Positions 1 through 64,000 of a stretch of DNA of 64,000 nt are shown piece by piece. Positions within the stretch are counted from its first letter, which is position 1; every line of letters starts with the position of its first letter. The translations under genes were made by a program, and so were the position numbers. Below the pieces are notes generated by a model. The model saw nothing but the letters and a program-made list of their open reading frames with translations, had not been told where the DNA came from and made no database searches. This DNA comes from Planosporangium mesophilum (GTDB taxonomy: Bacteria; Actinomycetota; Actinomycetes; Mycobacteriales; Micromonosporaceae), in contig NZ_BOON01000043.1 in the NCBI RefSeq assembly GCF_016863255.1, forward strand, positions 25,745 to 89,744. Reading direction: 5' to 3'.

Positions 1-1734
1 GCGGTTTGGCAGCGGCTGGCGGAGCTCCAGACACAGCGCGGCGCGTCCGTACTCCCGCTGGCCCGTGCGCTGCTCGGGGCCGGTGCCGCCGACGCCTCTC
101 TGGCCGCGGTGTACGAGACCGCGGGCGACGAGGCGCTGACCGAGGAGCCCGCCCTCGCGGCCGAGCTCTTCGCCATCGCCTCGGCCGCCGGCCGGCCGAC
201 CACGGCGCGCCAGGCGGTCGCGGCGGCGCTCGCCGGCGATCTCGACTCCGCGCTCCGGCTGTCGGACCGGCTGATCGCGGCACAGAGCTCACCGGAGCGC
301 GCGGACGGGGCGGCGGTGGCGGCGGTGGCGCTGACCCACCGCGGCCAGATCGGCCGCAGCGCCGAGCTGTACCGGTGGTCGGGCACGGCATCGTCGATCG
401 CGTTCTCGACGATCGGTTACACGGCGACCGGTCACCCCGAGGAGTTCGACCGCCTGCTCCAGAGCCGTCCGGCGGACGGGCCGCCGACCCTGCTCGCCAG
501 CGCGGCGCTGTTGATGGCGCGGGGAGTACGGGAGACCCTGTCCGGCTCGCCGACCACCGCGCTGTCCGCCCTCGTCCAGGCGTCCGCCCTGCTGGAGCCG
601 GCCGGGCGGGCGGCGCTCCTGCCGGACAGCCCGGCGGCGCTGGCCGCCCTGGTGGCGCTGCACAGCGGCGAGTTCGACATCGCCGAACGGGTGCTCGACC
701 GCGCCGTCACCGTCCGCATGGGCGGCGTCCTGATGGTGCGACGTCACCGTCTGCTGCAGGCATGGATACAGATGGTGCGGGGGCGGACCGCCGTTGCCGC
801 GCAGATGCTGGCCTCCGTCACCTCCGGCGGCCGGCCACTCGAGTCGCGGGACCTGCTGTTCGCCACCGCTCTGGAGATGGGCATCGCGCGCCGCGACAGC
901 GATCTGACGGCGCTGCAACGGGGCTGGGGACACGCGCACGACGCCGTCGTACGGCACCCGGTGGACCTGTTCACGCTGCTACCGCTGGGCGAGTTCGTCA
1001 TCGCCGCCGCGCGGCTCGGCGAGTTGAGCGCGCTGATGCCGTACCTGCGCGACGCCCGGCTCCTGCTGGAGCGGCTGGGGAATCCGAAGCTGTGGGCGAC
1101 GCCCCTGCACTGGAGCGCCCTGCACGCGGCGATCATCGCGGAGGAGCCGACGGCGGTCGACGACCACGTCCGGATCCTGACCGCCGCCGCGGGCCACACC
1201 CGGTACGGGTCGGTGGTGGCCGCGGCCGCGGAGAGCTGGGTCGAGGTGCTGCACGGAGTCGTCGACCCGGAGCCGGTCGAGGCGGCCGCCCGTGGCCTGC
1301 ACGGCGCGGGCCTGTCCTGGGACGGCGCCCGGCTCGCCGGGCAGGCCGCGATCCGCACCTCGGACCGCCGGGCCATGACCGCGCTGCTGGACTGTGCCCG
1401 GATGCTGCAGGGCAGGCCGACCGGGCCCCGAGCGACGGTGCAACCGGCCGAGTCGGCGGCGGCCGCGGACACCGTGACCGCCCCCAACGAGGGCAGGCTC
1501 AGCGACCGCGAACAGGAAGTAGCCGATCTTGTACTCGCCGGCATGACGTACAAGCAGATCGGTGACCGGCTGTTCATCTCGGCCAAGACGGTCGAGCACC
1601 ACGTGGCGCGGATGCGGCAGCGGCTGAACTGCTCCAGCCGCAGCGAGCTGCTGGCCACGCTGCGGGCGATGGCCGCCGCGCGGACCGGGGGCGGCTCGGC
1701 CACGGTGCCCTGGCCCAGGCAACCCTCGCGGTAA
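1..1734 (+). CDS. LuxR-family transcriptional regulator, 5' end outside window
   Basis: The frame is open from base 1 to the TAA at 1732-1734 (577 visible residues), so the true start lies upstream. Most of the visible protein is Ala/Leu-rich helical sequence of the kind seen in the TPR-like signalling region of large LuxR (LAL/MalT-like) regulators. The C-terminus (about bases 1495-1665) is a LuxR helix-turn-helix with LSDREQEVADLVLAG and SAKTVEHHVARMRQRL. DNA binding is therefore well supported, while the target genes and any N-terminal ATPase domain cannot be seen. The next gene is convergent. Confidence 0.85.
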   Translation, partial: AVWQRLAELQTQRGASVLPLARALLGAGAADASLAAVYETAGDEALTEEPALAAELFAIASAAGRPTTARQAVAAALAGDLDSALRLSDRLIAAQSSPERADGAAVAAVALTHRGQIGRSAELYRWSGTASSIAFSTIGYTATGHPEEFDRLLQSRPADGPPTLLASAALLMARGVRETLSGSPTTALSALVQASALLEPAGRAALLPDSPAALAALVALHSGEFDIAERVLDRAVTVRMGGVLMVRRHRLLQAWIQMVRGRTAVAAQMLASVTSGGRPLESRDLLFATALEMGIARRDSDLTALQRGWGHAHDAVVRHPVDLFTLLPLGEFVIAAARLGELSALMPYLRDARLLLERLGNPKLWATPLHWSALHAAIIAEEPTAVDDHVRILTAAAGHTRYGSVVAAAAESWVEVLHGVVDPEPVEAAARGLHGAGLSWDGARLAGQAAIRTSDRRAMTALLDCARMLQGRPTGPRATVQPAESAAAADTVTAPNEGRLSDREQEVADLVLAGMTYKQIGDRLFISAKTVEHHVARMRQRLNCSSRSELLATLRAMAAARTGGGSATVPWPRQPSR

Positions 1735-1746
1735 CGGCATCGGCGG

Positions 1747-2133
1747 CTACCGTCGTCTGATCAACTCTGGCACCAGGTTCTGGAACTCCTTCGGGAGCTG
1801 ACCGAGCACGTCCTGGAACTCCCCGTCACCGACCGCCCTGTGCAGGGTCTGGAAAACCGCCGGCACACCCCGGCTCGCGGTGTCGGAGTCCACGCCGGCC
1901 CGGATGCTGACCCGGCGGACGAACTCGTCCAGGTCGAACGCCTCGGCGGGCTCGTCGGTCGTGGTCAGGAACTCCCGTAGCTCGGTCGGCAACTGCTCCG
2001 CCAGGTCCCGCGCCTCACCACCGGTGATCCGCTCCGCGAGCGTCAGCAGGGCCGCCTGCGTCACGGCCTCCGCCTGCCCGAGGGAGCCGCCCATCCGCTC
2101 CGCGACCTTCTCGATGAACCGCGCGTACTTCAT
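1747..2133 (-). CDS. DUF2267 domain protein
   Basis: A 128-residue protein starting MKYARFIEKVAERMGG. It has the DUF2267 layout: two similar helical halves, each with a run like GEARDLAEQLPTELREFL and GEFQDVLGQLPKEFQNLVP. That is the full size for the family. Proteins of this family are often found near stress or chaperone genes, but their biochemical role is not established. The gene ends 13 bp from the convergent LuxR gene. No signal peptide or membrane segment is visible, so a cytosolic location is likely. Confidence 0.85.
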   Translation of the reverse strand: MKYARFIEKVAERMGGSLGQAEAVTQAALLTLAERITGGEARDLAEQLPTELREFLTTTDEPAEAFDLDEFVRRVSIRAGVDSDTASRGVPAVFQTLHRAVGDGEFQDVLGQLPKEFQNLVPELIRRR

Positions 2134-2169
2134 GTCGAGATCGTCCCCTCGGATCGCAGCCGGGTCTGG

Positions 2170-2775
2170 CTACCCGCCTGGGAGAGGGCGAAACGACTCC
2201 GCCGCGGCGGCGCGCAGCGGGCCGGGCGCGGGCCGGCCGTCCAGCGCCATCGGATCCACGCTCCAGGCGCGGGCCATCCGCATCACGTCGTCCTCCGACA
2301 CCAGTACGTCGGCCTCGTCGTCCAGCGCCGGCGGCAGGCCGATCGCGGTCTCGGTGTCGTCCGGGTCGCCCCGCCACTCGGTGACCTCGCCGGTCTCGCC
2401 CACGTACTCGAACGCGCGCACCAGGACGCCGTCGACCGCCCGCTGCCACCGGTGCAGCTCCGAGACCCGGTAGGTGGCGAAGAACTGCACCTCGGTACCG
2501 AGGGTGGCGGACAGGTGCGCGATGTGCAGGGCCGGCGCGGTGCGCAGCAGCCAGCGACCGACGACGAGCAGCCAGCGGGTGCCGCCCACGCCGGGCAACT
2601 GCGGCGTGAGCGCCACCCGGTCGTCGGTCAGGTACGCCAGGTCCATCCCGTTGCGCCAGGAGACCGGGCCGAGGTCGCGCAGGCCCAGGGCGCCGGCCAC
2701 CGCCGTCTCGTCGCCGTCGCGCACCGCGAGCCACGCCTGCTTGGGCCCGAAGCCGACCATGGTTTCGCCGTCCAT
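2170..2775 (-). CDS. hypothetical protein
   Basis: A 201-residue protein starting MDGETMVGFGPKQAWLAV. I do not recognise a domain. The sequence is soluble, with no signal peptide or membrane segment. It has an aromatic-rich N-terminal half (WLAVRDGDE, GGTRWLLVVGRWLL) and an acidic middle (DDEADVLVSEDDVMRMA). Reading-frame quality and codon use match the neighbours, so it is probably real. The 36-bp gap to the DUF2267 gene on the same strand suggests co-transcription. A second ATG at codon 6 is an alternative start. Confidence 0.65.
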   Translation of the reverse strand: MDGETMVGFGPKQAWLAVRDGDETAVAGALGLRDLGPVSWRNGMDLAYLTDDRVALTPQLPGVGGTRWLLVVGRWLLRTAPALHIAHLSATLGTEVQFFATYRVSELHRWQRAVDGVLVRAFEYVGETGEVTEWRGDPDDTETAIGLPPALDDEADVLVSEDDVMRMARAWSVDPMALDGRPAPGPLRAAAAESFRPLPGG

Positions 2776-2816
2776 GTCCGTACGCTACCCACCGTGACAG
2801 CGACCGGCGCGGCGGT

Positions 2817-3212
2817 TCAGGAAGATCGCGGCGGCTCGTCCCGGCCCGACTCCTCGGCCGCGTCGGCCTCCTCCTTGGTGTGGTGCACCGCCTGGTCGGC
2901 GTGCTCCGGCGGGGCGTAGACGGTGTACAGCACGAGCGGGTTGGGGCCGGCGTTCACGAAGTTGTGCCGGGTGCCGGCGGGCACCACGACCAGCTCGCCC
3001 TGGCTCACCTTCCGCTTCTCGTCGCCGACGGTCGCCTCGGCCACGCCGCTGACGAAGGTGAGGATCTGGTCGGTGTCCTCGTGGACCTCCTCGCCGATCT
3101 CGCCACCCGGCGGGATGGTCATGATCACGAGCTGGCTGTAACGCCCGGTCCAGAGCACCCGGCGGAAGTCCGGGCTCTGCTGGGCAACGGTGGCAATCGT
3201 GAAGTGTTCCAT
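2817..3212 (-). CDS. cupin domain protein
   Basis: A 131-residue single-domain cupin. The start MEHFTIATVAQQSPDF was chosen because the upstream extension lacks family-like sequence. Cupin motif 1 is recognisable as PGGEIGEEVHEDTDQILTFV and motif 2 as PAGTRHNFVNAGPNPLVL, giving His/Glu ligands for a metal. The small size and single barrel fit the mannose-6-phosphate-isomerase-like cupins, but the substrate is unknown. The C-terminal tail (EEADAAEESGRDEPPRSS) is charged and probably disordered. It lies in a same-strand run with its neighbours. Confidence 0.85.
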   Translation of the reverse strand: MEHFTIATVAQQSPDFRRVLWTGRYSQLVIMTIPPGGEIGEEVHEDTDQILTFVSGVAEATVGDEKRKVSQGELVVVPAGTRHNFVNAGPNPLVLYTVYAPPEHADQAVHHTKEEADAAEESGRDEPPRSS

Positions 3213-3295
3213 GCCGGGTGCCTTACCCCGATGAGCACCCGGCCACTCCCGCCGGCTGGGTGCGTCCGACCACATCGGACATCCGGCCGGTGCCC

Positions 3296-4939
3296 CTACT
3301 TCGGCAGGATCATGTCCCGGGCGGGCGCGAACGTGTAGCCGAGCGCCTGAAGGCCCTCGACCAGCTTCGGCAGGTACTCGAGCCCCAGGAACGGGTGGTA
3401 GAAGAAGCTGGCGACCCCGTCCCGGACGACGAGCTGCCGGCGAGCCGAGTCCAGGATCTGCTCCGGTGATCGGGGCTCGTTCTGGTTGAACCGCTGCGTC
3501 GCCACGTTGCCGAGCGTCTCCGGGATGACGGCGGTTCCGTAGACGTCACGCACCGGGTACGGGAAGAACTGGCTGGCGTACAGCGTGGGGTCGACCGGCC
3601 GGCCGGTGAGCACGCCGGAGAAGTAGTTGGCCCGCTCGTACCGGGCGGCGACCTCGGCCGAGATCGCCCGGTAGTCGTCGGCGCTGGCGAGGTAGTGCGG
3701 GAATTCGAAGATGTCGGGTGCCGGCAGCCCGACCGCTGCCCACTCGGCCCGCGCCGCCGCGAGCCGGCCGCTCGCCCAGCTCGGCGAGTCCTCGGGCACC
3801 GGCCCGTCGAGGACCACCCGGTTGCCGGCGTCGATGTGGGAGCGCCAGAACTCGTAGTCCTCTGCGCTGACCCCGTACGGGTTCCTGCCGCCGGTGTACC
3901 CGTGGCTGTAGCCGTGTGCGATCAGCGTGCCACCGCGCTCCGTCAGGTACCGCAGCGCCGCCACCAGGTCGGGGCGGTCGCGCAGCCGCAGGTGCACCGG
4001 CCGGCCACCGCTGTAGACGCCGGCCGGGTCGTCGTAGGAGGCGAACACCGCCACCGAGAACGGGACGCCGCGGCCGGCGAGATAGTCACCGAGAGCCCGC
4101 AGCTGCGCCGGGTCGGAGTGCGGGCCGACGTCCTCGATGCGTACCAGGGCCCGGTGCCGCTCGGGCGTGGCCGGGGCGAGGAGGTCGAAGAGCAGATCGG
4201 TGAAGGCCAGGTACCGGTCGTCCGGCGCGAGGTACGGGAACGGCAGCTCGCCGACGTACGTGAGGGTGCCGGTACGGATCGCCCAGGGCGCGCGGACGCC
4301 ACCGGTGCGCACCGCCTCGGCCAGGGTCTTCACCTTCGCGGCGTCGGTGATCCGGAGGTCCATGACGCCGCCGGTGTTGGCCTCGTGACGGGTCAGCGCG
4401 GTGCCCTTGTACCGCACCTCGGTCACCGGCGACGGGTCGAACCCCGCAGCTACGAAGCCGAGCCGGGTCGCCGCGTCGGGACGCCGGGCGGCGAGCTGTC
4501 CGATGTCGTCGCCCAGCCACATCACGGGTACGCGTGCCGCGAGGACGTCGTCGAGGAAGGCGCCGGGCAGCGGCGTGCCGCCGGCGGAGCCGATGTAGAC
4601 GATCGCGGTGTAGCGGGCGTCCTCGCACGCGGCGTAGCCGGCGACCGGGTGGGAGGTCCAGCCGCCGAAGTGGGAGACCAGGTTGGCGGTCTCCATGGCG
4701 TACAGCTCGGCGTACCGGTCCTCGCCGTCGTACAGGACGAGGGTCCGCGGTACGGCGGTGTTCTGAGGCGCGGCACATCCGCCGCCGCCCGCCGCCGGCC
4801 CGCGGGCAGGAGACCCGCCACCGAAAGCGTCACACCCGCCGGCCGGCGCCGCGAGCAACGCCGTCGCCACGAGTACGGCGAGCGCGCGGAAAGCGCGCCG
4901 CGACGGGGCACCGGCGCCCGGTGCGGCGGGTACGGTCAT
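3296..4939 (-). CDS. DUF2334 polysaccharide-deacetylase-like lipoprotein
   Basis: A 547-residue exported protein. The ATG at 4939 gives a lipoprotein signal, with hydrophobic LAVLVATALLAAPAGGC around residue 40 and Cys as the likely lipidation site. Residues about 300-500 carry the DUF2334 deacetylase fold: VRIEDVGPHSD, the H-box-like GGTLIAHGYSHGYTGG, and later EFPHYLAS. DUF2334 proteins are thought to be carbohydrate esterase family 4-like and to act on surface polysaccharide. The N-terminal half (VLYDGEDRYAELYAME) resembles the glutamine-amidotransferase-like domain often fused to it. The gene is divergent from the regulator at 5190. Confidence 0.85.
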   Translation of the reverse strand: MTVPAAPGAGAPSRRAFRALAVLVATALLAAPAGGCDAFGGGSPARGPAAGGGGCAAPQNTAVPRTLVLYDGEDRYAELYAMETANLVSHFGGWTSHPVAGYAACEDARYTAIVYIGSAGGTPLPGAFLDDVLAARVPVMWLGDDIGQLAARRPDAATRLGFVAAGFDPSPVTEVRYKGTALTRHEANTGGVMDLRITDAAKVKTLAEAVRTGGVRAPWAIRTGTLTYVGELPFPYLAPDDRYLAFTDLLFDLLAPATPERHRALVRIEDVGPHSDPAQLRALGDYLAGRGVPFSVAVFASYDDPAGVYSGGRPVHLRLRDRPDLVAALRYLTERGGTLIAHGYSHGYTGGRNPYGVSAEDYEFWRSHIDAGNRVVLDGPVPEDSPSWASGRLAAARAEWAAVGLPAPDIFEFPHYLASADDYRAISAEVAARYERANYFSGVLTGRPVDPTLYASQFFPYPVRDVYGTAVIPETLGNVATQRFNQNEPRSPEQILDSARRQLVVRDGVASFFYHPFLGLEYLPKLVEGLQALGYTFAPARDMILPK

Positions 4940-5189
4940 CCCACCGAGCGTTCGGTGGTGGCGTTGCTTGTGGGTATCGCTCGACGTTGCGGGCGGGTAG
5001 CGGACCGGAAATCGCCCGGTGCGAATGCGCAATCCAACGGCGGCCGGCAGCGATGACGAGGAGAATGAACAACGCAACTTTCTCGCGGGATCTTGCATCA
5101 TCTGGCAATCACGGTGCGGTGCGTTGCCCTTACCGATCGTGAATAGTTGAGTGGCCTTCGGTCTGGTCCGGTGCATTCACGAGGAGCTG
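4940..5189. other. divergent intergenic region
   Basis: These 250 bp separate two divergent genes and must hold both promoters. The stretch is less GC-rich than its surroundings, especially about 5010-5150. No clear repeat or riboswitch is visible. A GTG at 5151 is in frame with the downstream regulator but is less well supported than the ATG at 5190. Confidence 0.4.
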
Positions 5190-5987
5190 ATGGATACCCA
5201 CCACTTTGCCGCTCGTATGGGCAGCGCCCTTCCGTCCCTGGTGCGCTGGGGATTGTCGCCCGACGCTGACCTGGTCTACCGCACCCTGGTGTCGCTCGAC
5301 ACGGCGCGGGAGAGCCAACTGGCCCAGGAACTGGGGATGGCCCATGAGCGGGTCCGTGAAGCAATGCGCGAACTGGCGCACGCCGACGCTATCCGGCGGG
5401 TATCGTCCACGTCGCGACGCACCACCAAGGCGAACGGGCGGGCCGTCTGGGCCGCTCGACAGCCCAATCAGGTCGTCCGGCAACTGCATGGTCACCGCAC
5501 GCACCCGAACGGGACAGCAGCGATCCGAGGCACGGTTCCCGGACAGAGCGTCCCGCCGCCGAGGAAGCCACCAGCCATGGAGACAGCCACAAGACCGGTA
5601 CCGGCCGAACCGACACCATCGACCGCTCCGCTCCACCTGGGGACGGCGACCGCGCGGGGGGCCGGCCCGGACCGGGTGGCCGGCGAGGGCCGGCGCTGGA
5701 TACCCCAGCAGGCTCAGCCGGCGTCGTTCGAGGCGCTGAGCGGCGGGGGCGGCCACGACGACTGCCAGTCGGTCGCGCTCACCCCGCGCGAGCGGGCGAT
5801 CGTCGAACTGCTCGCGCAGGGGCACACCGACGAGACCGCCGCGCGGGAGCTGGACCTCAGTCGGCGGACCGTCGGGTACGCCCTGGGCGGGCTGATGAGC
5901 CGGCTCGGCGTGGACAACCGGTTCCAGCTCGGGCTCGCGCTCGGCGCGATGCGGGCCGCCACCCCGGCGCCGCGGAACAAGAGCTAA
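5190..5987 (+). CDS. transcriptional regulator with N-terminal winged-helix-like and C-terminal LuxR HTH
   Basis: A 265-residue regulator. The ATG at 5190 follows GAGGAG by three bases; an in-frame GTG at 5151 is the alternative. Residues about 15-75 (LSPDADLVYRTLVSLDTA, QLAQELGMAHERVREAM) look like a TrmB/MarR-type winged helix. Residues about 190-255 are a LuxR helix-turn-helix with LTPRERAIVELLAQGHTDE and LSRRTVGYALGGLMSRLGV. The two are joined by a long Pro/Arg-rich linker. There is no receiver domain, so it is not a classical response regulator. Its stop overlaps that of crtB by 3 bp, which places it beside the carotenoid genes but gives no proof that it controls them. Confidence 0.85.
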   Translation: MDTHHFAARMGSALPSLVRWGLSPDADLVYRTLVSLDTARESQLAQELGMAHERVREAMRELAHADAIRRVSSTSRRTTKANGRAVWAARQPNQVVRQLHGHRTHPNGTAAIRGTVPGQSVPPPRKPPAMETATRPVPAEPTPSTAPLHLGTATARGAGPDRVAGEGRRWIPQQAQPASFEALSGGGGHDDCQSVALTPRERAIVELLAQGHTDETAARELDLSRRTVGYALGGLMSRLGVDNRFQLGLALGAMRAATPAPRNKS

Positions 5988-6940
5988 CCGAGTCCGCCCA
6001 CCGGCTGGGCACGGCGGGCCGCACCCTGCGGTACCGCCACCCCGGCCGGGGTCAGCACCGACGCGAGCGCCACGGCGAGCCGGCGCCCCGCCGATACCCG
6101 GGCGCGCTCGGCGAACACGTCGTACCCGAGCTTCTCGACCTCGTCCAGGATGCCGCCGTAGAGCCGGTACGCCGCGCGGATGCAGCCCTGCGAGCCCGGC
6201 GCGAGCATGGTCACGCCGGGGGCGGCGTGCCGGTAGTGCTCGCGCGCCCGCCCCACCTCGTACGCGATCAACTCCCGGATCCGGCCGTCCACCACCCCGA
6301 CGCCGAGGCCGCCGGCGGCCCGTGCCGCCTTCAGGTCGGCCGGCGTGACGCCGAAGCGGGCCAGGTCGTCCCGGGGCAGGTACACCCGCCCGAGGTCGAG
6401 GTCCTCGGCGACGTCGCGGATGAAGTTGGTGAGCTGGAACGCCAGTCCCAGCTGGCGGGCCGGCTCCCGGGCCGCCGCCGGATCCGGCGAACCCAGGATC
6501 GGCAGCATCATGGTGCCGATCACGGCCGCCGAGCCCTCCATGTACCCGAGCAGGTCGTCGTAGCTGTCGTATCCGCTGACGGTCAGGTCCATCGCCATGC
6601 TGGCCAGGAACTTGCGGAAGTCGTCGAGGTCCAGGTCGAAGACGCTGATCGTGTGCAGCACGGCGGGTAGCAGCGGGTCGTCGACGACCGCGCCCGCGAG
6701 GCCGGCCAGGAAGGCGTCCGACCACGCGGCGAGCCGGGTCGCGCGCTCGGCCGGCGGGAGCGCCTCGGTACGGTCGACGATCTCGTCGGCGTACCGGGCG
6801 AAGCCGTACAGGGCGTGCACGTGCCGGCGCTTCCACTCCGGCAGCAGGTGGGTGGCCAGGTAGTACGTGCGACCATGCCGGCGGTGCAGTTGCCGGCAGC
6901 GCTCGTACGAGGCGGCGAGCGGTTCCATCCCGGTTCCCAT
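5984..6940 (-). CDS. crtB: phytoene synthase
   Basis: A 318-residue member of the squalene/phytoene synthase family. It condenses two geranylgeranyl diphosphates into phytoene, the first committed step to carotenoids. Both Asp-rich substrate motifs are present: YADEIVD near residue 51 and RDVAEDLDLGRVYLP near residue 190, together with GLAFQLTNFIRD between them. The length is typical. The gene is divergent from crtI, so both are probably controlled from the 120-bp spacer that contains tandem 12-bp repeats. No GGPP synthase (crtE) is in the window, so that substrate must come from elsewhere. Confidence 0.95.
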   Translation of the reverse strand: MGTGMEPLAASYERCRQLHRRHGRTYYLATHLLPEWKRRHVHALYGFARYADEIVDRTEALPPAERATRLAAWSDAFLAGLAGAVVDDPLLPAVLHTISVFDLDLDDFRKFLASMAMDLTVSGYDSYDDLLGYMEGSAAVIGTMMLPILGSPDPAAAREPARQLGLAFQLTNFIRDVAEDLDLGRVYLPRDDLARFGVTPADLKAARAAGGLGVGVVDGRIRELIAYEVGRAREHYRHAAPGVTMLAPGSQGCIRAAYRLYGGILDEVEKLGYDVFAERARVSAGRRLAVALASVLTPAGVAVPQGAARRAQPVGGLG

Positions 6941-6950
6941 TCCTGACCCT

Positions 6951-6974
6951 GAATCGACGCAAGAATCGACGCAA
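6951..6974. promoter_or_regulatory. tandem 12-bp direct repeats in the crtB/crtI divergent spacer
   Basis: GAATCGACGCAA occurs twice head to tail (6951-6962 and 6963-6974), and a degraded copy GAAAGCGACGCA follows at 7011-7022. The core TCGACGCAA recurs just after the merR gene at 10088-10096. The location between crtB and crtI makes these candidate binding sites for the cluster's MerR-type regulator. This is an inference, as no operator of this exact sequence is known to me. Confidence 0.55.
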
Positions 6975-7060
6975 CTTCAGAGCCTACGCTACGATTCGAC
7001 CCTGGGCCAGGAAAGCGACGCAGGACACCGCGTGCCGAACGGCCAGCTAGGAGGAGCGAC

Positions 7061-8548
7061 GTGCGAAGCGTTACCGGGCCGACCCGACGGGTCGTGGTCG
7101 TCGGCGCCGGACTGGGCGGCCTGGCCTGCGCGATCCGCCTTGCCGCGGCCGGTCGCGAGGTGACCGTACTGGAGCGCGAGGCCTACCCCGGCGGGCGAGC
7201 CGGCAGGCTGAGCCTCGACGGGTACGAGTTCGACACCGGTCCGACCGTGCTCACCATGCCCGACCTGCTGGCCGACCTCGTCGGCAGCGTCGGCGAGGAG
7301 CTGGACGACTGGATCACGCTCAACCGGCTCGACCCGGCGTACCGGGCGCACTTCCCGGACGGCTCGACCCTCGACGTGATCAGCGACACCGCCCGGATGG
7401 CCGGCGAGGTGTCCCGCGTCTGCGGGCCCCGGGAGGCCGACGGCTACCTGCGCTTCGTCGACTACACCCGGGAGCTCTGGCGGCTGGAGCGCGACGACTT
7501 CATCGACCGCAACCTCGACACCCCCCGCGACCTGGTCACCGCGAACCTGCTGCGACTGGTGGCGATGGGCGGGTTCCGCCGGCTGCAGACCAAGGTCGAC
7601 CAGTTCTTCCGCGACGGCCGTACCCGGCGGATCTTCTCCTTCCAGGCCATGTACGCGGGCCTCGCACCGCGTGACGCCCTCGCCCTCTACGCGGTGATCG
7701 CCTACCTCGACACGGTCGCCGGCGTGTACTACCCGGCCGGCGGCGTCCACGCGGTCCCGAAGGCGCTCGCCGGCATCGCGGAGAAGCACGGCGTCACGAT
7801 CAAATACGACACCCGCGTCACCGGCGTCGTCACGCGGGCCGGTCGGGCCACCGGCGTCACCGTGTCCGACGGGGAGTTCGTCCCGGCCGACGTGGTCGTC
7901 CTCAACCCGGACCTTCCGATCGCATACCGCGACCTGCTGCCCGGCCCGCGCCGGCGGCTGTCGAGGCTGCGTCACTCACCATCCGCCGTCGTGCTCCACA
8001 TCGGCTCGATGCAGGCGTACCAACGGATCTCGCACCACAACGTCCACTTCGGGCGCGCCTGGGAGCGCACCTTCGACGAGGTGATCCGCCACGGGCGACT
8101 GATGAGCGACCCGTCGCTGCTGGTCACCAACCCGAGCCGGTCGGATCCGTCGGTCGCACCCGCCGGCCGGCACACGTACTACGTCCTCGCGCCCGCGCCC
8201 AACCTCGCCAGGTCCGCCATCGACTGGCGGGGCGGCGCCGCCGAAAGCTACCGCGACGAACTGATCGGGACGCTCGAACAGCGCGGGTACCGCGGGTTCG
8301 GCGACGGCATCGAGGTGTGCCACACGGTGACCCCGGCCGACTGGGCCGACGCCGGCATGGCGGCCGGCACGCCGTTCGCGGCGGCGCACACGCTGCGCCA
8401 GACCGGACCGTTCCGCCCCGGCAACCTGCACCCCGCGCTGGACAACGTCGTCTTCGTGGGCTCCGGCACCCAGCCGGGCGTCGGCGTACCGATGGTTGTC
8501 ATCTCCGGTCGGCTGGCTGCCGAGCGCATCACGGGAGTGACGTCATGA
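7061..8548 (+). CDS. crtI: phytoene desaturase
   Basis: A 495-residue FAD-dependent desaturase that introduces double bonds into phytoene to make coloured carotenes. The GTG start at 7061 follows a GGAGG site (7050-7054). The N-terminus holds the dinucleotide-binding motif VVVGAGLGGLACAIRLA, followed by the family signature of the form YPGGRAGRLSLDGYEFDTGP. The C-terminus has the bacterial-type phytoene dehydrogenase motif (GSGTQPGVGVPMVVISG). Full length for CrtI. It heads the crtI-idi-merR operon with a 4-bp ATGA overlap into idi. Confidence 0.95.
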   Translation: MRSVTGPTRRVVVVGAGLGGLACAIRLAAAGREVTVLEREAYPGGRAGRLSLDGYEFDTGPTVLTMPDLLADLVGSVGEELDDWITLNRLDPAYRAHFPDGSTLDVISDTARMAGEVSRVCGPREADGYLRFVDYTRELWRLERDDFIDRNLDTPRDLVTANLLRLVAMGGFRRLQTKVDQFFRDGRTRRIFSFQAMYAGLAPRDALALYAVIAYLDTVAGVYYPAGGVHAVPKALAGIAEKHGVTIKYDTRVTGVVTRAGRATGVTVSDGEFVPADVVVLNPDLPIAYRDLLPGPRRRLSRLRHSPSAVVLHIGSMQAYQRISHHNVHFGRAWERTFDEVIRHGRLMSDPSLLVTNPSRSDPSVAPAGRHTYYVLAPAPNLARSAIDWRGGAAESYRDELIGTLEQRGYRGFGDGIEVCHTVTPADWADAGMAAGTPFAAAHTLRQTGPFRPGNLHPALDNVVFVGSGTQPGVGVPMVVISGRLAAERITGVTS

Positions 8549-9090
8549 GCCGCGAGAAGACCCTCGTCGAACTGGTGGACGCCAACGGCCTGACGATCGG
8601 CTCGACCACCGTCGCCGAGGCGCACACCGCACCCGGCCGCCTGCACCGGGCGTTCTCGGTCCTGCTCATCGACGCCGGCGGCCGACTGCTGCTACAGCAG
8701 CGCGCCGAGATCAAGACCCGGTTCCCGCTGCGCTGGGCCAACGCCTGCTGCGGCCACCCGGCTCCGACCGGCGACCTCGTCACGGCGGCGTCACGGCGGC
8801 TGGACGAGGAGCTCGGTCTCGGCTCGATCGCCCTCAAACCCGTCGGCGTGTACGTGTACCGCGCGCTGGACCCGGTCACCGGACGGGTCGAGCACGAGTA
8901 CGACCACGTCCTGGTGGGCGAGGTCGACGGTGAGGTGCCGAGCCCCGACCCGAGCGAGGTGCTCGCGCTGCGGTGGGCCGACCCGGCCGACGTGCGCCGG
9001 GCCGTCGAGGCGGAGCCGCAGTCGTACGCCCCCTGGCTGGCCGGCGTGCTGGCGGTGTGGGACGCGGCGCAGGCGGAGCCTGGCGGGTGA
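8545..9090 (+). CDS. idi: isopentenyl-diphosphate delta-isomerase, type I
   Basis: A 181-residue Nudix-type isomerase that interconverts isopentenyl and dimethylallyl diphosphate, supplying prenyl units for carotenoids. The catalytic cysteine region WANACCGHPAPTGD (near residue 69) and the Nudix-like RRLDEELGL with YDHVLVGEVDGE are present. The ATG overlaps the crtI stop (ATGA), and its own TGA overlaps the GTG of the downstream merR gene, so the three genes are translationally coupled. Length is typical of the type I enzyme. Confidence 0.95.
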   Translation: MSREKTLVELVDANGLTIGSTTVAEAHTAPGRLHRAFSVLLIDAGGRLLLQQRAEIKTRFPLRWANACCGHPAPTGDLVTAASRRLDEELGLGSIALKPVGVYVYRALDPVTGRVEHEYDHVLVGEVDGEVPSPDPSEVLALRWADPADVRRAVEAEPQSYAPWLAGVLAVWDAAQAEPGG

Positions 9091-10028
9091 GCGACGAGCT
9101 GTTGAGCGCCGGGGCCGCCGCCCGCCGCCTCGGGGTTGCGGTCACGACGCTGCGCAGCTGGCACCAGCGGTACGGGCTGGGCCCGAGCGGGCACGAGCAC
9201 GGCCACCATCGCCGCTACACCGGCGACGACCTCGCCCGGCTGGTACTGATGCAGCGCCTCGTCACGGCGGGCGTGGCGCCGGCCGAGGCGGCCCGGTGGG
9301 CCCGTCGGTCACCGCGGGACGCGCCGGTGCCGGCGCCGTCACCCGGGTCGGCACTGAACCCGGCCGCGCGCAGCGGTGGCGGTTACACCCTCGCCCTCGG
9401 CGACGCCGACCCTGCCGCGCGGGGGCTCGCACGCGCCGCGCTGCGGCTGGACGTGCTCGCCGTACGCGATCTCGTGGCGGCCGCCGTCGCCGACCGGGGC
9501 GTCGTCGGCGCCTGGGACGAGGTGCTGTGCCCGGTACTTGTCGCGCTCGGGGTACGGGCCGCGGCCGCGGCGGAGCTGGTGGAGGTCGAGCACGCGCTGT
9601 CGGGCTGCGTCTCGGCGGTGTTCGCGTCACTGGCGTCCGCGCCGTCTGCCCAGCCGGCGCGCGAGCGTCCGGTACGCATCCTGCTCGCCTGTGCCGACGA
9701 GGAGCAGCACAGCCTGCCGACCGAGGCGCTCGCCGCCGCGCTCGCCGAGCGCGGCATACCGTCCCGTGTGCTCGGTGCCCGGGTACCTCCGACCGCGCTA
9801 CGCGCCGCGGTACGTCGGACCGGGCCGGTCGCCGTCCTGCTCTGGGCCCATTCCATCGCCACCGCCGACCCGGCCCAGTTGAACGGTCTGCTGTCCGGCC
9901 GCGGGCGTCCCGCCGTCGTCGCCGCGGGCGGACCCGGCTGGGACGCCGCCACCGTTCCGTCCGGTGTGGTGCTGCCCGCGACCCTCGTCGAAGCGGTCGA
10001 ACTCTTCGTCGCCGCAGCTCATTCCTAG
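9087..10028 (+). CDS. MerR-family regulator with cobalamin-binding-like domain (CarH/LitR type)
   Basis: A 313-residue protein starting at a GTG that overlaps the idi stop. Residues 5-72 are a MerR helix-turn-helix (AARRLGVAVTTLRSWHQRYG, then HRRYTGDDLARL). Residues about 100-185 and 195-310 match the two-part B12-binding region of CarH/LitR photoregulators, which repress carotenoid genes in the dark. Glu167-His168 and the cobalt-ligand-like His207 (EEQHSLP) are kept. The Trp of the W-x9-EH motif is Ala157 and the Gly of ExHxxG is Pro210. It may therefore bind B12 poorly or not respond to light as CarH does. Control of crtB/crtI is inferred from operon context. Confidence 0.85.
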   Translation: MSDELLSAGAAARRLGVAVTTLRSWHQRYGLGPSGHEHGHHRRYTGDDLARLVLMQRLVTAGVAPAEAARWARRSPRDAPVPAPSPGSALNPAARSGGGYTLALGDADPAARGLARAALRLDVLAVRDLVAAAVADRGVVGAWDEVLCPVLVALGVRAAAAAELVEVEHALSGCVSAVFASLASAPSAQPARERPVRILLACADEEQHSLPTEALAAALAERGIPSRVLGARVPPTALRAAVRRTGPVAVLLWAHSIATADPAQLNGLLSGRGRPAVVAAGGPGWDAATVPSGVVLPATLVEAVELFVAAAHS

Positions 10029-10158
10029 CGTCGATCCGGGAGTAACGGCGGCCGCGAACGGCGTCTCCGGCGACCGCTTCTCCTAGATCGACGCAACGGG
10101 ATCAGCGCCGTGGCGCGCTCATCGGAACAGCGTGATAAATGCCTAAACCAATGTTTTA
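10028..10158. promoter_or_regulatory. inverted GATCGACGC pair and AT-rich palindrome
   Basis: GCGTCGATC at 10028-10036 and its reverse complement GATCGACGC at 10086-10094 form an inverted pair, and the second continues as the TCGACGCAA core seen upstream of crtI. At 10144-10158 lies TAAACCAATGTTTTA, a palindrome with one mismatched pair in an otherwise GC-rich region. Both sit between merR and the deacetylase and may be regulator sites. No direct evidence links them to a given protein. Confidence 0.4.
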
Positions 10159-10247
10159 ACCACCCGTACCGGGCCATAGCGCTCCTGGCCTCGCCACCCC
10201 GTACGGGATCTCTCGCGGCGGCCGCCCTCGCGTCCCTGGAGTACCGC

Positions 10248-11132
10248 ATGCCGCCTCACCGCATCCGCACATCGGCACTACTCGCCGGATTTCTCGTCGT
10301 GGTGCTCGGTACCTGGTCCGGCGACAGCTTCGGCGAACGCCCGGCCTCGAACCTGTCGAAACTTCGTGACCATTCCCAGCACCACGCGCTGAACCGGGTG
10401 GCGGTCCCGCCGACGGTCACACCGGCCGCAGCCGCGCCGGGAGCACCCCGGGCCGCGCCACCCGCCGCGATCTTCACGCCCGGCGCCGTGGCCAAGTTCA
10501 CCGGTACCGAAGGGGTGGCGCTCACCTTCGACGACGGCCCCGGCGACCAGACCCTGCCCCTGCTCAACGTGCTGCGAACCTGGGGCGTGAAGGCGACCTT
10601 CTGCTTGATCGGCTCGAACGTCCGGGAGCACCCCGATCTGGTGCGGGCGATCGTGCGCGACGGGCACAGCCTGTGCAACCACACCTGGAACCACGACCTG
10701 AACCTGGGCGCGCAGCCGCCCGACGTGATCCGCTCCGACCTCCAGCGGACCAACGACGAGATCCACCAGGCCGTGCCCGGCGTACCGATCAACTACTTCC
10801 GCCACCCGGGCGGCAACTGGACCCCGACGGCGGTGACCGTCGCCGAGGAGATGGGGATGACCTCGATCGACTGGGACACCGATCCGACCGACTGGGACAC
10901 CACCACGTACGGCGTCGGGCCGATCATGATCGATCACATCGTCTCGACCATCAAACAAGGTGCTCAGCCCGGATCGATCGTGCTGTCCCACGACGGCGGC
11001 GGCGACCGGACCAGCACCGTCGCGGCGTACGAGGCCCTCCTGCCGTACCTGATACAGGACCGGCGTCTGCACCTGGTGCCGCTGCCGACCACGGAGTACC
11101 GGCAGGTCGAGGCGGCCCCGCGGACCAAGTAG
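10248..11132 (+). CDS. exported polysaccharide deacetylase (NodB domain)
   Basis: A 294-residue CE4-family esterase that would remove acetyl groups from a cell-wall or surface glycan. The ATG at 10248 follows TGGAG and gives an N-terminal export segment (ALLAGFLVVVLGTWSG). NodB motifs occur in order: ALTFDDGPGDQ (catalytic Asp pair), LCNHTWNHDLN (His metal ligands), YFRHPGGNWTP, WDTDPTDW and IVLSHDGGG (catalytic His). All expected catalytic residues are visible, so it should be active. The preceding 219-bp gap holds AT-rich palindromic sequence and probably its promoter. Confidence 0.92.
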   Translation: MPPHRIRTSALLAGFLVVVLGTWSGDSFGERPASNLSKLRDHSQHHALNRVAVPPTVTPAAAAPGAPRAAPPAAIFTPGAVAKFTGTEGVALTFDDGPGDQTLPLLNVLRTWGVKATFCLIGSNVREHPDLVRAIVRDGHSLCNHTWNHDLNLGAQPPDVIRSDLQRTNDEIHQAVPGVPINYFRHPGGNWTPTAVTVAEEMGMTSIDWDTDPTDWDTTTYGVGPIMIDHIVSTIKQGAQPGSIVLSHDGGGDRTSTVAAYEALLPYLIQDRRLHLVPLPTTEYRQVEAAPRTK

Positions 11133-11254
11133 CGGCAGACCGGACAGCCATTTTGCAGACGGTTGGGTGGTCACGTATGCTTCACAGGCCTCCGGCGGGG
11201 CCCGGACGGGAGCTACACCGCGCGATGTCGTACGTGTGCGATGATTGCGGGGCC

Positions 11255-11327
11255 GCCCCCATCGTCTAGCGGCCCAGGACGCCGCCCTTTCAAGGCGGTA
11301 GCACGGGTTCGAATCCCGTTGGGGGCA
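11255..11327 (+). tRNA. tRNA-Glu (TTC anticodon)
   Basis: A 73-nt cloverleaf. The acceptor strands are GCCCCCA (11255-11261) and TGGGGGC (11320-11326). The anticodon stem CCGCC/GGCGG encloses loop CTTTCAA, giving anticodon TTC. The T-arm contains GGTTCGAATCC. The 3' CCA is not encoded. It is first in a Glu-Asp-Phe tRNA cluster. Confidence 0.97.
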
Positions 11328-11364
11328 CGACAGGCCGCTATGGCAACATAGCGGCTACATACGA

Positions 11365-11438
11365 GGTCCTGTGGAGCAGTTGGAGTGCTCGCCGCCCTGT
11401 CAAGGCGGAGGTCGCGGGTTCAAGTCCCGTCAGGACCG
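11365..11438 (+). tRNA. tRNA-Asp (GTC anticodon)
   Basis: A 74-nt cloverleaf. The acceptor strands are GGTCCTG (11365-11371) and CAGGACC (11431-11437). The anticodon loop CTGTCAA within CCGCC/GGCGG gives GTC. The T-arm contains GGTTCAAGTCC. CCA is not encoded. Confidence 0.97.
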
Positions 11439-11513
11439 CAAGCGCCGTCGCCGTGCGTGAGCCCACGCGCGGCGACTCGCTTGTTCGGCAGGTACGATGT
11501 GCCGAGCAGACGA

Positions 11514-11590
11514 GGGCAGGTAGCTCAGTCGGTACGAGCGTCCGCCTGAAAAGCGGAAGGTCGGCGGTTCGACCCCGCCCCTGCCCACCA
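11514..11590 (+). tRNA. tRNA-Phe (GAA anticodon), CCA encoded
   Basis: The acceptor strands are GGGCAGG (11514-11520) and CCTGCCC (11580-11586), followed by A and an encoded CCA at 11588-11590. The anticodon loop CTGAAAA within TCCGC/GCGGA gives GAA. The T-arm contains GGTTCGACCCC. It is the last gene of the cluster and is followed by a terminator. Confidence 0.97.
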
Positions 11591-11623
11591 GGCCCTTCGC
11601 CGGGCTGACAGAGCGGTGACCAG

Positions 11624-11651
11624 CGGTGACGCAGGTCACCGTTTTTGTTTT
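11624..11651 (+). terminator. rho-independent terminator after the tRNA cluster
   Basis: The stem CGGTGAC/GTCACCG (11624-11630 and 11635-11641) has loop GCAG and a T-rich tail, TTTTTGTTTT (11642-11651). This classical form is rare in such a GC-rich genome. It fits the end of the tRNA transcript. Confidence 0.9.
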
Positions 11652-11654
11652 ACC

Positions 11655-12078
11655 GGTCGCCGACGCCCGGTCGGTCAACTCTTCGGCCCGCAGAGCAGTC
11701 GGTCACGATTCTTGCGCAGCCCCAGCGTCCACAACCTGTGGATAGAACGTGTGTACGAACGCTTCACGAGGCCGCGTTCGGCCGAACGGCTCGTCACCAT
11801 GGCCCGAACGGGTCCGTCCTGTCGCGGCACGTCACCAAAGGCCCTCGACGTCGTTCCAGATACCGGGATTACGGGAATTGTCCGCATCCCGAGTCGCCGG
11901 TCGGCCCGACCGCCGGCCAGCGGCAGGCCCTTCGTCTGCGTTCCCCGACGGACGTAGACGCGGAGCCGACGTTGGACCACCCACCATGACCGAACATCCG
12001 AGGGCAGCGCGTCCCGGTCGTCGTTAACGTGGGTGGCCCGGACATACCGTGCGATCTCAAATAGTAAGGACAAGATAG
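11655..12078. other. 424-bp region without a gene
   Basis: No reading frame here has a convincing start, family-like sequence or codon use. The stretch is less GC-rich than coding sequence around it. It probably holds the promoter of the STAS gene, whose immediate upstream bases (AGTAAGGACAAGATAG) include a plausible ribosome site. I see no repeat or conserved RNA. Confidence 0.5.
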
Positions 12079-12423
12079 GTGCAAATCGAGGAAAATCGCT
12101 CTGGCGACCCCCTCGCGTTGAGCCGGCTGAACACTGACCGCGGCACGGTTCGCCTCGCCGCGTCGGGCGAGATCGACATCTGCAACGCCGGCCGGCTGCG
12201 CGCCACGATCGAGACCATCGTCAGCGAACCGGCGACGCGACGACTGACCGTGGACTTCGCCGACCTGAACTACATCGACTCCATGGGCGTGTCCGCTCTG
12301 ATCATGGGCATGCGCCTGAGCCAGCACAACGGCACCGAGTTCGGGGTCGTCAACCCGCGCGGCGAAGTCCTCCGCGTCCTGCAGATCCTGGGCCTCGACC
12401 GGGCGCTGGCGCCCGCCGGGTAG
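12079..12423 (+). CDS. STAS-domain anti-sigma factor antagonist
   Basis: A 114-residue single STAS domain (SpoIIAA/RsbV type). Such proteins bind an anti-sigma kinase and release a sigma factor, and phosphorylation of a conserved Ser switches them off. The Ser lies in LNYIDSMGVSALIMG, with the preceding RRLTVDFADL strand. The start is GTG at 12079. No partner anti-sigma gene is adjacent. An RsbW-like ATPase is encoded 27 kb away at 38794, but pairing between them is only a guess. Confidence 0.92.
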   Translation: MQIEENRSGDPLALSRLNTDRGTVRLAASGEIDICNAGRLRATIETIVSEPATRRLTVDFADLNYIDSMGVSALIMGMRLSQHNGTEFGVVNPRGEVLRVLQILGLDRALAPAG

Positions 12424-12467
12424 CAACACACTCTGGCTGGCCTGGTGCCGAACCTCGCGCAGGGCGG

Positions 12468-12683
12468 CTACGGCGGACCGGCCGGTGTGTCGAAGTCGCC
12501 CGCTCGAACCCCGTACAGGAAGTTCGCCCACTCCTTCTGAGAAAACGCCAGCCAGGGACCGGTCGGATCTTCCGAGTCACGTAGGTAGGCCGATGTCGGA
12601 TCATGGGCCATCTCCACACAGGCGCCGTTCGCACAGGAACGACTGCTCCGTCGCCAGGACAGACGGCCATCTCCGTCGAACAT
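12468..12683 (-). CDS. DUF397 domain protein (second of two)
   Basis: A 71-residue DUF397 protein. The ATG at 12683 is preceded by GAGGGG. Hallmark sequence includes WRRSSRSCANGACVEMA (the SxxSxxGxCVEVA family core), then YLRDSEDPTGPWLAFSQKEW. DUF397 proteins accompany XRE/DUF5753 regulators in actinobacteria, as in the whiJ-type clusters of Streptomyces, where they help control development. Here the gene lies downstream of such an XRE gene and a first DUF397 gene, separated from them by hairpins. Confidence 0.92.
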   Translation of the reverse strand: MFDGDGRLSWRRSSRSCANGACVEMAHDPTSAYLRDSEDPTGPWLAFSQKEWANFLYGVRAGDFDTPAGPP

Positions 12684-12833
12684 CCAGTCACCCCTCTCAC
12701 CGGGTTCCCACAGCCACCATAAGAAACCGGCGGAGGAAAGGACCAGATGTTCGTGAATGAACTGAGTGCGTGAAGGTTTCAGTACCGGGACGTAGCGGCG
12801 CACAACGTCATAACCCGGAGCGGCACAGCGACG

Positions 12834-12856
12834 AGGGCGCGCCGAGGGGCGCGCCC
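12834..12856 (-). terminator. hairpin downstream of the first DUF397 gene
   Basis: Arms GGGCGCGCC (12835-12843) and GGCGCGCCC (12848-12856) flank a 4-nt loop. It lies just past the stop of the DUF397 gene at 12873, so it would end that transcript before the second DUF397 gene. There is no T-tract. Confidence 0.65.
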
Positions 12857-12872
12857 CGCCTCGACGGGAAAA

Positions 12873-13070
12873 TTAATTGAACTCGCCGGCACGGATTCCG
12901 GCGACGAAGGCATCCCACTCGTCCTGATCGAACGTGAGGACCGGACCGTCGGGATCTTTTGAATCCCGCAGCAGTACATACGACTGGTCGACCTTAGCCA
13001 CCTCTATGCATGCGCCACTGGCACAGAAGCTGCTTCTGCGCCAATCCGTTGACAGACGGTTCAGGTCCAC
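12873..13070 (-). CDS. DUF397 domain protein (first of two)
   Basis: A 65-residue DUF397 protein. The GTG at 13070 was chosen because GGCGAGG lies upstream and the length then matches the family; an ATG at 13109 is possible. The core is WRRSSFCASGACIEVAKVD, followed by VLLRDSKDPDGPVLTFD and WDAFVAGIRAGEF. It is a paralogue of the next gene. The XRE regulator upstream is the expected partner, although a hairpin at 13110-13140 separates them. Confidence 0.9.
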   Translation of the reverse strand: MDLNRLSTDWRRSSFCASGACIEVAKVDQSYVLLRDSKDPDGPVLTFDQDEWDAFVAGIRAGEFN

Positions 13071-13109
13071 TCTGACCTCGCCTTCCTTCTGAAAGAGATG
13101 ACCACACAA

Positions 13110-13140
13110 AGAAGGGCGCGCCAGCCGTGACGCGCCCTTT
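13110..13140 (-). terminator. hairpin between XRE and DUF397 genes
   Basis: Arms AAGGGCGCG (13112-13120) and CGCGCCCTT (13131-13139) flank a 10-nt loop. It sits directly after the XRE stop at 13150. It would reduce read-through into the DUF397 gene, implying that gene has its own promoter or receives attenuated transcription. Confidence 0.7.
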
Positions 13141-13149
13141 ACCGGCGCG

Positions 13150-14046
13150 TCAGCCGGGATCCGTGGGACGGAACGAGGAGAGTGCGGTCTCTGCCCGCTG
13201 TTGGACGAGGCGCACGGAGTCGGCCTCGTCGTAGGCGGCTTCCCAGAGATTGTCGAAGATGACCCGATGGCGATCGATCTTCGCCCTGTCTTCCACGATC
13301 TCGTCGATGATGGAGCTTTCGCGGTACATGATCGCGTCGTCGGCGCTCAGGTTGACGATCTCGTATGACCCGAACATCGGCGGCGGCGCGTTCTCGGCGG
13401 CAAACGGCAGGATCCGGATCCTGACCCGATTCTCGCCGGCCAGCTTGACCAGGTACGTCAGCTGGTCGCCGGTCACCTGAGGGCCGCCCACCTGCCGGTA
13501 CAGCACTGACTCGTCCAACAGCAGGAAGATCTCCGGCGGGGTCTTCCGCGCGAGAAGATCATCGTGCCGGCGTAGCCGGACCTCCAGGCGCACCTTGCGG
13601 TCGGCCTCCGCGAGCTCGTCGCCGTAGCTGCGTAGGACGGCCTCCGCATACTCCGGTGTCTGCAGACGCCCGGGAATGATGGTCATGTAGAAGTGCCGGA
13701 CCGCGGTCGCGTCGGACTCGTACTGGATGAGCTGGCGCATCGCCGGAGTGATGTGGTCCCGCAGGTTCTGCGCGTCCCACCACATCTGGCGACGCCGGGA
13801 GACCCGGGCGTCGGCCACCAGATCGTCGACCCGGGCACGATCGGTTATCCCGAGATAGGAGAGCAGCGGTCGCAGGTCGTTCGCGGTGATGGAGACCTCG
13901 CCGCTCTCGATGCGCATGACCTTGCTCAGCGACCACTCCATGGCCTCGGCCACCTGGCCCTGGGTGAAACCCAGCGCCTCGCGCGCCTCGCGGATCGCGT
14001 GGCGTACGCGACGGCGCGCGATTGCTGGCGAGTCACCCGCGACCAT
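13150..14046 (-). CDS. XRE-family regulator with DUF5753 domain
   Basis: A 298-residue regulator. The ATG at 14046 follows AGAAGGTGG; an ATG at 14091 would add 15 residues. An XRE helix-turn-helix occupies about residues 15-70 (LGFTQGQVAEAMEWSLSKVM, RIESGEVSITANDLRPLL). The rest is DUF5753, with the typical VRHFYMTIIPGRLQTPEYA, LLLDESVLYRQVGG and RIRILPFAAEN. These proteins pair with DUF397 partners and are related to WhiJ. Nested palindromes lie in the upstream region and suggest self-regulation. Confidence 0.92.
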   Translation of the reverse strand: MVAGDSPAIARRRVRHAIREAREALGFTQGQVAEAMEWSLSKVMRIESGEVSITANDLRPLLSYLGITDRARVDDLVADARVSRRRQMWWDAQNLRDHITPAMRQLIQYESDATAVRHFYMTIIPGRLQTPEYAEAVLRSYGDELAEADRKVRLEVRLRRHDDLLARKTPPEIFLLLDESVLYRQVGGPQVTGDQLTYLVKLAGENRVRIRILPFAAENAPPPMFGSYEIVNLSADDAIMYRESSIIDEIVEDRAKIDRHRVIFDNLWEAAYDEADSVRLVQQRAETALSSFRPTDPG

Positions 14047-14111
14047 GCCCACCTTCTCGATCTCGGTGCGGTACCGGATCCATGCCACCACGCCGTAGCC
14101 AGATCGCGATC

Positions 14112-14172
14112 GGGATACCGAGCGTGACGGTACGCGGTGAGCGTACTCACATCTACCTATCAGCGGTATCCC
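14112..14172. promoter_or_regulatory. nested palindromes upstream of the XRE gene
   Basis: The outer inverted repeat is GGGATACCG (14112-14120) with CGGTATCCC (14164-14172). Inside it lies GTACGCGGTGAGCGTAC (14130-14146), a 6-bp inverted repeat with a 5-bp spacer. The two have nearly the same centre. The site straddles the end of the DUF6232 gene and the XRE promoter region, so it is a good candidate operator for the XRE protein. Confidence 0.5.
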
Positions 14173-14459
14173 AATGTGCCATATTGCTCGTCTCGCTCGC
14201 GCCTGCCCTCAAGCGCACGGAGCAAACCTCGCCTCACCTGCCCGAACGTGCGCATGTCGGAAGACTCGAAGAGCAGCACCTCGACGCCCTGATACCTGGC
14301 CCGAACCTGACAGCTCCGCGGCGCGAACCAGCGGAGGTGACCGGGCGCGACGTGCACGTCCTCCAGCTCGTCGATCGCGAACGTTCGAGGAGCGGGCTGG
14401 ACGACCGCGAACACCTGGTCGGTGATCACAATCTCCGGCCCCCGGTAGTAGACCGTCAT
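14160..14459 (-). CDS. DUF6232 family protein
   Basis: A 99-residue protein starting MTVYYRGPEIVITDQVFAV, the start typical of DUF6232. The ATG at 14459 is preceded by GAGAGGGGC. The middle reads FAIDELEDVHVAPGHLRWF, and the rest is a short hydrophilic C-terminus. No function is known. Members of the family commonly sit beside XRE/DUF397 pairs in actinobacteria, which fits its place immediately upstream of the XRE gene on the same strand. Confidence 0.8.
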   Translation of the reverse strand: MTVYYRGPEIVITDQVFAVVQPAPRTFAIDELEDVHVAPGHLRWFAPRSCQVRARYQGVEVLLFESSDMRTFGQVRRGLLRALEGRRERDEQYGTLGYR

Positions 14460-14932
14460 CTCCGTTGCCCCTCTCAGGTCATGCGAGGGGGATGAGGATG
14501 CGACGCCGCAGGTTCCCCGCCTCGCTTCCAGCAGAGTCGAGGGCGGCGGCGCGCCCGGTGTCAGCCGGTGCCGCCACATCTCACGCCGCAAACCCTGTTG
14601 TGTCTCACCGGTAGCGTGAGTATGCGCGGCCACATCTCTGCCTCGCCAGGCAACAAATTGCTATATCGCAGATAGCGCTATACCTGACGGTGGTCTCTCG
14701 AAAACCGTGGCGCTGCCCCGCCCCGTCCGGCGAGGCAGCGGCTCCATCGCGACTACCCGCCCACATCGGGGCCATTCTGGGCCGCCGGCCCGATCCTCAC
14801 GCCGTCCACACATGCCCCGGCTCACCGGGCGTGCGCCGCCGCTTCATGCCTCGTGCTCACCCCGCGTGGTCGGCGCACACCCCGAGCAACGAGAATCGGT
14901 GCCGGAGACGAAAACAAGATCGGGGAGTACCG
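14460..14932. other. 473-bp intergenic region with AT-rich palindrome
   Basis: No convincing gene is present. An AT-rich island at 14651-14685 contains the perfect palindrome ATAGCGCTAT (14672-14681) inside a longer TATA-flanked quasi-palindrome (14663-14683). It probably holds promoters for the divergent DUF6232 and purC genes. The base composition contrast with flanking sequence is strong. Confidence 0.45.
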
Positions 14933-15772
14933 GTGGAGCTGCTGCATTCGGGCAAGGTCCGGGACGTCTACGCCGACGGCGACGACCTGATCCTGGTCGC
15001 ATCCGACCGGGTCAGCGTGTACGACGTCGTCCTGCCCACCCCGATCCCGGACAAGGGCGCGCTGCTCACCCGGCTCTCGCTGTGGTGGTTCGACCAGCTC
15101 GCCGACCTCGTACCCAACCACATCGTGTCCGCGACCGATGTACCCGAGCGCTGGGCCGGCCGGGCCATCCGGTGCCGGCGGCTGGACATGGTTCCGGTCG
15201 AGTGCATCGCCCGCGGCTACCTGGCCGGACTGGGCCTGCGCGAGTACACCAGCACCGGCGCAATCTCCGGCGTGTCCGTACTGGCCGGGCTGGTAGAGGG
15301 TTCGAAGCTGCCCGAGCCGATCTTCACGCCGACCACCAAGGCGCCGGTCGGCGAACACGACGAGTTCATCGGCTTCGACGACGTGGTCGCCCGGACCGGC
15401 GCGGAGACCGCCGAGGCGCTGCGTGACCTCACGATCCAGGTGTACCGGCGGGGCGCCGAACTGGCCGCCGAGCGCGGCATCATCATCGCCGACACCAAGC
15501 TGGAGTTCGGCCGGGCGCCGGACGGCGCGCTGATCCTGGCGGACGAGGTGCTGACCCCCGACTCGTCGCGCTTCTGGCCGGTCGGCTCCTGGCAGCCGGG
15601 GCGGGCGCAGGACTCGTACGACAAGCAGTACGTCCGCGACTGGGCCTCGGACCCGGCGCTGGGCTGGGACAAGACCGCCCCCGGCCCCGAGATCCCGCCG
15701 GAGGTCGTCGAGGCGACCCGCGCCCGCTACGTCGAGGCGTACGAGCGACTCACCGGTGAGCGCTGGGACTGA
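14933..15772 (+). CDS. purC: phosphoribosylaminoimidazole-succinocarboxamide synthase
   Basis: A 279-residue SAICAR synthetase, which joins CAIR and aspartate with ATP in purine synthesis. The GTG at 14933 follows GGGGAG and begins at the conserved VELLHSGKVRDVYADGDD; longer upstream frames lack family sequence. Further hallmarks are VECIARGYLAGLGLREY and IIIADTKLEFGRAPDG, then ILADEVLTPDSSRFWP. Length is normal for the monofunctional enzyme. It is a dependable housekeeping anchor for the window. Confidence 0.96.
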   Translation: MELLHSGKVRDVYADGDDLILVASDRVSVYDVVLPTPIPDKGALLTRLSLWWFDQLADLVPNHIVSATDVPERWAGRAIRCRRLDMVPVECIARGYLAGLGLREYTSTGAISGVSVLAGLVEGSKLPEPIFTPTTKAPVGEHDEFIGFDDVVARTGAETAEALRDLTIQVYRRGAELAAERGIIIADTKLEFGRAPDGALILADEVLTPDSSRFWPVGSWQPGRAQDSYDKQYVRDWASDPALGWDKTAPGPEIPPEVVEATRARYVEAYERLTGERWD

Positions 15773-15792
15773 CGTGCCGTATCCTGTCGTAC

Positions 15793-16359
15793 GTGTCGAC
15801 AGGGGTCGATGTAATCGTCCGGCGGCTCTGGTGGGCCGTACCGGAGCTGATCGCCGTCGCGGTGCTCGCCGCGCTGGTGTTCCGTAGCGTCCCGGCCGAG
15901 CCGGCCCTCAGCTCTGCCGCGCTGCGTGACAGCGTCGCCGGGCGCGTCGCCGCGGCGATCGAGCGGGCGTCGCCGGCCGAGCACGCGGGCCACGGCCACG
16001 CCGTCGATCCGGACGACCGGATGCTGTGCACGGTCGAGGTGTTCGGCGTCGACCCGTCGGGGACCACCCGGCCGTCCAAGGTCACCCGCGCGTACGGGTA
16101 CTACCTGTGCGCGGTCGGCAGGCCCGGTACCCCGTACCTGGAGTCACGGTTGTCCAGCGGACCGGTCGTCGCGTCGATCAGCGACCGGGTACGGGTCACG
16201 ATGGTGGCCTCGGGTGAGAACTACCGCGAGCAGGTCCACCTGCTGATGCCGCGGTACGAGCGGCAGGCCGTTGCGGGGTTCAGCAGCCAGGACAAGCCGG
16301 CCCAGCTGCAGCGACGGTTCGAGCTGTCGGTGACCGCCGGGTCACCGGCGGCCCGCTGA
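15793..16359 (+). CDS. hypothetical membrane-anchored protein
   Basis: A 188-residue protein starting GTG at 15793, 20 bp after purC. Residues about 10-32 form a single membrane segment (AVPELIAVAVLAALVF). The rest is an extracytoplasmic domain of about 150 residues with two Cys (MLCTVEVFGV, GYYLCAVG) that could form a disulfide. I do not recognise the family. The spacing suggests co-transcription with purC, though no functional link is evident. Confidence 0.75.
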   Translation: MSTGVDVIVRRLWWAVPELIAVAVLAALVFRSVPAEPALSSAALRDSVAGRVAAAIERASPAEHAGHGHAVDPDDRMLCTVEVFGVDPSGTTRPSKVTRAYGYYLCAVGRPGTPYLESRLSSGPVVASISDRVRVTMVASGENYREQVHLLMPRYERQAVAGFSSQDKPAQLQRRFELSVTAGSPAAR

Positions 16360-16382
16360 CGCGGGCTGTGGCGGCTGGCCCG

Positions 16383-16808
16383 TCAGCGCTCGCCGCCGTC
16401 GCGGCGGCGCAGCGTCGCCACCGCCGAGCCGGCGAGGGTCATCAGGCACTGGGGCAGCTTGCCGTCGGCGATGGCAGCCCCGAACAGCGCCTCCCCGCTG
16501 GCGTCGTCGGCGTTGGCGTACGCGCTCAGGAACCGCGCCACCCACCGCTTGTCGTAGGGGGCCTCTTCGATGCCGGGGAACTCCAGCCGCCACGGTCCGG
16601 CGACTATGCCGTCACCGACCGTGGCGCCAGCCAGGCTCCACGCGACCTCGTACGCGCCGGTCACGCCGGAGCGGACCGCCGCCTTGTCGAACGCGTCGAC
16701 CACGCCGTCGCCGTCTCCGGCCAGCGCGGAGCGCAGCACGAGCGCGACGTCGTCGAACACGTCGTCCGGTTGGGCTTCCACGTTGCGCAGCGTATCCGTC
16801 ACCGTCAA
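16383..16808 (-). CDS. hypothetical protein
   Basis: A 141-residue soluble protein, mostly helical and acidic in its first half (DDVFDDVALVLRSALAGDGD). It has conserved-looking features such as GPWRLEFPGIEEAPYDKRW. No signal peptide or membrane segment. I do not recognise a named family. It is convergent with the gene at 15793 and lies 38 bp downstream of the thioesterase gene on the same strand, so the two may be co-transcribed. Confidence 0.7.
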   Translation of the reverse strand: MTVTDTLRNVEAQPDDVFDDVALVLRSALAGDGDGVVDAFDKAAVRSGVTGAYEVAWSLAGATVGDGIVAGPWRLEFPGIEEAPYDKRWVARFLSAYANADDASGEALFGAAIADGKLPQCLMTLAGSAVATLRRRDGGER

Positions 16809-16846
16809 GAACGGCAGTGTGAAGCGCCTCTCCCGCGGTCGCCGGG

Positions 16847-17263
16847 TTACGGCTGGCGGATGGCGCAGGTCAGCCGGGCGGTACAGAGCCGGTCGCCGGC
16901 GGAGTTGGTCACCACCACCTCGTACGAGGCGATCGACTTCCCTAGGTGCAGCGGCGTCGCCACCCCGGTGACCACGCCGGACCGGGCGGACCTGTGGTGG
17001 GTGGCGTTGATGTCGACTCCGACCGCGATACCGCCGTGCTCCCGCGCCGCGTGCAGGGCGGCGCCGACCGAGCCGAGGGTCTCCGCCAGCACGCAGGAGG
17101 CGCCGCCGTGCAGCAACCCGTACGGCTGCTGGTTGCCCTCGACCGGCATCGTCCCCACCACTCGCTCCGGCGACGCCTCGATCAACGTTATGCCCATCCG
17201 CGTGGCGAGCGAACCGGGCAGGTCGAGCAAGGAGGTGAGATCATCCGCCGAGAGCGTTTCCAT
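16847..17263 (-). CDS. PaaI-type hotdog thioesterase
   Basis: A 138-residue single hotdog domain. The family signature QQPYGLLHGGASCVLAETLG carries the helix dipole and the likely catalytic Glu. It is followed by GVDINATHHRSARSGVVTG. Closest named groups are PaaI phenylacetyl-CoA thioesterase and the menaquinone-pathway enzyme MenI (1,4-dihydroxy-2-naphthoyl-CoA hydrolase). The sequence alone does not separate them, and no menaquinone gene is nearby. Cytosolic, full length. Confidence 0.9.
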   Translation of the reverse strand: METLSADDLTSLLDLPGSLATRMGITLIEASPERVVGTMPVEGNQQPYGLLHGGASCVLAETLGSVGAALHAAREHGGIAVGVDINATHHRSARSGVVTGVATPLHLGKSIASYEVVVTNSAGDRLCTARLTCAIRQP

Positions 17264-17395
17264 GGTCGGGACGCTACCGGCAGATCAGGGCGGCACGTTC
17301 AGCGAACAGCCAGCGACATGAATCACACGAAGCCTCCATGATCGACGGAAAGGGCGCTAAGGTGCGCTCGGCAGGTACCCGGAGGGGAGTAGCTC

Positions 17396-18769
17396 ATGCG
17401 GCGTGTCACCCGCCCCGTATCGACTGTTGCCGCGGTGGCCGCGGTGCTGCTCGCGGCGAGTTGCGGCACCTCGAAGCAGCCCGAACGCGGAGCGAGCGGG
17501 GACAGGGGCGACGGTCAGGTCCGCCTGTACGGCTCGGACGGCAACATGAGCAGTTCGTTCGGCGACGTCCTCAAGGACCAGCAGGGCGTGCTGGCCGGCA
17601 TGAAAGGGACCGCGCCGCTCTCGCCGCTCACCGAGGAGTTCAAGCGGCGGATCCGGGGCGTCGACCCGAGCGTGCCCGACTTCAACTACGCCGGTGAGGC
17701 GTACGACGCGGTCATCGTCTCGGCGCTGGCGGCCGAGGTCGCGCGCTCCACGGACGCCTCCACGATGGCGAAGAACATCGTGGGCGTGACCGTGGGCGGC
17801 ACCGAATGCGCCAGCTTCCAGCAGTGCGCCGCCCTCGTACGGCAGAACCAGAACGTCCAGTACCGAGGGGTGTCCTCACTCAAGCGCAGCGGCTTCACGG
17901 ACGCCGGCGAGCCGTCCACCGCCACCTACGGCACGCTCAACTTCGGCCGGGACAACCACATCGACGACGCCAAGACCGAGTTCGTCGGTGCCGGTGACGA
18001 GTCGACCGCGAGCAGGAACGCTGCCGCGCCCGCGCCGTCCACGCCGCCCGGCAGCGGCCGCGCCCCGAAGGCGCCGCCGCTGAAGTTCGGCGGCCTGCTG
18101 CCGCACACCGGCGCACTCGCCAGTGCCGGTCCGCCGATCTTCGCCGGCGGGAAGCTCGCGGTACAGGAGATCAACGAGGCCGGCGGGGTGCTGGGCCAGC
18201 CGGTGGAGTGGGTCGACGGCGACGACGGCACCAGCGCGCAGACCGCCGTGATAACGGCCGACAGGTTCATCGCCGCCGGCGTACAGGTGTTGATCGGCCC
18301 GGCCGCCTCCACCGCCGCCGCCGCGGTAGTTCCCAAGGCGGTGGCGGCCGGGCGTATCGTCTTCTCGCCTACGGCGACCTCGGAGGGGCTGTCCCAGCTC
18401 GACGACAAGGGCCTGTTCTTCCGTACCGCGCCCTCGGACAAGCTGCAGGCCAAGGCCCTGGCCGACGTCGTGATGCGGGACGGCGTCTCCAAGGTGGTCG
18501 TCGTCGCCCGCGACGACGAGTACGGCACCGGCCTGCGCAACGGCATCCAGGCCGACCTGACCGGCGCGGGGATCAAGGCGAGCAACATCAAGGTGCTGTC
18601 GTACAAGGTCAAGGACAAGTACGACGTCGCCGACCAGACCGGCCAGTTCGGGCCGCTGGCCAAGGCCGTCAAGGAGTTCGGGGCGGACGCGGTGGTGATC
18701 ATCGGGTTCGAGGAGTCCGCCCTCTTCGTCAAGGCGCTGCGCGACGAGCAGCTGGTCCCCGGGTCCTAG
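17396..18769 (+). CDS. circularly permuted type I ABC substrate-binding lipoprotein
   Basis: A 457-residue lipoprotein with GGAGGGG before its ATG. The lipobox is LLAASC (Cys23). Residues 42-203 (RLYGSDGN, FKRRIRGVDPSVPDFNYAGE, AYDAVIVSALAAEVA, and the Cys pair in GGTECASFQQCAALV) match what is normally the C-terminal half of a branched-chain-amino-acid-type binding protein. Residues 204-228 are a Pro/Ala linker. Residues 229-457 (LKFGGLLPHTGALASAGPP, GKLAVQEINEAGGVLGQPV, FRTAPSDKLQ) are the normal N-terminal half, and the protein ends at LRDEQLVPGS, just where RLYGSDGN would usually follow. The reading frame is intact. No permease or ATPase gene is adjacent, so the ligand and partner are unknown. 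Confidence 0.88.
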   Translation: MRRVTRPVSTVAAVAAVLLAASCGTSKQPERGASGDRGDGQVRLYGSDGNMSSSFGDVLKDQQGVLAGMKGTAPLSPLTEEFKRRIRGVDPSVPDFNYAGEAYDAVIVSALAAEVARSTDASTMAKNIVGVTVGGTECASFQQCAALVRQNQNVQYRGVSSLKRSGFTDAGEPSTATYGTLNFGRDNHIDDAKTEFVGAGDESTASRNAAAPAPSTPPGSGRAPKAPPLKFGGLLPHTGALASAGPPIFAGGKLAVQEINEAGGVLGQPVEWVDGDDGTSAQTAVITADRFIAAGVQVLIGPAASTAAAAVVPKAVAAGRIVFSPTATSEGLSQLDDKGLFFRTAPSDKLQAKALADVVMRDGVSKVVVVARDDEYGTGLRNGIQADLTGAGIKASNIKVLSYKVKDKYDVADQTGQFGPLAKAVKEFGADAVVIIGFEESALFVKALRDEQLVPGS

Positions 18770-18779
18770 GGGCGTCACG

Positions 18780-18823
18780 ACCGTGGCCTCGGGACCATAC
18801 TGAGGCGCGACGTTGTGACGATC
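18780..18823. repeat. intergenic palindromic repeat family, copy A
   Basis: Carries GTGGCCTCGGGACC (18783-18796) and ends with GTTGTGACGATC (18812-18823), both of which recur in the element at 26890-26967. It lies just after the stop of the permuted binding protein, where it could also act in transcription termination. Confidence 0.6.
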
Positions 18824-18871
18824 ATCGTGATGGGTAAGTGTCGACCGGTGGACCCCCCGAGAGGAGTTCGG

Positions 18872-19111
18872 ATGAGCGACAGCGTGGAGACCAGGGGCGA
18901 CGAGCGGAACGACCTGGTGGTGAAGGACGCCAACAACGACGGCAGGCCGGACCTGTGGGTCGTCGACACCGACGGCGACGGCAAGCCGGACGTGTTCCAG
19001 TTCGACACCGACGGCGACGGGAAGGTCGACATCACGATCGTGGACCGTACCCAGGACGGCCAGCCCGACGAGGTGATCGACGGCGACGGCGGGATGCCAC
19101 CGCGGACCTGA
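18872..19111 (+). CDS. small protein of 13-residue DxDxDG calcium-loop repeats
   Basis: A 79-residue protein with GAGGAG before its ATG at 18872. Four acidic loops start at residues 19, 32, 45 and 58, an exact 13-residue period: DANNDGRPD, DTDGDGKPD, DTDGDGKVD and DRTQDGQPD. These resemble the calcium-binding loops of thrombospondin type 3 repeats and EF-hands. There is no signal peptide, whereas most such repeats are extracellular. It lies between the permuted binding protein and the convergent prsW gene. Calcium binding is inferred from the ligand pattern. Confidence 0.82.
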   Translation: MSDSVETRGDERNDLVVKDANNDGRPDLWVVDTDGDGKPDVFQFDTDGDGKVDITIVDRTQDGQPDEVIDGDGGMPPRT

Positions 19112-19114
19112 GTC

Positions 19115-20497
19115 CTACGTCAACGCGCGCAGCATCAGCGCCAGACCGAGCGCGCCGAAGACGGTCACCCACGCACCGATCAGCCACATGACGGTGCTAC
19201 CGGCGAAGGGCCGGCGGCTGGACGCCGGCCCGAGCCCGAGGGCGGCCAGGCTGTGGCGGGCGCGCAGCACTTCGCGGGCGTGGGCGGCCGCCTCCGCGGT
19301 CAGCCCACCGTCGGCGGTCGTCCCCCGGCTCAACTCCACGGCCAGCCGTGACTGCGCGTCCTGGAGCCGCCGGGCCGCCCGGTCGCCGGCCCCACCCGCC
19401 CGGGCGTACGCGGCCCGGCGCAGCCTCGCCCGCCCGCCGAGCGAGGACAGCGCGCCCAGCTCGGTGGGGGTGACGATCCGCCGGTCGGCGAGGGCCGCCA
19501 GCACGTTCGCGTAGTAGTCGCCCTCGCGTACCCGGGCCAGGTGCGCCAGGGCGAGCGCCAGCCCGAGTACCGGGCCGCCCTTGATCAGCAGCACGGCGAC
19601 CTGACCCGGCGTACCCAGGCCGAACCCGCCGGCCAGCAGGGGGGAGTTCCACAGGAAGTGGCACAGCCAGGCCCCGCCGAGGCACAGTCCCGCGACACCG
19701 GCACGGGCGGCCCGGGACCGGTCGACGCGTACCACCGCGTACCCGACGCCGGCCCCCGCGAGGGCCGTGAACACGGTGTGGCTCCAGGGCCCGGCGAGGA
19801 TGCCCCGCGCGATGAGCGTGGTGAACACCGGCTCGACCCGGTCACCGGTACCGGCCGCCTGGACCGCCATCGCCGCGTACGAGACGTTCTCCATCACCTG
19901 GTAGCCCAGGCCGACCATCGCCCCGTACACCATCCCGTCCACGACGCTGTTGACCTGGGCGGCGGCCAGCAGCGCGATCACCAGTACGCCCAGGAACTTG
20001 AGCGTCTCCTCGACGGTCGGCCCGGCGAGCGCCGGCCCCCACATCGCCGCGAACCGCGGCGACACCAGCTTCGCGATCAGATTGTCGGCGGCCACGTTGC
20101 CGGGTACCGCGGTGGCCGTGACCACCACCGCGCCCCAGGTGAACGCGGTCGCGAGGAGGATCGGCGGCTCGCGTTCGAGATGGTCGAGGTTCACGATGAA
20201 GAGCACGAACGGTACGGCGTACATCCCGAACACGACGAACGCGGTCGTCATGGCGACCGGGTAGCGCCCGAACGGCAGGGCGACCATCGTGCCGAGCGCG
20301 ACCGCGCAGACCAGCAGTAGCCCCGTGAGCAGCCAGAAGACCGGCATCCGTAGCGATCCGAAGAGGTCACCGACGAGCGGCGTCGGCCGCACCGGAGCCG
20401 CGACGGCCGGTCGTGGCGAATCCGGGGCCACGCCGGTCGGCCGAGGTGACCCGGGCGGCCCCGGTGATGCGGGCGGTCCGGGCGATTCGGCCGTCAC
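19115..20497 (-). CDS. PrsW-family intramembrane metalloprotease
   Basis: A 460-residue multi-pass membrane protein. The PrsW motifs are visible: GPTVEETLKFLG (EExxK, catalytic Glu pair), GYQVMENVSYAAM, GPWSHTVFTAL and CHFLWNSPLL. Founding members cleave anti-sigma factors in the membrane. The N-terminus (about 40 residues) is Pro-rich and cytosolic, and after the last core segment comes a long soluble region before one final membrane segment. The GTG start overlaps the stop of the upstream gene by 4 bp (GTGA), so the two are coupled and probably work together. Confidence 0.9.
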   Translation of the reverse strand: MTAESPGPPASPGPPGSPRPTGVAPDSPRPAVAAPVRPTPLVGDLFGSLRMPVFWLLTGLLLVCAVALGTMVALPFGRYPVAMTTAFVVFGMYAVPFVLFIVNLDHLEREPPILLATAFTWGAVVVTATAVPGNVAADNLIAKLVSPRFAAMWGPALAGPTVEETLKFLGVLVIALLAAAQVNSVVDGMVYGAMVGLGYQVMENVSYAAMAVQAAGTGDRVEPVFTTLIARGILAGPWSHTVFTALAGAGVGYAVVRVDRSRAARAGVAGLCLGGAWLCHFLWNSPLLAGGFGLGTPGQVAVLLIKGGPVLGLALALAHLARVREGDYYANVLAALADRRIVTPTELGALSSLGGRARLRRAAYARAGGAGDRAARRLQDAQSRLAVELSRGTTADGGLTAEAAAHAREVLRARHSLAALGLGPASSRRPFAGSTVMWLIGAWVTVFGALGLALMLRALT

Positions 20498-21042
20498 GCC
20501 GCCCTCGCGATGCTGGCGGCGGCCGCCTCGATCGCCGGCAGCCAGCGGGCCAACTCGTCCGGCGGTCCGCTGGCGGTGGCGTCGACGACCGTGGTCGACC
20601 CGAGGACGCGTACCGCGTACCAGCCGCCGTCCGCGCCGGCGTGGAACCGGCCGGTGAGGGCTCCGGAGGGGGTCGGACTCTCCGCGCCGGTGGTGCTCGC
20701 CCCGAGGCCGTCACGCAGCCTGGTACGGAGCCGGTCGGCGGCGGCGGCGGTGGTGATCCGGTCCGGGGTGACCAGGATGGCGAATCGCACCCGGCCGACG
20801 AGGAACATCGCGTACCCGGAGTCCCGGCCGGGACGGGTCTGGCTGACGTCGAGCCGGGCACCGGCCGGCGGTACGACGGTCACCCCGTCGGTGACCGCGT
20901 ACACCACCCCGGACGCCACCGCCCGCTCGCCCGGGAACGCCCGGTCGAGCGCGGGCAGCCCGAGGGAGATCGTCGCGATGACAGCGAGGATCGCCAGGCT
21001 GCATGCGGCGTTCCGGTGCAGCCCGCCGTGCGGGACACCCAT
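20494..21042 (-). CDS. hypothetical single-pass exported protein coupled to prsW
   Basis: A 182-residue protein. The ATG at 21042 was chosen because it gives an N-terminal membrane segment (AACSLAILAVIATISLG), while longer frames add unlikely sequence. The rest would face outside: VVYAVTDGVTVVPPAGARLD, SGYAMFLVGRVRFAILV, then a region ending in a helical stretch. Not recognised as a named family. Translational coupling to the PrsW protease makes it a candidate substrate or partner, which is an inference. Confidence 0.75.
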   Translation of the reverse strand: MGVPHGGLHRNAACSLAILAVIATISLGLPALDRAFPGERAVASGVVYAVTDGVTVVPPAGARLDVSQTRPGRDSGYAMFLVGRVRFAILVTPDRITTAAAADRLRTRLRDGLGASTTGAESPTPSGALTGRFHAGADGGWYAVRVLGSTTVVDATASGPPDELARWLPAIEAAAASIARAA

Positions 21043-21123
21043 CCCTCGACGGTATCCCGCGCCGTCGCGCCGGGGCCCTCGTACGCGCCAACGCGGATCA
21101 CTGCCGCGTGACACCATGACGGG

Positions 21124-21777
21124 ATGGTGACCGTCCCCGGCGGCGCCGGCCGTCCGCTGTGCGGTCGGCGCGAGCGCAGGAAGCTCCAGACGCGCGCCGC
21201 GCTCGAGGCGGCCGCGCTGCGGCTCTTCGCGGAGCGCGGGTACGAGCGCACCACGGTCGAGGACATCGCCGACGCCGCCGACGTCGCGGTACGCACCTTC
21301 TTCCGGTACTTCTCGTCCAAGCGACACGTGCTCTTCGGGGACGTGGCCCACACGATCGCCGGCCGGCTGCGGGCCGCCCTGGCCGAGCGGCCGGCGGGCG
21401 AGCCGCCGGTCGACGCCGTACGCGCCGCGCTGGACGCCGTGGACATCGACGAAGACCAGTACGCCCCGATCGTGGCCCGGCTGCGGCTGGTACGGCAGCT
21501 ACCGGAGCTGCTCCCCGCGTACCAGATGATCTTTCACGAGTTGCACGAGACCATCGCGGACTTCGTTGCCGACCGCACCGGCGAACCGGCCAACTCGCTC
21601 CGGCCACAGCTGCTCGCCGGGGTGGCCACGCTGTCGGTCCGGGCGACGCTGTGTGAACTGGAGGCCGGCGAGACCAGCCCGGGGGCGCTGCGAGCGCTGA
21701 GCCACCAGACCTATGACGCGCTGGCGAACGGCCTGCGGCAGATCAGCGCAGGTACTCCGGCGGTACGTGGTCGGTGA
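21124..21777 (+). CDS. TetR-family transcriptional regulator
   Basis: A 217-residue regulator. The N-terminal helix-turn-helix is AALRLFAERGYERTTVEDIA followed by DAADVAVRTFFRYFSSKRHV, the classical TetR pattern. The C-terminal ligand and dimer domain is helical (LRLVRQLPELLPAYQMIFHE). It is divergent from the small membrane protein and prsW, which are possible targets. Its 3' end overlaps the convergent kptA gene by 35 bp. The ligand is unknown. Confidence 0.92.
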   Translation: MVTVPGGAGRPLCGRRERRKLQTRAALEAAALRLFAERGYERTTVEDIADAADVAVRTFFRYFSSKRHVLFGDVAHTIAGRLRAALAERPAGEPPVDAVRAALDAVDIDEDQYAPIVARLRLVRQLPELLPAYQMIFHELHETIADFVADRTGEPANSLRPQLLAGVATLSVRATLCELEAGETSPGALRALSHQTYDALANGLRQISAGTPAVRGR

Positions 21778-22303
21778 GCCACACGCCGTTCGCGCTGCGG
21801 TAGAACGGGTACCCGTCGGCGGCCATCGTCGCCGCGTCGATCTCGAGGATGCTCACCTGTGACCGGCCGCCCCGCCTGCGGGCGCCGACACGATGGGCGG
21901 TGGCCCGGTCGCTCGAGAGGTGTACGTGGTGGCGACGCCCCTTGCGCAGCCCCTCGGCCCGGATCGCCGGTACGGTCGCGGCCGAGGTGCCGTGGAACAG
22001 GACCGGCGGCGGGGTGACCGCGTCCAGCCCCAGGTCGACCGGGATCGAGTGGCCCTGGCTGGCGCGGATCCGGTCCCGCCCGTCCGGCCCGGCCTGCACC
22101 GCGAAGCGCCGCTTGTCGTTTCCGGCCACGACCGCGTCGAGTTCGGCACGGCTGACCGGCCGGCCGTGCGCGGCGAGGGCGGCGAGCAGGTCGTCGACCG
22201 CCACCCAGCCGTTGGGGTCGAGGGTGAGCGCGACGCTGTCCGGTCGGTGGCGCAGCACGTACGACAGTCGCTTCGACACCGCGACGAAATCCACCCGACC
22301 CAC
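21743..22303 (-). CDS. kptA: RNA 2'-phosphotransferase (Tpt1/KptA)
   Basis: A 186-residue member of the Tpt1/KptA family, which removes a 2'-phosphate from RNA using NAD+. Family motifs: SKRLSYVLRHRPDSVALTLD, NDKRRFAVQ, RIRASQGHS, VLFHGTSAATVPAIRAEGL and HHVHLSSDRATAHRVGARR, including the expected Arg-His-Arg active-site set. In yeast it finishes tRNA splicing. Bacteria lack that pathway, so the natural substrate here is unknown. Full length. Confidence 0.95.
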   Translation of the reverse strand: MGRVDFVAVSKRLSYVLRHRPDSVALTLDPNGWVAVDDLLAALAAHGRPVSRAELDAVVAGNDKRRFAVQAGPDGRDRIRASQGHSIPVDLGLDAVTPPPVLFHGTSAATVPAIRAEGLRKGRRHHVHLSSDRATAHRVGARRRGGRSQVSILEIDAATMAADGYPFYRSANGVWLTDHVPPEYLR

Positions 22304-22315
22304 GCTAGCGGCGGG

Positions 22316-23512
22316 CTACCCCAGCGTGGTCAGCGGCGTCAGGACGACGTTGGACAGCACGCCGCCGTCCCGGCGCACCTGCCGTAGGTACCACATCTGC
22401 AGCGGGGTGCGGTTCTGGTTGAACTGCCACGGACCGCGCGGGCTGTCGATCGACCCGATCTTGCCGAGGGCCAGGTTGACGGCCTGCGGTGTGAGGGTGT
22501 CCCCGTCCACCGCGGCGATCGCCTTGTCCAGTACCGAGGCGGCGTCGTAGGAGGCCATCGCGTACGAGGTGGGGGCGGCGTTGTGCGCCTTCTGGTACGC
22601 CGAGGCGAACCGCCGGTTGGCGTCGTTGTCCAGGTCGGACGAGTAGTTCATCGAGGTGTAGATCTTCTCCGCGGCGGAGCCCTGGTCCCGCAGCACGGCG
22701 CCCTCGGTGAGGAAGCCCGGCGCGTACAGGTCCTGGGGCAGGTTCAACTGCCGGTACTGCTTGACGAACTCGACCGCCTGTGCGCCCGCGAAGAAGCAGA
22801 GCACGGCCTTGGCACGGGAGTTCCTGATGCTGGCAAGGTAGGGCTGGAAGTTCATGGTCGGGGTCGGGGTGAACGGCGTGTAGATGGGCGCGCCCTCGAC
22901 CTTGTCGCCGTACGTCGACAGGAACCCTTCGATCTCGTCGTGCCCCGCCTGGTAGTCGGGCGCGATCAGCGCGACCGAGCCGTTACCGATCTTGCTCGCC
23001 ACGTACCGGCCGAGGGCCTTGCCCGGCTCGTCGTTGACGAACGAGGTGCGCCAGATGTACCGGACGCCCTGAAGGGTGGTCGGTGAGGCGTTGGAGCCGA
23101 TCAGCGGGGTCTGTGAAGCCTCGACAAGGTCGCGAACCGCGGCCATGGTGGCCGAACTGGCCACACCGGACAGCGCCAGTACCTTCTCCTGCTTGATCAG
23201 ACGCTCGACGGCGGCCTTGCCGGACTCGGCGGTCTCGCCCTCGTCGACGGTGATCAGGTTGGCCGGCCGGCCGCCCAGGCTCTTGTTGTTGAGGCTCAGG
23301 TACAGGTCGAAGCCCCGGCTCAACTCGTCGCCGATCGTCTTGTACATGCCGGACTGCGGCACGACCAGCCCGATCCTCACGGGATCCAGGGTCGTGGCCG
23401 ACTGCCGGTCCCCGCTGCCGATGCCGCAGGCTGACAGGATGGGCGCCGCGGCCCCTCCGACGCCGAGCGCGGCGAGAAGTCTGAGCGCCTGCCGGCGGGT
23501 GAGCTCGGACAA
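22316..23512 (-). CDS. ABC transporter substrate-binding protein, type I fold, normal domain order
   Basis: A 398-residue exported lipoprotein-like protein. A TTG at 23512 preceded by GGAGG was chosen; it gives a twin-arginine-like signal (LTRRQALRLLAALGVGG) with lipobox-like ILSAC. The mature part follows the normal order: VRIGLVVPQSGMYKTIGDE, SGVASSATMAAVRDL, YIWRTSFVNDEPGKALGRY, then GFLTEGAVLRDQ and YAMASYDAASVLDKAI. It belongs to the branched-chain amino acid or urea/amide receptor family. No transporter genes are adjacent. It serves as a local comparison for the permuted protein at 17396. Confidence 0.9.
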   Translation of the reverse strand: MSELTRRQALRLLAALGVGGAAAPILSACGIGSGDRQSATTLDPVRIGLVVPQSGMYKTIGDELSRGFDLYLSLNNKSLGGRPANLITVDEGETAESGKAAVERLIKQEKVLALSGVASSATMAAVRDLVEASQTPLIGSNASPTTLQGVRYIWRTSFVNDEPGKALGRYVASKIGNGSVALIAPDYQAGHDEIEGFLSTYGDKVEGAPIYTPFTPTPTMNFQPYLASIRNSRAKAVLCFFAGAQAVEFVKQYRQLNLPQDLYAPGFLTEGAVLRDQGSAAEKIYTSMNYSSDLDNDANRRFASAYQKAHNAAPTSYAMASYDAASVLDKAIAAVDGDTLTPQAVNLALGKIGSIDSPRGPWQFNQNRTPLQMWYLRQVRRDGGVLSNVVLTPLTTLG

Positions 23513-23633
23513 GTGATCCTCCACAAGGACGGCAGGGCCCAGCCAGTACCCGACCCCGATGCGCGTTCTACCCGCTTTCTCGGTGAGCGTCAATCCGCTG
23601 CCACATGGCGGTCGTCTCGCGACCGCGTCGTGC

Positions 23634-24434
23634 TCATCGCGCGATCGTGTCGAGTGCCGCGAGTATCTGCGGCCACACCGCCGACCGGGGATCGATGACC
23701 GCGAAGTGCTCGGTGCCCGGCAGTTCGACGAGGCTCACGTCGTCGCCGGCCGCCCGGGCAGCAGCGACGTACTCCTGGCCCACCTCGATCGGCACCCGGT
23801 CGTCCTCGGTACCGTGCACGACCACGGCCGGCACCCCCGAGGGCAGCAGCCGCACCGGGTCGGCCTCCGCGTACCGCTCCGGCACCTCCTCCGGACCGCC
23901 GCCCAGCAGCGCCGCCACCGCGCCGCCGCCCAGCCCCAGCCGGTGGGCCAGGCCGAGGTCGGCCACGGGCGCGAGCGCGAGCACACCGCGTACGGGTGTC
24001 CCGGCCCGCTTCGCGGCCCACAGCGCGAGGTGGCCACCGGCCGAATGGCCGGCGAGGACCGGACGGGTCAGGTCGGGAACGGCGACGCCACGGCCGGTGA
24101 GGGCCTCCGCGATGAGGCCGGGTACGCGTGCCACCGCCTCCGCCACGTCGGTGAAGGTCCCCGGCCAGCCCCCGCCGTCCTGGCCCACCCGACGGAACTC
24201 CACCGAGGCGACGGGGTAGCCGCGGCCGGCCAGGTCGACGGCGAGCGGAGCGGTGTGCCGCCGGTCGAACTCCGCCTTCCAGAACCCGCCGTGGATGAAG
24301 ATGATCAGCGGACCGCCGGACTGGCCGGCGGGCAGCCGTACGTCCGCGACGTGGTCGGGCTGGGTGCCGTAGCGCACCGTGAAGTCGGGTTCCGGTGCCC
24401 AGCGGGTGAGCACCTCGCGCGGGTCGGCCGTCAT
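23634..24434 (-). CDS. alpha/beta hydrolase, kynurenine-formamidase-like
   Basis: A 266-residue cytosolic alpha/beta hydrolase. The oxyanion motif IIFIHGGFWKAEFDRRH and nucleophile elbow LAGHSAGGHLALWAA are clear. The acid and base lie in VVHGTEDDRVPIEVG and ELPGTEHFAVID. The HGGFW motif is typical of the kynurenine formamidase and esterase group, but no tryptophan-catabolism gene is nearby, so the substrate is unsure. It is divergent from bpa. Confidence 0.88.
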   Translation of the reverse strand: MTADPREVLTRWAPEPDFTVRYGTQPDHVADVRLPAGQSGGPLIIFIHGGFWKAEFDRRHTAPLAVDLAGRGYPVASVEFRRVGQDGGGWPGTFTDVAEAVARVPGLIAEALTGRGVAVPDLTRPVLAGHSAGGHLALWAAKRAGTPVRGVLALAPVADLGLAHRLGLGGGAVAALLGGGPEEVPERYAEADPVRLLPSGVPAVVVHGTEDDRVPIEVGQEYVAAARAAGDDVSLVELPGTEHFAVIDPRSAVWPQILAALDTIAR

Positions 24435-24518
24435 CCCCCAAGATTCTCATGGTCGGCACTGTCATCATTGGGGGACCGGCTTGCGGATCGACCGTAGGCC
24501 TGCGTAAGGATTGGACCC

Positions 24519-25103
24519 ATGGCCGACAACGTGGAGCAGCCGGACCAGCCGGACGTCGAAGAGCGCCGCACCGTGGTGGTGGTGGGCCCGGACGGTCGTC
24601 CCGTCGGCACCGTGGATCTCGAGAACGACCAGGGTGACGAGGGTGAGGACCCCAGCAAGCTGATCGAGCAGCCGGCGAAGGTCATGCGGATCGGTAGCAT
24701 GATCAAGCAGTTGCTCGAGGAGGTACGCGGAGCCCCACTGGACGAGGCGAGCCGGCAGCGGATGCGGGACATCCACAGCCGGTCGATCATCGAGCTGGCC
24801 GAGGGTCTGTCGCCCGAACTGCGCGACGAGCTGGACCGGCTGACCCTGCCGTTCGCGGAGGGCAGCACGCCCAGCGAGTCCGAGCTGCGGATCGCGCAGG
24901 CCCAGCTGGTGGGCTGGCTGGAAGGGCTCTTCCACGGCATCCAGGCCGCGCTGGTGGCCCAGCAGATGGCCGCCCGCGTGCAGTTGGAGCAGATGCGCGG
25001 CGGACGGCCGGCACTGCCCGTCGGGCCGGGCGGGCGCGTCGTGCCCGGCATGATGGCCCCGCAGCAGCCGGACGGCCCGAGCGGCACCGGCCAGTACCTC
25101 TAG
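24519..25103 (+). CDS. bpa: bacterial proteasome activator
   Basis: A 194-residue protein matching Bpa/PafE. Family sequence includes IEQPAKVMRIGSMIKQLLEE, HSRSIIELAEGLSPELRDEL and AQAQLVGWLEGLFHGIQAA. It ends in GQYL, the tail that docks into the alpha-ring of the 20S proteasome to open its gate without ATP. The acidic N-terminus (DLENDQGDEGEDPS) is probably disordered. It implies that the host has a 20S proteasome elsewhere. Its stop shares CTAG with the convergent HAD gene. Confidence 0.95.
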   Translation: MADNVEQPDQPDVEERRTVVVVGPDGRPVGTVDLENDQGDEGEDPSKLIEQPAKVMRIGSMIKQLLEEVRGAPLDEASRQRMRDIHSRSIIELAEGLSPELRDELDRLTLPFAEGSTPSESELRIAQAQLVGWLEGLFHGIQAALVAQQMAARVQLEQMRGGRPALPVGPGGRVVPGMMAPQQPDGPSGTGQYL

Positions 25104-25903
25104 GGCAGCAGCTTCTCCAGGTACGCACCGACCCCGTCGGCGTCGTTCGCCTCGGTCACGTCGTCCGCGGCGGCGAGCACCGACGGGTGCGCGTTGGCGA
25201 CCGCGACGCCGCGGCCTGCCCAGGCGAACATGGGCAGGTCGTTGGGCATGTCACCGAATGCGACCACCTCGTGCGGCGCCACCCCGAGGCGGTCGGCCAC
25301 CCAGGCCAGGCCGGCCGCCTTGGTCACCCCCGCCGCCGACACCTCGACGATGCCGCTGGACGACGAGTGGGTCGCCTCCGCGACCCCGTCCAGCAGGCCG
25401 GTGACCAGCCCGTTGAACGCCTCCGGATCCTGCGGGCCGGCGTTCACCAGCAGCTTCACCGCGGGCTGGGCGACCAACTGGTCCGGTTCCACCGGGTGCA
25501 CCCCGTCGTGGTCGACCTCCCAGCCGCCGACCTGGTACGCCGGCTCGTGCAGGAGCACCCGGCCGCCGTCGGTCTCCACCGCCAGCCGTACGCCGGGCAC
25601 GGCCGCCCGCAGCCGGGCGGCTGCCTCCGCCAGCGCGGCCGGCGACAGCGGCGTGGTGTGCAGGATCTTGTCGTCGACCGGGTCGTAAACGGCCGCGCCG
25701 TTGGCGACCACGGCCAGCGGCCGGATCGGCAGGTGCGCGTACGCCGGGGGCAGCCACCGGATCGGGCGCCCCGTGACCAGCACGACGGTGCTACCGAGGG
25801 CCTCGACCCGCACCAGCGCGGCAACGGTACGCGCCCCGATGGTGAAGTCGTTCCGTACCAGCGTTCCGTCCAGGTCCGTGGCGACCAGGCGTGCTCTCAG
25901 CAT
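25100..25903 (-). CDS. HAD-family hydrolase (Cof type)
   Basis: A 267-residue HAD phosphatase with a C2 cap. Motif I is LVATDLDGTLVRND (nucleophile Asp), motif II VVLVTGRP, motif III near PAVKLLVNA and motif IV VVAFGDMPNDLPMFAWAG. Typical substrates are sugar or nucleotide phosphates, but none can be assigned. Its ATG overlaps the 3' end of the upstream paralogous HAD gene by 7 bases, so the two are translationally coupled and probably arose by tandem duplication. Confidence 0.93.
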   Translation of the reverse strand: MLRARLVATDLDGTLVRNDFTIGARTVAALVRVEALGSTVVLVTGRPIRWLPPAYAHLPIRPLAVVANGAAVYDPVDDKILHTTPLSPAALAEAAARLRAAVPGVRLAVETDGGRVLLHEPAYQVGGWEVDHDGVHPVEPDQLVAQPAVKLLVNAGPQDPEAFNGLVTGLLDGVAEATHSSSSGIVEVSAAGVTKAAGLAWVADRLGVAPHEVVAFGDMPNDLPMFAWAGRGVAVANAHPSVLAAADDVTEANDADGVGAYLEKLLP

Positions 25904-26787
25904 GCGGTCATCGGCGTCGCGGTCATGGTCGTCGGGGTCAAGGTCGTCGCGGTCATCGGAGCCAGGATCGCATCCAGGTAGACGGCTACTCCGTCGGCGT
26001 CGTTGGAGAGCGTCACCTGGTCGGCCGCGGCGAGGACGTCCACGTGGGCGTTGGCGACGGCGACGCGCGCGAAGCCGGCCCAGGCGAACATCGGCAGGTC
26101 GTTGGGCATGTCACCGAAGACGAGGACGTCGTCGGGGTCGACGCCCAGGGTCTGCGCCACCACGGCCAGACCGCTGGCCTTGTCGACGCCGGGCGGACAG
26201 ATCTCGATGTACCCGAGTCCGGCCTGGGTGACCGTGGCGACCGAGGGGTCGATCAGCCGGCGGGCGAGCGCCAGCAACTCGTCGGCGTCGTAGCTGTCGT
26301 GGTAGGCGAACCCCTTGATCACCCGACCGGTGAGCGCGTCCGCGCGTACCCTCGCCTCCACGACCTCCGGGTAGCGCCATGCCGGGTGGACGTCCCCCCA
26401 CAGCGGCGCCCCCGACTCGTCACCGGCCTCGACCATGACCGAGAGGGGACCCACCTCGTGCTCCAGGGTCGCGAGCAGGTCGGCGAGGGCCTCGCCGTCG
26501 AGCCGCTCGTCGCGCAGCACCAGCGGCGTGTCCGGGTCGGTCAGGTCGACGACCCGGCTGCCGCCGCCCATCACCAGGAAGTCCGCCGCCGGGATGTCGG
26601 CGCGGACCAGTTCGATCAAACGGGGGCCGCGGCCGGTGGCGCCGACGATCGGGATGCCGGCCGCCTTGACGCGCGCCAGCACCTCATGGGTGTACGGGCC
26701 GACCGTGTCATCGCTGCGCACCAGGGTGCCATCGAGATCGGTCGCGATCAGCTTGGGCAGGCCGGGCCTGGGCTTCTGCTCGGTCAT
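25897..26787 (-). CDS. HAD-family hydrolase (Cof type), with repetitive C-terminal tail
   Basis: A 296-residue paralogue of the next gene. The ATG at 26787 follows CAGGAGG. Motifs: LIATDLDGTLVRSDD, PIVGATGRG and VLVFGDMPNDLPMFAWAGF. The last about 20 residues (PMTATTLTPTTMTATPMTA) are low complexity and come from a tandem imperfect DNA repeat of ATGACC/ACGACC units at 25897-25955. They follow the normal end of the domain, so they look like a recent extension into the start of the downstream gene. Confidence 0.92.
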   Translation of the reverse strand: MTEQKPRPGLPKLIATDLDGTLVRSDDTVGPYTHEVLARVKAAGIPIVGATGRGPRLIELVRADIPAADFLVMGGGSRVVDLTDPDTPLVLRDERLDGEALADLLATLEHEVGPLSVMVEAGDESGAPLWGDVHPAWRYPEVVEARVRADALTGRVIKGFAYHDSYDADELLALARRLIDPSVATVTQAGLGYIEICPPGVDKASGLAVVAQTLGVDPDDVLVFGDMPNDLPMFAWAGFARVAVANAHVDVLAAADQVTLSNDADGVAVYLDAILAPMTATTLTPTTMTATPMTAC

Positions 26788-26889
26788 GCTCGCCTCCTGG
26801 CATGGGCGGGCAGCAACCGTACCTCGCCTACCGGGGCGTCGCCCGTACTCCAAGCAAAGATCGTTCCAACAGGTCGCCACAGAAGATCG

Positions 26890-26967
26890 ACCGACGTCCG
26901 CATCGGAGGTCGTGGTGTCAGGGTGGTCCCGAGGCCACGACCTCCCGTGCGGACGTTGTGACGATCT
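26890..26967. repeat. intergenic palindromic repeat family, copy B (long hairpin)
   Basis: The arms CGTCCGCA+GGAGGTCGTGG (from about 26894) and CCACGACCTCC+TGCGGACG (to about 26957) pair with only a 2-nt internal mismatch, around a loop holding GGTCCCGAGG. The element ends in GTTGTGACGATC. It lies directly after the serS stop, so it may also end serS transcription. Related copies are at 18780, 33037 and 55555. Confidence 0.75.
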
Positions 26968-28222
26968 AGCGGGGCTCGATGACGTCCCGGCCGCCGAGGA
27001 AGGACTGAAGGGCCTTGGGTACCCGTACCGAGCCGTCCGGCTGCTGGTGGTTCTCCAGGATCGGGATCAGCCAGCGGGTCGTCGCGAGGGTGCCGTTCAG
27101 CGTCGCCGCGGTCTGCGTCCGGCCCTCGGCGTCGCGGTACCGGATGTTGAGCCGCCGGGCCTGGAACGTGGTGCAGTTCGACGTCGAGGTGACCTCGCGG
27201 TACCGCCCCTGCGACGGCACCCACGCCTCGATGTCGTACTTGCGCGCCGCACTCGATCCGAGGTCGCCAGCGGCCACGTCGATCACCCGGTAGGGCACCT
27301 CGACCTTGGCGAGCATCTCCTCCTGCCAGGCCAGCAGCCGAAGGTGCTCGTCGTGGGCCTCCTCGGGCCGCACGTACGAGAACATCTCGATCTTGTCGAA
27401 CTGGTGCACCCGCAGGATTCCGCGCACGTCCTTGCCGTACGAGCCGGCCTCCCGCCGGAAGCACGTCGACCAGCCGGCGTAGCGCATCGGGCCGTCCAGG
27501 TCGAGGATCTCGCCGCTGTGGTACGCCGCGAGCGGCACCTCGGACGTGCCGACGAGGTACAGGTCGTCAGCTTCGAGACGGTAGATCTCGCTGGCGTGCG
27601 CGCCGAGGAAGCCGGTGCCCTCCATCGACTCCGGCTTGACCAACACCGGCGGTACGACCGGCGTCAGCCCGTGCTCGACGGCCTGTTGCATCGCGAGCTG
27701 GAGCAGCCCCATCTGCAGCAGCGCGCCGACCCCGGTCAGGTAGTAGAACCGGCTGCCGGACACCTTCGCGCCGCGCTCGACGTCGATCGCGCCCAGCGCC
27801 TCACCGAGCTCCAGGTGATCGCGAGGGTTGGCGATCTCGGGTTTCCGCCCGACCTCGCGCAGCACGACGAAGTCGTCCTCGCCGCCCGGGGGCGCACCCT
27901 CCTCCACGACGTTGGACACGGCCATCTGCGCGCGGCGAAGGGCCTCGTCCGCGGCGTTCGCCGCCGACTCGGCCTCCTTCACCTGCTGGGACAGCTGCTT
28001 GGTACGGGCCAGCAGCGCTTCCCGCTCCTCGCCCTTCGCCTTCGGCATCTGCTTGCCGAGCTGCTTCTGCTCGGCGCGCAACGCCTCGAAGCGGGACACC
28101 GCCGACCGGCGGGCCTCGTCGGCGGCGAGCAGCGCGTCGACGGCGCCCTCCGACTCACCGCGGGCGCGCTGGCTGGCGCGCAACCGGTCCGGGTCTTCTC
28201 GCAGCAGGCGCAGGTCAATCAC
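26966..28222 (-). CDS. serS: seryl-tRNA synthetase
   Basis: A 418-residue class II aminoacyl-tRNA synthetase that charges tRNA-Ser. GTG start at 28222. The N-terminal coiled-coil arm (about residues 25-110) binds the long variable arm of tRNA-Ser. The class II core shows [15 protein letters not shown], the motif 2 region [18 protein letters not shown], and motif 3 in [20 protein letters not shown]. All domains are full length. It lies downstream of no clear operon partner, and a strong palindromic element follows its stop. Confidence 0.97.
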
Positions 28223-28282
28223 GATGCGTGAGCTTACCGTTCGGAGGGTCGTCCGCCCACTTCGATACCGGCCCGTGGCGCG

Positions 28283-29863
28283 TCAGGTGGACCGTCGGGT
28301 GTCGGCCAGCACCTGTCGCACCACGTTGCGCCCGGGAATGCCGGTCACCCCACCGCCGCCGTGCGTGGCCGAGCCGGCCTGGTAGAGCCCGCGTACGGGG
28401 GTGCGGAGGTCGGCGTACCCGGCGGCCGGCCGGCAGTGGAACAGTTGTCCCGGGGTCAGTTCGCCGTGGAAGATGTTGCCGCCGACCAGGCCGTACTCGC
28501 GTTCCATGGTGTCCGGACCGATGATCTGGCGACCGATGATCGAGTCGATGAACCCCGGCGCGACCGTCTCGATCCGCGCGGTCAGGCGGTCGGCGTACGC
28601 CGTCAACTCGTCCGGGTGCGGATCCGCCGCCCAGGTGTGCGGCACCCACTGGGTGAACGCGCTGACCACGTGCTGACCGGGCGGCGCGAGCGAGTCGTCG
28701 AAGACCGAGGGGATGCAGATGTCGGCGAACGGCAGCTCGGCGGCGCGTCCCGCGACCGCCTCCTGGTAGGCGTACTCCACGTCGTCGAGCGACTCGGCCA
28801 GCGCGATCGTGCCGCCGTAGATCGACGGGTCGTAGTCGGGGTGGGCGGTGAACGTGGGCAGCTTGTCGACCGCGAAGTTGATTTTGACCGTACCCGAGCG
28901 GGTCTGCCACGACTCGATGTCGGCGACGAAGTCGTCGGGCAGGTGCGACCGCTCGACGAGCCGCAGGAACGAGATCTTCGGGTGGGCGGTGGTGATGACG
29001 GTGCCGGCGGAGATCTCCTCCCCGGATTCGAGCGTGACCCCGCGGACCTTGCCGTCGGCCACGTCGATGCGGGCGACCGGCGCCTCGATCCGGATCTCGG
29101 CGCCGAACGTCCTGGCCGCGCCGGCGATCGCCCGCGTCACGCCGCCCATGCCGCCACGGGGGAAGCCCCAGGCCGTGTCGCCGACGTGGTGGTGCAGCAT
29201 CACGTACGCCGTGCCGGCGCTGCGCGGACCCGCCCAGGTGCCGATCACCCCGGACACGCTGAGCACCCCGCGCATCGCGTCGGAGGAGAACCGCTCCTCC
29301 GCCAGGTCGGCGATGCTCGCGGTGAACAGTCTGGTCAGGTCGAAGGCCGCGCGTACGTCGACCTTGCGCAGCCCGGCCGCCAGCGCCGCCTGCCCCAGCA
29401 GGTCGCGCGGGCGCTTGGAGCCGAGCTTCGGCGGTATCGACTCCAGCAGCGGTCCGACCAGCCCGCCGAGGTGACCCAGCCAGGCGTTCCAGCGCTCGTA
29501 CGCCTCGGCGTCCTTGCTGGAGAACTTCGCGATCTCCTTGTACCGCTCCGCGGGGTCGTTCCGCAGCGACAGGTAACGGCCGTCGCGCCGGGGCGCGAAG
29601 TAGGGCCCCTGCGGGTACACGTGGTAGCCGTGCTCGGCGAGCCTCAGGTCGCGGACCATGTCCTGGGGCAGCAGGCTGACCACGTACGACAGCGAGGTCA
29701 CGGTGAAGTCGGGGCCGAACGGGTGCTCCGAGACGGCGGCACCGCCGACCGTGTGCCGGCGCTCGCAGACCAGCACCCGGCGACCCGCCTTGGCGAGGTA
29801 CGCCGCGGCGACGAGGCCGTTGTGACCGCCGCCGACCACGATCACGTCGTACGTGGAGGACAT
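28283..29863 (-). CDS. FAD-dependent oxidoreductase of the phytoene dehydrogenase/PYROXD2 type
   Basis: A 526-residue flavoprotein. It starts MSSTYDVIVVGGGHNGLVAA, a dinucleotide-binding fold, and continues with the VGGAAVSEHPFGPDF motif. The C-terminus has GLYQAGSATHGGGGVTGIPG. It belongs to the broad CrtI/PYROXD2 group rather than being a true phytoene desaturase, because the pattern differs from crtI at 7061 and no carotenoid genes are adjacent. The substrate is unknown. It is 47 bp downstream of the pyruvyl transferase on the same strand. Confidence 0.88.
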   Translation of the reverse strand: MSSTYDVIVVGGGHNGLVAAAYLAKAGRRVLVCERRHTVGGAAVSEHPFGPDFTVTSLSYVVSLLPQDMVRDLRLAEHGYHVYPQGPYFAPRRDGRYLSLRNDPAERYKEIAKFSSKDAEAYERWNAWLGHLGGLVGPLLESIPPKLGSKRPRDLLGQAALAAGLRKVDVRAAFDLTRLFTASIADLAEERFSSDAMRGVLSVSGVIGTWAGPRSAGTAYVMLHHHVGDTAWGFPRGGMGGVTRAIAGAARTFGAEIRIEAPVARIDVADGKVRGVTLESGEEISAGTVITTAHPKISFLRLVERSHLPDDFVADIESWQTRSGTVKINFAVDKLPTFTAHPDYDPSIYGGTIALAESLDDVEYAYQEAVAGRAAELPFADICIPSVFDDSLAPPGQHVVSAFTQWVPHTWAADPHPDELTAYADRLTARIETVAPGFIDSIIGRQIIGPDTMEREYGLVGGNIFHGELTPGQLFHCRPAAGYADLRTPVRGLYQAGSATHGGGGVTGIPGRNVVRQVLADTRRST

Positions 29864-29909
29864 CCTGTGATCGTGCCCGGCGGATGTGATCTTCACAACT
29901 GCGGACTGG

Positions 29910-31046
29910 TCATACGACCGGAGCCGGCACGATCCGGTTCAACTGGACGCCCAGCCGCTCACCGGTCTCGGTGGCCCGCTTGCGCAGCGTCGCGAGCTTC
30001 ACCGCGACCTCCTGGGCGCGCGTCGGTCGCTCGTCCCAGAGCCGGTCCACCTCGGCCAGCAGTGGGCCGGCTGCCTCGCGCACCACTCCACGCAGCGTCG
30101 GGGCGCCGACCTGCTGGGCGAAGTCGAAGACCTTCCCGGCGTACGGCAGCGGCAGCATCGGTACCCCGGCCATCGCGGCGAAGATCAGGAAGTGCAGTCG
30201 CATACCCACGGCCAGGTCGATGTGGCGCATCAGGCCCAGGATCTCGCTGGGCCGGTAGGTGCCGTGCAGCACCCGGCACCGGTCCGCGGCGGTCATGTAC
30301 GACAGCACGCCGTGGGCATGGCCGATGTCCTGGCGCTCCATCGGAACGAACAGCACGTGGGCGCCGAGCCGGTGGACCAGGAAGTCGCCGACGTGGGCCA
30401 GGAGCTGGTGGTACGCGTCGACGTCGAGGGTGTGCGCCGCGCGCCCCGGTTCGCGCACGCTCATGCCGACCCACCGCCGCCCGTCGGGTAGCCACTCCCC
30501 CTCCAGCGCGTCACCGTTGAACTCCTCCGGCTTCAGCAGCAGCGCCGGATCGGCGGTCACCGCCACCGGGCACCGCACCCCGGCGTCCTCCAGCGCCAGC
30601 TTGGAGCCCTCGTCGCGCACGGTGATCTCCACGCAGCGGTGCAGGATGGAACGGGCCATCCCACGGTCGAGCTCCTCGGTCAGCGGGCCGGCGCCCAACG
30701 CGTACGCGAACACCGGCACTCCGCACTCCTGCGCCTCGGCGACGAACCGAAGGTAACGGCGGGCCTCCGTGTCGTAGAGGATCCCGCCGCCGCCGAGGAC
30801 CAGCAGGTCGACCCGGCGCACGGCCTGGCCTCTACTTTCACGGTCCATCCCCTCCCAGCCGGTCGTATCGACGTCGGGGAACGCCCGGCGGGTGTGCTCG
30901 GGGTCACGCGAGAAGACCAGGACCCGGGCGTCTGGTCGGCGGCGGCGTAGATCGGAGAGCAGGCCCGTCAGGATCGCCTCGTCGCCGAGATTCATCCCGC
31001 CGTACGAGCCGAGTACCCCCACGGTCAGGACGTGGTCGTTTGTCAT
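29910..31046 (-). CDS. polysaccharide pyruvyl transferase family protein
   Basis: A 378-residue enzyme of the CsaB/WcaK group, which transfers pyruvate from phosphoenolpyruvate to a sugar in surface polysaccharide. The ATG at 31046 follows AGGGGA. Family features: TVGVLGSYGGMNLGDEAILT near the start, LLVLGGGGILYD, FAYALGAGPLT, EITVRDEGSKLAL and the C-terminal MRHIDLAVGMRLHFLIFAA. It could decorate cell-wall polymers of the kind attached by the LCP ligases at 41-46 kb, which is an inference. Confidence 0.9.
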   Translation of the reverse strand: MTNDHVLTVGVLGSYGGMNLGDEAILTGLLSDLRRRRPDARVLVFSRDPEHTRRAFPDVDTTGWEGMDRESRGQAVRRVDLLVLGGGGILYDTEARRYLRFVAEAQECGVPVFAYALGAGPLTEELDRGMARSILHRCVEITVRDEGSKLALEDAGVRCPVAVTADPALLLKPEEFNGDALEGEWLPDGRRWVGMSVREPGRAAHTLDVDAYHQLLAHVGDFLVHRLGAHVLFVPMERQDIGHAHGVLSYMTAADRCRVLHGTYRPSEILGLMRHIDLAVGMRLHFLIFAAMAGVPMLPLPYAGKVFDFAQQVGAPTLRGVVREAAGPLLAEVDRLWDERPTRAQEVAVKLATLRKRATETGERLGVQLNRIVPAPVV

Positions 31047-31352
31047 CACCCGGTCCCCTGGCATCAAGCGCTGCGTCGCGCGGCATATCCCCACCCGCAG
31101 CCCGCCGCTGTCACCGCCTGGCCGACCGCCACCGGCCACGATCGGCGCACAGGATCAACGCATCCGATCAACGCCAGAGGTCGACATCACCCTGCCTCGG
31201 ATAAAACTGCCGGTCAGCGCGGTGTTGGCTACCCAAAGCGTTGGAGCCCACACCGACCGAGACTCCCCTCCTCTCATGATCCTGGCGAGTTTGTGGGCTA
31301 TGACCCAACAAACTCTTCAGGATCATGAAGCGGGTCGGCTAGCGTCGCAGTT
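31047..31352. other. 306-bp intergenic region upstream of osmC
   Basis: No gene is supported here. The notable content is the long inverted repeat at 31276-31326, listed separately. The region holds the divergent promoters of the pyruvyl transferase and OsmC genes. Confidence 0.5.
31276..31326. repeat. 51-bp imperfect inverted repeat upstream of osmC
   Basis: Left arm ATGATCCTG + GAGTTTGT + GGG and right arm CCC + ACAAACTC + CAGGATCAT pair over about 21 bp, with a 2-nt internal bulge and a 7-nt centre. It lies 26 bp before the osmC ATG. It could be an operator, a hairpin in the leader RNA or a mobile-type intergenic repeat. Confidence 0.75.
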
Positions 31353-31778
31353 ATGCCAACTCGCACCTCATCCGCCCAATGGCAGGGCTCGCTGAAAGAC
31401 GGCTCTGGCACCATGGCCCTCGGCTCCGGCGCCTTCGAGGGGCCGTACTCGTTCCCGTCGCGGTTCGAGAACGGTCAGGGCACCAACCCGGAGGAGCTCA
31501 TCGCGGCAGCCCACGCGGGCTGTTTCTCGATGGCGTTCTCGAACATGCTGTCGCAGGCCGGCCACGTACCGACCTCGGTTGATACCAAGGCATCGGTCCA
31601 CCTCGAGAAGACCGACGCCGGTTTCGGGATCACCCGCATCGATCTGGTCACCCGCGCCGACGTGCCCGGCGTCAACTCCGACGAGTTCCAGAAGCTGGCC
31701 GAGCAGGCAAAGGCCAACTGCCCCGTCTCCAAGGCGCTGGCGGCCGTCGACATCACGCTCGACGCCACGCTCGTCTGA
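31353..31778 (+). CDS. OsmC family peroxidase
   Basis: A 141-residue OsmC-type thiol peroxidase that detoxifies organic hydroperoxides. The two redox cysteines are visible in HAGCFSMAFSNML and KANCPVSKAL, about 65 residues apart as in the family. NPEELIAAAHAGC is also typical. Length fits the OsmC branch rather than Ohr. A perfect GC-rich hairpin follows the stop, and a long inverted repeat lies in the leader, so it is probably monocistronic. Confidence 0.94.
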   Translation: MPTRTSSAQWQGSLKDGSGTMALGSGAFEGPYSFPSRFENGQGTNPEELIAAAHAGCFSMAFSNMLSQAGHVPTSVDTKASVHLEKTDAGFGITRIDLVTRADVPGVNSDEFQKLAEQAKANCPVSKALAAVDITLDATLV

Positions 31779-31789
31779 CCGCTCCGGCT

Positions 31790-31828
31790 CGGTGGCGCCC
31801 CACGCGACGATCGCGTGGGGCGCCACCG
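31790..31828 (+). terminator. strong hairpin after osmC
   Basis: An 18-bp perfect stem (31790-31807 with 31811-31828) around a 3-nt loop, GC-rich, no T-tract. It starts 12 bp past the osmC stop. This U-less form is common in actinobacteria. Confidence 0.8.
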
Positions 31829-31872
31829 TGTCTACGGTTCCCGTCCCGGCGCCGGGCGGGCACAATACGCAC

Positions 31873-32226
31873 GTGCCGGTTGAGATGACCCGCCCCCGGT
31901 TCGAGGAGCTCGTGGGTGAGGCGCTCGACGAGGTGCCCGCCGAGCTGCTCGGGCTGATGGACAACGTCGTGATCCTGGTCGAGGACGACCCGCCCCCGGA
32001 CGAGCCGGGGTTGCTGGGCATCTACGAGGGGTACGCCCTCACCGAGCGCGGCTGGGACTACTCCGGCGTGCTCCCCGACCGCATCCTCATCTACCGCAAC
32101 CCCATCCTCGCCATCTGCGAGACCGACGACGACGTCGTCGAGGAGGTCGCGGTGACGGTGGTACACGAGATCGCCCACCACTTCGGTATCGACGACGCGC
32201 GGCTGCACGAGCTCGGCTGGGGCTGA
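31873..32226 (+). CDS. metallopeptidase-like zincin, short
   Basis: A 117-residue cytosolic protein of the small 'metallopeptidase family' found across actinobacteria. The zinc motif HEIAHHFGID (HExxH with a following Asp) is at the C-terminus. The front half reads FEELVGEALDEVPAELLG and DDPPPDEPGLLGIYEG. GTG at 31873 is chosen from family-like VPVEMTR; ATG at 31885 is the alternative. Protease activity has not been shown for this family. Confidence 0.88.
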   Translation: MPVEMTRPRFEELVGEALDEVPAELLGLMDNVVILVEDDPPPDEPGLLGIYEGYALTERGWDYSGVLPDRILIYRNPILAICETDDDVVEEVAVTVVHEIAHHFGIDDARLHELGWG

Positions 32227-32284
32227 CGGTTGACGCCGTCACCTATCGTGGCGGGCGAGGTACCCACCGGAAGGAAAGAGATCG

Positions 32285-33019
32285 ATGCGCAGCGCACTGT
32301 TTGCCGCCGAAAACATGGAGAAGGAGTCCGAGCAGCCCGGCCTACGGCTGCAGAACTCCAAGATGCTCAAGGTCGAGCTCAACGGCGAGATCATGGCCCG
32401 GACCGGCTCGATGGTCGCCTACCAGGGACAGATGCAGTTCCAGGCGCTGGGCTCGGGTGGCATGGGCAAGTGGCTCAAGCAGAAGCTGACCGGTGAGGGC
32501 GTACCCCTGATGAAGATCGCCGGTCGCGGCGACCTCTTCCTCGCCAACCGCGCGGCCGACGTCCACCTGATCGACCTGGAGCCGGGCGACTCCGTCACGA
32601 TCAACGGCTCCAACGTGCTCGCGTTCGAGCCGACGCTGAAGTACGACATCAAGATGGTCCAGGGCCTGGGCATGTTCTCCAGCGCCGGCATGTTCAACTG
32701 CGTCTTCTCGGGCCACGGTCGGATCGCCATCACGACCGAGGGCACGCCGGTGGTCCTGAACGTCGACGCGCCCACCTACGCCGACCCGCAGGCGGCGATC
32801 TGCTGGTCGACGAGTCTGCAGACCGGCTACCACCGCGCCGACCAGATCGGCATCGGCACGCTGCTGGGCCGTACCACGGGTGAGGCGTTCACGATGAGCT
32901 TCGCCGGCCAGGGCTTCGTGGTCGTACAGCCGTCGGAGGAGTTCCCCGGCGGGCTGGGCGGCAACGGCGGTGGGCAGCAGAACCAGGGCGGCGGTCTGCT
33001 CGGCGGCATCTTCGACTGA
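32285..33019 (+). CDS. AIM24 family protein
   Basis: A 244-residue protein of the AIM24/TerD-like beta-rich family. Recognisable parts: NSKMLKVELNGEIMARTGSM, AGRGDLFLANRAADVHLIDL, GDSVTINGSNVLAFEP and MFNCVFSGHGRIAIT. The last 25 residues are Gly/Gln-rich (GGNGGGQQNQGGG). The yeast namesake is mitochondrial, and the bacterial role is not known. No signal peptide, so cytosolic. Convergent with pheA across a long palindrome. Confidence 0.9.
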   Translation: MRSALFAAENMEKESEQPGLRLQNSKMLKVELNGEIMARTGSMVAYQGQMQFQALGSGGMGKWLKQKLTGEGVPLMKIAGRGDLFLANRAADVHLIDLEPGDSVTINGSNVLAFEPTLKYDIKMVQGLGMFSSAGMFNCVFSGHGRIAITTEGTPVVLNVDAPTYADPQAAICWSTSLQTGYHRADQIGIGTLLGRTTGEAFTMSFAGQGFVVVQPSEEFPGGLGGNGGGQQNQGGGLLGGIFD

Positions 33020-33036
33020 CCCCGGCGGGACCGGCA

Positions 33037-33086
33037 GGATCGGCACAACTTCGCCGAAGTTGTGCCGATCCCGCGTTGTGCCGATC
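33037..33086. repeat. intergenic palindromic repeat family, copy D (35-bp perfect palindrome)
   Basis: A perfect 17-bp inverted repeat (33037-33053 with 33055-33071) around one central base, with arms of the form GATCGGCACAACTTCG. A further direct copy of GTTGTGCCGATC follows at 33075-33086. It lies between two convergent stops and could terminate both transcripts. Confidence 0.8.
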
Positions 33087-33090
33087 TTTG

Positions 33091-34032
33091 CTAGGACGGC
33101 TCGCCGGCACGGATCCGGGCCAGCCAGGCGGCGGCGTCGGCGAAGTCCGCGTCCGAGGCGCCCGGCGGCGTGGGCGCCGGGCGGTCCGCCCCGGCCCGCG
33201 GGTACGAGCCGAGGAAGCGAACTTCGGCGCAGACCCGGCGCAGGCCCTGCAGCGCCTCGCCCATCCGTACCTCGGCCACGTGACCCGAGCAGTCCAGAAA
33301 GAACACGTACCGACCGAGCCGCTCGCCGGTCGGGCGGGACTCGATCCGGGTCAGGTTGACCCCGCGTACCGCGAGCTCGGTGAGGACCGCGAGCAGCGCC
33401 CCGACCCGGTCGTGCGCGATGTACACCGCGAGGGTGGTCAGGTCGTTCCCGGTCGGCTGGGGCGGCGGGCCGGGCCGCGACACGAGCGCGAACCGGGTGA
33501 CGGCGTCGGGGTGGTCGGCGATGTCCTTGGCCAGCACGGCCAACCGTTCCCGACCCGCGCCGATCGGCGCGCAGATCGCCGCGTCGTACTCCCCGGCCGC
33601 GGCGGCCTGCGCCGCCGCCCCGTTGGAGAGCGCGTCGACCACGGTGGCCGACGGTACGTGCGCCTGCAGCCACCGCCGGCACTGCGCGCTCGCCTGCGGG
33701 TGGGCGGCGATGGACCGGATTCCGTCGAGGGCCAGCTCGGCCCGCGCGCCGAGCACGAACTGCACCGGGATCACGACCTCGCGGGTGATCACGAGCGGCG
33801 CCCCGTCGGCCAGCTCGTCGAGGGTGACTCCGACCTGGCCGCCGATCGAGTTCTCCAGCGGTACCAGCGCCGCGTCGGCGTCACCGGCGCGGACCGCGTC
33901 CAGCGCCTCCGGCACGCTGCGCGCCGGGGTACGGGTGCCGCGCTCCGCGGCCGGGATCGTACGCAGCGCCTGCTCGGTGAAGGTGCCCTCGGGGCCGAGA
34001 TAGACGAAGCGGGTCGACGGTACGCCGGGCAT
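33091..34032 (-). CDS. pheA: prephenate dehydratase
   Basis: A 313-residue enzyme converting prephenate to phenylpyruvate in phenylalanine synthesis. The catalytic domain starts FVYLGPEGTFTEQAL, holds LVPLENSIGGQVG, and has the active-site Thr in DAVTRFALV. An ACT domain follows (LLAVLTELAVRGVNLTRIES and GRYVFFLDCSGH), the phenylalanine-sensing part. A Pro/Ala-rich tail of about 40 residues is unusual. No chorismate mutase domain, so monofunctional. Confidence 0.95.
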   Translation of the reverse strand: MPGVPSTRFVYLGPEGTFTEQALRTIPAAERGTRTPARSVPEALDAVRAGDADAALVPLENSIGGQVGVTLDELADGAPLVITREVVIPVQFVLGARAELALDGIRSIAAHPQASAQCRRWLQAHVPSATVVDALSNGAAAQAAAAGEYDAAICAPIGAGRERLAVLAKDIADHPDAVTRFALVSRPGPPPQPTGNDLTTLAVYIAHDRVGALLAVLTELAVRGVNLTRIESRPTGERLGRYVFFLDCSGHVAEVRMGEALQGLRRVCAEVRFLGSYPRAGADRPAPTPPGASDADFADAAAWLARIRAGEPS

Positions 34033-34076
34033 GGTGCGGTCCCTCTCTCAGTCTGACGTCGAGGAGCGTATCCCGC

Positions 34077-34589
34077 CTACTGGCAGTGTGCGGCGGCGAC
34101 GATGCCGGCCGGCGCCGCGCCCTTGACCTCCGGCGTACATACGTACGTGCCGGCCGTCACGATCGTGAGCGAGTCGGCGCCGCCGCGCGACACCACCTGT
34201 AGCCGGCCCTGGCCCGGGAAGTCCAGCAGGGTGTACTGCCATGAGCCCGCGCAGACCGGCCCGGCGACCACGCGGGGACTCGTGCTCGGCGGCCGCAGGT
34301 CGGGGTCCCGGCGCAGCGCCGTGATCACCTGGCTGGCGCTCGGCCGGCCGGCGCAGGGCGACGCGGTGACATCCGTCGGCGCGGTGGTCGCCGGTCCGGG
34401 GTACGAAGGCTCCGGCATCGTGGGGTACGGGTTCTCGTCGCTCGGCGACATCGCCGGGCCGGGCGGCGTCGACGGACTCGCGTGCGGCCTCGGGAGGGGC
34501 TCGACCCGGCCGCAGCCGGCCGTCGCCATCACGATCGTCGCCACCGCCGCCGTGAGCGCCGCGCCGGTCGGTGCCTTCGACTCGCTCAC
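34077..34589 (-). CDS. hypothetical lipoprotein
   Basis: A 170-residue exported protein. The GTG at 34589 is preceded by GGGAGGG. The signal segment LTAAVATIVMATAGC ends in a lipobox-like Cys. A Pro/Ser-rich linker of about 45 residues leads to a globular domain of about 95 residues with four Cys (ASPCAGRPS, GPVCAGSWQYTLLD, TYVCTPEVKG, AAHC) that may form two disulfides. Not recognised as a named family. Probably anchored on the outer face of the membrane. Confidence 0.82.
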   Translation of the reverse strand: MSESKAPTGAALTAAVATIVMATAGCGRVEPLPRPHASPSTPPGPAMSPSDENPYPTMPEPSYPGPATTAPTDVTASPCAGRPSASQVITALRRDPDLRPPSTSPRVVAGPVCAGSWQYTLLDFPGQGRLQVVSRGGADSLTIVTAGTYVCTPEVKGAAPAGIVAAAHCQ

Positions 34590-34621
34590 GATCCCTCCCC
34601 GTCCGGCCGGTCTGAGGCCGG

Positions 34622-35011
34622 CTAGCCGGAGACGCGATGCCCCGCCGCGGTGAGGGCGGTGACCGCCTCGGCCAACCGGACCGATGGCACCAGAAGATAG
34701 TCGGTGTCGAATGTGGAGAACGCGAAGATATTGACCCGGGCGTCGGCCAGCGGGCTCACGATCGAGGCGAGGATGCCGGTGAGGGCGAGGTTGACCGGCC
34801 CGGCGACCCGGAAGCAGCGCCACGGCGTCTCCACCGCGGCGCCCTCGGGCGCGCACGAGGCCGGGCACATGATCGACACCTCTTCGGGGGTCCACGTCAC
34901 CGAGACCACCTGGTCTCGGTCCGTGTTCGCCAGGAGACTCTGCGGCAGAGGGGAGCCGGCCGGCAGGCGGCAGACGGCGTACTCCTCGCGCAGCAGCTCC
35001 AGGTGCAACAT
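34622..35011 (-). CDS. ACT-domain protein
   Basis: A 129-residue cytosolic protein with the two-ACT (ACT_7/CASTOR-like) layout. Residues about 65-125 show FRVAGPVNLALTGILASIV and NIFAFSTFDTDYLLVPS, typical of a small-molecule-binding ACT fold. The start MLHLELLREEYAVCRLP matches the family even though no good ribosome site is seen. Related proteins bind amino acids. The ligand is not known. Confidence 0.88.
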   Translation of the reverse strand: MLHLELLREEYAVCRLPAGSPLPQSLLANTDRDQVVSVTWTPEEVSIMCPASCAPEGAAVETPWRCFRVAGPVNLALTGILASIVSPLADARVNIFAFSTFDTDYLLVPSVRLAEAVTALTAAGHRVSG

Positions 35012-35132
35012 GCAAGGAGAGTACGGGCCAACCGGTCGCGGATCCCAGCGAGAAACCGGTTCGTGGGATCTACGCGACATATGGCGGGCTCGATTGCCCG
35101 TCGAGAGTGGACGAAAAGGACCGCGAGGAGGT

Positions 35133-35564
35133 TCAGACGGGGCAGAAGAATGTGAGCGAGCCGACCAGCTCGCTATCGGCGTCCCGCAGCGGGGTGGCGA
35201 CGGCATCCACAGTGCACAACCCGTCGTCACACTGGACGCGCAGCAGACCGCGGGCCAGCCGACCGGAGTCGACGGCCAGGAGCGACGGCATCTTCCTCGC
35301 CTCGCCGTGGCTGAGCGCGCCACCCGGGCTGGAGAAGTCGAACAGGCGCAGGACGTCGAGCAGGTACCGGCCGGTGGTCGGCTCCTCCAGGTCGAACATG
35401 CTCTGGCATGCCGGGGACAGCGTGATGACCCGACCTTTCGCGTTGATGACGAGGCACGGCTCGGCCGCGTCCTTCACCGCCTTCGCCCACCGACCCAGGG
35501 GCGACCGGTCCGACAGGCGCCGCGACTCCGCGGGCTCGGACAGCGACAGTTCGACGTGAGGCAC
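35133..35564 (-). CDS. stand-alone PAS-domain protein
   Basis: A 143-residue protein consisting of one PAS domain. Key parts are KDAAEPCLVINAKGRVITL, SPACQSMFDLEEPTTGRYLL and the closing strand LRDADSELVGSLTFFCPV. There is no output domain such as a kinase, cyclase or helix-turn-helix, so it probably acts through a protein partner. No likely partner is adjacent. A start at 35564 (ATG) fits the fold. Confidence 0.8.
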   Translation of the reverse strand: MPHVELSLSEPAESRRLSDRSPLGRWAKAVKDAAEPCLVINAKGRVITLSPACQSMFDLEEPTTGRYLLDVLRLFDFSSPGGALSHGEARKMPSLLAVDSGRLARGLLRVQCDDGLCTVDAVATPLRDADSELVGSLTFFCPV

Positions 35565-35768
35565 GGCGCCTCCTCAGGCGGCCAGGACGCGCAGCGGTTC
35601 GCAGAGCCTGTCCATCATCGGCTCTCGATCCGGCGCCGTGCCACTGGTGACGAGGGTCCGGGTCGGATAATCGCGCACTCCGGCAATAGCGGGGCGCCGT
35701 CGGACGGTCGGGCGGGTGACACTACAGGGCGCCATGCGAACTGAGATTACCCGGCCAACGATCTCTTG

Positions 35769-36458
35769 TCAGGGTTGCTTCGCGGCGGAACTGTCACCCT
35801 CCGGGTACCACCGGTACCGCTCCGCAAGCGGAACGTACGGCGGGTTGAACCACGTCGCCGGGTCCGCCGCCAGGGCGTACAGCTTCTCGACCGTACCGGG
35901 CGCGAGCCGCTGGCCGCGCGCGTTGAGCACCCGCCCCAGCTCCTGGTACGACGAGATGATCACACCCTTGGGCAGGCCGTACGCGGTGATCGTCCCGCTG
36001 CCGGCGAACGCCAGCACGGGGATCACCGGTACCGAGATGCCGGCGATGCGCGTCAGTGCCGTCGCCGCGCGCTTGGCGACCCGGCGGGCCTCCTGTACGT
36101 ACTTGGGCCGGCGCCCGTCGATCTGCACCACGTCGCCGGCGAAGCTGACCCGGCTGCGCCCGTGATCCTTGACCGTGACCGCGAAAATGCCGCCCGGCCC
36201 GACCGCGAGGAAGTTCATCCGGTCCGAGCCGGCCGCGGCCTGGAGATCGAGTACCCGCCAGTTGTGGCCGATGGCCTCCAGTCGCTGCGCGGCCCGTTGG
36301 TGGGCGATCTCGGCGCGCCGGCTCTCCCGCTCCGCGCGTCGGCCGCGAAGCCACTCCAATGCGGACGGCCGTCCCTCCATGGTGTGCCCGGATGATGCGT
36401 ACCCTTCGGCAGGAGATCGAAGGTCTGGACCATCGCTGGTATGGAGGAAACTCGTCAT
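35769..36458 (-). CDS. NERD domain protein
   Basis: A 229-residue protein with a nuclease-related (NERD) domain at about residues 65-165. Visible features are NWRVLDLQAAAGSDRMNFLAV-type entry, GPGGIFAVTVKDHGRSRV (the core with Asp and the Lys), and GRRPKYVQEARRVAKRAA. The N-terminal 60 residues are a charged helix (WLRGRRAERESRRAEIAHQR). NERD is thought to be a restriction-like fold, but activity is rarely shown. ATG at 36458. Confidence 0.82.
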   Translation of the reverse strand: MTSFLHTSDGPDLRSPAEGYASSGHTMEGRPSALEWLRGRRAERESRRAEIAHQRAAQRLEAIGHNWRVLDLQAAAGSDRMNFLAVGPGGIFAVTVKDHGRSRVSFAGDVVQIDGRRPKYVQEARRVAKRAATALTRIAGISVPVIPVLAFAGSGTITAYGLPKGVIISSYQELGRVLNARGQRLAPGTVEKLYALAADPATWFNPPYVPLAERYRWYPEGDSSAAKQP

Positions 36459-36636
36459 CGCGCACCTCCCACGTCGCGCCGGACTGTGCCTGTGCCATCA
36501 CGTTACGTGTCAACGTACACGATCATCGATGAGTGAGACACCGATGAGTACGGATGAATGCCTCATTCACGCGAAGTTCTTGATTCACATCGTGCCCAGA
36601 TGGGCGATATCGGACTACCCGATAGGGTGATTGCTT

Positions 36637-37842
36637 GTGAACCACTACGTCGACAACGAAGTCGGCCGCCTCGGCACCGTGCTGCTCCACCGGCCGGGTC
36701 GGGAGCTCGCGCGACTGACCCCCCGCAACAACGACTCGCTCCTCTTCGACGGTATCCCGTGGGTCGGCCGGGCCCAGGAAGAGCATGATCAGTTCGCCGC
36801 CGCGCTGCGCGGCCACGGCGTCGAGGTGCTGTACCTGGCCGACTTGGTCACCGAGGTGCTCGGCATGCCGGCCGCCCGGGCCGAGTTGACCGAGGCCGTC
36901 CTCTCCGACGTCCGACTGGGCGACACCCTGCGCGCCGAGGTCGCCGCGCACCTCGACGACCTGGACGCGGCGAGCCTCGCCGACGTCCTGATGGCCGGGC
37001 TGGCCCACGAGGAGCTACGCACCGGCAGCGGCATCGTGTACTCGCTGCTGGACCGGCACGATTTCATCATCGACCCGCTGCCCAACCTGCTGTTCACCCG
37101 CGACTCCTCGGTCTGGGTGGGCGGTGAGGCCGCGGTGACCAGCCTCGCCATGCCGGCCCGCGGCCGGGAGACGACGCTGACCCACGCGATCTACCGCCAC
37201 CACCCGCGGTTCGCCGGGACCCCGCTGGTGTACGAGCCGGGGCTCGAACACCTCGAGGGCGGCGACGTGCTGCTCCTGGGCTCCGGGGTGATCGCCGTCG
37301 GGGTCGGTGAACGGACCCGCCCGGCCGGCGCCGAGCGGTTGGCCCGTCGCTGCTTCGCGCGCGGACTGGCGCACACCGTCCTGGTCGTACCGATCGCCCA
37401 GGAGCGCGCCACGATGCACCTGGACACGGTGTGCACCATGGTCGACGTCGACGCCGTCGTGATGTACCCGAACATGGCCGACACCCTGGAGGCCTGGACC
37501 GTCACCCCTGGTGACGGCGACGGCGAGGAGCTACGGCTGTTCCCGCCGGAGCCGTTCCTCACCGCGGCGGCGAAGGCGCTCGGCATCGACACGCTGCGCG
37601 TGATCGACACCGGCCTCGACCCCGTCACGGCCGAACGGGAGCAGTGGGACGACGGCAACAACACCCTCGCCATCGCGCCCCGCCTGTGCGTGGCCTACGA
37701 GCGCAACGTCGAGACCAACGCCCAGCTCGAACGGGCCGGCATCGAGGTCATCCGGATCAGCGGCTCGGAGCTGGGGTCCGGGCGGGGTGGCCCGCGCTGC
37801 ATGTCCGCCCCGGTGAACCGCGCCCCGATCAGCCTGTCCTGA
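36637..37842 (+). CDS. arcA: arginine deiminase
   Basis: A 401-residue enzyme that hydrolyses arginine to citrulline and ammonia. GTG at 36637 is preferred over TTG at 36631. Motifs: [41 protein letters not shown] (catalytic His) and [14 protein letters not shown] (nucleophile Cys406-type). All catalytic residues are present. Genes arcB and arcC, which complete the energy-yielding pathway, are not nearby, so its role here may be arginine catabolism or nitrogen supply. Confidence 0.95.
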
Positions 37843-37857
37843 GCGCCGTGCGGGCCG

Positions 37858-38742
37858 TCAGCGCAGGGTGAACTGGCGGCCCAGCAGGCCCTGGCGGGAC
37901 CGGCGCTCGGCGGAGGTCAACGGCTCCGTCACGGCCAGCGCCTCGGCGTACCGCTTGGCGAACTCCGCCACCGGCGCCTCCCACTCCCGGCCCTCCGGCT
38001 CGACAGGCAGGTCCCACACGGGTACGAGCAGGCCGTGCGCCCGGAACATGCCGGCGAACTTCGTGCCCTCGGCCAGCGGCAGACCACCGGCCGCCGACAG
38101 CCGGGCGAGCGCGTCCAAGGCCCGGTCCTCGTCGTCGGTCAGGACCCACCGCACGTGGGCCCGGTCCGGCATCCGGCACCAGTACACGGCCGGCGCGGCC
38201 GAGAGCCGTACCGTCGGGTAGATCGCGGCGTTCGCCCGCTCCAGCGACGCCTGCACGTTCGGGTCCTCGGTCGCCCCGGGGTCCAGCCAGAACTCGTAGC
38301 TGTCGTGCAGCGTGACCTCGAGCGGACCGTCGTCGAGGACGTCCTGCAACCGCGGCCCCTCACCGGGCAGCGCCGGTACGCCGACCGTGGCGCCCGGTTC
38401 GGTCTCCAGCGCCCGCAGCAGGGCCACCGCCAGGTCGCGGGACACGTCGCCGGACTGGACGTGCCGCTGCAGGCCGATGAAGATCCGGCCGTCCGGCTTG
38501 GTCATGGCCGGCCAGGCCATCGGCAGCACGGTCGCGAGGGTGATCTCGCGGCCGCCGTACTGCTCGACAAGCTCGGGCTTGAGCTTGAGCGGGGCGGTGG
38601 CAGCCGGGATCAGCTCACGCAGAGCGATCCACTCGGCCTCGTCGGTCAGGCCGGCGAACGGACGGGGGACGAAGATGTCGCGGACCTTCTGACGCTTCGG
38701 GGCGTCGGTACCGGTACGCGAGTTCCTGGCACGCTTGCTCAC
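37858..38742 (-). CDS. DUF5926 family protein
   Basis: A 294-residue cytosolic protein of the actinobacterial DUF5926 family. The Lys/Arg-rich start (MSKRARNSRTGTDAPKRQK) is followed by DIFVPRPFAGLTDEAEWIAL and RELIPAATAPLKLKPE. The centre has EVTLHDSYEFWLDPGATED, and the end is ERRSRQGLLGRQFTLR. The family is conserved but uncharacterised. It follows the RsbW-like gene by 51 bp on the same strand and is convergent with arcA. Confidence 0.85.
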   Translation of the reverse strand: MSKRARNSRTGTDAPKRQKVRDIFVPRPFAGLTDEAEWIALRELIPAATAPLKLKPELVEQYGGREITLATVLPMAWPAMTKPDGRIFIGLQRHVQSGDVSRDLAVALLRALETEPGATVGVPALPGEGPRLQDVLDDGPLEVTLHDSYEFWLDPGATEDPNVQASLERANAAIYPTVRLSAAPAVYWCRMPDRAHVRWVLTDDEDRALDALARLSAAGGLPLAEGTKFAGMFRAHGLLVPVWDLPVEPEGREWEAPVAEFAKRYAEALAVTEPLTSAERRSRQGLLGRQFTLR

Positions 38743-38793
38743 GGCGACCCAGCCTAGGCCCTGCGGCCCCGTATGGCCCGCATCCGGGTCGGT

Positions 38794-39270
38794 TCACACC
38801 GGCGCGCCGGCAAGGTCGGCCGCGTCGACGGCGTCCGCCGAGGCCGTGAGCCGGGCCCAGACGCACTGGCCGAGGCCGTCCCGGTCGACTCCCCACCGCT
38901 CGGAGAGCGCGGAGACGATCGCCAACCCACGCCCGTCGGGCGAGTCGGCCGAGACCTGGCGTTCGGTCGGCGCGGTCAGGGCGCCGCCGTCGGTCACCCG
39001 GATCTCGAGGCCACCGGAGAACAGCAGCCGCCACGCCACCCGGACCACGCCGCCGGGCAGGGGCGAGGCGTGGCGTACGGAGTTGCCGACCAGTTCGGCC
39101 GCGACAGCGACCGCGTCCGACCGCGTCATCGCCGGCATCAGCCCGTCAAGGCTCGCGGCCAACCGGCGGCGGGCCAGGCGGGCGCCCTCCGCGTGGTGCG
39201 GGACGACCACGCACCACACGCGCTCCGCTTCGGTGGTACGCGTGCTCATACCGGCGCCTCGCTTGCTCAT
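38794..39270 (-). CDS. RsbW-like ATP-binding anti-sigma kinase
   Basis: A 158-residue GHKL ATPase of the HATPase_c_2 group. The N box is VAVAAELVGNSVRHASPLPG and the G1/G2 boxes are LEIRVTDGG and PDGRGLAIVSALSERWGV. Such proteins phosphorylate STAS antagonists and bind sigma factors, but many actinobacterial copies have unknown partners. Start at 39270, one base after the histidine kinase stop; ATG at 39249 is possible. The tight linkage to the kinase suggests joint signalling. Confidence 0.88.
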   Translation of the reverse strand: MSKRGAGMSTRTTEAERVWCVVVPHHAEGARLARRRLAASLDGLMPAMTRSDAVAVAAELVGNSVRHASPLPGGVVRVAWRLLFSGGLEIRVTDGGALTAPTERQVSADSPDGRGLAIVSALSERWGVDRDGLGQCVWARLTASADAVDAADLAGAPV

Positions 39271-39271
39271 G

Positions 39272-40537
39272 TCACTCCGTCACCGCGTCGGCACGGGGCA
39301 GCCGCACCTCGGCGACGGCTCCGCCGCCCTTGCGCGGGCGCAGACTGACCCACCCGTTCTGTCTTTCGACGATCTTCCGGACGAGGTACAGCCCGAGGCC
39401 GACCCCACCGTATTGTCGCTGATCATCCCGTTCAAGTTGCCAGAACCGCTCGAAGGCGCGTTCGGCGTGCTCCGACCGGATCCCCAGGCCACGGTCGGCA
39501 ACCTTGATCCAGACCGTGTACCCGTCCGCACCGGCGGTCAACTCCACATCTACCCGGTCCGGGGAGTACTTGCACGCATTGGTCACCAGTTCCGTCAGAA
39601 CGGTGGAGAACCCGGCCCGGTCCACCCGTACCTTCGGCAGCCTGTCGGGTAGGTCAACCCGCAGGTTGCGGCGCAGCTCGGGGGCGAGCTCGCCGACGGC
39701 GTCCCGCAGGACCCGGGCGGGGTCGAACGGCGTTGCGGCCGAGCCGTCGCGCACACCGGTGAGGTCGCTCGCCGCGTTCAACAGGCGGTCGACCAGCCGG
39801 GCCAGTTCCCGCGCGCGCTGCCAGACGACGTGCACGGCCTCCCGGCGTGCCGGGTCGTCCAGCGAGTCCCACCGCTCGACCAGCGTGTCCGCGTACCCCT
39901 TGATCACCGTGACCGGAGTGCGCAGCTCATGGCTGGTCATCGCGATGAAGAGGTCGCGGCCCCGCTCGCGCTCCTGTGATTCGGGCGTCACCACCGCACC
40001 CGGCCGGTCCGGCGCGGACCCGTCCGGGTCGGTGTTCCACCGGTAGGCCCGGGCGGCCGCCGCGGCCAGCACACGCATCGCGGCGGTCTGGTGGGCCTCG
40101 GCGGAGCCGTCGGTGTCGGGGAAGCACACATGCAGCGAGCCGACCAGCGAGCCGGCCACCGTACCGGCGGCGGAGAGGACCCGCTCGATCCCGCTCCCGC
40201 GGATGGGGCCGGCCATCTCCGGCGGCACCTCGCCGATGCAGGTCTGCTCGCTGCTCACCGCGGCGAGCTTCGCCAGCACCTCGGGGTCGGACACGTCGAT
40301 CGGCAGCCCTACCGCCCAGGTCAACAGGCTGGTGGCCGCGACCACATGACCACCCGAGGGGCCGTACCCGACGAACGCCGCACCCGTCCCGCCGGTCGCG
40401 TCGGCGGCCAGGTCGACGATGCGCTGCAGTACGGGCAGGGCGCCCTCACTGCGCTCGGCGAAGTCGATCAGGTCGGTCAGGCGGTCGAGCAGCGCCACGG
40501 GATCGAGGGGCTCGGCGGGGGAGGCGGAGACGGACAT
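39272..40537 (-). CDS. GAF-type sensor histidine kinase
   Basis: A 421-residue soluble kinase. A GAF-like sensor covers about residues 20-180 (ALPVLQRIVDLAADATGGTG, AGSLVGSLHVCFPDT). The H-box IAMTSHELRTPVTVIKGYAD holds the phosphorylated His. The N box is LTELVTNACKYSPD, then DRGLGIRSEHAERAFERFW and GGVGLGLYLVRKIVER. No membrane segment, so it senses a cytosolic cue. No response regulator is adjacent; instead an RsbW-like ATPase follows at 1 bp. ATG at 40537 is chosen. Confidence 0.92.
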   Translation of the reverse strand: MSVSASPAEPLDPVALLDRLTDLIDFAERSEGALPVLQRIVDLAADATGGTGAAFVGYGPSGGHVVAATSLLTWAVGLPIDVSDPEVLAKLAAVSSEQTCIGEVPPEMAGPIRGSGIERVLSAAGTVAGSLVGSLHVCFPDTDGSAEAHQTAAMRVLAAAAARAYRWNTDPDGSAPDRPGAVVTPESQERERGRDLFIAMTSHELRTPVTVIKGYADTLVERWDSLDDPARREAVHVVWQRARELARLVDRLLNAASDLTGVRDGSAATPFDPARVLRDAVGELAPELRRNLRVDLPDRLPKVRVDRAGFSTVLTELVTNACKYSPDRVDVELTAGADGYTVWIKVADRGLGIRSEHAERAFERFWQLERDDQRQYGGVGLGLYLVRKIVERQNGWVSLRPRKGGGAVAEVRLPRADAVTE

Positions 40538-40559
40538 GCTGCCGAGTCTGCCCGGCCGC

Positions 40560-41432
40560 TCAGGCGGGCGGTAGGCCAAGCTCGTCCAGCCGTCGCCGCA
40601 CGAACCCCGGCCGGTCGCTGATGACCCCCTCCACGCCCAGCTCGATCATGAGGTCGACGTCGGCCGCCTCGTTCACGGTCCACACGTACACCTGGTGGCC
40701 CCGGTCGTGAAGCCGCTGCACCAGCTCGGGGTGGGCGCGCAGCAGACGGACGCCGGGGCCGCCGACGCGCGAGCCGAACGGCAGCCGGCCCCCTCGCAGG
40801 CCCGCCGGCAGCAGGTCCATCAGCATCACCGTGGGCAGCAGGGGCGCCAGGCGACGGGTACGGCGTACCGCGAGCGCCGAGAACGACATCACCGAGACCT
40901 CGACGGGGTGCCCCCGCCGGGGCTCGTGCACCCCGTACCGGCGTAACGCCTCGACGACCTTCTCCTCGACCGCCGGCCCGTACCGGCTGGGGTGTTTGGT
41001 CTCGATCAGCAGCCGCATCGGCCGGTTGGCCTCGTGGACGGCCGTGAGCAGCCGGTCGAGCGTGAGGACGCGGGCCCGGCCGTCGGCGGTGACGTCGTAC
41101 ACCAGGTCGTCGTCCTCGCCGGGGCCCGGGTGCCAGGAGCCGAAGTCCAGCTCACCCAGCTCGGCGAGGGTACGGGTACTGACCAGCCCCTGCCCGTTGC
41201 TGGTGCGCTCCAGCCGCCGGTCGTGCACGCACACCAGTTGGCCGTCGCGGGTCAGGCGGACGTCGCACTCGACCCCGTCGGCGCCCTCCTCGATCGCGCG
41301 CAGGTACGCCGTGAGGGTGTGCTCCGGCTCGGCGACCGACGAGCCGCGGTGGGCGAACACCAGCGGCCGCTTCACCGGGGTCGGTGCCGGCACTCGGGTC
41401 GCGCGGTTCCTGGACGGCAGGTTCGCTGCCAC
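40560..41432 (-). CDS. glycerophosphodiester phosphodiesterase
   Basis: A 290-residue GDPD-family enzyme, cleaving glycerophosphodiesters to glycerol-3-phosphate and an alcohol. The TIM-barrel motifs are LVFAHRGSSVAEPEHTL, EEGADGVECDVRLTRDGQL, VCVHDRRLERTSNG and LLIETKHP, with the final strand QVYVWTVNEAADVDLMIELG. Metal ligands Glu-Asp-Glu and both catalytic His are present. No signal peptide, so cytosolic. GTG start one base after the rhodanese stop. Confidence 0.94.
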   Translation of the reverse strand: MAANLPSRNRATRVPAPTPVKRPLVFAHRGSSVAEPEHTLTAYLRAIEEGADGVECDVRLTRDGQLVCVHDRRLERTSNGQGLVSTRTLAELGELDFGSWHPGPGEDDDLVYDVTADGRARVLTLDRLLTAVHEANRPMRLLIETKHPSRYGPAVEEKVVEALRRYGVHEPRRGHPVEVSVMSFSALAVRRTRRLAPLLPTVMLMDLLPAGLRGGRLPFGSRVGGPGVRLLRAHPELVQRLHDRGHQVYVWTVNEAADVDLMIELGVEGVISDRPGFVRRRLDELGLPPA

Positions 41433-41433
41433 C

Positions 41434-41772
41434 TCAGGCGACCTGCGGCGTGCCGCCGTCCTCGTTCACCATCGGCCGGCCGGCCCGCGCCCACGCGGTC
41501 ATGCCGCCGTCCAGGTTGCGGACGTTGTCCCGTCCGGACTGGAGCAGATACGCGACGACCTGCGCCGAGCGCCCGCCGGACCGGCAGACCACGACCACGT
41601 CCCGGTCCACCGGAATCTCGTCCAGCCTGGCCGGGATCGTGTGCATCGGTACGTGGTGGGCCTCGGGAGCATGGCCCGCGACCCACTCGTCGTTCTCGCG
41701 TACATCCAGCAGGTAGGCCTCGGCCGGCACCTCGGCGGCGCCGATCCCGGGGACCTGATTGTGCCCAAACAC
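41434..41772 (-). CDS. rhodanese-like protein
   Basis: A 112-residue single rhodanese domain. The catalytic loop is VVVVCRSGGRSAQVVAYLL, with Cys as the sulfur acceptor. It also has YLLDVRENDEWVAGHAPEAH at the front and NLDGGMTAWARAGRPMV at the end. It can move sulfur between thiosulfate-like donors and acceptors. GTG at 41772 begins VFGHNQ; another GTG at 41826 overlaps the stop of the upstream LCP gene but adds unlikely sequence. Confidence 0.88.
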   Translation of the reverse strand: MFGHNQVPGIGAAEVPAEAYLLDVRENDEWVAGHAPEAHHVPMHTIPARLDEIPVDRDVVVVCRSGGRSAQVVAYLLQSGRDNVRNLDGGMTAWARAGRPMVNEDGGTPQVA

Positions 41773-41822
41773 GTTCGCAAGCTTAGAGCCTGACCGGCCA
41801 CTCGGGTGCCTTCGGGGCCAGA

Positions 41823-43334
41823 TCACAGGCTGTTGACCCAGTTCGTGTACGTCTGGACCCAGAGGTCGAGGCGGTCGCGGCGGGTCGCCTCGTACAGCGC
41901 GGTGGCCTGCTCCTCGAACGCCACCACGTACGAGATGCCGCCGATTTCCTGCGGCTCGGACGGCACCTTGATCCCGGCCAGATCACCGGGGTTGATGCCG
42001 CGCAGGGCGTACACGAGGTCGGCCAGGTCCAATCCGCCGGTGTCGACGGTCAGCGAGGAACCCACCGAACGGATCAGTGAGTCGAGTTTGCGCGGGCTGG
42101 TGGCCACGCCCTGGCGGCGCGCCTCGTCGAAGATCGCCTTCAGTAGTTGCTGCTGGTGGCGCTGGCGGCCGTAGTCGCCGTCCGGGATGCTCTTGCGCTG
42201 GCGCGAGTAGTCCAACGCCTGCCAGGGCTCCAGCCGCCGGCAGCCGGGCTCGTAGACCTCGGGCGTGCTCTCGTAGTTGCGGTAGGAGCCCTCCGGCCCG
42301 TACCACGGCGCCAGGAACGCGCCTTTCTTGTCATGGCCGATGTGCTGGGACTCGGTGCGCTCGTCGATGCACATGTTGACCCCGCCGAGCTGCCTGACGA
42401 CCTTCTCGAAGCCACCGAAGTCGACCACGGCGGCGCCGTCGAACTCGATGCCGGTCAGGTCGTGGAGGGTGGTGGACAGCAGTTGGACGCCGCCCTCGCC
42501 GCCACCGCCGTACTCGAACGCACCGTTGATCTTCTCTCGGCCGCCCGGGAAGCCCGTCTTCTGGAACGGCGGGATCTGCACCCGCAGGTCCCTGGGGACC
42601 GAGATCAGGTAGGCCCGGTCCATGGAGGACGGTACGTGCACGATGATGATCGTGTCTGAGCGCTGCCCGGCCGTCGGGTCGTCCGACCGCGCGTCGGAGC
42701 CGATGAGCAGGTAGTTGAGGGGGCCGGTGACCCGCGTACGCGGCGCCTCGTCCTCGCCGCCCGTCCGGGCCTGTGGCGCGAGGAGCGTGCCCTTCCTCAC
42801 CGCGGCGTCGTAGCGGTTCGCCAGCACCTCGGTCGCGGTGATGACGCTGCTCGCGGCGACGATCATCAGGGCGCCGAAGACGATGAGCAGCCGGGCCCAC
42901 AGCGGATCGCGGCCGGGTGGCTTGCGCGAGGCGGGCGGCGGCAAGGCCGCGGCCGCCGTTCCGGCGGCCTCGTGCGTCTCGGCGGCCTCGTCGGTCCCGT
43001 CCTGCTCGGGCCCGTCCGCCGGCTCGCCCGTTTCAGGGTGCTCGGCCACTGCGGCAAGCTCGACGGTTACGTCGGCCTCGGTCGTTTCGGCCGGCTCCGC
43101 ACTTTCGGCAAGCTCCGCCGCGGCGTCGTCGGACGGTTCACGGGGCGGACCGGCGGAGGGCTCCCCCTCGGACGCGGATGCCCCCTCAACGTCACCCGGG
43201 CCGGGATCGCCGCCCGTCACGTCGGCCGGCGGCAACGCCGACTGCCCGGAGGTGTTCCCATCATCCGGTTTGCTCTGGTTCCGTGCCGTGCCCGTCGCTG
43301 CTCCCCGTGCCGACGCCGACCCGCGCCGGCACAC
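41823..43334 (-). CDS. LytR-CpsA-Psr (LCP) family protein 1
   Basis: A 503-residue cell-wall polymer ligase. The first about 140 residues are acidic and Pro/Ala/Glu-rich (likely cytoplasmic), followed by one membrane segment (LLIVFGALMIVAASSVIT). The outer LCP domain has NYLLIGSDARSDDPTAGQRS, YLISVPRDLRVQIPP, REKINGAFEYGGGG, VVDFGGFEKVV and QALDYSRQRKSIPDG. LCP proteins attach teichoic-acid-like or arabinogalactan-type polymers to peptidoglycan. The GTG start at 43334 is uncertain. Confidence 0.92.
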   Translation of the reverse strand: MCRRGSASARGAATGTARNQSKPDDGNTSGQSALPPADVTGGDPGPGDVEGASASEGEPSAGPPREPSDDAAAELAESAEPAETTEADVTVELAAVAEHPETGEPADGPEQDGTDEAAETHEAAGTAAAALPPPASRKPPGRDPLWARLLIVFGALMIVAASSVITATEVLANRYDAAVRKGTLLAPQARTGGEDEAPRTRVTGPLNYLLIGSDARSDDPTAGQRSDTIIIVHVPSSMDRAYLISVPRDLRVQIPPFQKTGFPGGREKINGAFEYGGGGEGGVQLLSTTLHDLTGIEFDGAAVVDFGGFEKVVRQLGGVNMCIDERTESQHIGHDKKGAFLAPWYGPEGSYRNYESTPEVYEPGCRRLEPWQALDYSRQRKSIPDGDYGRQRHQQQLLKAIFDEARRQGVATSPRKLDSLIRSVGSSLTVDTGGLDLADLVYALRGINPGDLAGIKVPSEPQEIGGISYVVAFEEQATALYEATRRDRLDLWVQTYTNWVNSL

Positions 43335-43435
43335 ACCGAGGTGGCCGAGCCCACGGGACTGGCTGCCAGTCTAGGGGATGACCGCCACGATCTCATGATC
43401 ACGACTGCTTGACCGACCGAACCGGTACCCGCAGG

Positions 43436-44659
43436 TCAGCCGATAGAACCATCGCTCGATACGAATGTCGGATGGTCCGCCACGAACCGGTCGAGCGTGT
43501 CGTCACGCATCGCCCGGAACATCTGGACACTCTCCGGCGTCAACTGCTCCGCGTCCTCCGCGTTGAGCTTGACCGAGTTGGCCTGGCCGCCGTTGGTCTT
43601 GAGCATCAGCGGGTCATTGTTGATCACGTTACGCATCGTGTACAACCAGTCCTCGAGCGGGACGCCCTGCCGGTCCACCGTGAACGCCTTGCCGGCCGCC
43701 TCCATCATCCGCAGCGCCTTGACCGGGTTGGCGGTAACGCCCTGCTTCTTGGCCTCCTTCAGCATCGCCTTGAGGAACTGCTGCTGGTGGCGCTGGCGGT
43801 CGTAGTCGCCGTTCTGGAGCCCGTACCGCTGGCGCGCGTAGTCCAGCGCCTGCCAGGGCGCCAGGCGCCGGCAGCCGGGCTCGTACACCACCGGCTTCCC
43901 GCCCTTGGACGGCGCCAGGAACTTGCCGTTCCGGTCGGTGCCGATGTGGTGCGAGGTCACCCGCTGGTCGATGCACATGTTCACGCCGCCGAGCGAGTTG
44001 ACGAGCGCCTGGAACCCACCGAAGTCGACGATCGCGCCGCCGGTGAACTTGATCCCCGGCGCGACGTTCTTCTGGATCGTCAGCGCGAGCAGTTCGAAGC
44101 CGCCGTCCCGGCCGCCCTTGCCCTGGCTGCCGAACGCGAACGCGGCGTTGATCTTCTCCCGGCCGCCCCGGTAGCCCGTCCTCGGGTAGGGCGGGATCTC
44201 GACCGCCAGGTCACGCGGGATGGACACCAGGTACGCCTGGTCGTGCGCGGCGTTGATGTGGGCGATGATGATCGAGTCCGACCGGATCGGCTCGTTGTTG
44301 TCCGGTCGCTCGTCGATGCCGACCAGGAGGATGTTGAGCGGACCCTCGATCGAGACCCGGCCGCCGGCCGCGCCGCGGAGCAGGTCGTCCTGCGTGATCC
44401 CGCTGCTGGCCTGCCCGACCAGCACCTTGACCCCGATGATCGAACCCCCGGCGGCCAGCATCAGGACGGCACCGAGCGCGACCAGGAGTCGCGCCCAGAG
44501 CGGGTCGCGCCGGCGCGGCGCCGGGGTCGCGGACGCCGGGGTGGCCGGACGCGCCGACGGCGGTGCCGATTGCCGCCCCGGCCCCTGCACCGGCGCCGAC
44601 CCCGGTGCGACCGCCGGCCGGCCGTAGGTCGTCGATCGGCGGCTCGAGGTCTGCTGCAT
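43436..44659 (-). CDS. LytR-CpsA-Psr (LCP) family protein 2
   Basis: A 407-residue LCP protein. The ATG at 44659 follows GGAGGGCGG. A Pro/Ala-rich cytoplasmic head leads to a membrane segment (LLVALGAVLMLAAGGSII). The catalytic domain shows NILLVGIDERPDNNEPIRSD, YLVSIPRDLAVEIPP, REKINAAFAFGSQG, IVDFGGFQALV and QALDYARQRYGLQNGD. It is closest in layout to LCP 1, sharing the DPLWARLL entry to the membrane and a two-Cys insert (MCIDQRVTSH and EPGCRRLAPW), so the pair probably arose by duplication. Confidence 0.93.
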   Translation of the reverse strand: MQQTSSRRSTTYGRPAVAPGSAPVQGPGRQSAPPSARPATPASATPAPRRRDPLWARLLVALGAVLMLAAGGSIIGVKVLVGQASSGITQDDLLRGAAGGRVSIEGPLNILLVGIDERPDNNEPIRSDSIIIAHINAAHDQAYLVSIPRDLAVEIPPYPRTGYRGGREKINAAFAFGSQGKGGRDGGFELLALTIQKNVAPGIKFTGGAIVDFGGFQALVNSLGGVNMCIDQRVTSHHIGTDRNGKFLAPSKGGKPVVYEPGCRRLAPWQALDYARQRYGLQNGDYDRQRHQQQFLKAMLKEAKKQGVTANPVKALRMMEAAGKAFTVDRQGVPLEDWLYTMRNVINNDPLMLKTNGGQANSVKLNAEDAEQLTPESVQMFRAMRDDTLDRFVADHPTFVSSDGSIG

Positions 44660-44761
44660 CCGCCCTCCTGCTCGTACAACGTCTGATCTATGTCCGGTGT
44701 GACTGTACGGATCGTGAAGGACTTGCGCGACGCTCCCAATACGGGAGACAGGGGCACGAAA

Positions 44762-44808
44762 TACCAAAAGGAGCACCTCCGCTCTTGCCGGAGGCACTCC
44801 CTTTGGTA
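44762..44808 (-). terminator. hairpin after LCP 3
   Basis: ACCAAAAGGAG, CA, CCTCCG pairs with CGGAGG, CA, CTCC, CTTTGGT around a 7-nt loop. It starts 13 bp past the LCP 3 stop at 44822 on the same strand. It separates LCP 3 from LCP 2 as transcription units. Confidence 0.8.
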
Positions 44809-44821
44809 GGTGTCCTGTGGG

Positions 44822-46033
44822 CTACTGACCCGGTTTGGCCGATGTGCCGTTCTGGGCGACCCAGTCGCTCACCGTGTCCTTGGCCACCGCGTCGTACAGC
44901 GACAGGGCCTTGTTCTTGTCGGAGAGGACCACGCTCTCGCCGTTCACCGTTCCCGAGCCCCGGTTCGGGCTGACCATGAACGTCAGGTCCTTGCTGGTGA
45001 GGCTGCGGAACGACCACGCGGTGCCGGCGAGCGAGAAGTCGTTGTCGACCGTCATCGCCTTGGTCACCGAGTCCAGGAACGCCTTGAGCTTGAACGGGTT
45101 GCTCATGGTGCCGGTACTGGTCGCCTTGTCCAGCAGCGCCTTCATGAACTGCTGCTGGTGGCGCATCCGGCCGAAGTCGCCGTCGGGGAACTGGTAGCGC
45201 TGGCGTACGTAGTCCAGCGCCTCGGCGCCGTTGAGGTGCTGAACGCCCTTGTCGAAGTGCCGGAACGGCTTGTGGATCGACGTGATGGACTGCTCGATGT
45301 TCAGGTCGACCCCGCCGAGCGCATCCGTGACCTGCTGGAAGCCGCCGAAGTCGACCAGCACCACGTGGTCGATGCGCACCTCGGTGTAGCCCTCCAGTGC
45401 CTGTACCGCGAGCGGAACCCCACCCCACGCGAACGCCGCGTTGATCTTCGCGTTGGTGTTACCGAACTCCGGGTTGGTGGGGCTCTCGGGGATATGGACG
45501 TACAGGTCGCGCGGGATCGAGATCAGGTAGGCCTTCTGATGGTCGGCGCTCACGTGCACCAGGATCATGGTGTCGGTGCGCCACTGCCCCGGTTTGGCCT
45601 TGTTCTCCGGATCCCGCGAGTCGCTACCCAGCATCAGGATGTTCTCGGCCCCGGCGGGGGCGGCCGGCGGCCGCGCTCCGGAGATCTTGGAGAACGCGTC
45701 GGTGCGCTGCAGCCCCGAGTCCAGACTGCGGTAGTACAGGAACGCGCCACCGAGACCGAGACCCGCCACCATCAACAGCGCGACGAGGCCGACCAGCGCG
45801 ATCCGTCCCCAGCGGGGCCGGGGGCCACGACGGTACGGCTCGCCACCGGGGCCCCGTGGCGGGCCTCCGGGGCCGTGCGGCGGAGGCCCGCCACGGCCCT
45901 GCGAAGGCACCGGGCCGTAATCCCCCCTACGGGGAGGAACCTGGGCCCTGCCGCTGCCCCGGTACGTGGAGGGGCCACTGGGTACCGAGGCGCTGCCGCT
46001 GGAGCTGCCACTGCGGTAAGTCGGGGAGGACAT
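44822..46033 (-). CDS. LytR-CpsA-Psr (LCP) family protein 3
   Basis: A 403-residue LCP protein. About 75 Gly/Pro/Ser-rich cytoplasmic residues precede a membrane segment (IALVGLVALLMVAGLGLGG). Catalytic-domain motifs: NILMLGSDSRDPENKAKPG, YLISIPRDLYVHIPES, NAKINAAFAWGG, LVDFGGFQQVTDALGG and ALDYVRQRYQFPDGDF. It lacks the two-Cys insert of LCP 1 and LCP 2, so it represents a separate subgroup. A terminator follows it. Confidence 0.94.
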   Translation of the reverse strand: MSSPTYRSGSSSGSASVPSGPSTYRGSGRAQVPPRRGDYGPVPSQGRGGPPPHGPGGPPRGPGGEPYRRGPRPRWGRIALVGLVALLMVAGLGLGGAFLYYRSLDSGLQRTDAFSKISGARPPAAPAGAENILMLGSDSRDPENKAKPGQWRTDTMILVHVSADHQKAYLISIPRDLYVHIPESPTNPEFGNTNAKINAAFAWGGVPLAVQALEGYTEVRIDHVVLVDFGGFQQVTDALGGVDLNIEQSITSIHKPFRHFDKGVQHLNGAEALDYVRQRYQFPDGDFGRMRHQQQFMKALLDKATSTGTMSNPFKLKAFLDSVTKAMTVDNDFSLAGTAWSFRSLTSKDLTFMVSPNRGSGTVNGESVVLSDKNKALSLYDAVAKDTVSDWVAQNGTSAKPGQ

Positions 46034-46104
46034 GGCATCAGCCTACGTAGGTGACGCCAGTCCAAGCGCCAGGTCTATTCGTCTCTCGTACAAACGAAGG
46101 GTTG

Positions 46105-47079
46105 TCAGGCCCGGCCGGCGAAGTAGTCGATCGTGCGCCGCAGGCCCTCCTCGGGGCCGACGGTCGGCTCGTACCCGAGCAGCGTGCGGGCCCGGGTGAG
46201 ATCCGGCCGGCGCTTCTCCGGGTCGTCGGCGGGGCGCGGGACGTACGTGATCTCCGAGGAGCTTCCGGTGAGCCGGACGATCGTCTCGGCCAGCTGCCGC
46301 ATCGTCATCTCGTGCTCGGTACCGCAGTTGATCGGGCCGGTCTCGCCCGAGTCCAGCAGCGCCACGATGCCCCGGACGAGATCGTCGACGTAGCAGACCG
46401 AGCGGGTCTGCGTGCCGGTACCGTGCACCGTGATCGGCTCGCCCCGCATCGCCTGCGAGATGAAGGTCGGGATGGCTCGGCCGTCGTCCGGGCGCATCCG
46501 CGGCCCGTACGTGTTGAAGATGCGCACGATGCCGACGTCGAGGCCGTGGAAGCGGTGGTACCCCATGGTCGCCGCCTCGGAGAAGCGCTTCGCCTCGTCG
46601 TACACGCTGCGCACGCCGATCGGGTTGACGTTGCCCCAGTAGGTCTCCGGCTGCGGGTGCGTCAGCGGGTCGCCGTACGCCTCGGAGGTGGACGCCATGA
46701 CGAAGCGGGCCCGGTCGGCGACGGCGCGGTCGAGCAACTGCAGCGTCGCGACGGAGCCGACCCGCAGGATCTCGACCGGGATCTGGGCGAAGTCGGTCGG
46801 GCTGGCGGGGGAGGCGAAATGCATGATCGCGTCGAACCGGGCGGCGAGCGCCGGGACGTCCGACGGCAGCGGCTGGGAGACGTCCGCCTCGACCAGCGTG
46901 AACCGAGGGTGGTCGGCGAGGTGGGCGACGTTGTCCTTGCTACCGGTGATGAAGTTGTCGACCGCGACGACCTCGGCGCCGCGGGCCAGCAACGCGTCCA
47001 CCAGATGTGAGGGGACGAACCCGGCACCTCCGGTAACCAGGATCCGGTGACCTTCTCCGTACTGTCGCGCATCCGCCAT
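46105..47079 (-). CDS. NAD-dependent epimerase/dehydratase, UDP-glucuronate decarboxylase-like
   Basis: A 324-residue extended short-chain dehydrogenase acting on nucleotide sugars. It starts with ILVTGGAGFVPSHLVDALL, contains VAVDNFITGSKDNVAHL, MHFASPASPTDF and the SxnYxxxK site as SVYDEAKRFSEA, and has NTYGPRMRPDDGRAIPTFI. The HFASPASP and NTYGPRM features fit UDP-xylose synthase, but the substrate is not certain. It may supply an activated sugar for the polymers joined by the adjacent LCP enzymes, which is an inference from position. Confidence 0.88.
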   Translation of the reverse strand: MADARQYGEGHRILVTGGAGFVPSHLVDALLARGAEVVAVDNFITGSKDNVAHLADHPRFTLVEADVSQPLPSDVPALAARFDAIMHFASPASPTDFAQIPVEILRVGSVATLQLLDRAVADRARFVMASTSEAYGDPLTHPQPETYWGNVNPIGVRSVYDEAKRFSEAATMGYHRFHGLDVGIVRIFNTYGPRMRPDDGRAIPTFISQAMRGEPITVHGTGTQTRSVCYVDDLVRGIVALLDSGETGPINCGTEHEMTMRQLAETIVRLTGSSSEITYVPRPADDPEKRRPDLTRARTLLGYEPTVGPEEGLRRTIDYFAGRA

Positions 47080-47154
47080 GCGGGAGAGCCTACCGTCGGA
47101 CAACGGGGCCGGCGAAGCACGGGGCGGGCCGGTGACGGCACCCGATGACGCGAA

Positions 47155-47182
47155 GGGCGGGCCGGTTCGAACCGGCCCGCCC
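47155..47182 (-). terminator. 28-bp perfect palindrome after actP
   Basis: GGGCGGGCCGGTTC and its exact complement form a perfect 28-bp palindrome with no loop bases beyond the central TTCGAA. It lies 17 bp past the acetate symporter stop and would form a strong hairpin. Confidence 0.75.
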
Positions 47183-47198
47183 GTTGGTGAATCGTCGC

Positions 47199-48875
47199 TC
47201 AGTGCGCTCCGGCACCGGTCAGCGAACGGACCTCCATCTCGGCGTACTTCGCCTCGTCGGCGGGCTCGCGGGACAGCAGCGTGCCCAGCCAGCCGCACAG
47301 GAACCCGATCGGGATCGAGATCAGACCCGGGTTGCTCAGCGGGAACCAGTGCCAGTCGTTGTGCGGGAACATCGCCGTCGGCGAGCCGGACACGACCGGG
47401 GAGAAGAACACCAGCAGTACGGCGGAGACCAGACCGCCGTAGATCGCCGCCGTGGCACCGGCCGTGTTGAACCGCTTCCAGAACAGCGAGTACAGGATCG
47501 CCGGCAGGTTGCCCGACGCGGCGACCGCGAACGCCAGCGCCACCAGGAACGCCACGTTCAGGCTCTGGGCGAAGATCGCCAGACCGATCGACACGGCGCC
47601 GATGATGAACGCCGAGATCCGGGCGACCTGGACCTCCTGGCGCTCCGACGTCTGCCCGCGCTTGAGGACGTTGGCGTAGAAGTCGTGCGCCAGCGACGAC
47701 GAGGAGGCCAGCGTCAGGCCGGCCACCACGGCGAGGATCGTGGCGAACGCGACCGCCGCGATCACCGCGAGCATGACCGAGCCGCCGGTACCGCCGCCCA
47801 GGTACTTCTCGCCCAGGGCCTGGGCGAGCTGCGGGGCCGCGGTGTTGCCGGCCTTGTCCTGCTTGGTGATCGCCGCGCCGCCCACCAGCGCCGCCGCGCC
47901 GAAGCCCAGCGCGAGGGTCATCAGGTAGAACGCGCCGATCAGACCGATCGCCCAGAGCACGCTCTTGCGGGCGTCGCGGGCGGTCGGCACGGTGTAGAAC
48001 CGGGTCAGGATGTGCGGCAGGCCGGCCGTGCCCAGCACCAGCGCGATGCCGAGCGAGAGCAGGTCCATCTTGTTGTAGAAGGTCTGCGTCGGGTCGCCGG
48101 CGACCTCCTTGCCGTACCGCAGACCCGGCTCCAGGAACGCGGCGCCCTTGCCGGACTTCGTGGCCGCCTCGCCCAGCAGGCTGGACAGGTTGAACTTGTA
48201 CACGGCGAGCACCAGCAGCGTCATCAGGATCGCGCCGCACATCAGCATGAAGGCCTTGACGATCTGCACGTACGTGGTGCCCTTCATGCCACCGACGACG
48301 ACGTACACGATCATCAGCACCCCGACGAAGACGATCGTCGCGACCTTGGCCGTGTCGGCGTCCATGCCGAGGAAGGTCTCACCCGGCTTGATCCCCAGCA
48401 GCAGCGCGACCAGCGCACCCGCACCGACCATCTGGGCGAGCAGGTAGAAGATCGACACGGTGATCGTGGAGACCGCGGCGGCGGTACGTACCGGCCGCTG
48501 CCGCATCCGGAACGCCAGCACGTCGGCCATCGTGTACTTGCCGGAGTTCCGCAGCAGCTCCGCGACGAGCAGCAGCGCGACCAGCCACGCCACCAGGAAG
48601 CCGATCGAGTACAGGAAGCCGTCGTAGCCGCTCAGCGCGATGATGCCGGCGATGCCGAGGAAGCTGGCGGCGGACATGTAGTCGCCGCCGATCGCCATGC
48701 CGTTCTGGAAACCGGTGAACGAGCGGCCGCCCGCGTAGAAGTCGGTCGCGTTGCGGGTCTGCCGGCTGGCCCAGACCGTGATCCCGAGCGTGATCAGCAC
48801 GAAGATCACGAACAGGGTGATCGTGAGGCTGCGGGCCGAGCTGCCGCTGTCGGCCGCGAGCAGGATGGGGTTCAT
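47199..48875 (-). CDS. actP: cation/acetate symporter (SSS family)
   Basis: A 558-residue sodium/solute symporter with about 13 membrane segments. Signature parts: DFYAGGRSFTGFQNGMAIGG, DYMSAASFLGIAG, GGMKGTTYVQIVKAFMLM and TAGLPHILTRFYTVP. It starts after the DUF485 protein with a 4-bp ATGA overlap, the standard yjcH-actP arrangement. Acetate is the likely substrate by family, although other small carboxylates are possible. A second such module is at 55656-57754. Confidence 0.93.
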   Translation of the reverse strand: MNPILLAADSGSSARSLTITLFVIFVLITLGITVWASRQTRNATDFYAGGRSFTGFQNGMAIGGDYMSAASFLGIAGIIALSGYDGFLYSIGFLVAWLVALLLVAELLRNSGKYTMADVLAFRMRQRPVRTAAAVSTITVSIFYLLAQMVGAGALVALLLGIKPGETFLGMDADTAKVATIVFVGVLMIVYVVVGGMKGTTYVQIVKAFMLMCGAILMTLLVLAVYKFNLSSLLGEAATKSGKGAAFLEPGLRYGKEVAGDPTQTFYNKMDLLSLGIALVLGTAGLPHILTRFYTVPTARDARKSVLWAIGLIGAFYLMTLALGFGAAALVGGAAITKQDKAGNTAAPQLAQALGEKYLGGGTGGSVMLAVIAAVAFATILAVVAGLTLASSSSLAHDFYANVLKRGQTSERQEVQVARISAFIIGAVSIGLAIFAQSLNVAFLVALAFAVAASGNLPAILYSLFWKRFNTAGATAAIYGGLVSAVLLVFFSPVVSGSPTAMFPHNDWHWFPLSNPGLISIPIGFLCGWLGTLLSREPADEAKYAEMEVRSLTGAGAH

Positions 48876-49219
48876 CGGCGGGCTCCTTCTTCCACCCGCG
48901 CCTTGAGCTGCTCGGCGAGCGGGTCGATCCGGCGGCTGGCGTACCGGGAGTACAGCCAGGCGATGAGGAACGTGGACACGAACTGCAGCAGCCCGAACAC
49001 GAGCGCCACGTTGATGTGGCCCACGATCTTCACGCCCATGAAGTCGCGCGCGTAGGCCGACAGGATCACGTACAGCGCGTACCAGACGAAGAACGCCACG
49101 GTCATCGGAAACACGAAGTTACGGAGCGCCTTGCGGAGGCTGGCGAACTCGGGACTCTGTTCGACCGCGAGGTACGAGCCGGCGGCCGGATCGTCCCTCG
49201 GCGGGGTCTCGGTGCTCAT
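48872..49219 (-). CDS. DUF485 membrane protein (YjcH-like)
   Basis: A 115-residue protein with two membrane segments (FPMTVAFFVWYALYVILSAYA and HINVALVFGLLQFVSTFLIAW shortened here to their cores) and the DUF485 start SPEFASLRKALRNF. Its stop overlaps the symporter ATG. Members are the small partner encoded with ActP-type symporters. Function is not firmly known; it may help symporter assembly or activity. Confidence 0.92.
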   Translation of the reverse strand: MSTETPPRDDPAAGSYLAVEQSPEFASLRKALRNFVFPMTVAFFVWYALYVILSAYARDFMGVKIVGHINVALVFGLLQFVSTFLIAWLYSRYASRRIDPLAEQLKARVEEGARR

Positions 49220-49425
49220 GTATCAGGTCACCACCTGTCGTGAGGGATGGTCGGTGGACGACACCGTGCCGTCACGACGCGGAGGCCGTCCGCCCCGGAC
49301 GGTAGGAACCGGATAGAGGGCGGTGAAGGTCCCAAGCCGGTCCCGGTCCGCCGCTGCGCCGAAACGACCTTCCCGTGCGCCGAGTTGCCGTGCCGGCGCC
49401 GTTTGCCGGTGCGGCTGCCGCCGGC

Positions 49426-49938
49426 TCAGGACAGCTCGCGGTACCGGCCCCGGTAGTGCACCAGCGGCGGCTGCGCCTCGCCCAGGTCCACCGTCTCGAT
49501 CGTGGCCTCGACCAGCAGTCCCCACCCCATCGGCCGGGCCTGGTCGAGCCGGCAGCCGGCCCAGCCGGCCCAGCCGGTCCGGCCGGCCGGCACCGGCCCG
49601 TACCCGGTCTCCTCCCAGTCGCCGCCGGCGAACAACCCGCCGGGCGCCGGCATCAGCCCGGCGAACCGGTCGCCGAGCTGGCGGTCCTGCGACGTCAGTA
49701 CGGTCACCGCGAACCGGCCGGCGTCCTCGATCGCCTCCCAGAGCTCGGACTCCTCATCGAGCACACCGAGGAGCCGGCCGGGCTCACCGTCGACCACCAT
49801 CGTCGAGGAGACGGTGAGACCCGCGGGCCCGGGCGCCGTCCACAGCGTCACCGCCGACGGCAGCCGGCCGCGCAGCCGGCGTACGGGCGAGCGCAGGTGA
49901 TCGGGGGTGGCGAACGGGTCGGACGGCGAGATGGTCAT
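49426..49938 (-). CDS. flavin reductase family protein
   Basis: A 170-residue protein with the flavin reductase-like split-barrel fold. Features are GLTVSSTMVVDGEPGRLLG, GRFAVTVLTSQDRQLGDRFA and the late VEATIETVDLGEAQPPLVHY. It probably binds FMN. Start at 49938, 12 bp after the ABC permease stop, so it seems to be in one operon with the exporter. What the reductase does for an exporter is unclear. Confidence 0.88.
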   Translation of the reverse strand: MTISPSDPFATPDHLRSPVRRLRGRLPSAVTLWTAPGPAGLTVSSTMVVDGEPGRLLGVLDEESELWEAIEDAGRFAVTVLTSQDRQLGDRFAGLMPAPGGLFAGGDWEETGYGPVPAGRTGWAGWAGCRLDQARPMGWGLLVEATIETVDLGEAQPPLVHYRGRYRELS

Positions 49939-49950
49939 GACGGGCAGTCC

Positions 49951-51594
49951 CTATCGACGGGGAGTGACGGCGGCCAGGATCTCCGGTCCCCGCCGATCGA
50001 GGATGTCACCGGCGACGTGCGTGCCGATCACCAGCCCGGCTCCACCCCATACCAGCCCCGCGAGCAGTACCACCACGCCGGCGACCGGGCCGTCCGTGAG
50101 CACCGCGAACAGCAGCAGCGGAGCCAGCACCGCCGCCGCGGAGAGCGAACCCGCCAGGGCGAGCAGCCCGCGCAGGCCACCGGTACCGCCGCTGACGGCG
50201 AACGGGTTGGTGGATTCGGGGAACGGGTACGGGGCGAGCACCGAAGCCAGGGCCGAGGCGCCGGCCGACAGCCCCACGCCCGCCACGACCACGCCCAGCG
50301 CCGCGGGCAACTGCGCGGCCGCCCCGGTCAGCACGGCGACCGCCACCGTGACCAGTACCTGGATCGGGACCATCAGCAGCACCAGCCCGAGCGCGCGGGC
50401 GCGCAGCTCGACCCGGCCCGGCACACCGACCAGCAGGTGCAGCGCGTACGCCGTGCCGTCCAGACCGAACTGGTTGGCCAGTACCAGCGCCGCCATCAGC
50501 GCGCTGAACGCCACGGCCAGCGGCAGCGGGGTGCCACCGTGCTCGGCCGCCGGCCCGACGCGCAACACCGCCGGCAGGACCGCGCCGGCGATCGTCACCG
50601 AGAACAGGTTGGCGCGCCGCCTCGGGTCGCGCCACCAGTACCGCCATTCCCGGGCCACCAGCCCGCTGAAGCGGCCCGGCCGGAGCACCCTCAGCAGGGC
50701 CGGGAACAGAGCGACGACCGCGCGGACCGGGGGGCCCGACCGGTTCGTGGAGCGTGCGCCCGCCGCGACGCCGATCATGGCCGACTCGAGGGTGCCGAAC
50801 CACCACACCAGCAGCGCCCCGACCGACCCGGCGGCGATCGCCAGCCGGACCAGAGCCGTCCCCCAGCGCCCGTCGGCCGCGTCGGCCGCGGCGACGTACG
50901 GCGCACCGAGCGGGGTCCAGGCCAGGACCCCGGCGATCCGGGCGGCCCGGTCGAGGTCGCCGTGCGAGATCAGCGACGAGACCGCGAACTGCAGCGGCGC
51001 GATCGAGGACGCGAGTACCGCGAGCAGGATGGCGGCCAGGTCCCGTACCCGGCGCGACCGCAGCATCGACGCGAACGCGCTCGTCAGGGCGCGACTGCCG
51101 ACGACGCAGGTCAGCAGCGCGAGTACCGCGCCGACCAGGGCCACCCCGGCGACCGGGCCGTGCCGTACCGCCGTGCCGACGACCGACCCGAGCAGCGCCA
51201 CCGCCGTCGCGAGCGACGGGATGCCCACGCCCGCCGCGGCCAGCATCCCGCGCAGGAGGACGCCGCGCCGCACCGGCAGCAGCGCGAACCGGGCCGGGTC
51301 GATGGTCTCGTCGACTCCGAAGAAGAGCAGCGGCATGAGCAGCCAGGAGAGCGTCAACCCGGCGCCGGCGAAGCCGGTCATGACCAGGCCGGTACGGCCC
51401 CCGGTCACGGCGGCGGCGGTGAACAGGCCGAACCCGCCGACCGCCGCCCCCACCCCGACGACGACGCCGGAGATGAACAGCGCGATCCGCCACGGTTGAC
51501 CACGCAGGCCGTTGCGCATCAGGCGCAGCTTCAATCGTACGAAGTGGACCGTCTTGACCCGCTGCCCGGTCGCGGTCGCCTCTGCTACAGCCAC
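49951..51594 (-). CDS. ABC transporter permease
   Basis: A 547-residue permease with about 12 hydrophobic segments. It has a positively charged start (RLKLRLMRNGLRGQPWRI) and WWRDPRRRANLFSVTIAG in the middle, typical of ABC-2-type permeases that have two related halves. GTG start at 51594 lies inside the end of the ATPase gene (10-bp overlap), so the two are coupled. Substrate is unknown. The presence of one ATPase and one long permease fits a drug or lipid exporter. Confidence 0.88.
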   Translation of the reverse strand: MAVAEATATGQRVKTVHFVRLKLRLMRNGLRGQPWRIALFISGVVVGVGAAVGGFGLFTAAAVTGGRTGLVMTGFAGAGLTLSWLLMPLLFFGVDETIDPARFALLPVRRGVLLRGMLAAAGVGIPSLATAVALLGSVVGTAVRHGPVAGVALVGAVLALLTCVVGSRALTSAFASMLRSRRVRDLAAILLAVLASSIAPLQFAVSSLISHGDLDRAARIAGVLAWTPLGAPYVAAADAADGRWGTALVRLAIAAGSVGALLVWWFGTLESAMIGVAAGARSTNRSGPPVRAVVALFPALLRVLRPGRFSGLVAREWRYWWRDPRRRANLFSVTIAGAVLPAVLRVGPAAEHGGTPLPLAVAFSALMAALVLANQFGLDGTAYALHLLVGVPGRVELRARALGLVLLMVPIQVLVTVAVAVLTGAAAQLPAALGVVVAGVGLSAGASALASVLAPYPFPESTNPFAVSGGTGGLRGLLALAGSLSAAAVLAPLLLFAVLTDGPVAGVVVLLAGLVWGGAGLVIGTHVAGDILDRRGPEILAAVTPRR

Positions 51595-52337
51595 GACAGC
51601 TCAGCCCCGGTCGCCACCCGGCCACCCACGACGCTCACGAACACGTCCTCCAGCGGCCGGCCCTGCCGGACCTCCTCCAGGGTGCCCACCGTCCTGATCT
51701 CCCCACCGGCGAGGATCGCGACGTGGCTGCACAGCCGCTCCACGACCTCCATCACGTGGCTGGAGAAGATGACGGTCCCGCCGCCGGCCACGTACCGGTT
51801 GAGAATGTCGCGGATGAGCGCCGCGGACACCGGGTCCACCGCCTCGAACGGCTCGTCCAGGACGAGCAGTCGCGGCGCGTGCAGCAGCGCGCAGGCCAGC
51901 CCGATCTTCTTCTTCATCCCGGCCGAGTAGTCGACGACGAGGGTACGGCCGGCGTCGGCGAGTCCGAGCACGTCGAGCAGTTCGGCGGTGCGCGTCTCGA
52001 TCACGCCGGTCTCCATGCCGCGCAGCAGCCCGACGTAGGCCAGCAGTTCGCCGCCGGTGAGCCGGTCGAACATGCGCACCGAGTCGGGCAGCGCGCCGAG
52101 CAGCCCCTTGGCGACGACCGGGTCCGACCACACGTCGTGGCCCAGGACCCAGGCCTTGCCCGCGTCGGGGCGCAGCAGCCCGACCGCCATCGACAGGGTC
52201 GTCGTCTTGCCTGCGCCGTTCGGGCCCAGCAGGCCGTAGAACGATCCGGTCGGTACGTCGAGGTCGACCCCGGCGACCGCGGTCACCCGATCGAACCGCT
52301 TGACAAGCCCCCGCAGTACGAGCGCGCTCTCCGTCAC
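51585..52337 (-). CDS. ABC transporter ATP-binding protein
   Basis: A 250-residue ATPase. Walker A is GLLGPNGAGKTTTLSMAVGL, the signature is VVDYSAGMKKKIGLACALLH and Walker B is RLLVLDEPFEAVDPVSAAL; the H-loop lies in VIFSSHVMEVVERL. The signature is an atypical YSAGM form rather than LSGGQ, seen in ABC-2 exporters. GTG at 52337 fits the domain start. It pairs with the downstream permease gene. Confidence 0.93.
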   Translation of the reverse strand: MTESALVLRGLVKRFDRVTAVAGVDLDVPTGSFYGLLGPNGAGKTTTLSMAVGLLRPDAGKAWVLGHDVWSDPVVAKGLLGALPDSVRMFDRLTGGELLAYVGLLRGMETGVIETRTAELLDVLGLADAGRTLVVDYSAGMKKKIGLACALLHAPRLLVLDEPFEAVDPVSAALIRDILNRYVAGGGTVIFSSHVMEVVERLCSHVAILAGGEIRTVGTLEEVRQGRPLEDVFVSVVGGRVATGAELSWL

Positions 52338-52359
52338 CGCTCGACGGTATCCCGCCGTG

Positions 52360-52410
52360 TTGTCAAGTGCGCATCCGCCGCCTGTGGACACGTAAAGTGG
52401 CATGTGGACA
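52360..52410 (+). promoter_or_regulatory. upstream element shared by the two Uma2 genes, copy 1
   Basis: TTGTCAAG (52360-52367) and TGGCATGTGGACA (52398-52410) lie before the Uma2 start at 52449. The same two blocks precede the other Uma2 gene at 62899-62928, though their spacing differs (30 versus 9 bp). They may be promoter or operator elements. Confidence 0.5.
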
Positions 52411-52448
52411 ACCACCGAACGCGTCGGCCGCTCCACCAGGATGGGGGC

Positions 52449-53006
52449 ATGACCATGACCGAGTCCCTCGTGCCACCGAGCGCCGGCTGGACCGTCGACG
52501 ACCTGTACCAGCTTCCGGACATCGGCGTGCGCTACGAGCTGTTCGACGGGAGTCTCCTGGTGAGTCCAGCACCTGCGCTACGCCACGTCCGCGCCACGAC
52601 ACTGCTGCGTAACCTGCTCCTGACCCAGGCTCCCCGTGACTTGATGATCGTCGAGGGTGCCGGGGTGACGATCCACAGCCGCCGGACGTACTTCATCCCG
52701 GACCTCTGCGTGATCCGCGCCGTCTCCCTCGACAAGGACACCGATCAGCTCGACCAGGACGACATGCTGCTCGCCGTCGAGGTGCTGTCACCGTCCAACC
52801 CCGGCAACGACCTGGTGCTCAAGCGGCACTACTACGCCAGTGGCGGCATCCCGCAGTACTGGATCGTGGACCCGAAGGCCCGCAGGCTGACGGTGCTCAC
52901 CCTCGACGGCGACAGCTACGCCGACCGCGCCGTCGTCGAGCCGGGCCAGGTGTGGCAGTCCGAGGAGCCGTTCCCGCTCGCGATCGACCCGGCCGACTTT
53001 CTCTGA
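52449..53006 (+). CDS. Uma2 family protein (DUF820), copy 1
   Basis: A 185-residue protein of the Uma2/DUF820 family, which has a restriction-nuclease-like fold. Features: GWTVDDLYQLPDIGVRYELF, DGSLLVSPAPALRHVRA, YFIPDLCVIRAVS (PD of the active site), VLSPSNPGNDLVLKRHYYAS and IPQYWIVDPKARRLTVL. The D...ExK set expected for the fold is present. Nuclease activity has not been established for the family. ATG at 52449, with ATG at 52455 possible. Confidence 0.9.
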   Translation: MTMTESLVPPSAGWTVDDLYQLPDIGVRYELFDGSLLVSPAPALRHVRATTLLRNLLLTQAPRDLMIVEGAGVTIHSRRTYFIPDLCVIRAVSLDKDTDQLDQDDMLLAVEVLSPSNPGNDLVLKRHYYASGGIPQYWIVDPKARRLTVLTLDGDSYADRAVVEPGQVWQSEEPFPLAIDPADFL

Positions 53007-53091
53007 GCCGCTTTCAGCCTTCCGGCCAGTCGTGGCCAGCGGTGATCTTCAATATGATCGTCGCATCATCCGGATCACGGAAGGAACACAC

Positions 53092-54621
53092 GTGACACCA
53101 TCACGTGGTCGGCGCGCGCTGACCTGGCTGGGGGCGTGCGCCGGTGCCGCTCTCGTCATCGCGGGCGCGTCTCCGACCGCTGCCCAGGCTGCCGCCGCGC
53201 CGGCACCTCGGCTCTACTTCCCCAACCTCATCCTGCCCGGCGACTCGACGGGCAAGGCCCAGAGCGTCCAGCTCGCCAACCACGGTGACGCCGACCTGGT
53301 GCTGCAGGACACCGTCGTGTCGATCGACACGAGCGGGCTGGCCGGGGTCGCGTCGGTGGCCCCGAACCCGTACCCGTATGACGCCGGGACGACCTGCACC
53401 ACCGCGGCCACCTCGATCACGTGCTCGATGGGCGATTTGATCTTCAAAGCCGGCAACGGCGGCATGGGCCTGTTCGACCTGACCTTCACCCCCGTCCGCA
53501 GCGCGCAGCCCGACCAGAAGGGCGACGTGACGATCACGCTCACCGCGCGCGACCAGGCCCCGCTGGTCAAGACCTCGGCGGTCACCATCGCGGAGAGCGT
53601 GAACCTCAGCTCCGGCCCCGGCGCCACCGTGCAGACCACACCGGGCGGGCGGTTGACCCTTCCCGCGACCGTGCGTAACTCGGGCACGGCCACGGTGCAC
53701 CGGGCCGTCTTCGACGTCTCCCTGCCGTGGGACGCCTTCACGTACACGAAGCGGTACAGCAACTGCGGGTACGCCGACCAACGGGCGGTCTGCCACTTCA
53801 CCGACGACCTGCTGCCCGGCGGGGAGTACACCTTGTCGGAGCCGATGGGGCTCGCGACGCGGTCCAACACCCCGGCTCCGCGAAGCTTCGGCGCGTATCT
53901 GCACTGGGAGACCGAAACGGACGCCCAGGACTGGCTGAACGAGCAGTTCCCGCCCGGCACGCTGACCCCGGGTACCGAGGGCGAGCTTCACCTCGTCGCG
54001 AAGCCGACCGCGACGGGCACGCCGGGGACCGGGGCCCAGGCGCAGGCGTCGACGCAGACCCAGACCGACACCGACAGCAGCGACAACCTGTCGTTCGCCA
54101 CGATCGACGTCACCGGCACCAACCGCCCCGACGTGGCCGCGACCGGCACGAGCGTCACGGGCGCCGTCGGTACGACGGTGAACGTGACGGTCGGCATCAC
54201 GAACCTGGGACCGGCCCGGCTGGGCCTCACGGAGGGCGCCGCCGCGGAGGTACGGGTGACCGTGCCGAAGGGCACCACAGTCGTCTCGGTACCCGCCCAT
54301 TGCTGGCCGAGCAACGGTCAGGACAACCCGCTCGGCGCCGCCGAGTACCTCTGCTACACCCCCCTCCCGGTGATCGACGTCAGCGGCACCTACACCTGGA
54401 CCCTGGGGCTGCGCATCGACTCCCCCGGCGAGACGTCCGCGACGTTCACCGTCGAGACCGGGGTGGACGAGGCCAACAAGAGCAACAACACCGCGAAGAT
54501 CATCATCAACCCGGCCGCTCAGGCGCGCGCCGGGGACGCCAGCAACGCGCGGCCGACCGGATCGGTGCCCGGCCCGACGGCGCCGCCGCTGCGGGCGACG
54601 ATCCCCTCGCGGCTCCGTTAG
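53092..54621 (+). CDS. secreted protein with DUF11/CARDB-like repeats
   Basis: A 509-residue exported protein. GTG at 53092 follows GGAAGGA. A Sec-type signal (CAGAALVIAGASPTAAQA) with a likely cleavage after AQA precedes beta-rich domains. Repeats of the DUF11/CARDB style are visible: LPATVRNSGTATVHRAVFDV, NVTVGITNLGPARLGL and FTVETGVDEANKSNNTAKI. It has Cys pairs near residues 100 and 225-240. No LPXTG motif or C-terminal membrane segment, so release or non-covalent wall binding is likely. Function unknown. Confidence 0.85.
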   Translation: MTPSRGRRALTWLGACAGAALVIAGASPTAAQAAAAPAPRLYFPNLILPGDSTGKAQSVQLANHGDADLVLQDTVVSIDTSGLAGVASVAPNPYPYDAGTTCTTAATSITCSMGDLIFKAGNGGMGLFDLTFTPVRSAQPDQKGDVTITLTARDQAPLVKTSAVTIAESVNLSSGPGATVQTTPGGRLTLPATVRNSGTATVHRAVFDVSLPWDAFTYTKRYSNCGYADQRAVCHFTDDLLPGGEYTLSEPMGLATRSNTPAPRSFGAYLHWETETDAQDWLNEQFPPGTLTPGTEGELHLVAKPTATGTPGTGAQAQASTQTQTDTDSSDNLSFATIDVTGTNRPDVAATGTSVTGAVGTTVNVTVGITNLGPARLGLTEGAAAEVRVTVPKGTTVVSVPAHCWPSNGQDNPLGAAEYLCYTPLPVIDVSGTYTWTLGLRIDSPGETSATFTVETGVDEANKSNNTAKIIINPAAQARAGDASNARPTGSVPGPTAPPLRATIPSRLR

Positions 54622-54638
54622 GCAACCTTCGAAACGAC

Positions 54639-54674
54639 TGAAGGAGGGCGCCCCACGTGGGGCGCCCTCCTTCA
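54639..54674. terminator. 36-bp perfect palindrome between convergent genes
   Basis: A perfect palindrome centred on CACGTG, with arms of TGAAGGAGGGCGCCCCAC. It lies 17 bp past the stop of the secreted protein and 22 bp past the methyltransferase stop, so it probably ends transcription in both directions. Confidence 0.85.
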
Positions 54675-54696
54675 CGTTCAAGCAAGAAAGATCGGG

Positions 54697-55395
54697 CTAG
54701 TCGGGCCGGTGCGCCCGGAGCATGAGCGAGACCCCCGGCAGCGACTTGACCGGCAGGTACCGCTCGGCGGCGATGATCGCCGTCAGCCCCCCGTTGACCA
54801 GACCGTTGAGGTCGTCGAGGTCGCTTCCGGTCGACTTCTTCCGCCGCCACGCGGCGACCGGCCGCAGCAGTACGTTCCAGCTCCACAGTTCGTCGATGAC
54901 GAGGCCGGCCTTCGTGATCGTCTCGGTCAGCGTCTCCCGGGAGTACCTGCGCACGTGGCTGACGGCCACGTCGTGCGCCGACCAGAGGCGCATGTCGCAG
55001 GGGACGGCGATGAGGGCCTGACCGCCGGGCCGCAGTACCCGCCGGAACTCGGCCGCGGCGCGTACGTCGTCCTCGATGTGTTCGATGATGTCGAAGGCGA
55101 CGACCAGGTCCATCGAGCTGCTGGCCAGCGGCAGGAACCGGGCGTCGGCCCGCATGACGTCGAGGCCCCGCTCGTGCGCGACCTCGGCCCCGGACTCGCT
55201 GTACTCGAGCGCGAGCGGCTGCCAGCCGTGCTTTCTCAGTACCCGGGTGTTGCCGCCGCCGGCCGCACCGACGTCGAGCGCCCGGCCGGGCGGGCCGACC
55301 TTGCGCAGGGCGCGAGCCAGGAGGGCGCGACGCTCCCGGTACCACCAATGTTTGTCCTCGAGCGCCGCCAGCTTCCGGATCTCGGTTGCTTCCAC
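54697..55395 (-). CDS. class I SAM-dependent methyltransferase
   Basis: A 232-residue methyltransferase. The SAM-binding motif I is ALDVGAAGGGNTRVLRKHG. Motif II contains FDIIEHIEDDVRAAAEFRRV and motif III LRPGGQALIAVPCDMRLWSA. The front KHWWYRERRALL is typical of the WYRER group of methyltransferases linked to surface sugar or lipid genes. GTG at 55395 is chosen from the family start; a longer frame exists but lacks support. Substrate is unknown. Confidence 0.88.
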   Translation of the reverse strand: MEATEIRKLAALEDKHWWYRERRALLARALRKVGPPGRALDVGAAGGGNTRVLRKHGWQPLALEYSESGAEVAHERGLDVMRADARFLPLASSSMDLVVAFDIIEHIEDDVRAAAEFRRVLRPGGQALIAVPCDMRLWSAHDVAVSHVRRYSRETLTETITKAGLVIDELWSWNVLLRPVAAWRRKKSTGSDLDDLNGLVNGGLTAIIAAERYLPVKSLPGVSLMLRAHRPD

Positions 55396-55474
55396 AGTTC
55401 GCCATTTTCCCGCATCAAACGGACATTTACCAACAACCGCGCCGTCCTGCGATCGCGTGATTCCCCAGCTAGGG

Positions 55475-55508
55475 AAAAAAGAACCGGCGCGACCCATCTG
55501 GGTCGCAC
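55475..55508 (-). terminator. rho-independent-like terminator downstream of the second symporter
   Basis: Hairpin GCGACCCA/TGGGTCGC (55489-55506) is followed on the minus strand by a run of six T (55475-55480 read as A on the plus strand). It lies about 150 bp past the symporter stop at 55656 and before the methyltransferase gene. Confidence 0.7.
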
Positions 55509-55554
55509 GCCGACGTCGCCTTACGCGTCCAGGGAGCGGATCGCTCCCTCTGAT

Positions 55555-55655
55555 CGCCACAACCTCCGATGCGGGAGGCGTGGTCTCGGGACCCTCGTGA
55601 GGTAACGACTTCCGGGAAGTTGTGCGATCACGGCGATCACGGCCGTCAAGGCGAT
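55555..55655. repeat. intergenic palindromic repeat family, copy C
   Basis: Contains CCACAACCTCC/GGAGGCGTGG (55558-55583), GTGGTCTCGGGACC, and ACTTCC/GGGAAGT (55609-55620), followed by GTTGTGCGATC. The order and sequence parallel the reverse complement of copy B at 26890. It lies just past the symporter stop. Confidence 0.6.
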
Positions 55656-57356
55656 CTAGAGACCCAGCGCGTCCGGGGCGTGCAGGCGCAGCATCGTCGT
55701 GCCGACGCTCGCCGGTACCCGTCTCCGGGTCGCCAGCGAGACCACCACCATCACGGCGAACGCCAGCGGCACGGTCCACGCCGCCGGCTGGGCGAGCAGC
55801 GCTCCGGCCCAGCCCCGATCGCCCGGGCCGAGGATCACCGTGAACAGCACCGCGCCGACCGAGGCGCCACCGCCGACCACGATGCCCGCCGCCGCGCCGG
55901 CCGCGGTGAGCCCGCGCCACCAGATACCGAGGATCAGCAGGGGGCAGAAGCTCGACGCGGCCACGGCGAACGCCAACCCCACCACCTGCGACACGTCGAG
56001 CCCGGACACCCGCAGCGCCAGACCCAGCGGTACCAGTCCGGCCACGATCGCCGCCCAACGGAAGTCCCGTACCGAGCCGCGGCCGAGCACGTCGGTCGAC
56101 AGCACCCCGGCGACCGACGTGAGCAGCCCCGACGACGTGGAGAGGAAGGCCGCGAACGCCCCCGCCGCGACCAGCGCGCCGAGCAGTTGCCCGACGAGCC
56201 CCGACCCGAGCGCCGCGCCCGGCAGCAGCAGCACCACCGCGTCGGTCTGCCCCGTCATCAGCAGTTGCGGCACGTACACCCGGCCGAGCACCCCGTACAG
56301 GGTCGGCAGCAGGTAGAACGCCCCCACCAGGGCGACCACCACCAGCGTCGTGCGGCGCGCGGCGGCACCGTCGCGGTTCGTGTAGAACCGCACGAGTACG
56401 TGGGGCAGGCCCATCGTCCCCAGGAACGTCGCCAGGATCAGCGAGTAGGTCGCGAAGAGCCCGTGACCGTTCGCGCCGGCGGGCAGCAGCCAGGCCAGGC
56501 CGGACTCGCTGGCGACGCCGCTGACCTCCGGCACCGGCGCGCCCGCCGGGAAGCGCAGGGTGCCGCCGGCGGCGACGGTGTGCCGGCCCGGGCCGAGGTC
56601 GACCGCTGCGGTGGTCGGCTCCCCGTCGAGTTCGCCGCGCACGTCCACGGTCGTCCCGGTGGTGAAGGTGAGCACCGCGTCGTTCCTGAGCTCGACGGTG
56701 GTCGGTTGGCTGAACGCGGTCGTGCCGGGCGCGAGCGCCGGGCGACCGTCGTGCTGCCACGCCACGACCAGGAAGAACACGGGTACGGCCAGGGCGGTCA
56801 GCTTCAGCCAGTACTGGAATGCCTGCACGAACGTGATCGCGCGCATCCCGCCGAGCGCCACGTTGGCGGTCACCACCACGCCGACCAGGACGGCGCCGAG
56901 CGCGTACGGGCCGCCGGTGACCGTCTGCAGCGTCAGGCCCGCACCCTGCAACTGCGGTACCAGGTAGAACCAGCCGATGAACAGGACGAACACGGTCGCC
57001 AGCTTGCGCAGCGGCCGGGAACCGAGCCGCACCTCGCAGAAGTCGGGCAGGGTGAACGCGCCCGACCGGCGCAGCGGCGCCGCCACGAACAGCAGGAGCG
57101 CGAGGTACCCGGCGGCGAAGCCGACCGGGTACCACAGCATGTCGACGCCTTCCTTGAGTACCAGCCCGGCAACGCCGAGGAAGCTCGCCGCCGACAGGTA
57201 CTCCCCGCCGATCGCCGCCGCGTTCCAATGGGGACTGACCATTCTGGAGGCGACCAGGAAGTCCGACGTGGTACGCGCCAGCCGCAGCCCGTACGCGCCG
57301 ATGCCGACCGTCACCAGGGTGACGGCGACGATGGCGGGCAGGGCGTACGGGTTCAC
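55656..57356 (-). CDS. SSS-family sodium/solute symporter with large inserted extracytoplasmic domain
   Basis: A 566-residue symporter of the ActP/MctC type. Matches include WNAAAIGGEYLSAASFLGVAG, LALLLFVAAPLRRSGAFTLP, GGMRAITFVQAFQYWLKL and GTMGLPHVLVRFYTNRD. An extra stretch at about residues 225-315 (VELRNDAVLTFTTGTTVDVR, DLGPGRHTVAAGGTLRFPA) is beta-rich and lies between two membrane segments where the other symporter has a short loop. The GTG start overlaps the upstream small membrane protein stop (GTGA). It may transport acetate or another monocarboxylate. Confidence 0.9.
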   Translation of the reverse strand: MNPYALPAIVAVTLVTVGIGAYGLRLARTTSDFLVASRMVSPHWNAAAIGGEYLSAASFLGVAGLVLKEGVDMLWYPVGFAAGYLALLLFVAAPLRRSGAFTLPDFCEVRLGSRPLRKLATVFVLFIGWFYLVPQLQGAGLTLQTVTGGPYALGAVLVGVVVTANVALGGMRAITFVQAFQYWLKLTALAVPVFFLVVAWQHDGRPALAPGTTAFSQPTTVELRNDAVLTFTTGTTVDVRGELDGEPTTAAVDLGPGRHTVAAGGTLRFPAGAPVPEVSGVASESGLAWLLPAGANGHGLFATYSLILATFLGTMGLPHVLVRFYTNRDGAAARRTTLVVVALVGAFYLLPTLYGVLGRVYVPQLLMTGQTDAVVLLLPGAALGSGLVGQLLGALVAAGAFAAFLSTSSGLLTSVAGVLSTDVLGRGSVRDFRWAAIVAGLVPLGLALRVSGLDVSQVVGLAFAVAASSFCPLLILGIWWRGLTAAGAAAGIVVGGGASVGAVLFTVILGPGDRGWAGALLAQPAAWTVPLAFAVMVVVSLATRRRVPASVGTTMLRLHAPDALGL

Positions 57357-57754
57357 TTCTCGGGCCGTTCGACCAGCGCGGTGAAGTCCCGCTCGGTGCG
57401 CTCGGCGAGGTAGGCGTACGCCCAGCCGACGGCGCACAGGAACGGGTACGCGACGACCCCGAGCAGCAGCCACGGCAGGGCGATCCCGAACGGGCGGGTC
57501 CGTGCCACCGCCGGCGCGACGGCGAACAGCAGCGGCAGCCCGCCGAGTCCGACCGCCACCACGGCCGCGAGCCGCAGCGAGAGCGCGAGCTGGGTACGGA
57601 CCAGACCGCGTACCAGCGCCTCCCCGATCTGGCTCTGCTCCTCCAACTCCGTCCGCGTGTGCCCGGCCGTCTTGGAGCGGGCCACCTCGGCCAGCACGAC
57701 GCGTACCCGCTCGGGGGCGTCGGCCGGGGTCCGGGGCGGCGGTGCGGTGACCAT
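57353..57754 (-). CDS. small membrane protein paired with the symporter (DUF485-like place)
   Basis: A 133-residue protein with two membrane segments (LRLAAVVAVGLGGLPLLFAV and WLLLGVVAYPFLCAVGWAYA). It occupies the position taken by DUF485 proteins in ActP operons. The N-terminal 55 residues are charged and cytosolic. Its stop overlaps the symporter start. The sequence is only weakly DUF485-like, so the family call is uncertain. Confidence 0.8.
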   Translation of the reverse strand: MVTAPPPRTPADAPERVRVVLAEVARSKTAGHTRTELEEQSQIGEALVRGLVRTQLALSLRLAAVVAVGLGGLPLLFAVAPAVARTRPFGIALPWLLLGVVAYPFLCAVGWAYAYLAERTERDFTALVERPEK

Positions 57755-57797
57755 GCCGGGAGTCTGCTAGCCGGTGGCCTCGCAGGCAATCCCGCGA

Positions 57798-57817
57798 CCT
57801 CCCGTGATCACGGGAGG
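57798..57817 (-). terminator. 20-bp perfect palindrome overlapping a stop codon
   Basis: CCTCCCGTGATCACGGGAGG is perfectly self-complementary. The TGA stop of the DUF4153 gene (57808-57810) is part of it. If it is a terminator, the hairpin begins inside the coding sequence. Confidence 0.6.
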
Positions 57818-59436
57818 GTGCACGGCCCGGGTGCGGGGATCGCGCGGGCGGCGGCCCGCCCGGCGTTGTAGCTGTACCAGGCGTCCCGCTGCTCGCGTAC
57901 CTGTGCGCTGATCGGTTGAAGCGCGCAGCCCCGCTTGCCCTCCGGCAGCCGGGCCAGCTCGGGCGCGGCGTCCGGGGACAGCGTCGACAGGTAGTACAGG
58001 TCCACCTGTCCGATGTGCTCGTACCGGTCGACGTTGCGGCCGGCGATGAACCGGTCGGGGTCGGCTGCCGCGAAGGCGAGCAGCCCGACCACCGCGCTCG
58101 CGAGGACCGCCCGCGGCAGCCAGCGGGTCCGCAGCCGCACGCCGGCGACCAGGACCAGCACGAACAGCAGGCCGAGCCACAGCTCGACCGCGCTGACCAG
58201 CAGGCGCAGCCGGGTGTAGCCGTACACCTGCTCGTACAGGGCCATCCGGGTGATCGCCGAGGCGACGATGACCAGGGTGAGGGCCGCGAGCGTACCGACC
58301 AGCACCCGGATGGCGGTCCGGTCGCGCCGCCGGGAGCGGGGCGCCGCCCACGCCACCACGCCGATCACCGCGAGGGTCAGCATCGTGACCAGGAGCAGTT
58401 GCCAGAACCCGCCGCGGGCGTACTGTGCGAAGTTCGGGCCGCCGGGGCGGAGTACGTGGTCCCGCCCGCCGAACAGCACCGTGACCTGTACCAGCACGAA
58501 CAGCGCGAACAGCGCGTCGAGCAGGGTGAGCGGCAGCGCCCACTCGACCAGCCGGAGCGGCCTGCTCGGCTCGGCCGGCTCGGCCAGGCGCGGTGGCGCC
58601 GCGACGAGGTAGGCGATCCCGGTCCCGGCCAGCCCGACGACGACGAACAGGAACAGCCCCCGCGGAGCGCCGCCGAGGTCGAAGTCGGGAACGATCCGGG
58701 CGAGCACCCGGGCGAACGCGTCGTCGGCACTGGCGAACAGGGCGCCGAAGACGACCAGCAGCACCGCGCTCACCGCGACCGAGGCGAGCACCCGGCCGAC
58801 CGAGTCCGGTCGGCCCCGCGGCGACAGCTCGCGAGCGCCCCGGCCCGCCCACGGCAGGGCGCGGATCACCGCGACCGGAGCCGCCACCACTCCCGCGACC
58901 ATCGCCCGTACCGATGCCGCGCCGGCGAGCGCCTGGACCGCGCACAGGGCCGCCACCGGTAGGCAGAGCAGGAACAGCCAGCCGGCCGCGCGGACCGTAC
59001 CGGCGGCGAGCAGCGCGATCCCGGCCGCCGCCCACAGACACCGGCCGACGTCGGGCCGCACCTGGAACTCGACGCTCGCGGCGGCCACGATCGCGATCAC
59101 GGCGGTACCGGTCAGCAGCCAGCCCAGCCCGGGCCGGTCGAGCGTGATCGTTCCGGCCGCGACCAGCGCGGCCACGAGCACCGCGCCGAGCACCCGACCC
59201 CCGGGTGGCCGCTGCGCCGGTTCCCAGAGTCGGGCCGGAAACGACGACGGACGCCTCGGCGGCGGGGGCACGGGCAGGGCAGGCAGGGCCGGCGCTGCCG
59301 GGTGCGGCGGCGCCGGCGCAAGCGGCGGGGCTACCGCCGCGGGCGCAGGCGTCGGCGGGGCACCGGGGTCCTGGTCAGGGGCTACCCCCGTCGGTTCCTC
59401 CGCACCGTGCTCAACCTGGTTCGGCCTGTCTTCCAT
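57808..59436 (-). CDS. DUF4153/DUF4173 membrane protein
   Basis: A 542-residue membrane protein. The first about 75 residues are Pro/Ala-rich and cytosolic, followed by about 11 membrane segments. The DUF4153 core appears as FDLGGAPRGLFLFVVVGLAG and YARGGFWQLLLVTMLTLAVI, and YGYTRLRLLVSAVELWLGLL. A soluble C-terminal tail has FIAGRNVDRYEHIGQVDLYY, a typical family feature. Role unknown. It lies upstream of the symporter module on the same strand, with a hairpin at its stop. Confidence 0.88.
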   Translation of the reverse strand: MEDRPNQVEHGAEEPTGVAPDQDPGAPPTPAPAAVAPPLAPAPPHPAAPALPALPVPPPPRRPSSFPARLWEPAQRPPGGRVLGAVLVAALVAAGTITLDRPGLGWLLTGTAVIAIVAAASVEFQVRPDVGRCLWAAAGIALLAAGTVRAAGWLFLLCLPVAALCAVQALAGAASVRAMVAGVVAAPVAVIRALPWAGRGARELSPRGRPDSVGRVLASVAVSAVLLVVFGALFASADDAFARVLARIVPDFDLGGAPRGLFLFVVVGLAGTGIAYLVAAPPRLAEPAEPSRPLRLVEWALPLTLLDALFALFVLVQVTVLFGGRDHVLRPGGPNFAQYARGGFWQLLLVTMLTLAVIGVVAWAAPRSRRRDRTAIRVLVGTLAALTLVIVASAITRMALYEQVYGYTRLRLLVSAVELWLGLLFVLVLVAGVRLRTRWLPRAVLASAVVGLLAFAAADPDRFIAGRNVDRYEHIGQVDLYYLSTLSPDAAPELARLPEGKRGCALQPISAQVREQRDAWYSYNAGRAAARAIPAPGPCTLP

Positions 59437-59519
59437 CGGGGCGTCACTCCTGTTCCGGGGCAGCGTTCAGCGCCAGCGATCGCCCACGGCGGACCGCTCG
59501 TACTGGATATGGGGGTGGG

Positions 59520-59540
59520 CCGGCCCGGTGACCGGGCCGG
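59520..59540 (-). terminator. 21-bp palindrome after the two-component operon
   Basis: CCGGCCCGGT and ACCGGGCCGG flank one central G. It lies 10 bp past the histidine kinase stop at 59550, on the downstream side. Confidence 0.7.
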
Positions 59541-59549
59541 TGGTGAACC

Positions 59550-60569
59550 TCAGGTCGAGTCGGGACCGGGCAGGGTGACCCTGATGCGGCAGCCTGGCGG
59601 GTCCTCCGCGTCGGCGACCGAGATGCCGCCGTGGTGCAGCTCCACCATCCAGCGGGCGATCGCGAGGCCCAGGCCGGTACCGCCGCCGGTGGACCTGCCC
59701 CCGCGGGTGAACCGCTCGAAGACCCGCTCCCGCTCCTCGGCAGGGATCCCGGGCCCCTCGTCGGCGACCTCGATCACCACGCCGGCGGGCTCGGCGAAGC
59801 CGCGGACCGTGACCGTACCGTCCGCCGGGCCGTGCCGGACGGCGTTGTCCAGCAGGTTCACCACGACCTGGTGCAGCCGCTCGCGGTCGGCGTGGACGGT
59901 GAGGTCGGCCGGTACGACCTCGATCCGGAAGCCGATCTTGCGGTCTCGCGCTCCCGCCGCGACCTCGGCCTCGGCCACGACGTCGGCGAACAGGTCGGCT
60001 ACGGCGAACTCCTCGAGGTCGAGGGCGAGGACACCGGCGTCGATGCGGGACAGGTCGAGCAGTTCGGTGATCAGGCGACCCAGTCGCTCGGTCTGGGCCA
60101 GCGCCGTCCGCAGCGTCGCCGGGTCGGGCGCGGCGACGCCGTCCACGATGTTCTCCAGCACGGCCCGCAGCGCCGAGATGGGGGTACGCAGTTCGTGAGA
60201 CACGTTCGCGATCAGCTCCCGCCGCTGCTGGTCGGCGGAGGCGAGGTCGGCGGCCATCTGGTTGAAGGCGGCCGCGAGCTGTCCGACCTCGTCGCGCGAG
60301 GTGGCGCGGACCCGGCGGCTGTAGTCCCCGCGCGCCATGGCGCGCGCTGCCGCGGTCATCTCCCGCAGCGGCGCGGTCATGCCGTTGGCCAGCGCCTGGG
60401 ACGTGACGAGGGCGACGACGATCGCGGTCAACGCCGTTTTCGGCGGGAAGAACCCCATGCCGTACGAGAAGACGGCGATACCGGCGGCGCCCGCGCCGAC
60501 CAGCGTGACGCCGAGCTTGACCTTGATCGAGCGCAGCGGGTCGAGCGGGCGGGGGAGGAACTCCATCAT
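59550..60569 (-). CDS. HAMP-containing sensor histidine kinase
   Basis: A 339-residue membrane kinase. Two close hydrophobic segments (VTLVGAGAAGIAVFSYGMGF and TAIVVALVTSQALANG) leave almost no extracellular loop, followed by a HAMP region (APLREMTAAARAMARGDYSR). The H-box is IANVSHELRTPISALRAVLE, the N box VVNLLDNAVRHGPADG, and G boxes DEGPGIPAEERERVFERF and GGGTGLGLAIARWMVELHHG. The tiny sensor part suggests sensing in the membrane. ATG overlaps the regulator stop (ATGA). Confidence 0.94.
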   Translation of the reverse strand: MMEFLPRPLDPLRSIKVKLGVTLVGAGAAGIAVFSYGMGFFPPKTALTAIVVALVTSQALANGMTAPLREMTAAARAMARGDYSRRVRATSRDEVGQLAAAFNQMAADLASADQQRRELIANVSHELRTPISALRAVLENIVDGVAAPDPATLRTALAQTERLGRLITELLDLSRIDAGVLALDLEEFAVADLFADVVAEAEVAAGARDRKIGFRIEVVPADLTVHADRERLHQVVVNLLDNAVRHGPADGTVTVRGFAEPAGVVIEVADEGPGIPAEERERVFERFTRGGRSTGGGTGLGLAIARWMVELHHGGISVADAEDPPGCRIRVTLPGPDST

Positions 60570-61258
60570 CGGGGCACCTCCAGCGCGTACCCCACGCCGT
60601 GCACCGTCCGGATCAGGTCCGCGCCGAGCTTGCGGCGCAGCGCCTTGACGTGGCTGTCGACGGTACGGGTACCCATCCCGTCGGCCCAGCCCCACACCTC
60701 GGCGAGCAGGCGGTCGCGCGGCAGGACGGCCCGGGGCCGGCTCGCCAGGTGTACCAGCAGGTCGAACTCGGTCGGCGTGAGATGCGCCTCGACGCCGGCC
60801 CGGCGTACCCGGCGCTCGGCGCGGTTGATCTCCAGGTCGCCGATGGTGATCGGCGGGCCGGCCTCGGGGTCACCGCTCGTGCGCGTCACCTTCTCCATCC
60901 GGCGCAGCAGCGCGTGTACCCGCGCCGCCAGTTCCCGCATCGAGAACGGCTTGGTCAGGTAGTCGTCGGCCCCGACGGCCAGCCCGACCAGCAGGTCGGT
61001 CTCGTCGTCGCGGGCGGTCAGCATCAGTACCGGTACCGGCCGCTCGGACTGGATGCGCCGGCACACCTCGAGCCCGTCGAAGCCGGGCAGCATGACGTCG
61101 AGTACCACCAGATCCGGCGGCGTCGCCTGCGCCTTCGCGACCGCGGTCGGGCCGTCGTGCGCGACCTCGACGGAGAACCCCTCGGCTCTCAGGCGGGCGG
61201 CGACCGACTCGGCGATCGTCCGCTCGTCATCCACGACCAGTACCCGACGTCGGCTCAT
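60566..61258 (-). CDS. OmpR-family response regulator
   Basis: A 230-residue response regulator. The receiver has VLVVDDERTIAESVAARL, the phospho-acceptor Asp in LVVLDVMLPGFDGLEV, and the conserved Lys in GADDYLTKPFSMRELAAR. The winged-helix DNA-binding domain has AHLTPTEFDLLVHLASRP and GTRTVDSHVKALRRKLGADL. ATG at 61258 is preferred. Its stop overlaps the kinase start, so the pair is co-translated. It is divergent from the kinase-like gene at 61381, which may be one of its targets. Confidence 0.95.
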   Translation of the reverse strand: MSRRRVLVVDDERTIAESVAARLRAEGFSVEVAHDGPTAVAKAQATPPDLVVLDVMLPGFDGLEVCRRIQSERPVPVLMLTARDDETDLLVGLAVGADDYLTKPFSMRELAARVHALLRRMEKVTRTSGDPEAGPPITIGDLEINRAERRVRRAGVEAHLTPTEFDLLVHLASRPRAVLPRDRLLAEVWGWADGMGTRTVDSHVKALRRKLGADLIRTVHGVGYALEVPR

Positions 61259-61380
61259 ACCGGCGAACTCTATTGACTCGGCGTGGAGAGGATCGGCGGT
61301 CGGTGTGAACATTCGGTGGAGGCGCGGCCCCGAGCCGACTCCCGTAACCCACGTGCGCGGCGGCGTTACCGTCGTAGGGC

Positions 61381-62007
61381 ATGGCCCACCCCGTGATTGT
61401 CGCGCTCGTCGGGATCGACGGATCCGGCAAGACCACGCAAGCCAAGATGCTGGCCGAGTGGCTGACCACCTGCGGCGTCGCCGCCAGTCACTTCGCGAAC
61501 CCGGGTGGCCGGATGTTTTTCGGCCGGCTGGCGCAGCGGCTCGGCCGCGCCGACGCCGTCGACCTGCTCGGGCGTCGGGGTTTCCTCGCCGTCGAGGCGC
61601 TGCTGCGCTGGCTGAACATCTTCCGGGCGGTCGTGTCGTCGCGGTTGTCGCGGCGGGTCGCGGTGATGGACCGGTACTCGTTCTGCCAGTACGCGATGAT
61701 CCGGGTCCGCGCCCACCGGGGCGAGCGGTTCGCCCGCGCCCTGTACTCGGTGTTTCCCCGACCGGACCTGGTCTGCTTCCTCGCCGTCACGCCGGCCGAG
61801 GCACAACGGCGCATCGAGCGGCGCGGCACCGACTGGGAGTCGCTGTCGTACCTGTCCGCCTCGGACGCGGCGCTCCGGTCGCTGCCGGAGTTCGCCTCGT
61901 TCACCGTCGTCGACGCCGACGAACCATCGCACCGGGTACAGGCGGCGCTACGGAAGGCGGTCGGTGCCCGGCTGGCGCTCACGCCAGCGGGAGGCAATCA
62001 GGGCTGA
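61381..62007 (+). CDS. thymidylate-kinase-like P-loop kinase
   Basis: A 208-residue P-loop kinase. The Walker A is IVALVGIDGSGKTTQAKML; the DR(Y/x) element is VAVMDRYSFCQYAMIRV, and the lid region is RRIERRGTDWESLSYLS. It resembles dTMP kinase, but the family also includes kinases of unknown specificity, so the gene name tmk is not given. Cytosolic. It is divergent from the OmpR-type regulator. Confidence 0.85.
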   Translation: MAHPVIVALVGIDGSGKTTQAKMLAEWLTTCGVAASHFANPGGRMFFGRLAQRLGRADAVDLLGRRGFLAVEALLRWLNIFRAVVSSRLSRRVAVMDRYSFCQYAMIRVRAHRGERFARALYSVFPRPDLVCFLAVTPAEAQRRIERRGTDWESLSYLSASDAALRSLPEFASFTVVDADEPSHRVQAALRKAVGARLALTPAGGNQG

Positions 62008-62061
62008 CTGGGGGAGTGTCCCCGATGCCCGTCAGGTCCTCCCGCCCCTAGCTTGTCGAGA

Positions 62062-62892
62062 ATGAAGAGGATGGTTGCGGGTGGGGCCGGGGTACTGATC
62101 GTCACATCGCTGAGTGGCTGCAACGTGGTGCCCGGCAAGCAGTTCACCGACGAGCGGACGATGGCGGGCAGCATCGCCGCGGTCACCATCACCGGCGGGT
62201 CGGGGTCGGTGACGATCTCCGGGGCGTCGTCCGACGGTTCGATTCACGTGAAACGACGCGTTTGGTATCGCGACGGCAAGCCGGGGGCGGCCGACTCGGT
62301 GCAGGGCGACACGTTGACGCTGAACACGTCGTGCGGGCCGAACTGCTCGGTCGACTACGAGGTGACCGCGCCGCGGGCGCTGCGGGTCTCCGGGCACAAC
62401 GGCTCCGGCGACCTCAGTCTGACCGACGTCGCGACGGCATCGGTCGAGGCCGGCTCCGGGACGATCACGATCCGCCGGGCGTCCGGCGACGTGACGGTCG
62501 GCGCCGGGTCCGGCGACATCGACGTGGCCGACGTGGCCGGCAGCGTCACCGGCCGGACCGGCTCCGGGAACGTACGGCTGGCCGGGGTGGCGGGGGCGGC
62601 CACCGTCGAGACCGCATCCGGGGACATGGCCGCCAGCGACCTGCGGGGCTCGCGTACCAAGGCGCACACCGGGTCGGGCAACGCCGTGCTCGCGCTGGCC
62701 ACCGCGCAGGACGTGGACGCCGACACGGACAGCGGCGACGTCCACCTGACCGTGCCGAGCGGGCAGAGCTACCGGGTCACGGCGACCACGACCTCGGGCG
62801 ACTCCGACGTACGGGTACCGAACGACCCGTCGGCCGCCCACCTGATCAAGCTGCACACCGGCAGCGGGAACGTCACGGTGACGCCCCGCTGA
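62062..62892 (+). CDS. DUF4097-type lipoprotein with beta-solenoid repeats
   Basis: A 276-residue lipoprotein. ATG at 62062 (TTG at 62053 is possible) gives a signal with lipobox LSGC near residue 22. The mature part has about ten repeats of SG-(D/N/T)-x-x-(I/V/L): SGSVTI, SGDLSL, SGTITI, SGDVTV, SGDIDV, SGNVRL, SGNAVL, SGDVHL, SGNVTV. This DUF4097 pattern predicts a right-handed beta-helix on the outer membrane face. Function not established. Confidence 0.88.
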   Translation: MKRMVAGGAGVLIVTSLSGCNVVPGKQFTDERTMAGSIAAVTITGGSGSVTISGASSDGSIHVKRRVWYRDGKPGAADSVQGDTLTLNTSCGPNCSVDYEVTAPRALRVSGHNGSGDLSLTDVATASVEAGSGTITIRRASGDVTVGAGSGDIDVADVAGSVTGRTGSGNVRLAGVAGAATVETASGDMAASDLRGSRTKAHTGSGNAVLALATAQDVDADTDSGDVHLTVPSGQSYRVTATTTSGDSDVRVPNDPSAAHLIKLHTGSGNVTVTPR

Positions 62893-62898
62893 CGGCGG

Positions 62899-62928
62899 TT
62901 GTCAAGGCCGGAACTTGGCATGTGGAAA
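62899..62928 (+). promoter_or_regulatory. upstream element shared by the two Uma2 genes, copy 2
   Basis: TTGTCAAG (62899-62906) and TGGCATGTGGAAA (62916-62928), matching the blocks before the other Uma2 gene at 52360-52410. The two Uma2 genes are 10.5 kb apart, so the shared sequence is unlikely to be chance. Confidence 0.5.
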
Positions 62929-62978
62929 GCTACTGTGGAGGTGGCGCCACGCCGGCCGCGCCCGCGAGGATCGGAGGC

Positions 62979-63554
62979 ATGACGGTGGACATCAGCCCGC
63001 TGGCCCTGCCTCGCTACGGCGAGCCCTGGACCGTGGACGACCTGAAGCGGCTCCCACCGGACCACACGATGAAGTACGAGATCATCGACGGGAGTCTGGT
63101 GGTGAGCCCACGCGCCGGTGTGTACCACAACGGAATCGCGGCCAAGCTCTGCAGGCTACTCACCCGGCAGGCGCCGGAGCACCTGCTGACGTCGATGGAG
63201 AGCGGCGTCAAGGTGCGCGGCGGCGCCACCTACTTCGAGCCGGACGCGCTGCTCGTGGTCGAGGCCGCGTTCAACCAGCGCGAGGCCGACCACCTGCACC
63301 CATCCGACGTGCCGATCGTGATCGAGGTGCTCTCGAGCTCCAACCGGGGCCACGACCTGGTCACCAAGCGGCACTACTACGCGGTCGCCGGCATCCCGCA
63401 GTACTGGATCGCCGACCCGGACGAGCAGACGCTCACCGTGCTGGTCCTCGGCGACGACGGCGCGTACGCCGAGCGGGCGGTCGTACGCCCCGGCGAGCAG
63501 TGGAAGTCCGACGAGCCGTTCCCGCTGGTCATAGACCCGGCCGAGATCTTCTAG
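62979..63554 (+). CDS. Uma2 family protein (DUF820), copy 2
   Basis: A 191-residue paralogue of the gene at 52449. Matching parts are PWTVDDLKRLPPDHTMKYEI, IDGSLVVSPRAGVYHNGIA, YFEPDALLVVEAAF, VIEVLSSSNRGHDLVTKRHY and IPQYWIADPDEQTLTVLV. The restriction-nuclease-like PD...ExK arrangement is present. The GAGGATC stretch serves as ribosome site 8 bp before the ATG; a nearer GGAGG is too close. Its TAG overlaps the convergent LytTR stop (CTAG). Confidence 0.9.
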   Translation: MTVDISPLALPRYGEPWTVDDLKRLPPDHTMKYEIIDGSLVVSPRAGVYHNGIAAKLCRLLTRQAPEHLLTSMESGVKVRGGATYFEPDALLVVEAAFNQREADHLHPSDVPIVIEVLSSSNRGHDLVTKRHYYAVAGIPQYWIADPDEQTLTVLVLGDDGAYAERAVVRPGEQWKSDEPFPLVIDPAEIF

Positions 63555-64000
63555 CCGCCCCAGTTCTGTTTGGCCGCGCGGACCAGCCGGTCCTTGAGCT
63601 CGCGGGTGTGCCGGCGGGACACCGGCAGCTCGCGGCCGTCGACGACCACGACGTAGCCGCCGTTGGCGAGCCGCAGCTCGGTGATCAGCTTGAGCTGTAC
63701 CAGGTAGGACCGGTGCACCCGGACGAACCCGGCGTCCGCCCAGCGCTCCGCGAGGGTCGCCAGCGGTACCCGTACCAGGTGTGAGCCGTCGGCCGTGTGC
63801 AGCCGGGCGTAGTCGCCCTGCGCCTCGACCCACCGCACGGCGGAGCGCGGCAGCATCCTGGTCGTACCGGCCAGCTCGACCGGGATCGTCGGGTCGTCGG
63901 CCCGGTCCCGCGCGCCGGCGACCGCCGGGTGCACCCCGACGAGGCGCCCGGCGAGCACCCGCCGCAGCGACTCGGCGACGCGGTCGGCCTGTACCGGCTT
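63551..64000 (-). CDS. LytTR-family response regulator, N-terminal part outside window
   Basis: The visible 149 codons run to the window edge in frame. The first residues, KPVQADRVAESLRRVLAG, match the end of a receiver domain (conserved Lys-Pro). A LytTR DNA-binding domain follows: RSAVRWVEAQGDYARLHTAD, ATLAERWADAGFVRVHRSYL and SRRHTRELKDRL. Such regulators are usually paired with LytS-type kinases, which may lie beyond the window end. Family assignment is firm, and the start is not visible. Confidence 0.92.
   Translation of the reverse strand, partial: KPVQADRVAESLRRVLAGRLVGVHPAVAGARDRADDPTIPVELAGTTRMLPRSAVRWVEAQGDYARLHTADGSHLVRVPLATLAERWADAGFVRVHRSYLVQLKLITELRLANGGYVVVVDGRELPVSRRHTRELKDRLVRAAKQNWGG

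Follow-up and report, generated by a model that had tools for sequence, protein, structure and literature searches.

Natural circular permutation of a LIV-type substrate-binding lipoprotein in Actinomycetota, likely recurrent within one gene lineage

The window, i.e. the whole stretch of 64,000 nucleotides that was analysed, originates from Planosporangium mesophilum (Micromonosporaceae; contig NZ_BOON01000043.1, positions 25,745 to 89,744). On its plus strand, positions 17396-18769 encode a permuted substrate-binding lipoprotein of 457 amino acids, as defined by the open reading frame, Pfam matches and full-length homologues with the same order. The chain begins with a predicted lipoprotein signal peptide (17396-17464, +) ending in Cys23, which we take to be the lipobox cysteine and which is invariant in all 62 aligned permuted sequences. 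After a short spacer follows the old C-terminal half of the binding protein (residues 42-203; 17519-18004, +), which starts with the letters VRLYGSDGN, forms the new N-terminus and was delimited by comparison with normal-order relatives. A Pro/Ala linker (residues 204-228; 18005-18079, +), apparent in the sequence and in the structural model, bridges the old C- and N-termini and leads into the old N-terminal half (residues 229-457; 18080-18766, +), which ends with LRDEQLVPGS. Frame, length and halves are as described in an initial annotation of this DNA, which had also pointed out the lipobox, the Cys pair of the family and a codon use like that of the neighbours. Cys138 and Cys144 (17807-17827, +) are retained in 122 of 122 aligned sequences (48/48 in normal and 74/74 in permuted order), and the GC3 values of the two halves (0.94 and 0.95) compare with 0.89-0.94 for six neighbouring genes.

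The permuted gene is flanked by a divergent 4HBT thioesterase gene (16847-17263, -; PF03061), relatives of which flank the liv/polA locus in other families. A small conserved protein without Pfam match is encoded at 16383-16808 (-) and adjoins 11 of 13 permuted loci of the Micromonosporaceae. Immediately 3' of the permuted gene lies an open reading frame of 79 residues (18872-19111, +), whose DxDGDG-like repeats might perhaps bind calcium. A second substrate-binding protein in the window (22316-23593, -) served as a control and has the normal order proposed for it, matching Pfam positions 1-342 of 343; relatives of it lie close to the permuted gene at four further loci retrieved from the family (L126, L127, L131, L141).

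In the natural order, the protein matches the Pfam families Peripla_BP_6, ANF_receptor and Peripla_BP_5 only. Residues 228-450 correspond to positions 1-212 of 343 of Peripla_BP_6 (114.9 bits, cut-off 31.7); the profile is not followed any further in linear order, and the remainder lies upstream. The moved half alone has a weak match to ANF_receptor (residues 65-160 to positions 232-329 of 353; E 0.0044, 16.6 bits, below the cut-off). Re-joining of the halves (229-457 + 42-203), which had been proposed as a check, extends the Peripla_BP_6 match to positions 3-312 of 343 in one stretch and raises the score from 114.9 to 125.4 bits. Scores against single PDB sequences change little, with 69.5 bits for the re-joined versus 68.4 bits for the natural order against 4mlc, 60.1 versus 56.0 bits against 4n0q, and a decrease from 64.4 to 61.5 bits against 4gnr, because the moved half is divergent. 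The re-joined chain has 12 listed PDB matches, of which seven run through both halves in one stretch (e.g. 4mlc with query residues 20-316) and five cover the first half only.

At the level of sequence, the decisive comparison for the swapped order is provided by normal-order relatives. Identity between the moved half and the second half of such proteins reaches 47% (L085, L111, L113), and L085 alone is 44% and 47% identical to the two halves. Both halves are homologous to one gene in swapped order, the linker joins the old termini, and the new termini lie at one former loop, as is characteristic of a circular permutant. Judged by these alignments, the protein is by descent a member of the Peripla_BP_6/LIVBP type with permuted order, and the swap of halves recognized in the initial annotation is borne out by both the normal-order relatives and the same-order homologues. 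Order-based annotation and fold searches recognize just one half of such proteins.

The AlphaFold model of the natural order is confident, with a pLDDT of 88.7 and values of 91, 71 and 83 for the blocks across the linker region (residues 201-230). It predicts a two-lobed type I fold of the usual form, in which the linker bridges the old termini. In structure comparison, model residues 227-456 pair with residues 1-221 of 3ipc, and Foldseek and VIA matches mainly cover the old first half. The initial annotation had placed the break at the hinge strand itself; the model instead puts it in the lobe 2 loop that precedes the strand leading towards the hinge, when lobe limits are used that we take from general knowledge of the fold. 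In the residue-conservation alignment, from which L047, L066 and L097 were left out, Asp48 (17537-17539, +), Ser305, Thr328, Tyr376 and Glu440 are invariant in 48 normal sequences, 25 permuted sequences and 49 permuted sequences from Micromonosporaceae. Such positions presumably correspond to the contacts with the amino and carboxyl groups of the bound amino acid in LIVBP. Since neither order shows any variation at these core contact positions, an amino-acid-like ligand is probably bound in the cleft.

The swapped order is conserved and not an artefact. In the other three genomes of the genus examined, the gene is full-length with the same order (68-75% identity). Among 354 genomes of Micromonosporaceae, 267 have a match at E <= 1e-35 and 243 a strong match (best E <= 2.3e-68, and <= 4.5e-102 in 242 of the 243). 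The places listed for the strong matches follow the order of the permuted query; the one exception is a draft genome in which the permuted gene is split over two frames (L047/L058, G264:C76:12860-14160). Weaker matches only (1e-40 to 7e-36) were obtained for 24 of the 267 genomes, and seven of seven inspected have the normal order. All 120 homologues listed for the window protein are permuted in the same way, with Planosporangium, Dactylosporangium and Phytohabitans among the named carriers. Another 46 carriers with 40-47% identity, 45 from f16 and one from f13, came from 298 genomes drawn from the order. Since the same order is found in independent genomes, an assembly rearrangement, named beforehand as a possible objection, does not account for it. 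Absences in this survey, as well as in those of the two taxonomic orders and of the phylum, are soft, as the best few candidates per genome were scored and the listings give the places of part of the family's matches. Additional permuted copies outside the liv locus are present in G111 (L140), G081 (L143) and G411 (L145); the same-direction genes downstream of L143 include distant ABC ATPases.

In other families, the gene for the substrate-binding protein (SBP) is found, with variations, in the arrangement pyk-pdtaR-SBP, facing livF-livG-livM-livH-(4HBT)-polA. At this locus the protein has the normal order in many families and the permuted order in others, and pyk-pdtaR-SBP-livFGMH-(thioesterase)-polA is likely the home locus of the gene. 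Outside the Micromonosporaceae, permuted loci lie next to liv genes in 15 of 16 cases in the main set and in 5 of 5 in a later set, L145, the second copy in G411, being the sole exception among the 16; at L199 the contig ends after livG, and at L215 the liv genes are on the opposite side. For normal loci, the respective numbers are 26 of 28 and 6 of 7. As both orders adjoin liv genes, the chain was likely rotated in place. At this locus in G111, LivH has a signal-peptide-like start (L151:13153-14457, -), and LivH proteins of similar length are encoded at other loci. The N-terminal stretch before the permease part resembles CarboxypepD_reg (28.2 bits, below the cut-off of 32.3) and might, judging from its sequence, be a docking part for the binding protein.

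Within the Micromonosporaceae, none of 13 permuted loci adjoins the LivFGMH importer, and L132 and L143 have distant ATPases nearby (27-29% identity). Of 24 genomes searched for a LivM orthologue at E <= 1e-45, 17 gave no match; 15 of these have only permuted copies listed and two neither form. The orthologue is present in all seven genomes with a normal copy, three of which (G111, G107, G320) also carry a permuted one. In nine of the 15 permuted-only genomes all candidates for normal copies were scored, and in the other six none of the best four candidates (E <= 1e-35) was a normal copy. Between the 4HBT thioesterase next to the window gene and its counterpart at the liv/polA locus, identity is 48-65%; a 4HBT neighbour is found at 6 of the 13 permuted loci and the conserved neighbour c17 at 11. 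The resemblance of the two thioesterases is a hint that the orphan gene of the Micromonosporaceae came from the liv/polA locus.

Permuted proteins of the groups I (f1, f16, f13), II (f39, f49) and III (f41) break at the same loop, with medians within one residue. The C-terminus lies 16-19 residues past the Glu440 position in f16/f13, f39, f49 and f41 (medians 17, 17, 18 and 17) and a median of 17 residues (11-24) past it in Micromonosporaceae; L031 was left out of this count in addition to L047, L066 and L097. In a phylum-wide draw of 316 genomes, 35 match at E <= 1e-45. Five of these (G1246 of f70, G1426 of f124, and G1443, G1330 and G1388 of f83) encode permutants with a second break in a different loop, some 20-25 residues farther along the chain, which leaves the strand-helix unit with the DGN motif at the C-terminus. 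The remaining matches comprise two Micromonosporaceae with the first break and 28 genomes without a permuted match, of which five of five checked have the normal order. Two different break points suggest at least two gains of the permuted order. A single clade of the five second-break proteins is not rejected (p 0.108), and they may stem from one event or from several.

Trees were built from re-joined halves. From L001-L125, 104 distinct genes were obtained, of which 58 and one outgroup entered the first tree; from later trees the long-branch row L066, and then both the outgroup and L066, were dropped. Seven more long-branch rows were removed from and 13 rows added to the enlarged tree, 14 of 57 rows were removed from and 16 added to the tree with second-break rows, and in the last test 10 of 59 rows without the trimming motif were cut at a fixed place. 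A single permuted clade is rejected (log-likelihood lower by 124.6, AU p 6.6e-51; 30 permuted and 27 normal rows). Short searches with each half place the permuted proteins of f39, f49 and f41 with one set of normal proteins and away from those of f1, f16 and f13; the main groups are the same in both half trees. Group I forms one clade with a support of 75/56 in one tree and 97/93 with fewer rows, and is split in a third.

Group III was examined within the order of G733, where a threshold of E <= 1e-60 yields matches in 47 of 245 genomes. Among the best candidates scored, five of these genomes are permuted and 42 have no permuted match, with 15 of 15 checked being normal. The five f41 permutants nest within the normal proteins of their family, which are up to 74% (first) and 71% (second) identical to the halves of the G733 protein, and the motif ADSGDG[TE]P is present in 5/5 permuted and 14/15 normal f41 proteins and in 0/105 elsewhere. 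All 120 listed homologues of the G733 protein are permuted, and all those with organism names belong to Nocardioides or Marmoricola; this Nocardioides-type group lies within a set of normal orthologues whose identity reaches about 70%. Keeping the f41 permutants with those of f39 and f49 is rejected (p 1.9e-4). When f41 is represented by a single row, a joint clade with f39 and f49 is not rejected (p 0.083). One f41 clade is supported with 94/91 in another tree. With sparse f41 rows, permuted L169 joins normal L177 (93/93) away from the other f41 permutants, which makes the number of events within f41 unsure. The tree with second-break rows requires six changes of order, and its well-supported branches force at least four. 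Reading these changes as gains rather than losses is simpler because other Peripla_BP_6 proteins have the normal order. Trees, AU tests, linkers and two break points together, with some separations being non-significant, indicate that four or more independent permutations likely occurred, in groups I, II and III and at the second break.

The linkers retain information on the route. In group III, the last part of the N-terminal spacer of normal proteins is still present in the linkers, e.g. as PKGDG ahead of the first strand. The linker cores of f1 resemble those of f16/f13 (a control reaches the mean score in 7/1000 and the best-pair score in 94/1000), and those of group II are related (21/1000 by mean and 21/1000 by best pair). 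Between groups the cores are unrelated on average, with one high-scoring pair of group III and f1 (45/1000). In a first comparison, linkers of groups II and III had appeared to be kin (z 10.2 for f49 and 5.0 for f39), a signal that faded once shared normal ends were removed and a control keeping relatedness reached the mean in 228 and 56 of 1000 cases. Duplication and loss had been suggested in the initial annotation as the origin of the swapped order. In agreement with this, the liv locus of G719 carries tandem co-directional normal copies (L160:6569-7870 and 8947-10248), which correspond to the first step of such a route, and some linkers keep the old spacer end as described; A-B-A-B intermediates or relics were not found in the fetched neighbourhoods and 361 proteins (<= 1.75 times the query length). 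Tandem duplication and loss is supported only indirectly as the route.

Rates of change differ between lineages. From the node of group I, the median path is 0.54 for nine permuted f16/f13 rows, 0.63 for five normal rows and 1.21 for 16 rows of Micromonosporaceae, i.e. about twofold faster change; in f41, it is 0.49 for five permuted and 0.45 for 15 normal rows. Given the similar path lengths in both orders, permutation by itself does not seem to speed up change. The faster change goes with separation from the importer. Position 277 is Asp or Glu in 49/49 permuted proteins of Micromonosporaceae, compared with Ser in 45/48 normal and 25/25 other permuted proteins.

This exchange at position 277, the faster change and the lack of LivM matches in the 15 permuted-only genomes would fit an orphan protein of the Micromonosporaceae that has left transport altogether and acts as a membrane sensor or ligand reservoir, a reading that deserves some tentative credit, although no gene for a sensor partner has been identified. 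It is distinctly less probable that all permuted proteins derive from one ancient permuted paralogue that existed beside the normal gene and was followed by losses that differed between lineages and by recurrent gene conversion of both halves. That groups I, II and III break at almost the same point and that both forms coexist in some genomes, e.g. G111, speaks for such a paralogue, but conversion of both halves would be needed in several lineages, and the coexisting copies of G111 fall into different clades without conversion. Furthermore, 42 of the 47 matching genomes in the order of G733 have no permuted match among the best candidates scored (15 checked and normal), linker cores differ between groups on average, and a second break point exists. 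An assembly of the halves from two different genes by domain shuffling, as considered for TpMglB-2, might be suspected from the weak Pfam score of the old C-terminal half alone, but is very improbable and was rejected, as close normal relatives of both halves are found in one gene (L085) and the half trees largely refute it. An assembly error, pseudogene or chance open reading frame, for which the odd order and the split gene in the G264 draft could be invoked, is refuted by the same order in many genomes and metagenome proteins, the retained Cys and pocket residues and the coding-like GC3.

The preferred reading, held with good confidence, is a natural circular permutation of a LIV-type binding lipoprotein, with four or more separate origins being likely within the lineage of this gene. 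Each event would probably have consisted of a tandem duplication and subsequent loss, with the signal peptide staying in place. The lipid anchor of the permuted form would be attached to lobe 2 instead of lobe 1. At the home locus, the permuted protein presumably serves the adjoining LivFGMH importer as the normal form does, and the orphan of the Micromonosporaceae may deliver its ligand to a different importer or function as a binding receptor. Circular permutations found in nature are commonly interpreted as one-off events of ancient origin. A more speculative possibility is that this binding protein is a hot spot of circular permutation: lineages of Actinomycetota would rotate the same chain repeatedly, at the same locus and at one or the other of two neighbouring loops, because the move of the anchor from lobe 1 to lobe 2 alters the contact with the importer, and in the family represented in the window the rotated protein would then have been freed from the importer for a new role. 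As both orders occur in close orthologues at one locus, the genomic route of permutation can be tested, as can the question whether a binding protein and its ABC importer are affected by the order of the chain and the site of the anchor.

Among known systems, LivJ, LivK and LIVBP (3ipc, 4gnr, 4n0q, 4mlc) share the sequence family, the predicted fold and the contact positions with the window protein, but differ in the linear order of the halves and in where the lipid anchor sits. Glycine betaine-binding proteins, which we take to belong to the type II class, are a further case of circular permutation in ABC binding proteins. In the available part of the CPSARST report, these are related by circular permutation as a structural relation at under 24% identity, and in-place orthologues are unmentioned there (PMC2395249). 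In the openly licensed literature, no report of a permuted LIVBP-type protein or of repeated permutation of one binding-protein gene was found. The statement that no natural example was known in this receptor family has to be qualified, as a type I example from the sugar-binding class has been published. According to that report, TpMglB-2 (Tp0684) is a natural circular permutant, proposed as 'Type Ic / Cluster Bc', with homologues in treponemes and Gram-positive bacteria, and tethering was put forward as a possible reason for the permutation (PMC4990184). Both proteins are permuted two-lobed type I binding lipoproteins, in the case of the window protein according to the model, and TpMglB-2 is described there as keeping ligand binding and conformational change (PMC4990184). 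In TpMglB-2, the first three N-lobe strands lie near the C-terminus, there is a fourth cross-over, and the permuted part is hardly alignable at 13% identity (PMC4990184). In the window protein, by contrast, about 221 residues, the first half, are moved instead of three strands, and the Pfam matches give no homology to the sugar-binding MglB type. It belongs to the LIVBP/Peripla_BP_6 class, has its break in lobe 2 and has normal relatives at the same locus; what is new here is the recurrence of permutation in one gene, likely several times, with the same importer adjoining.
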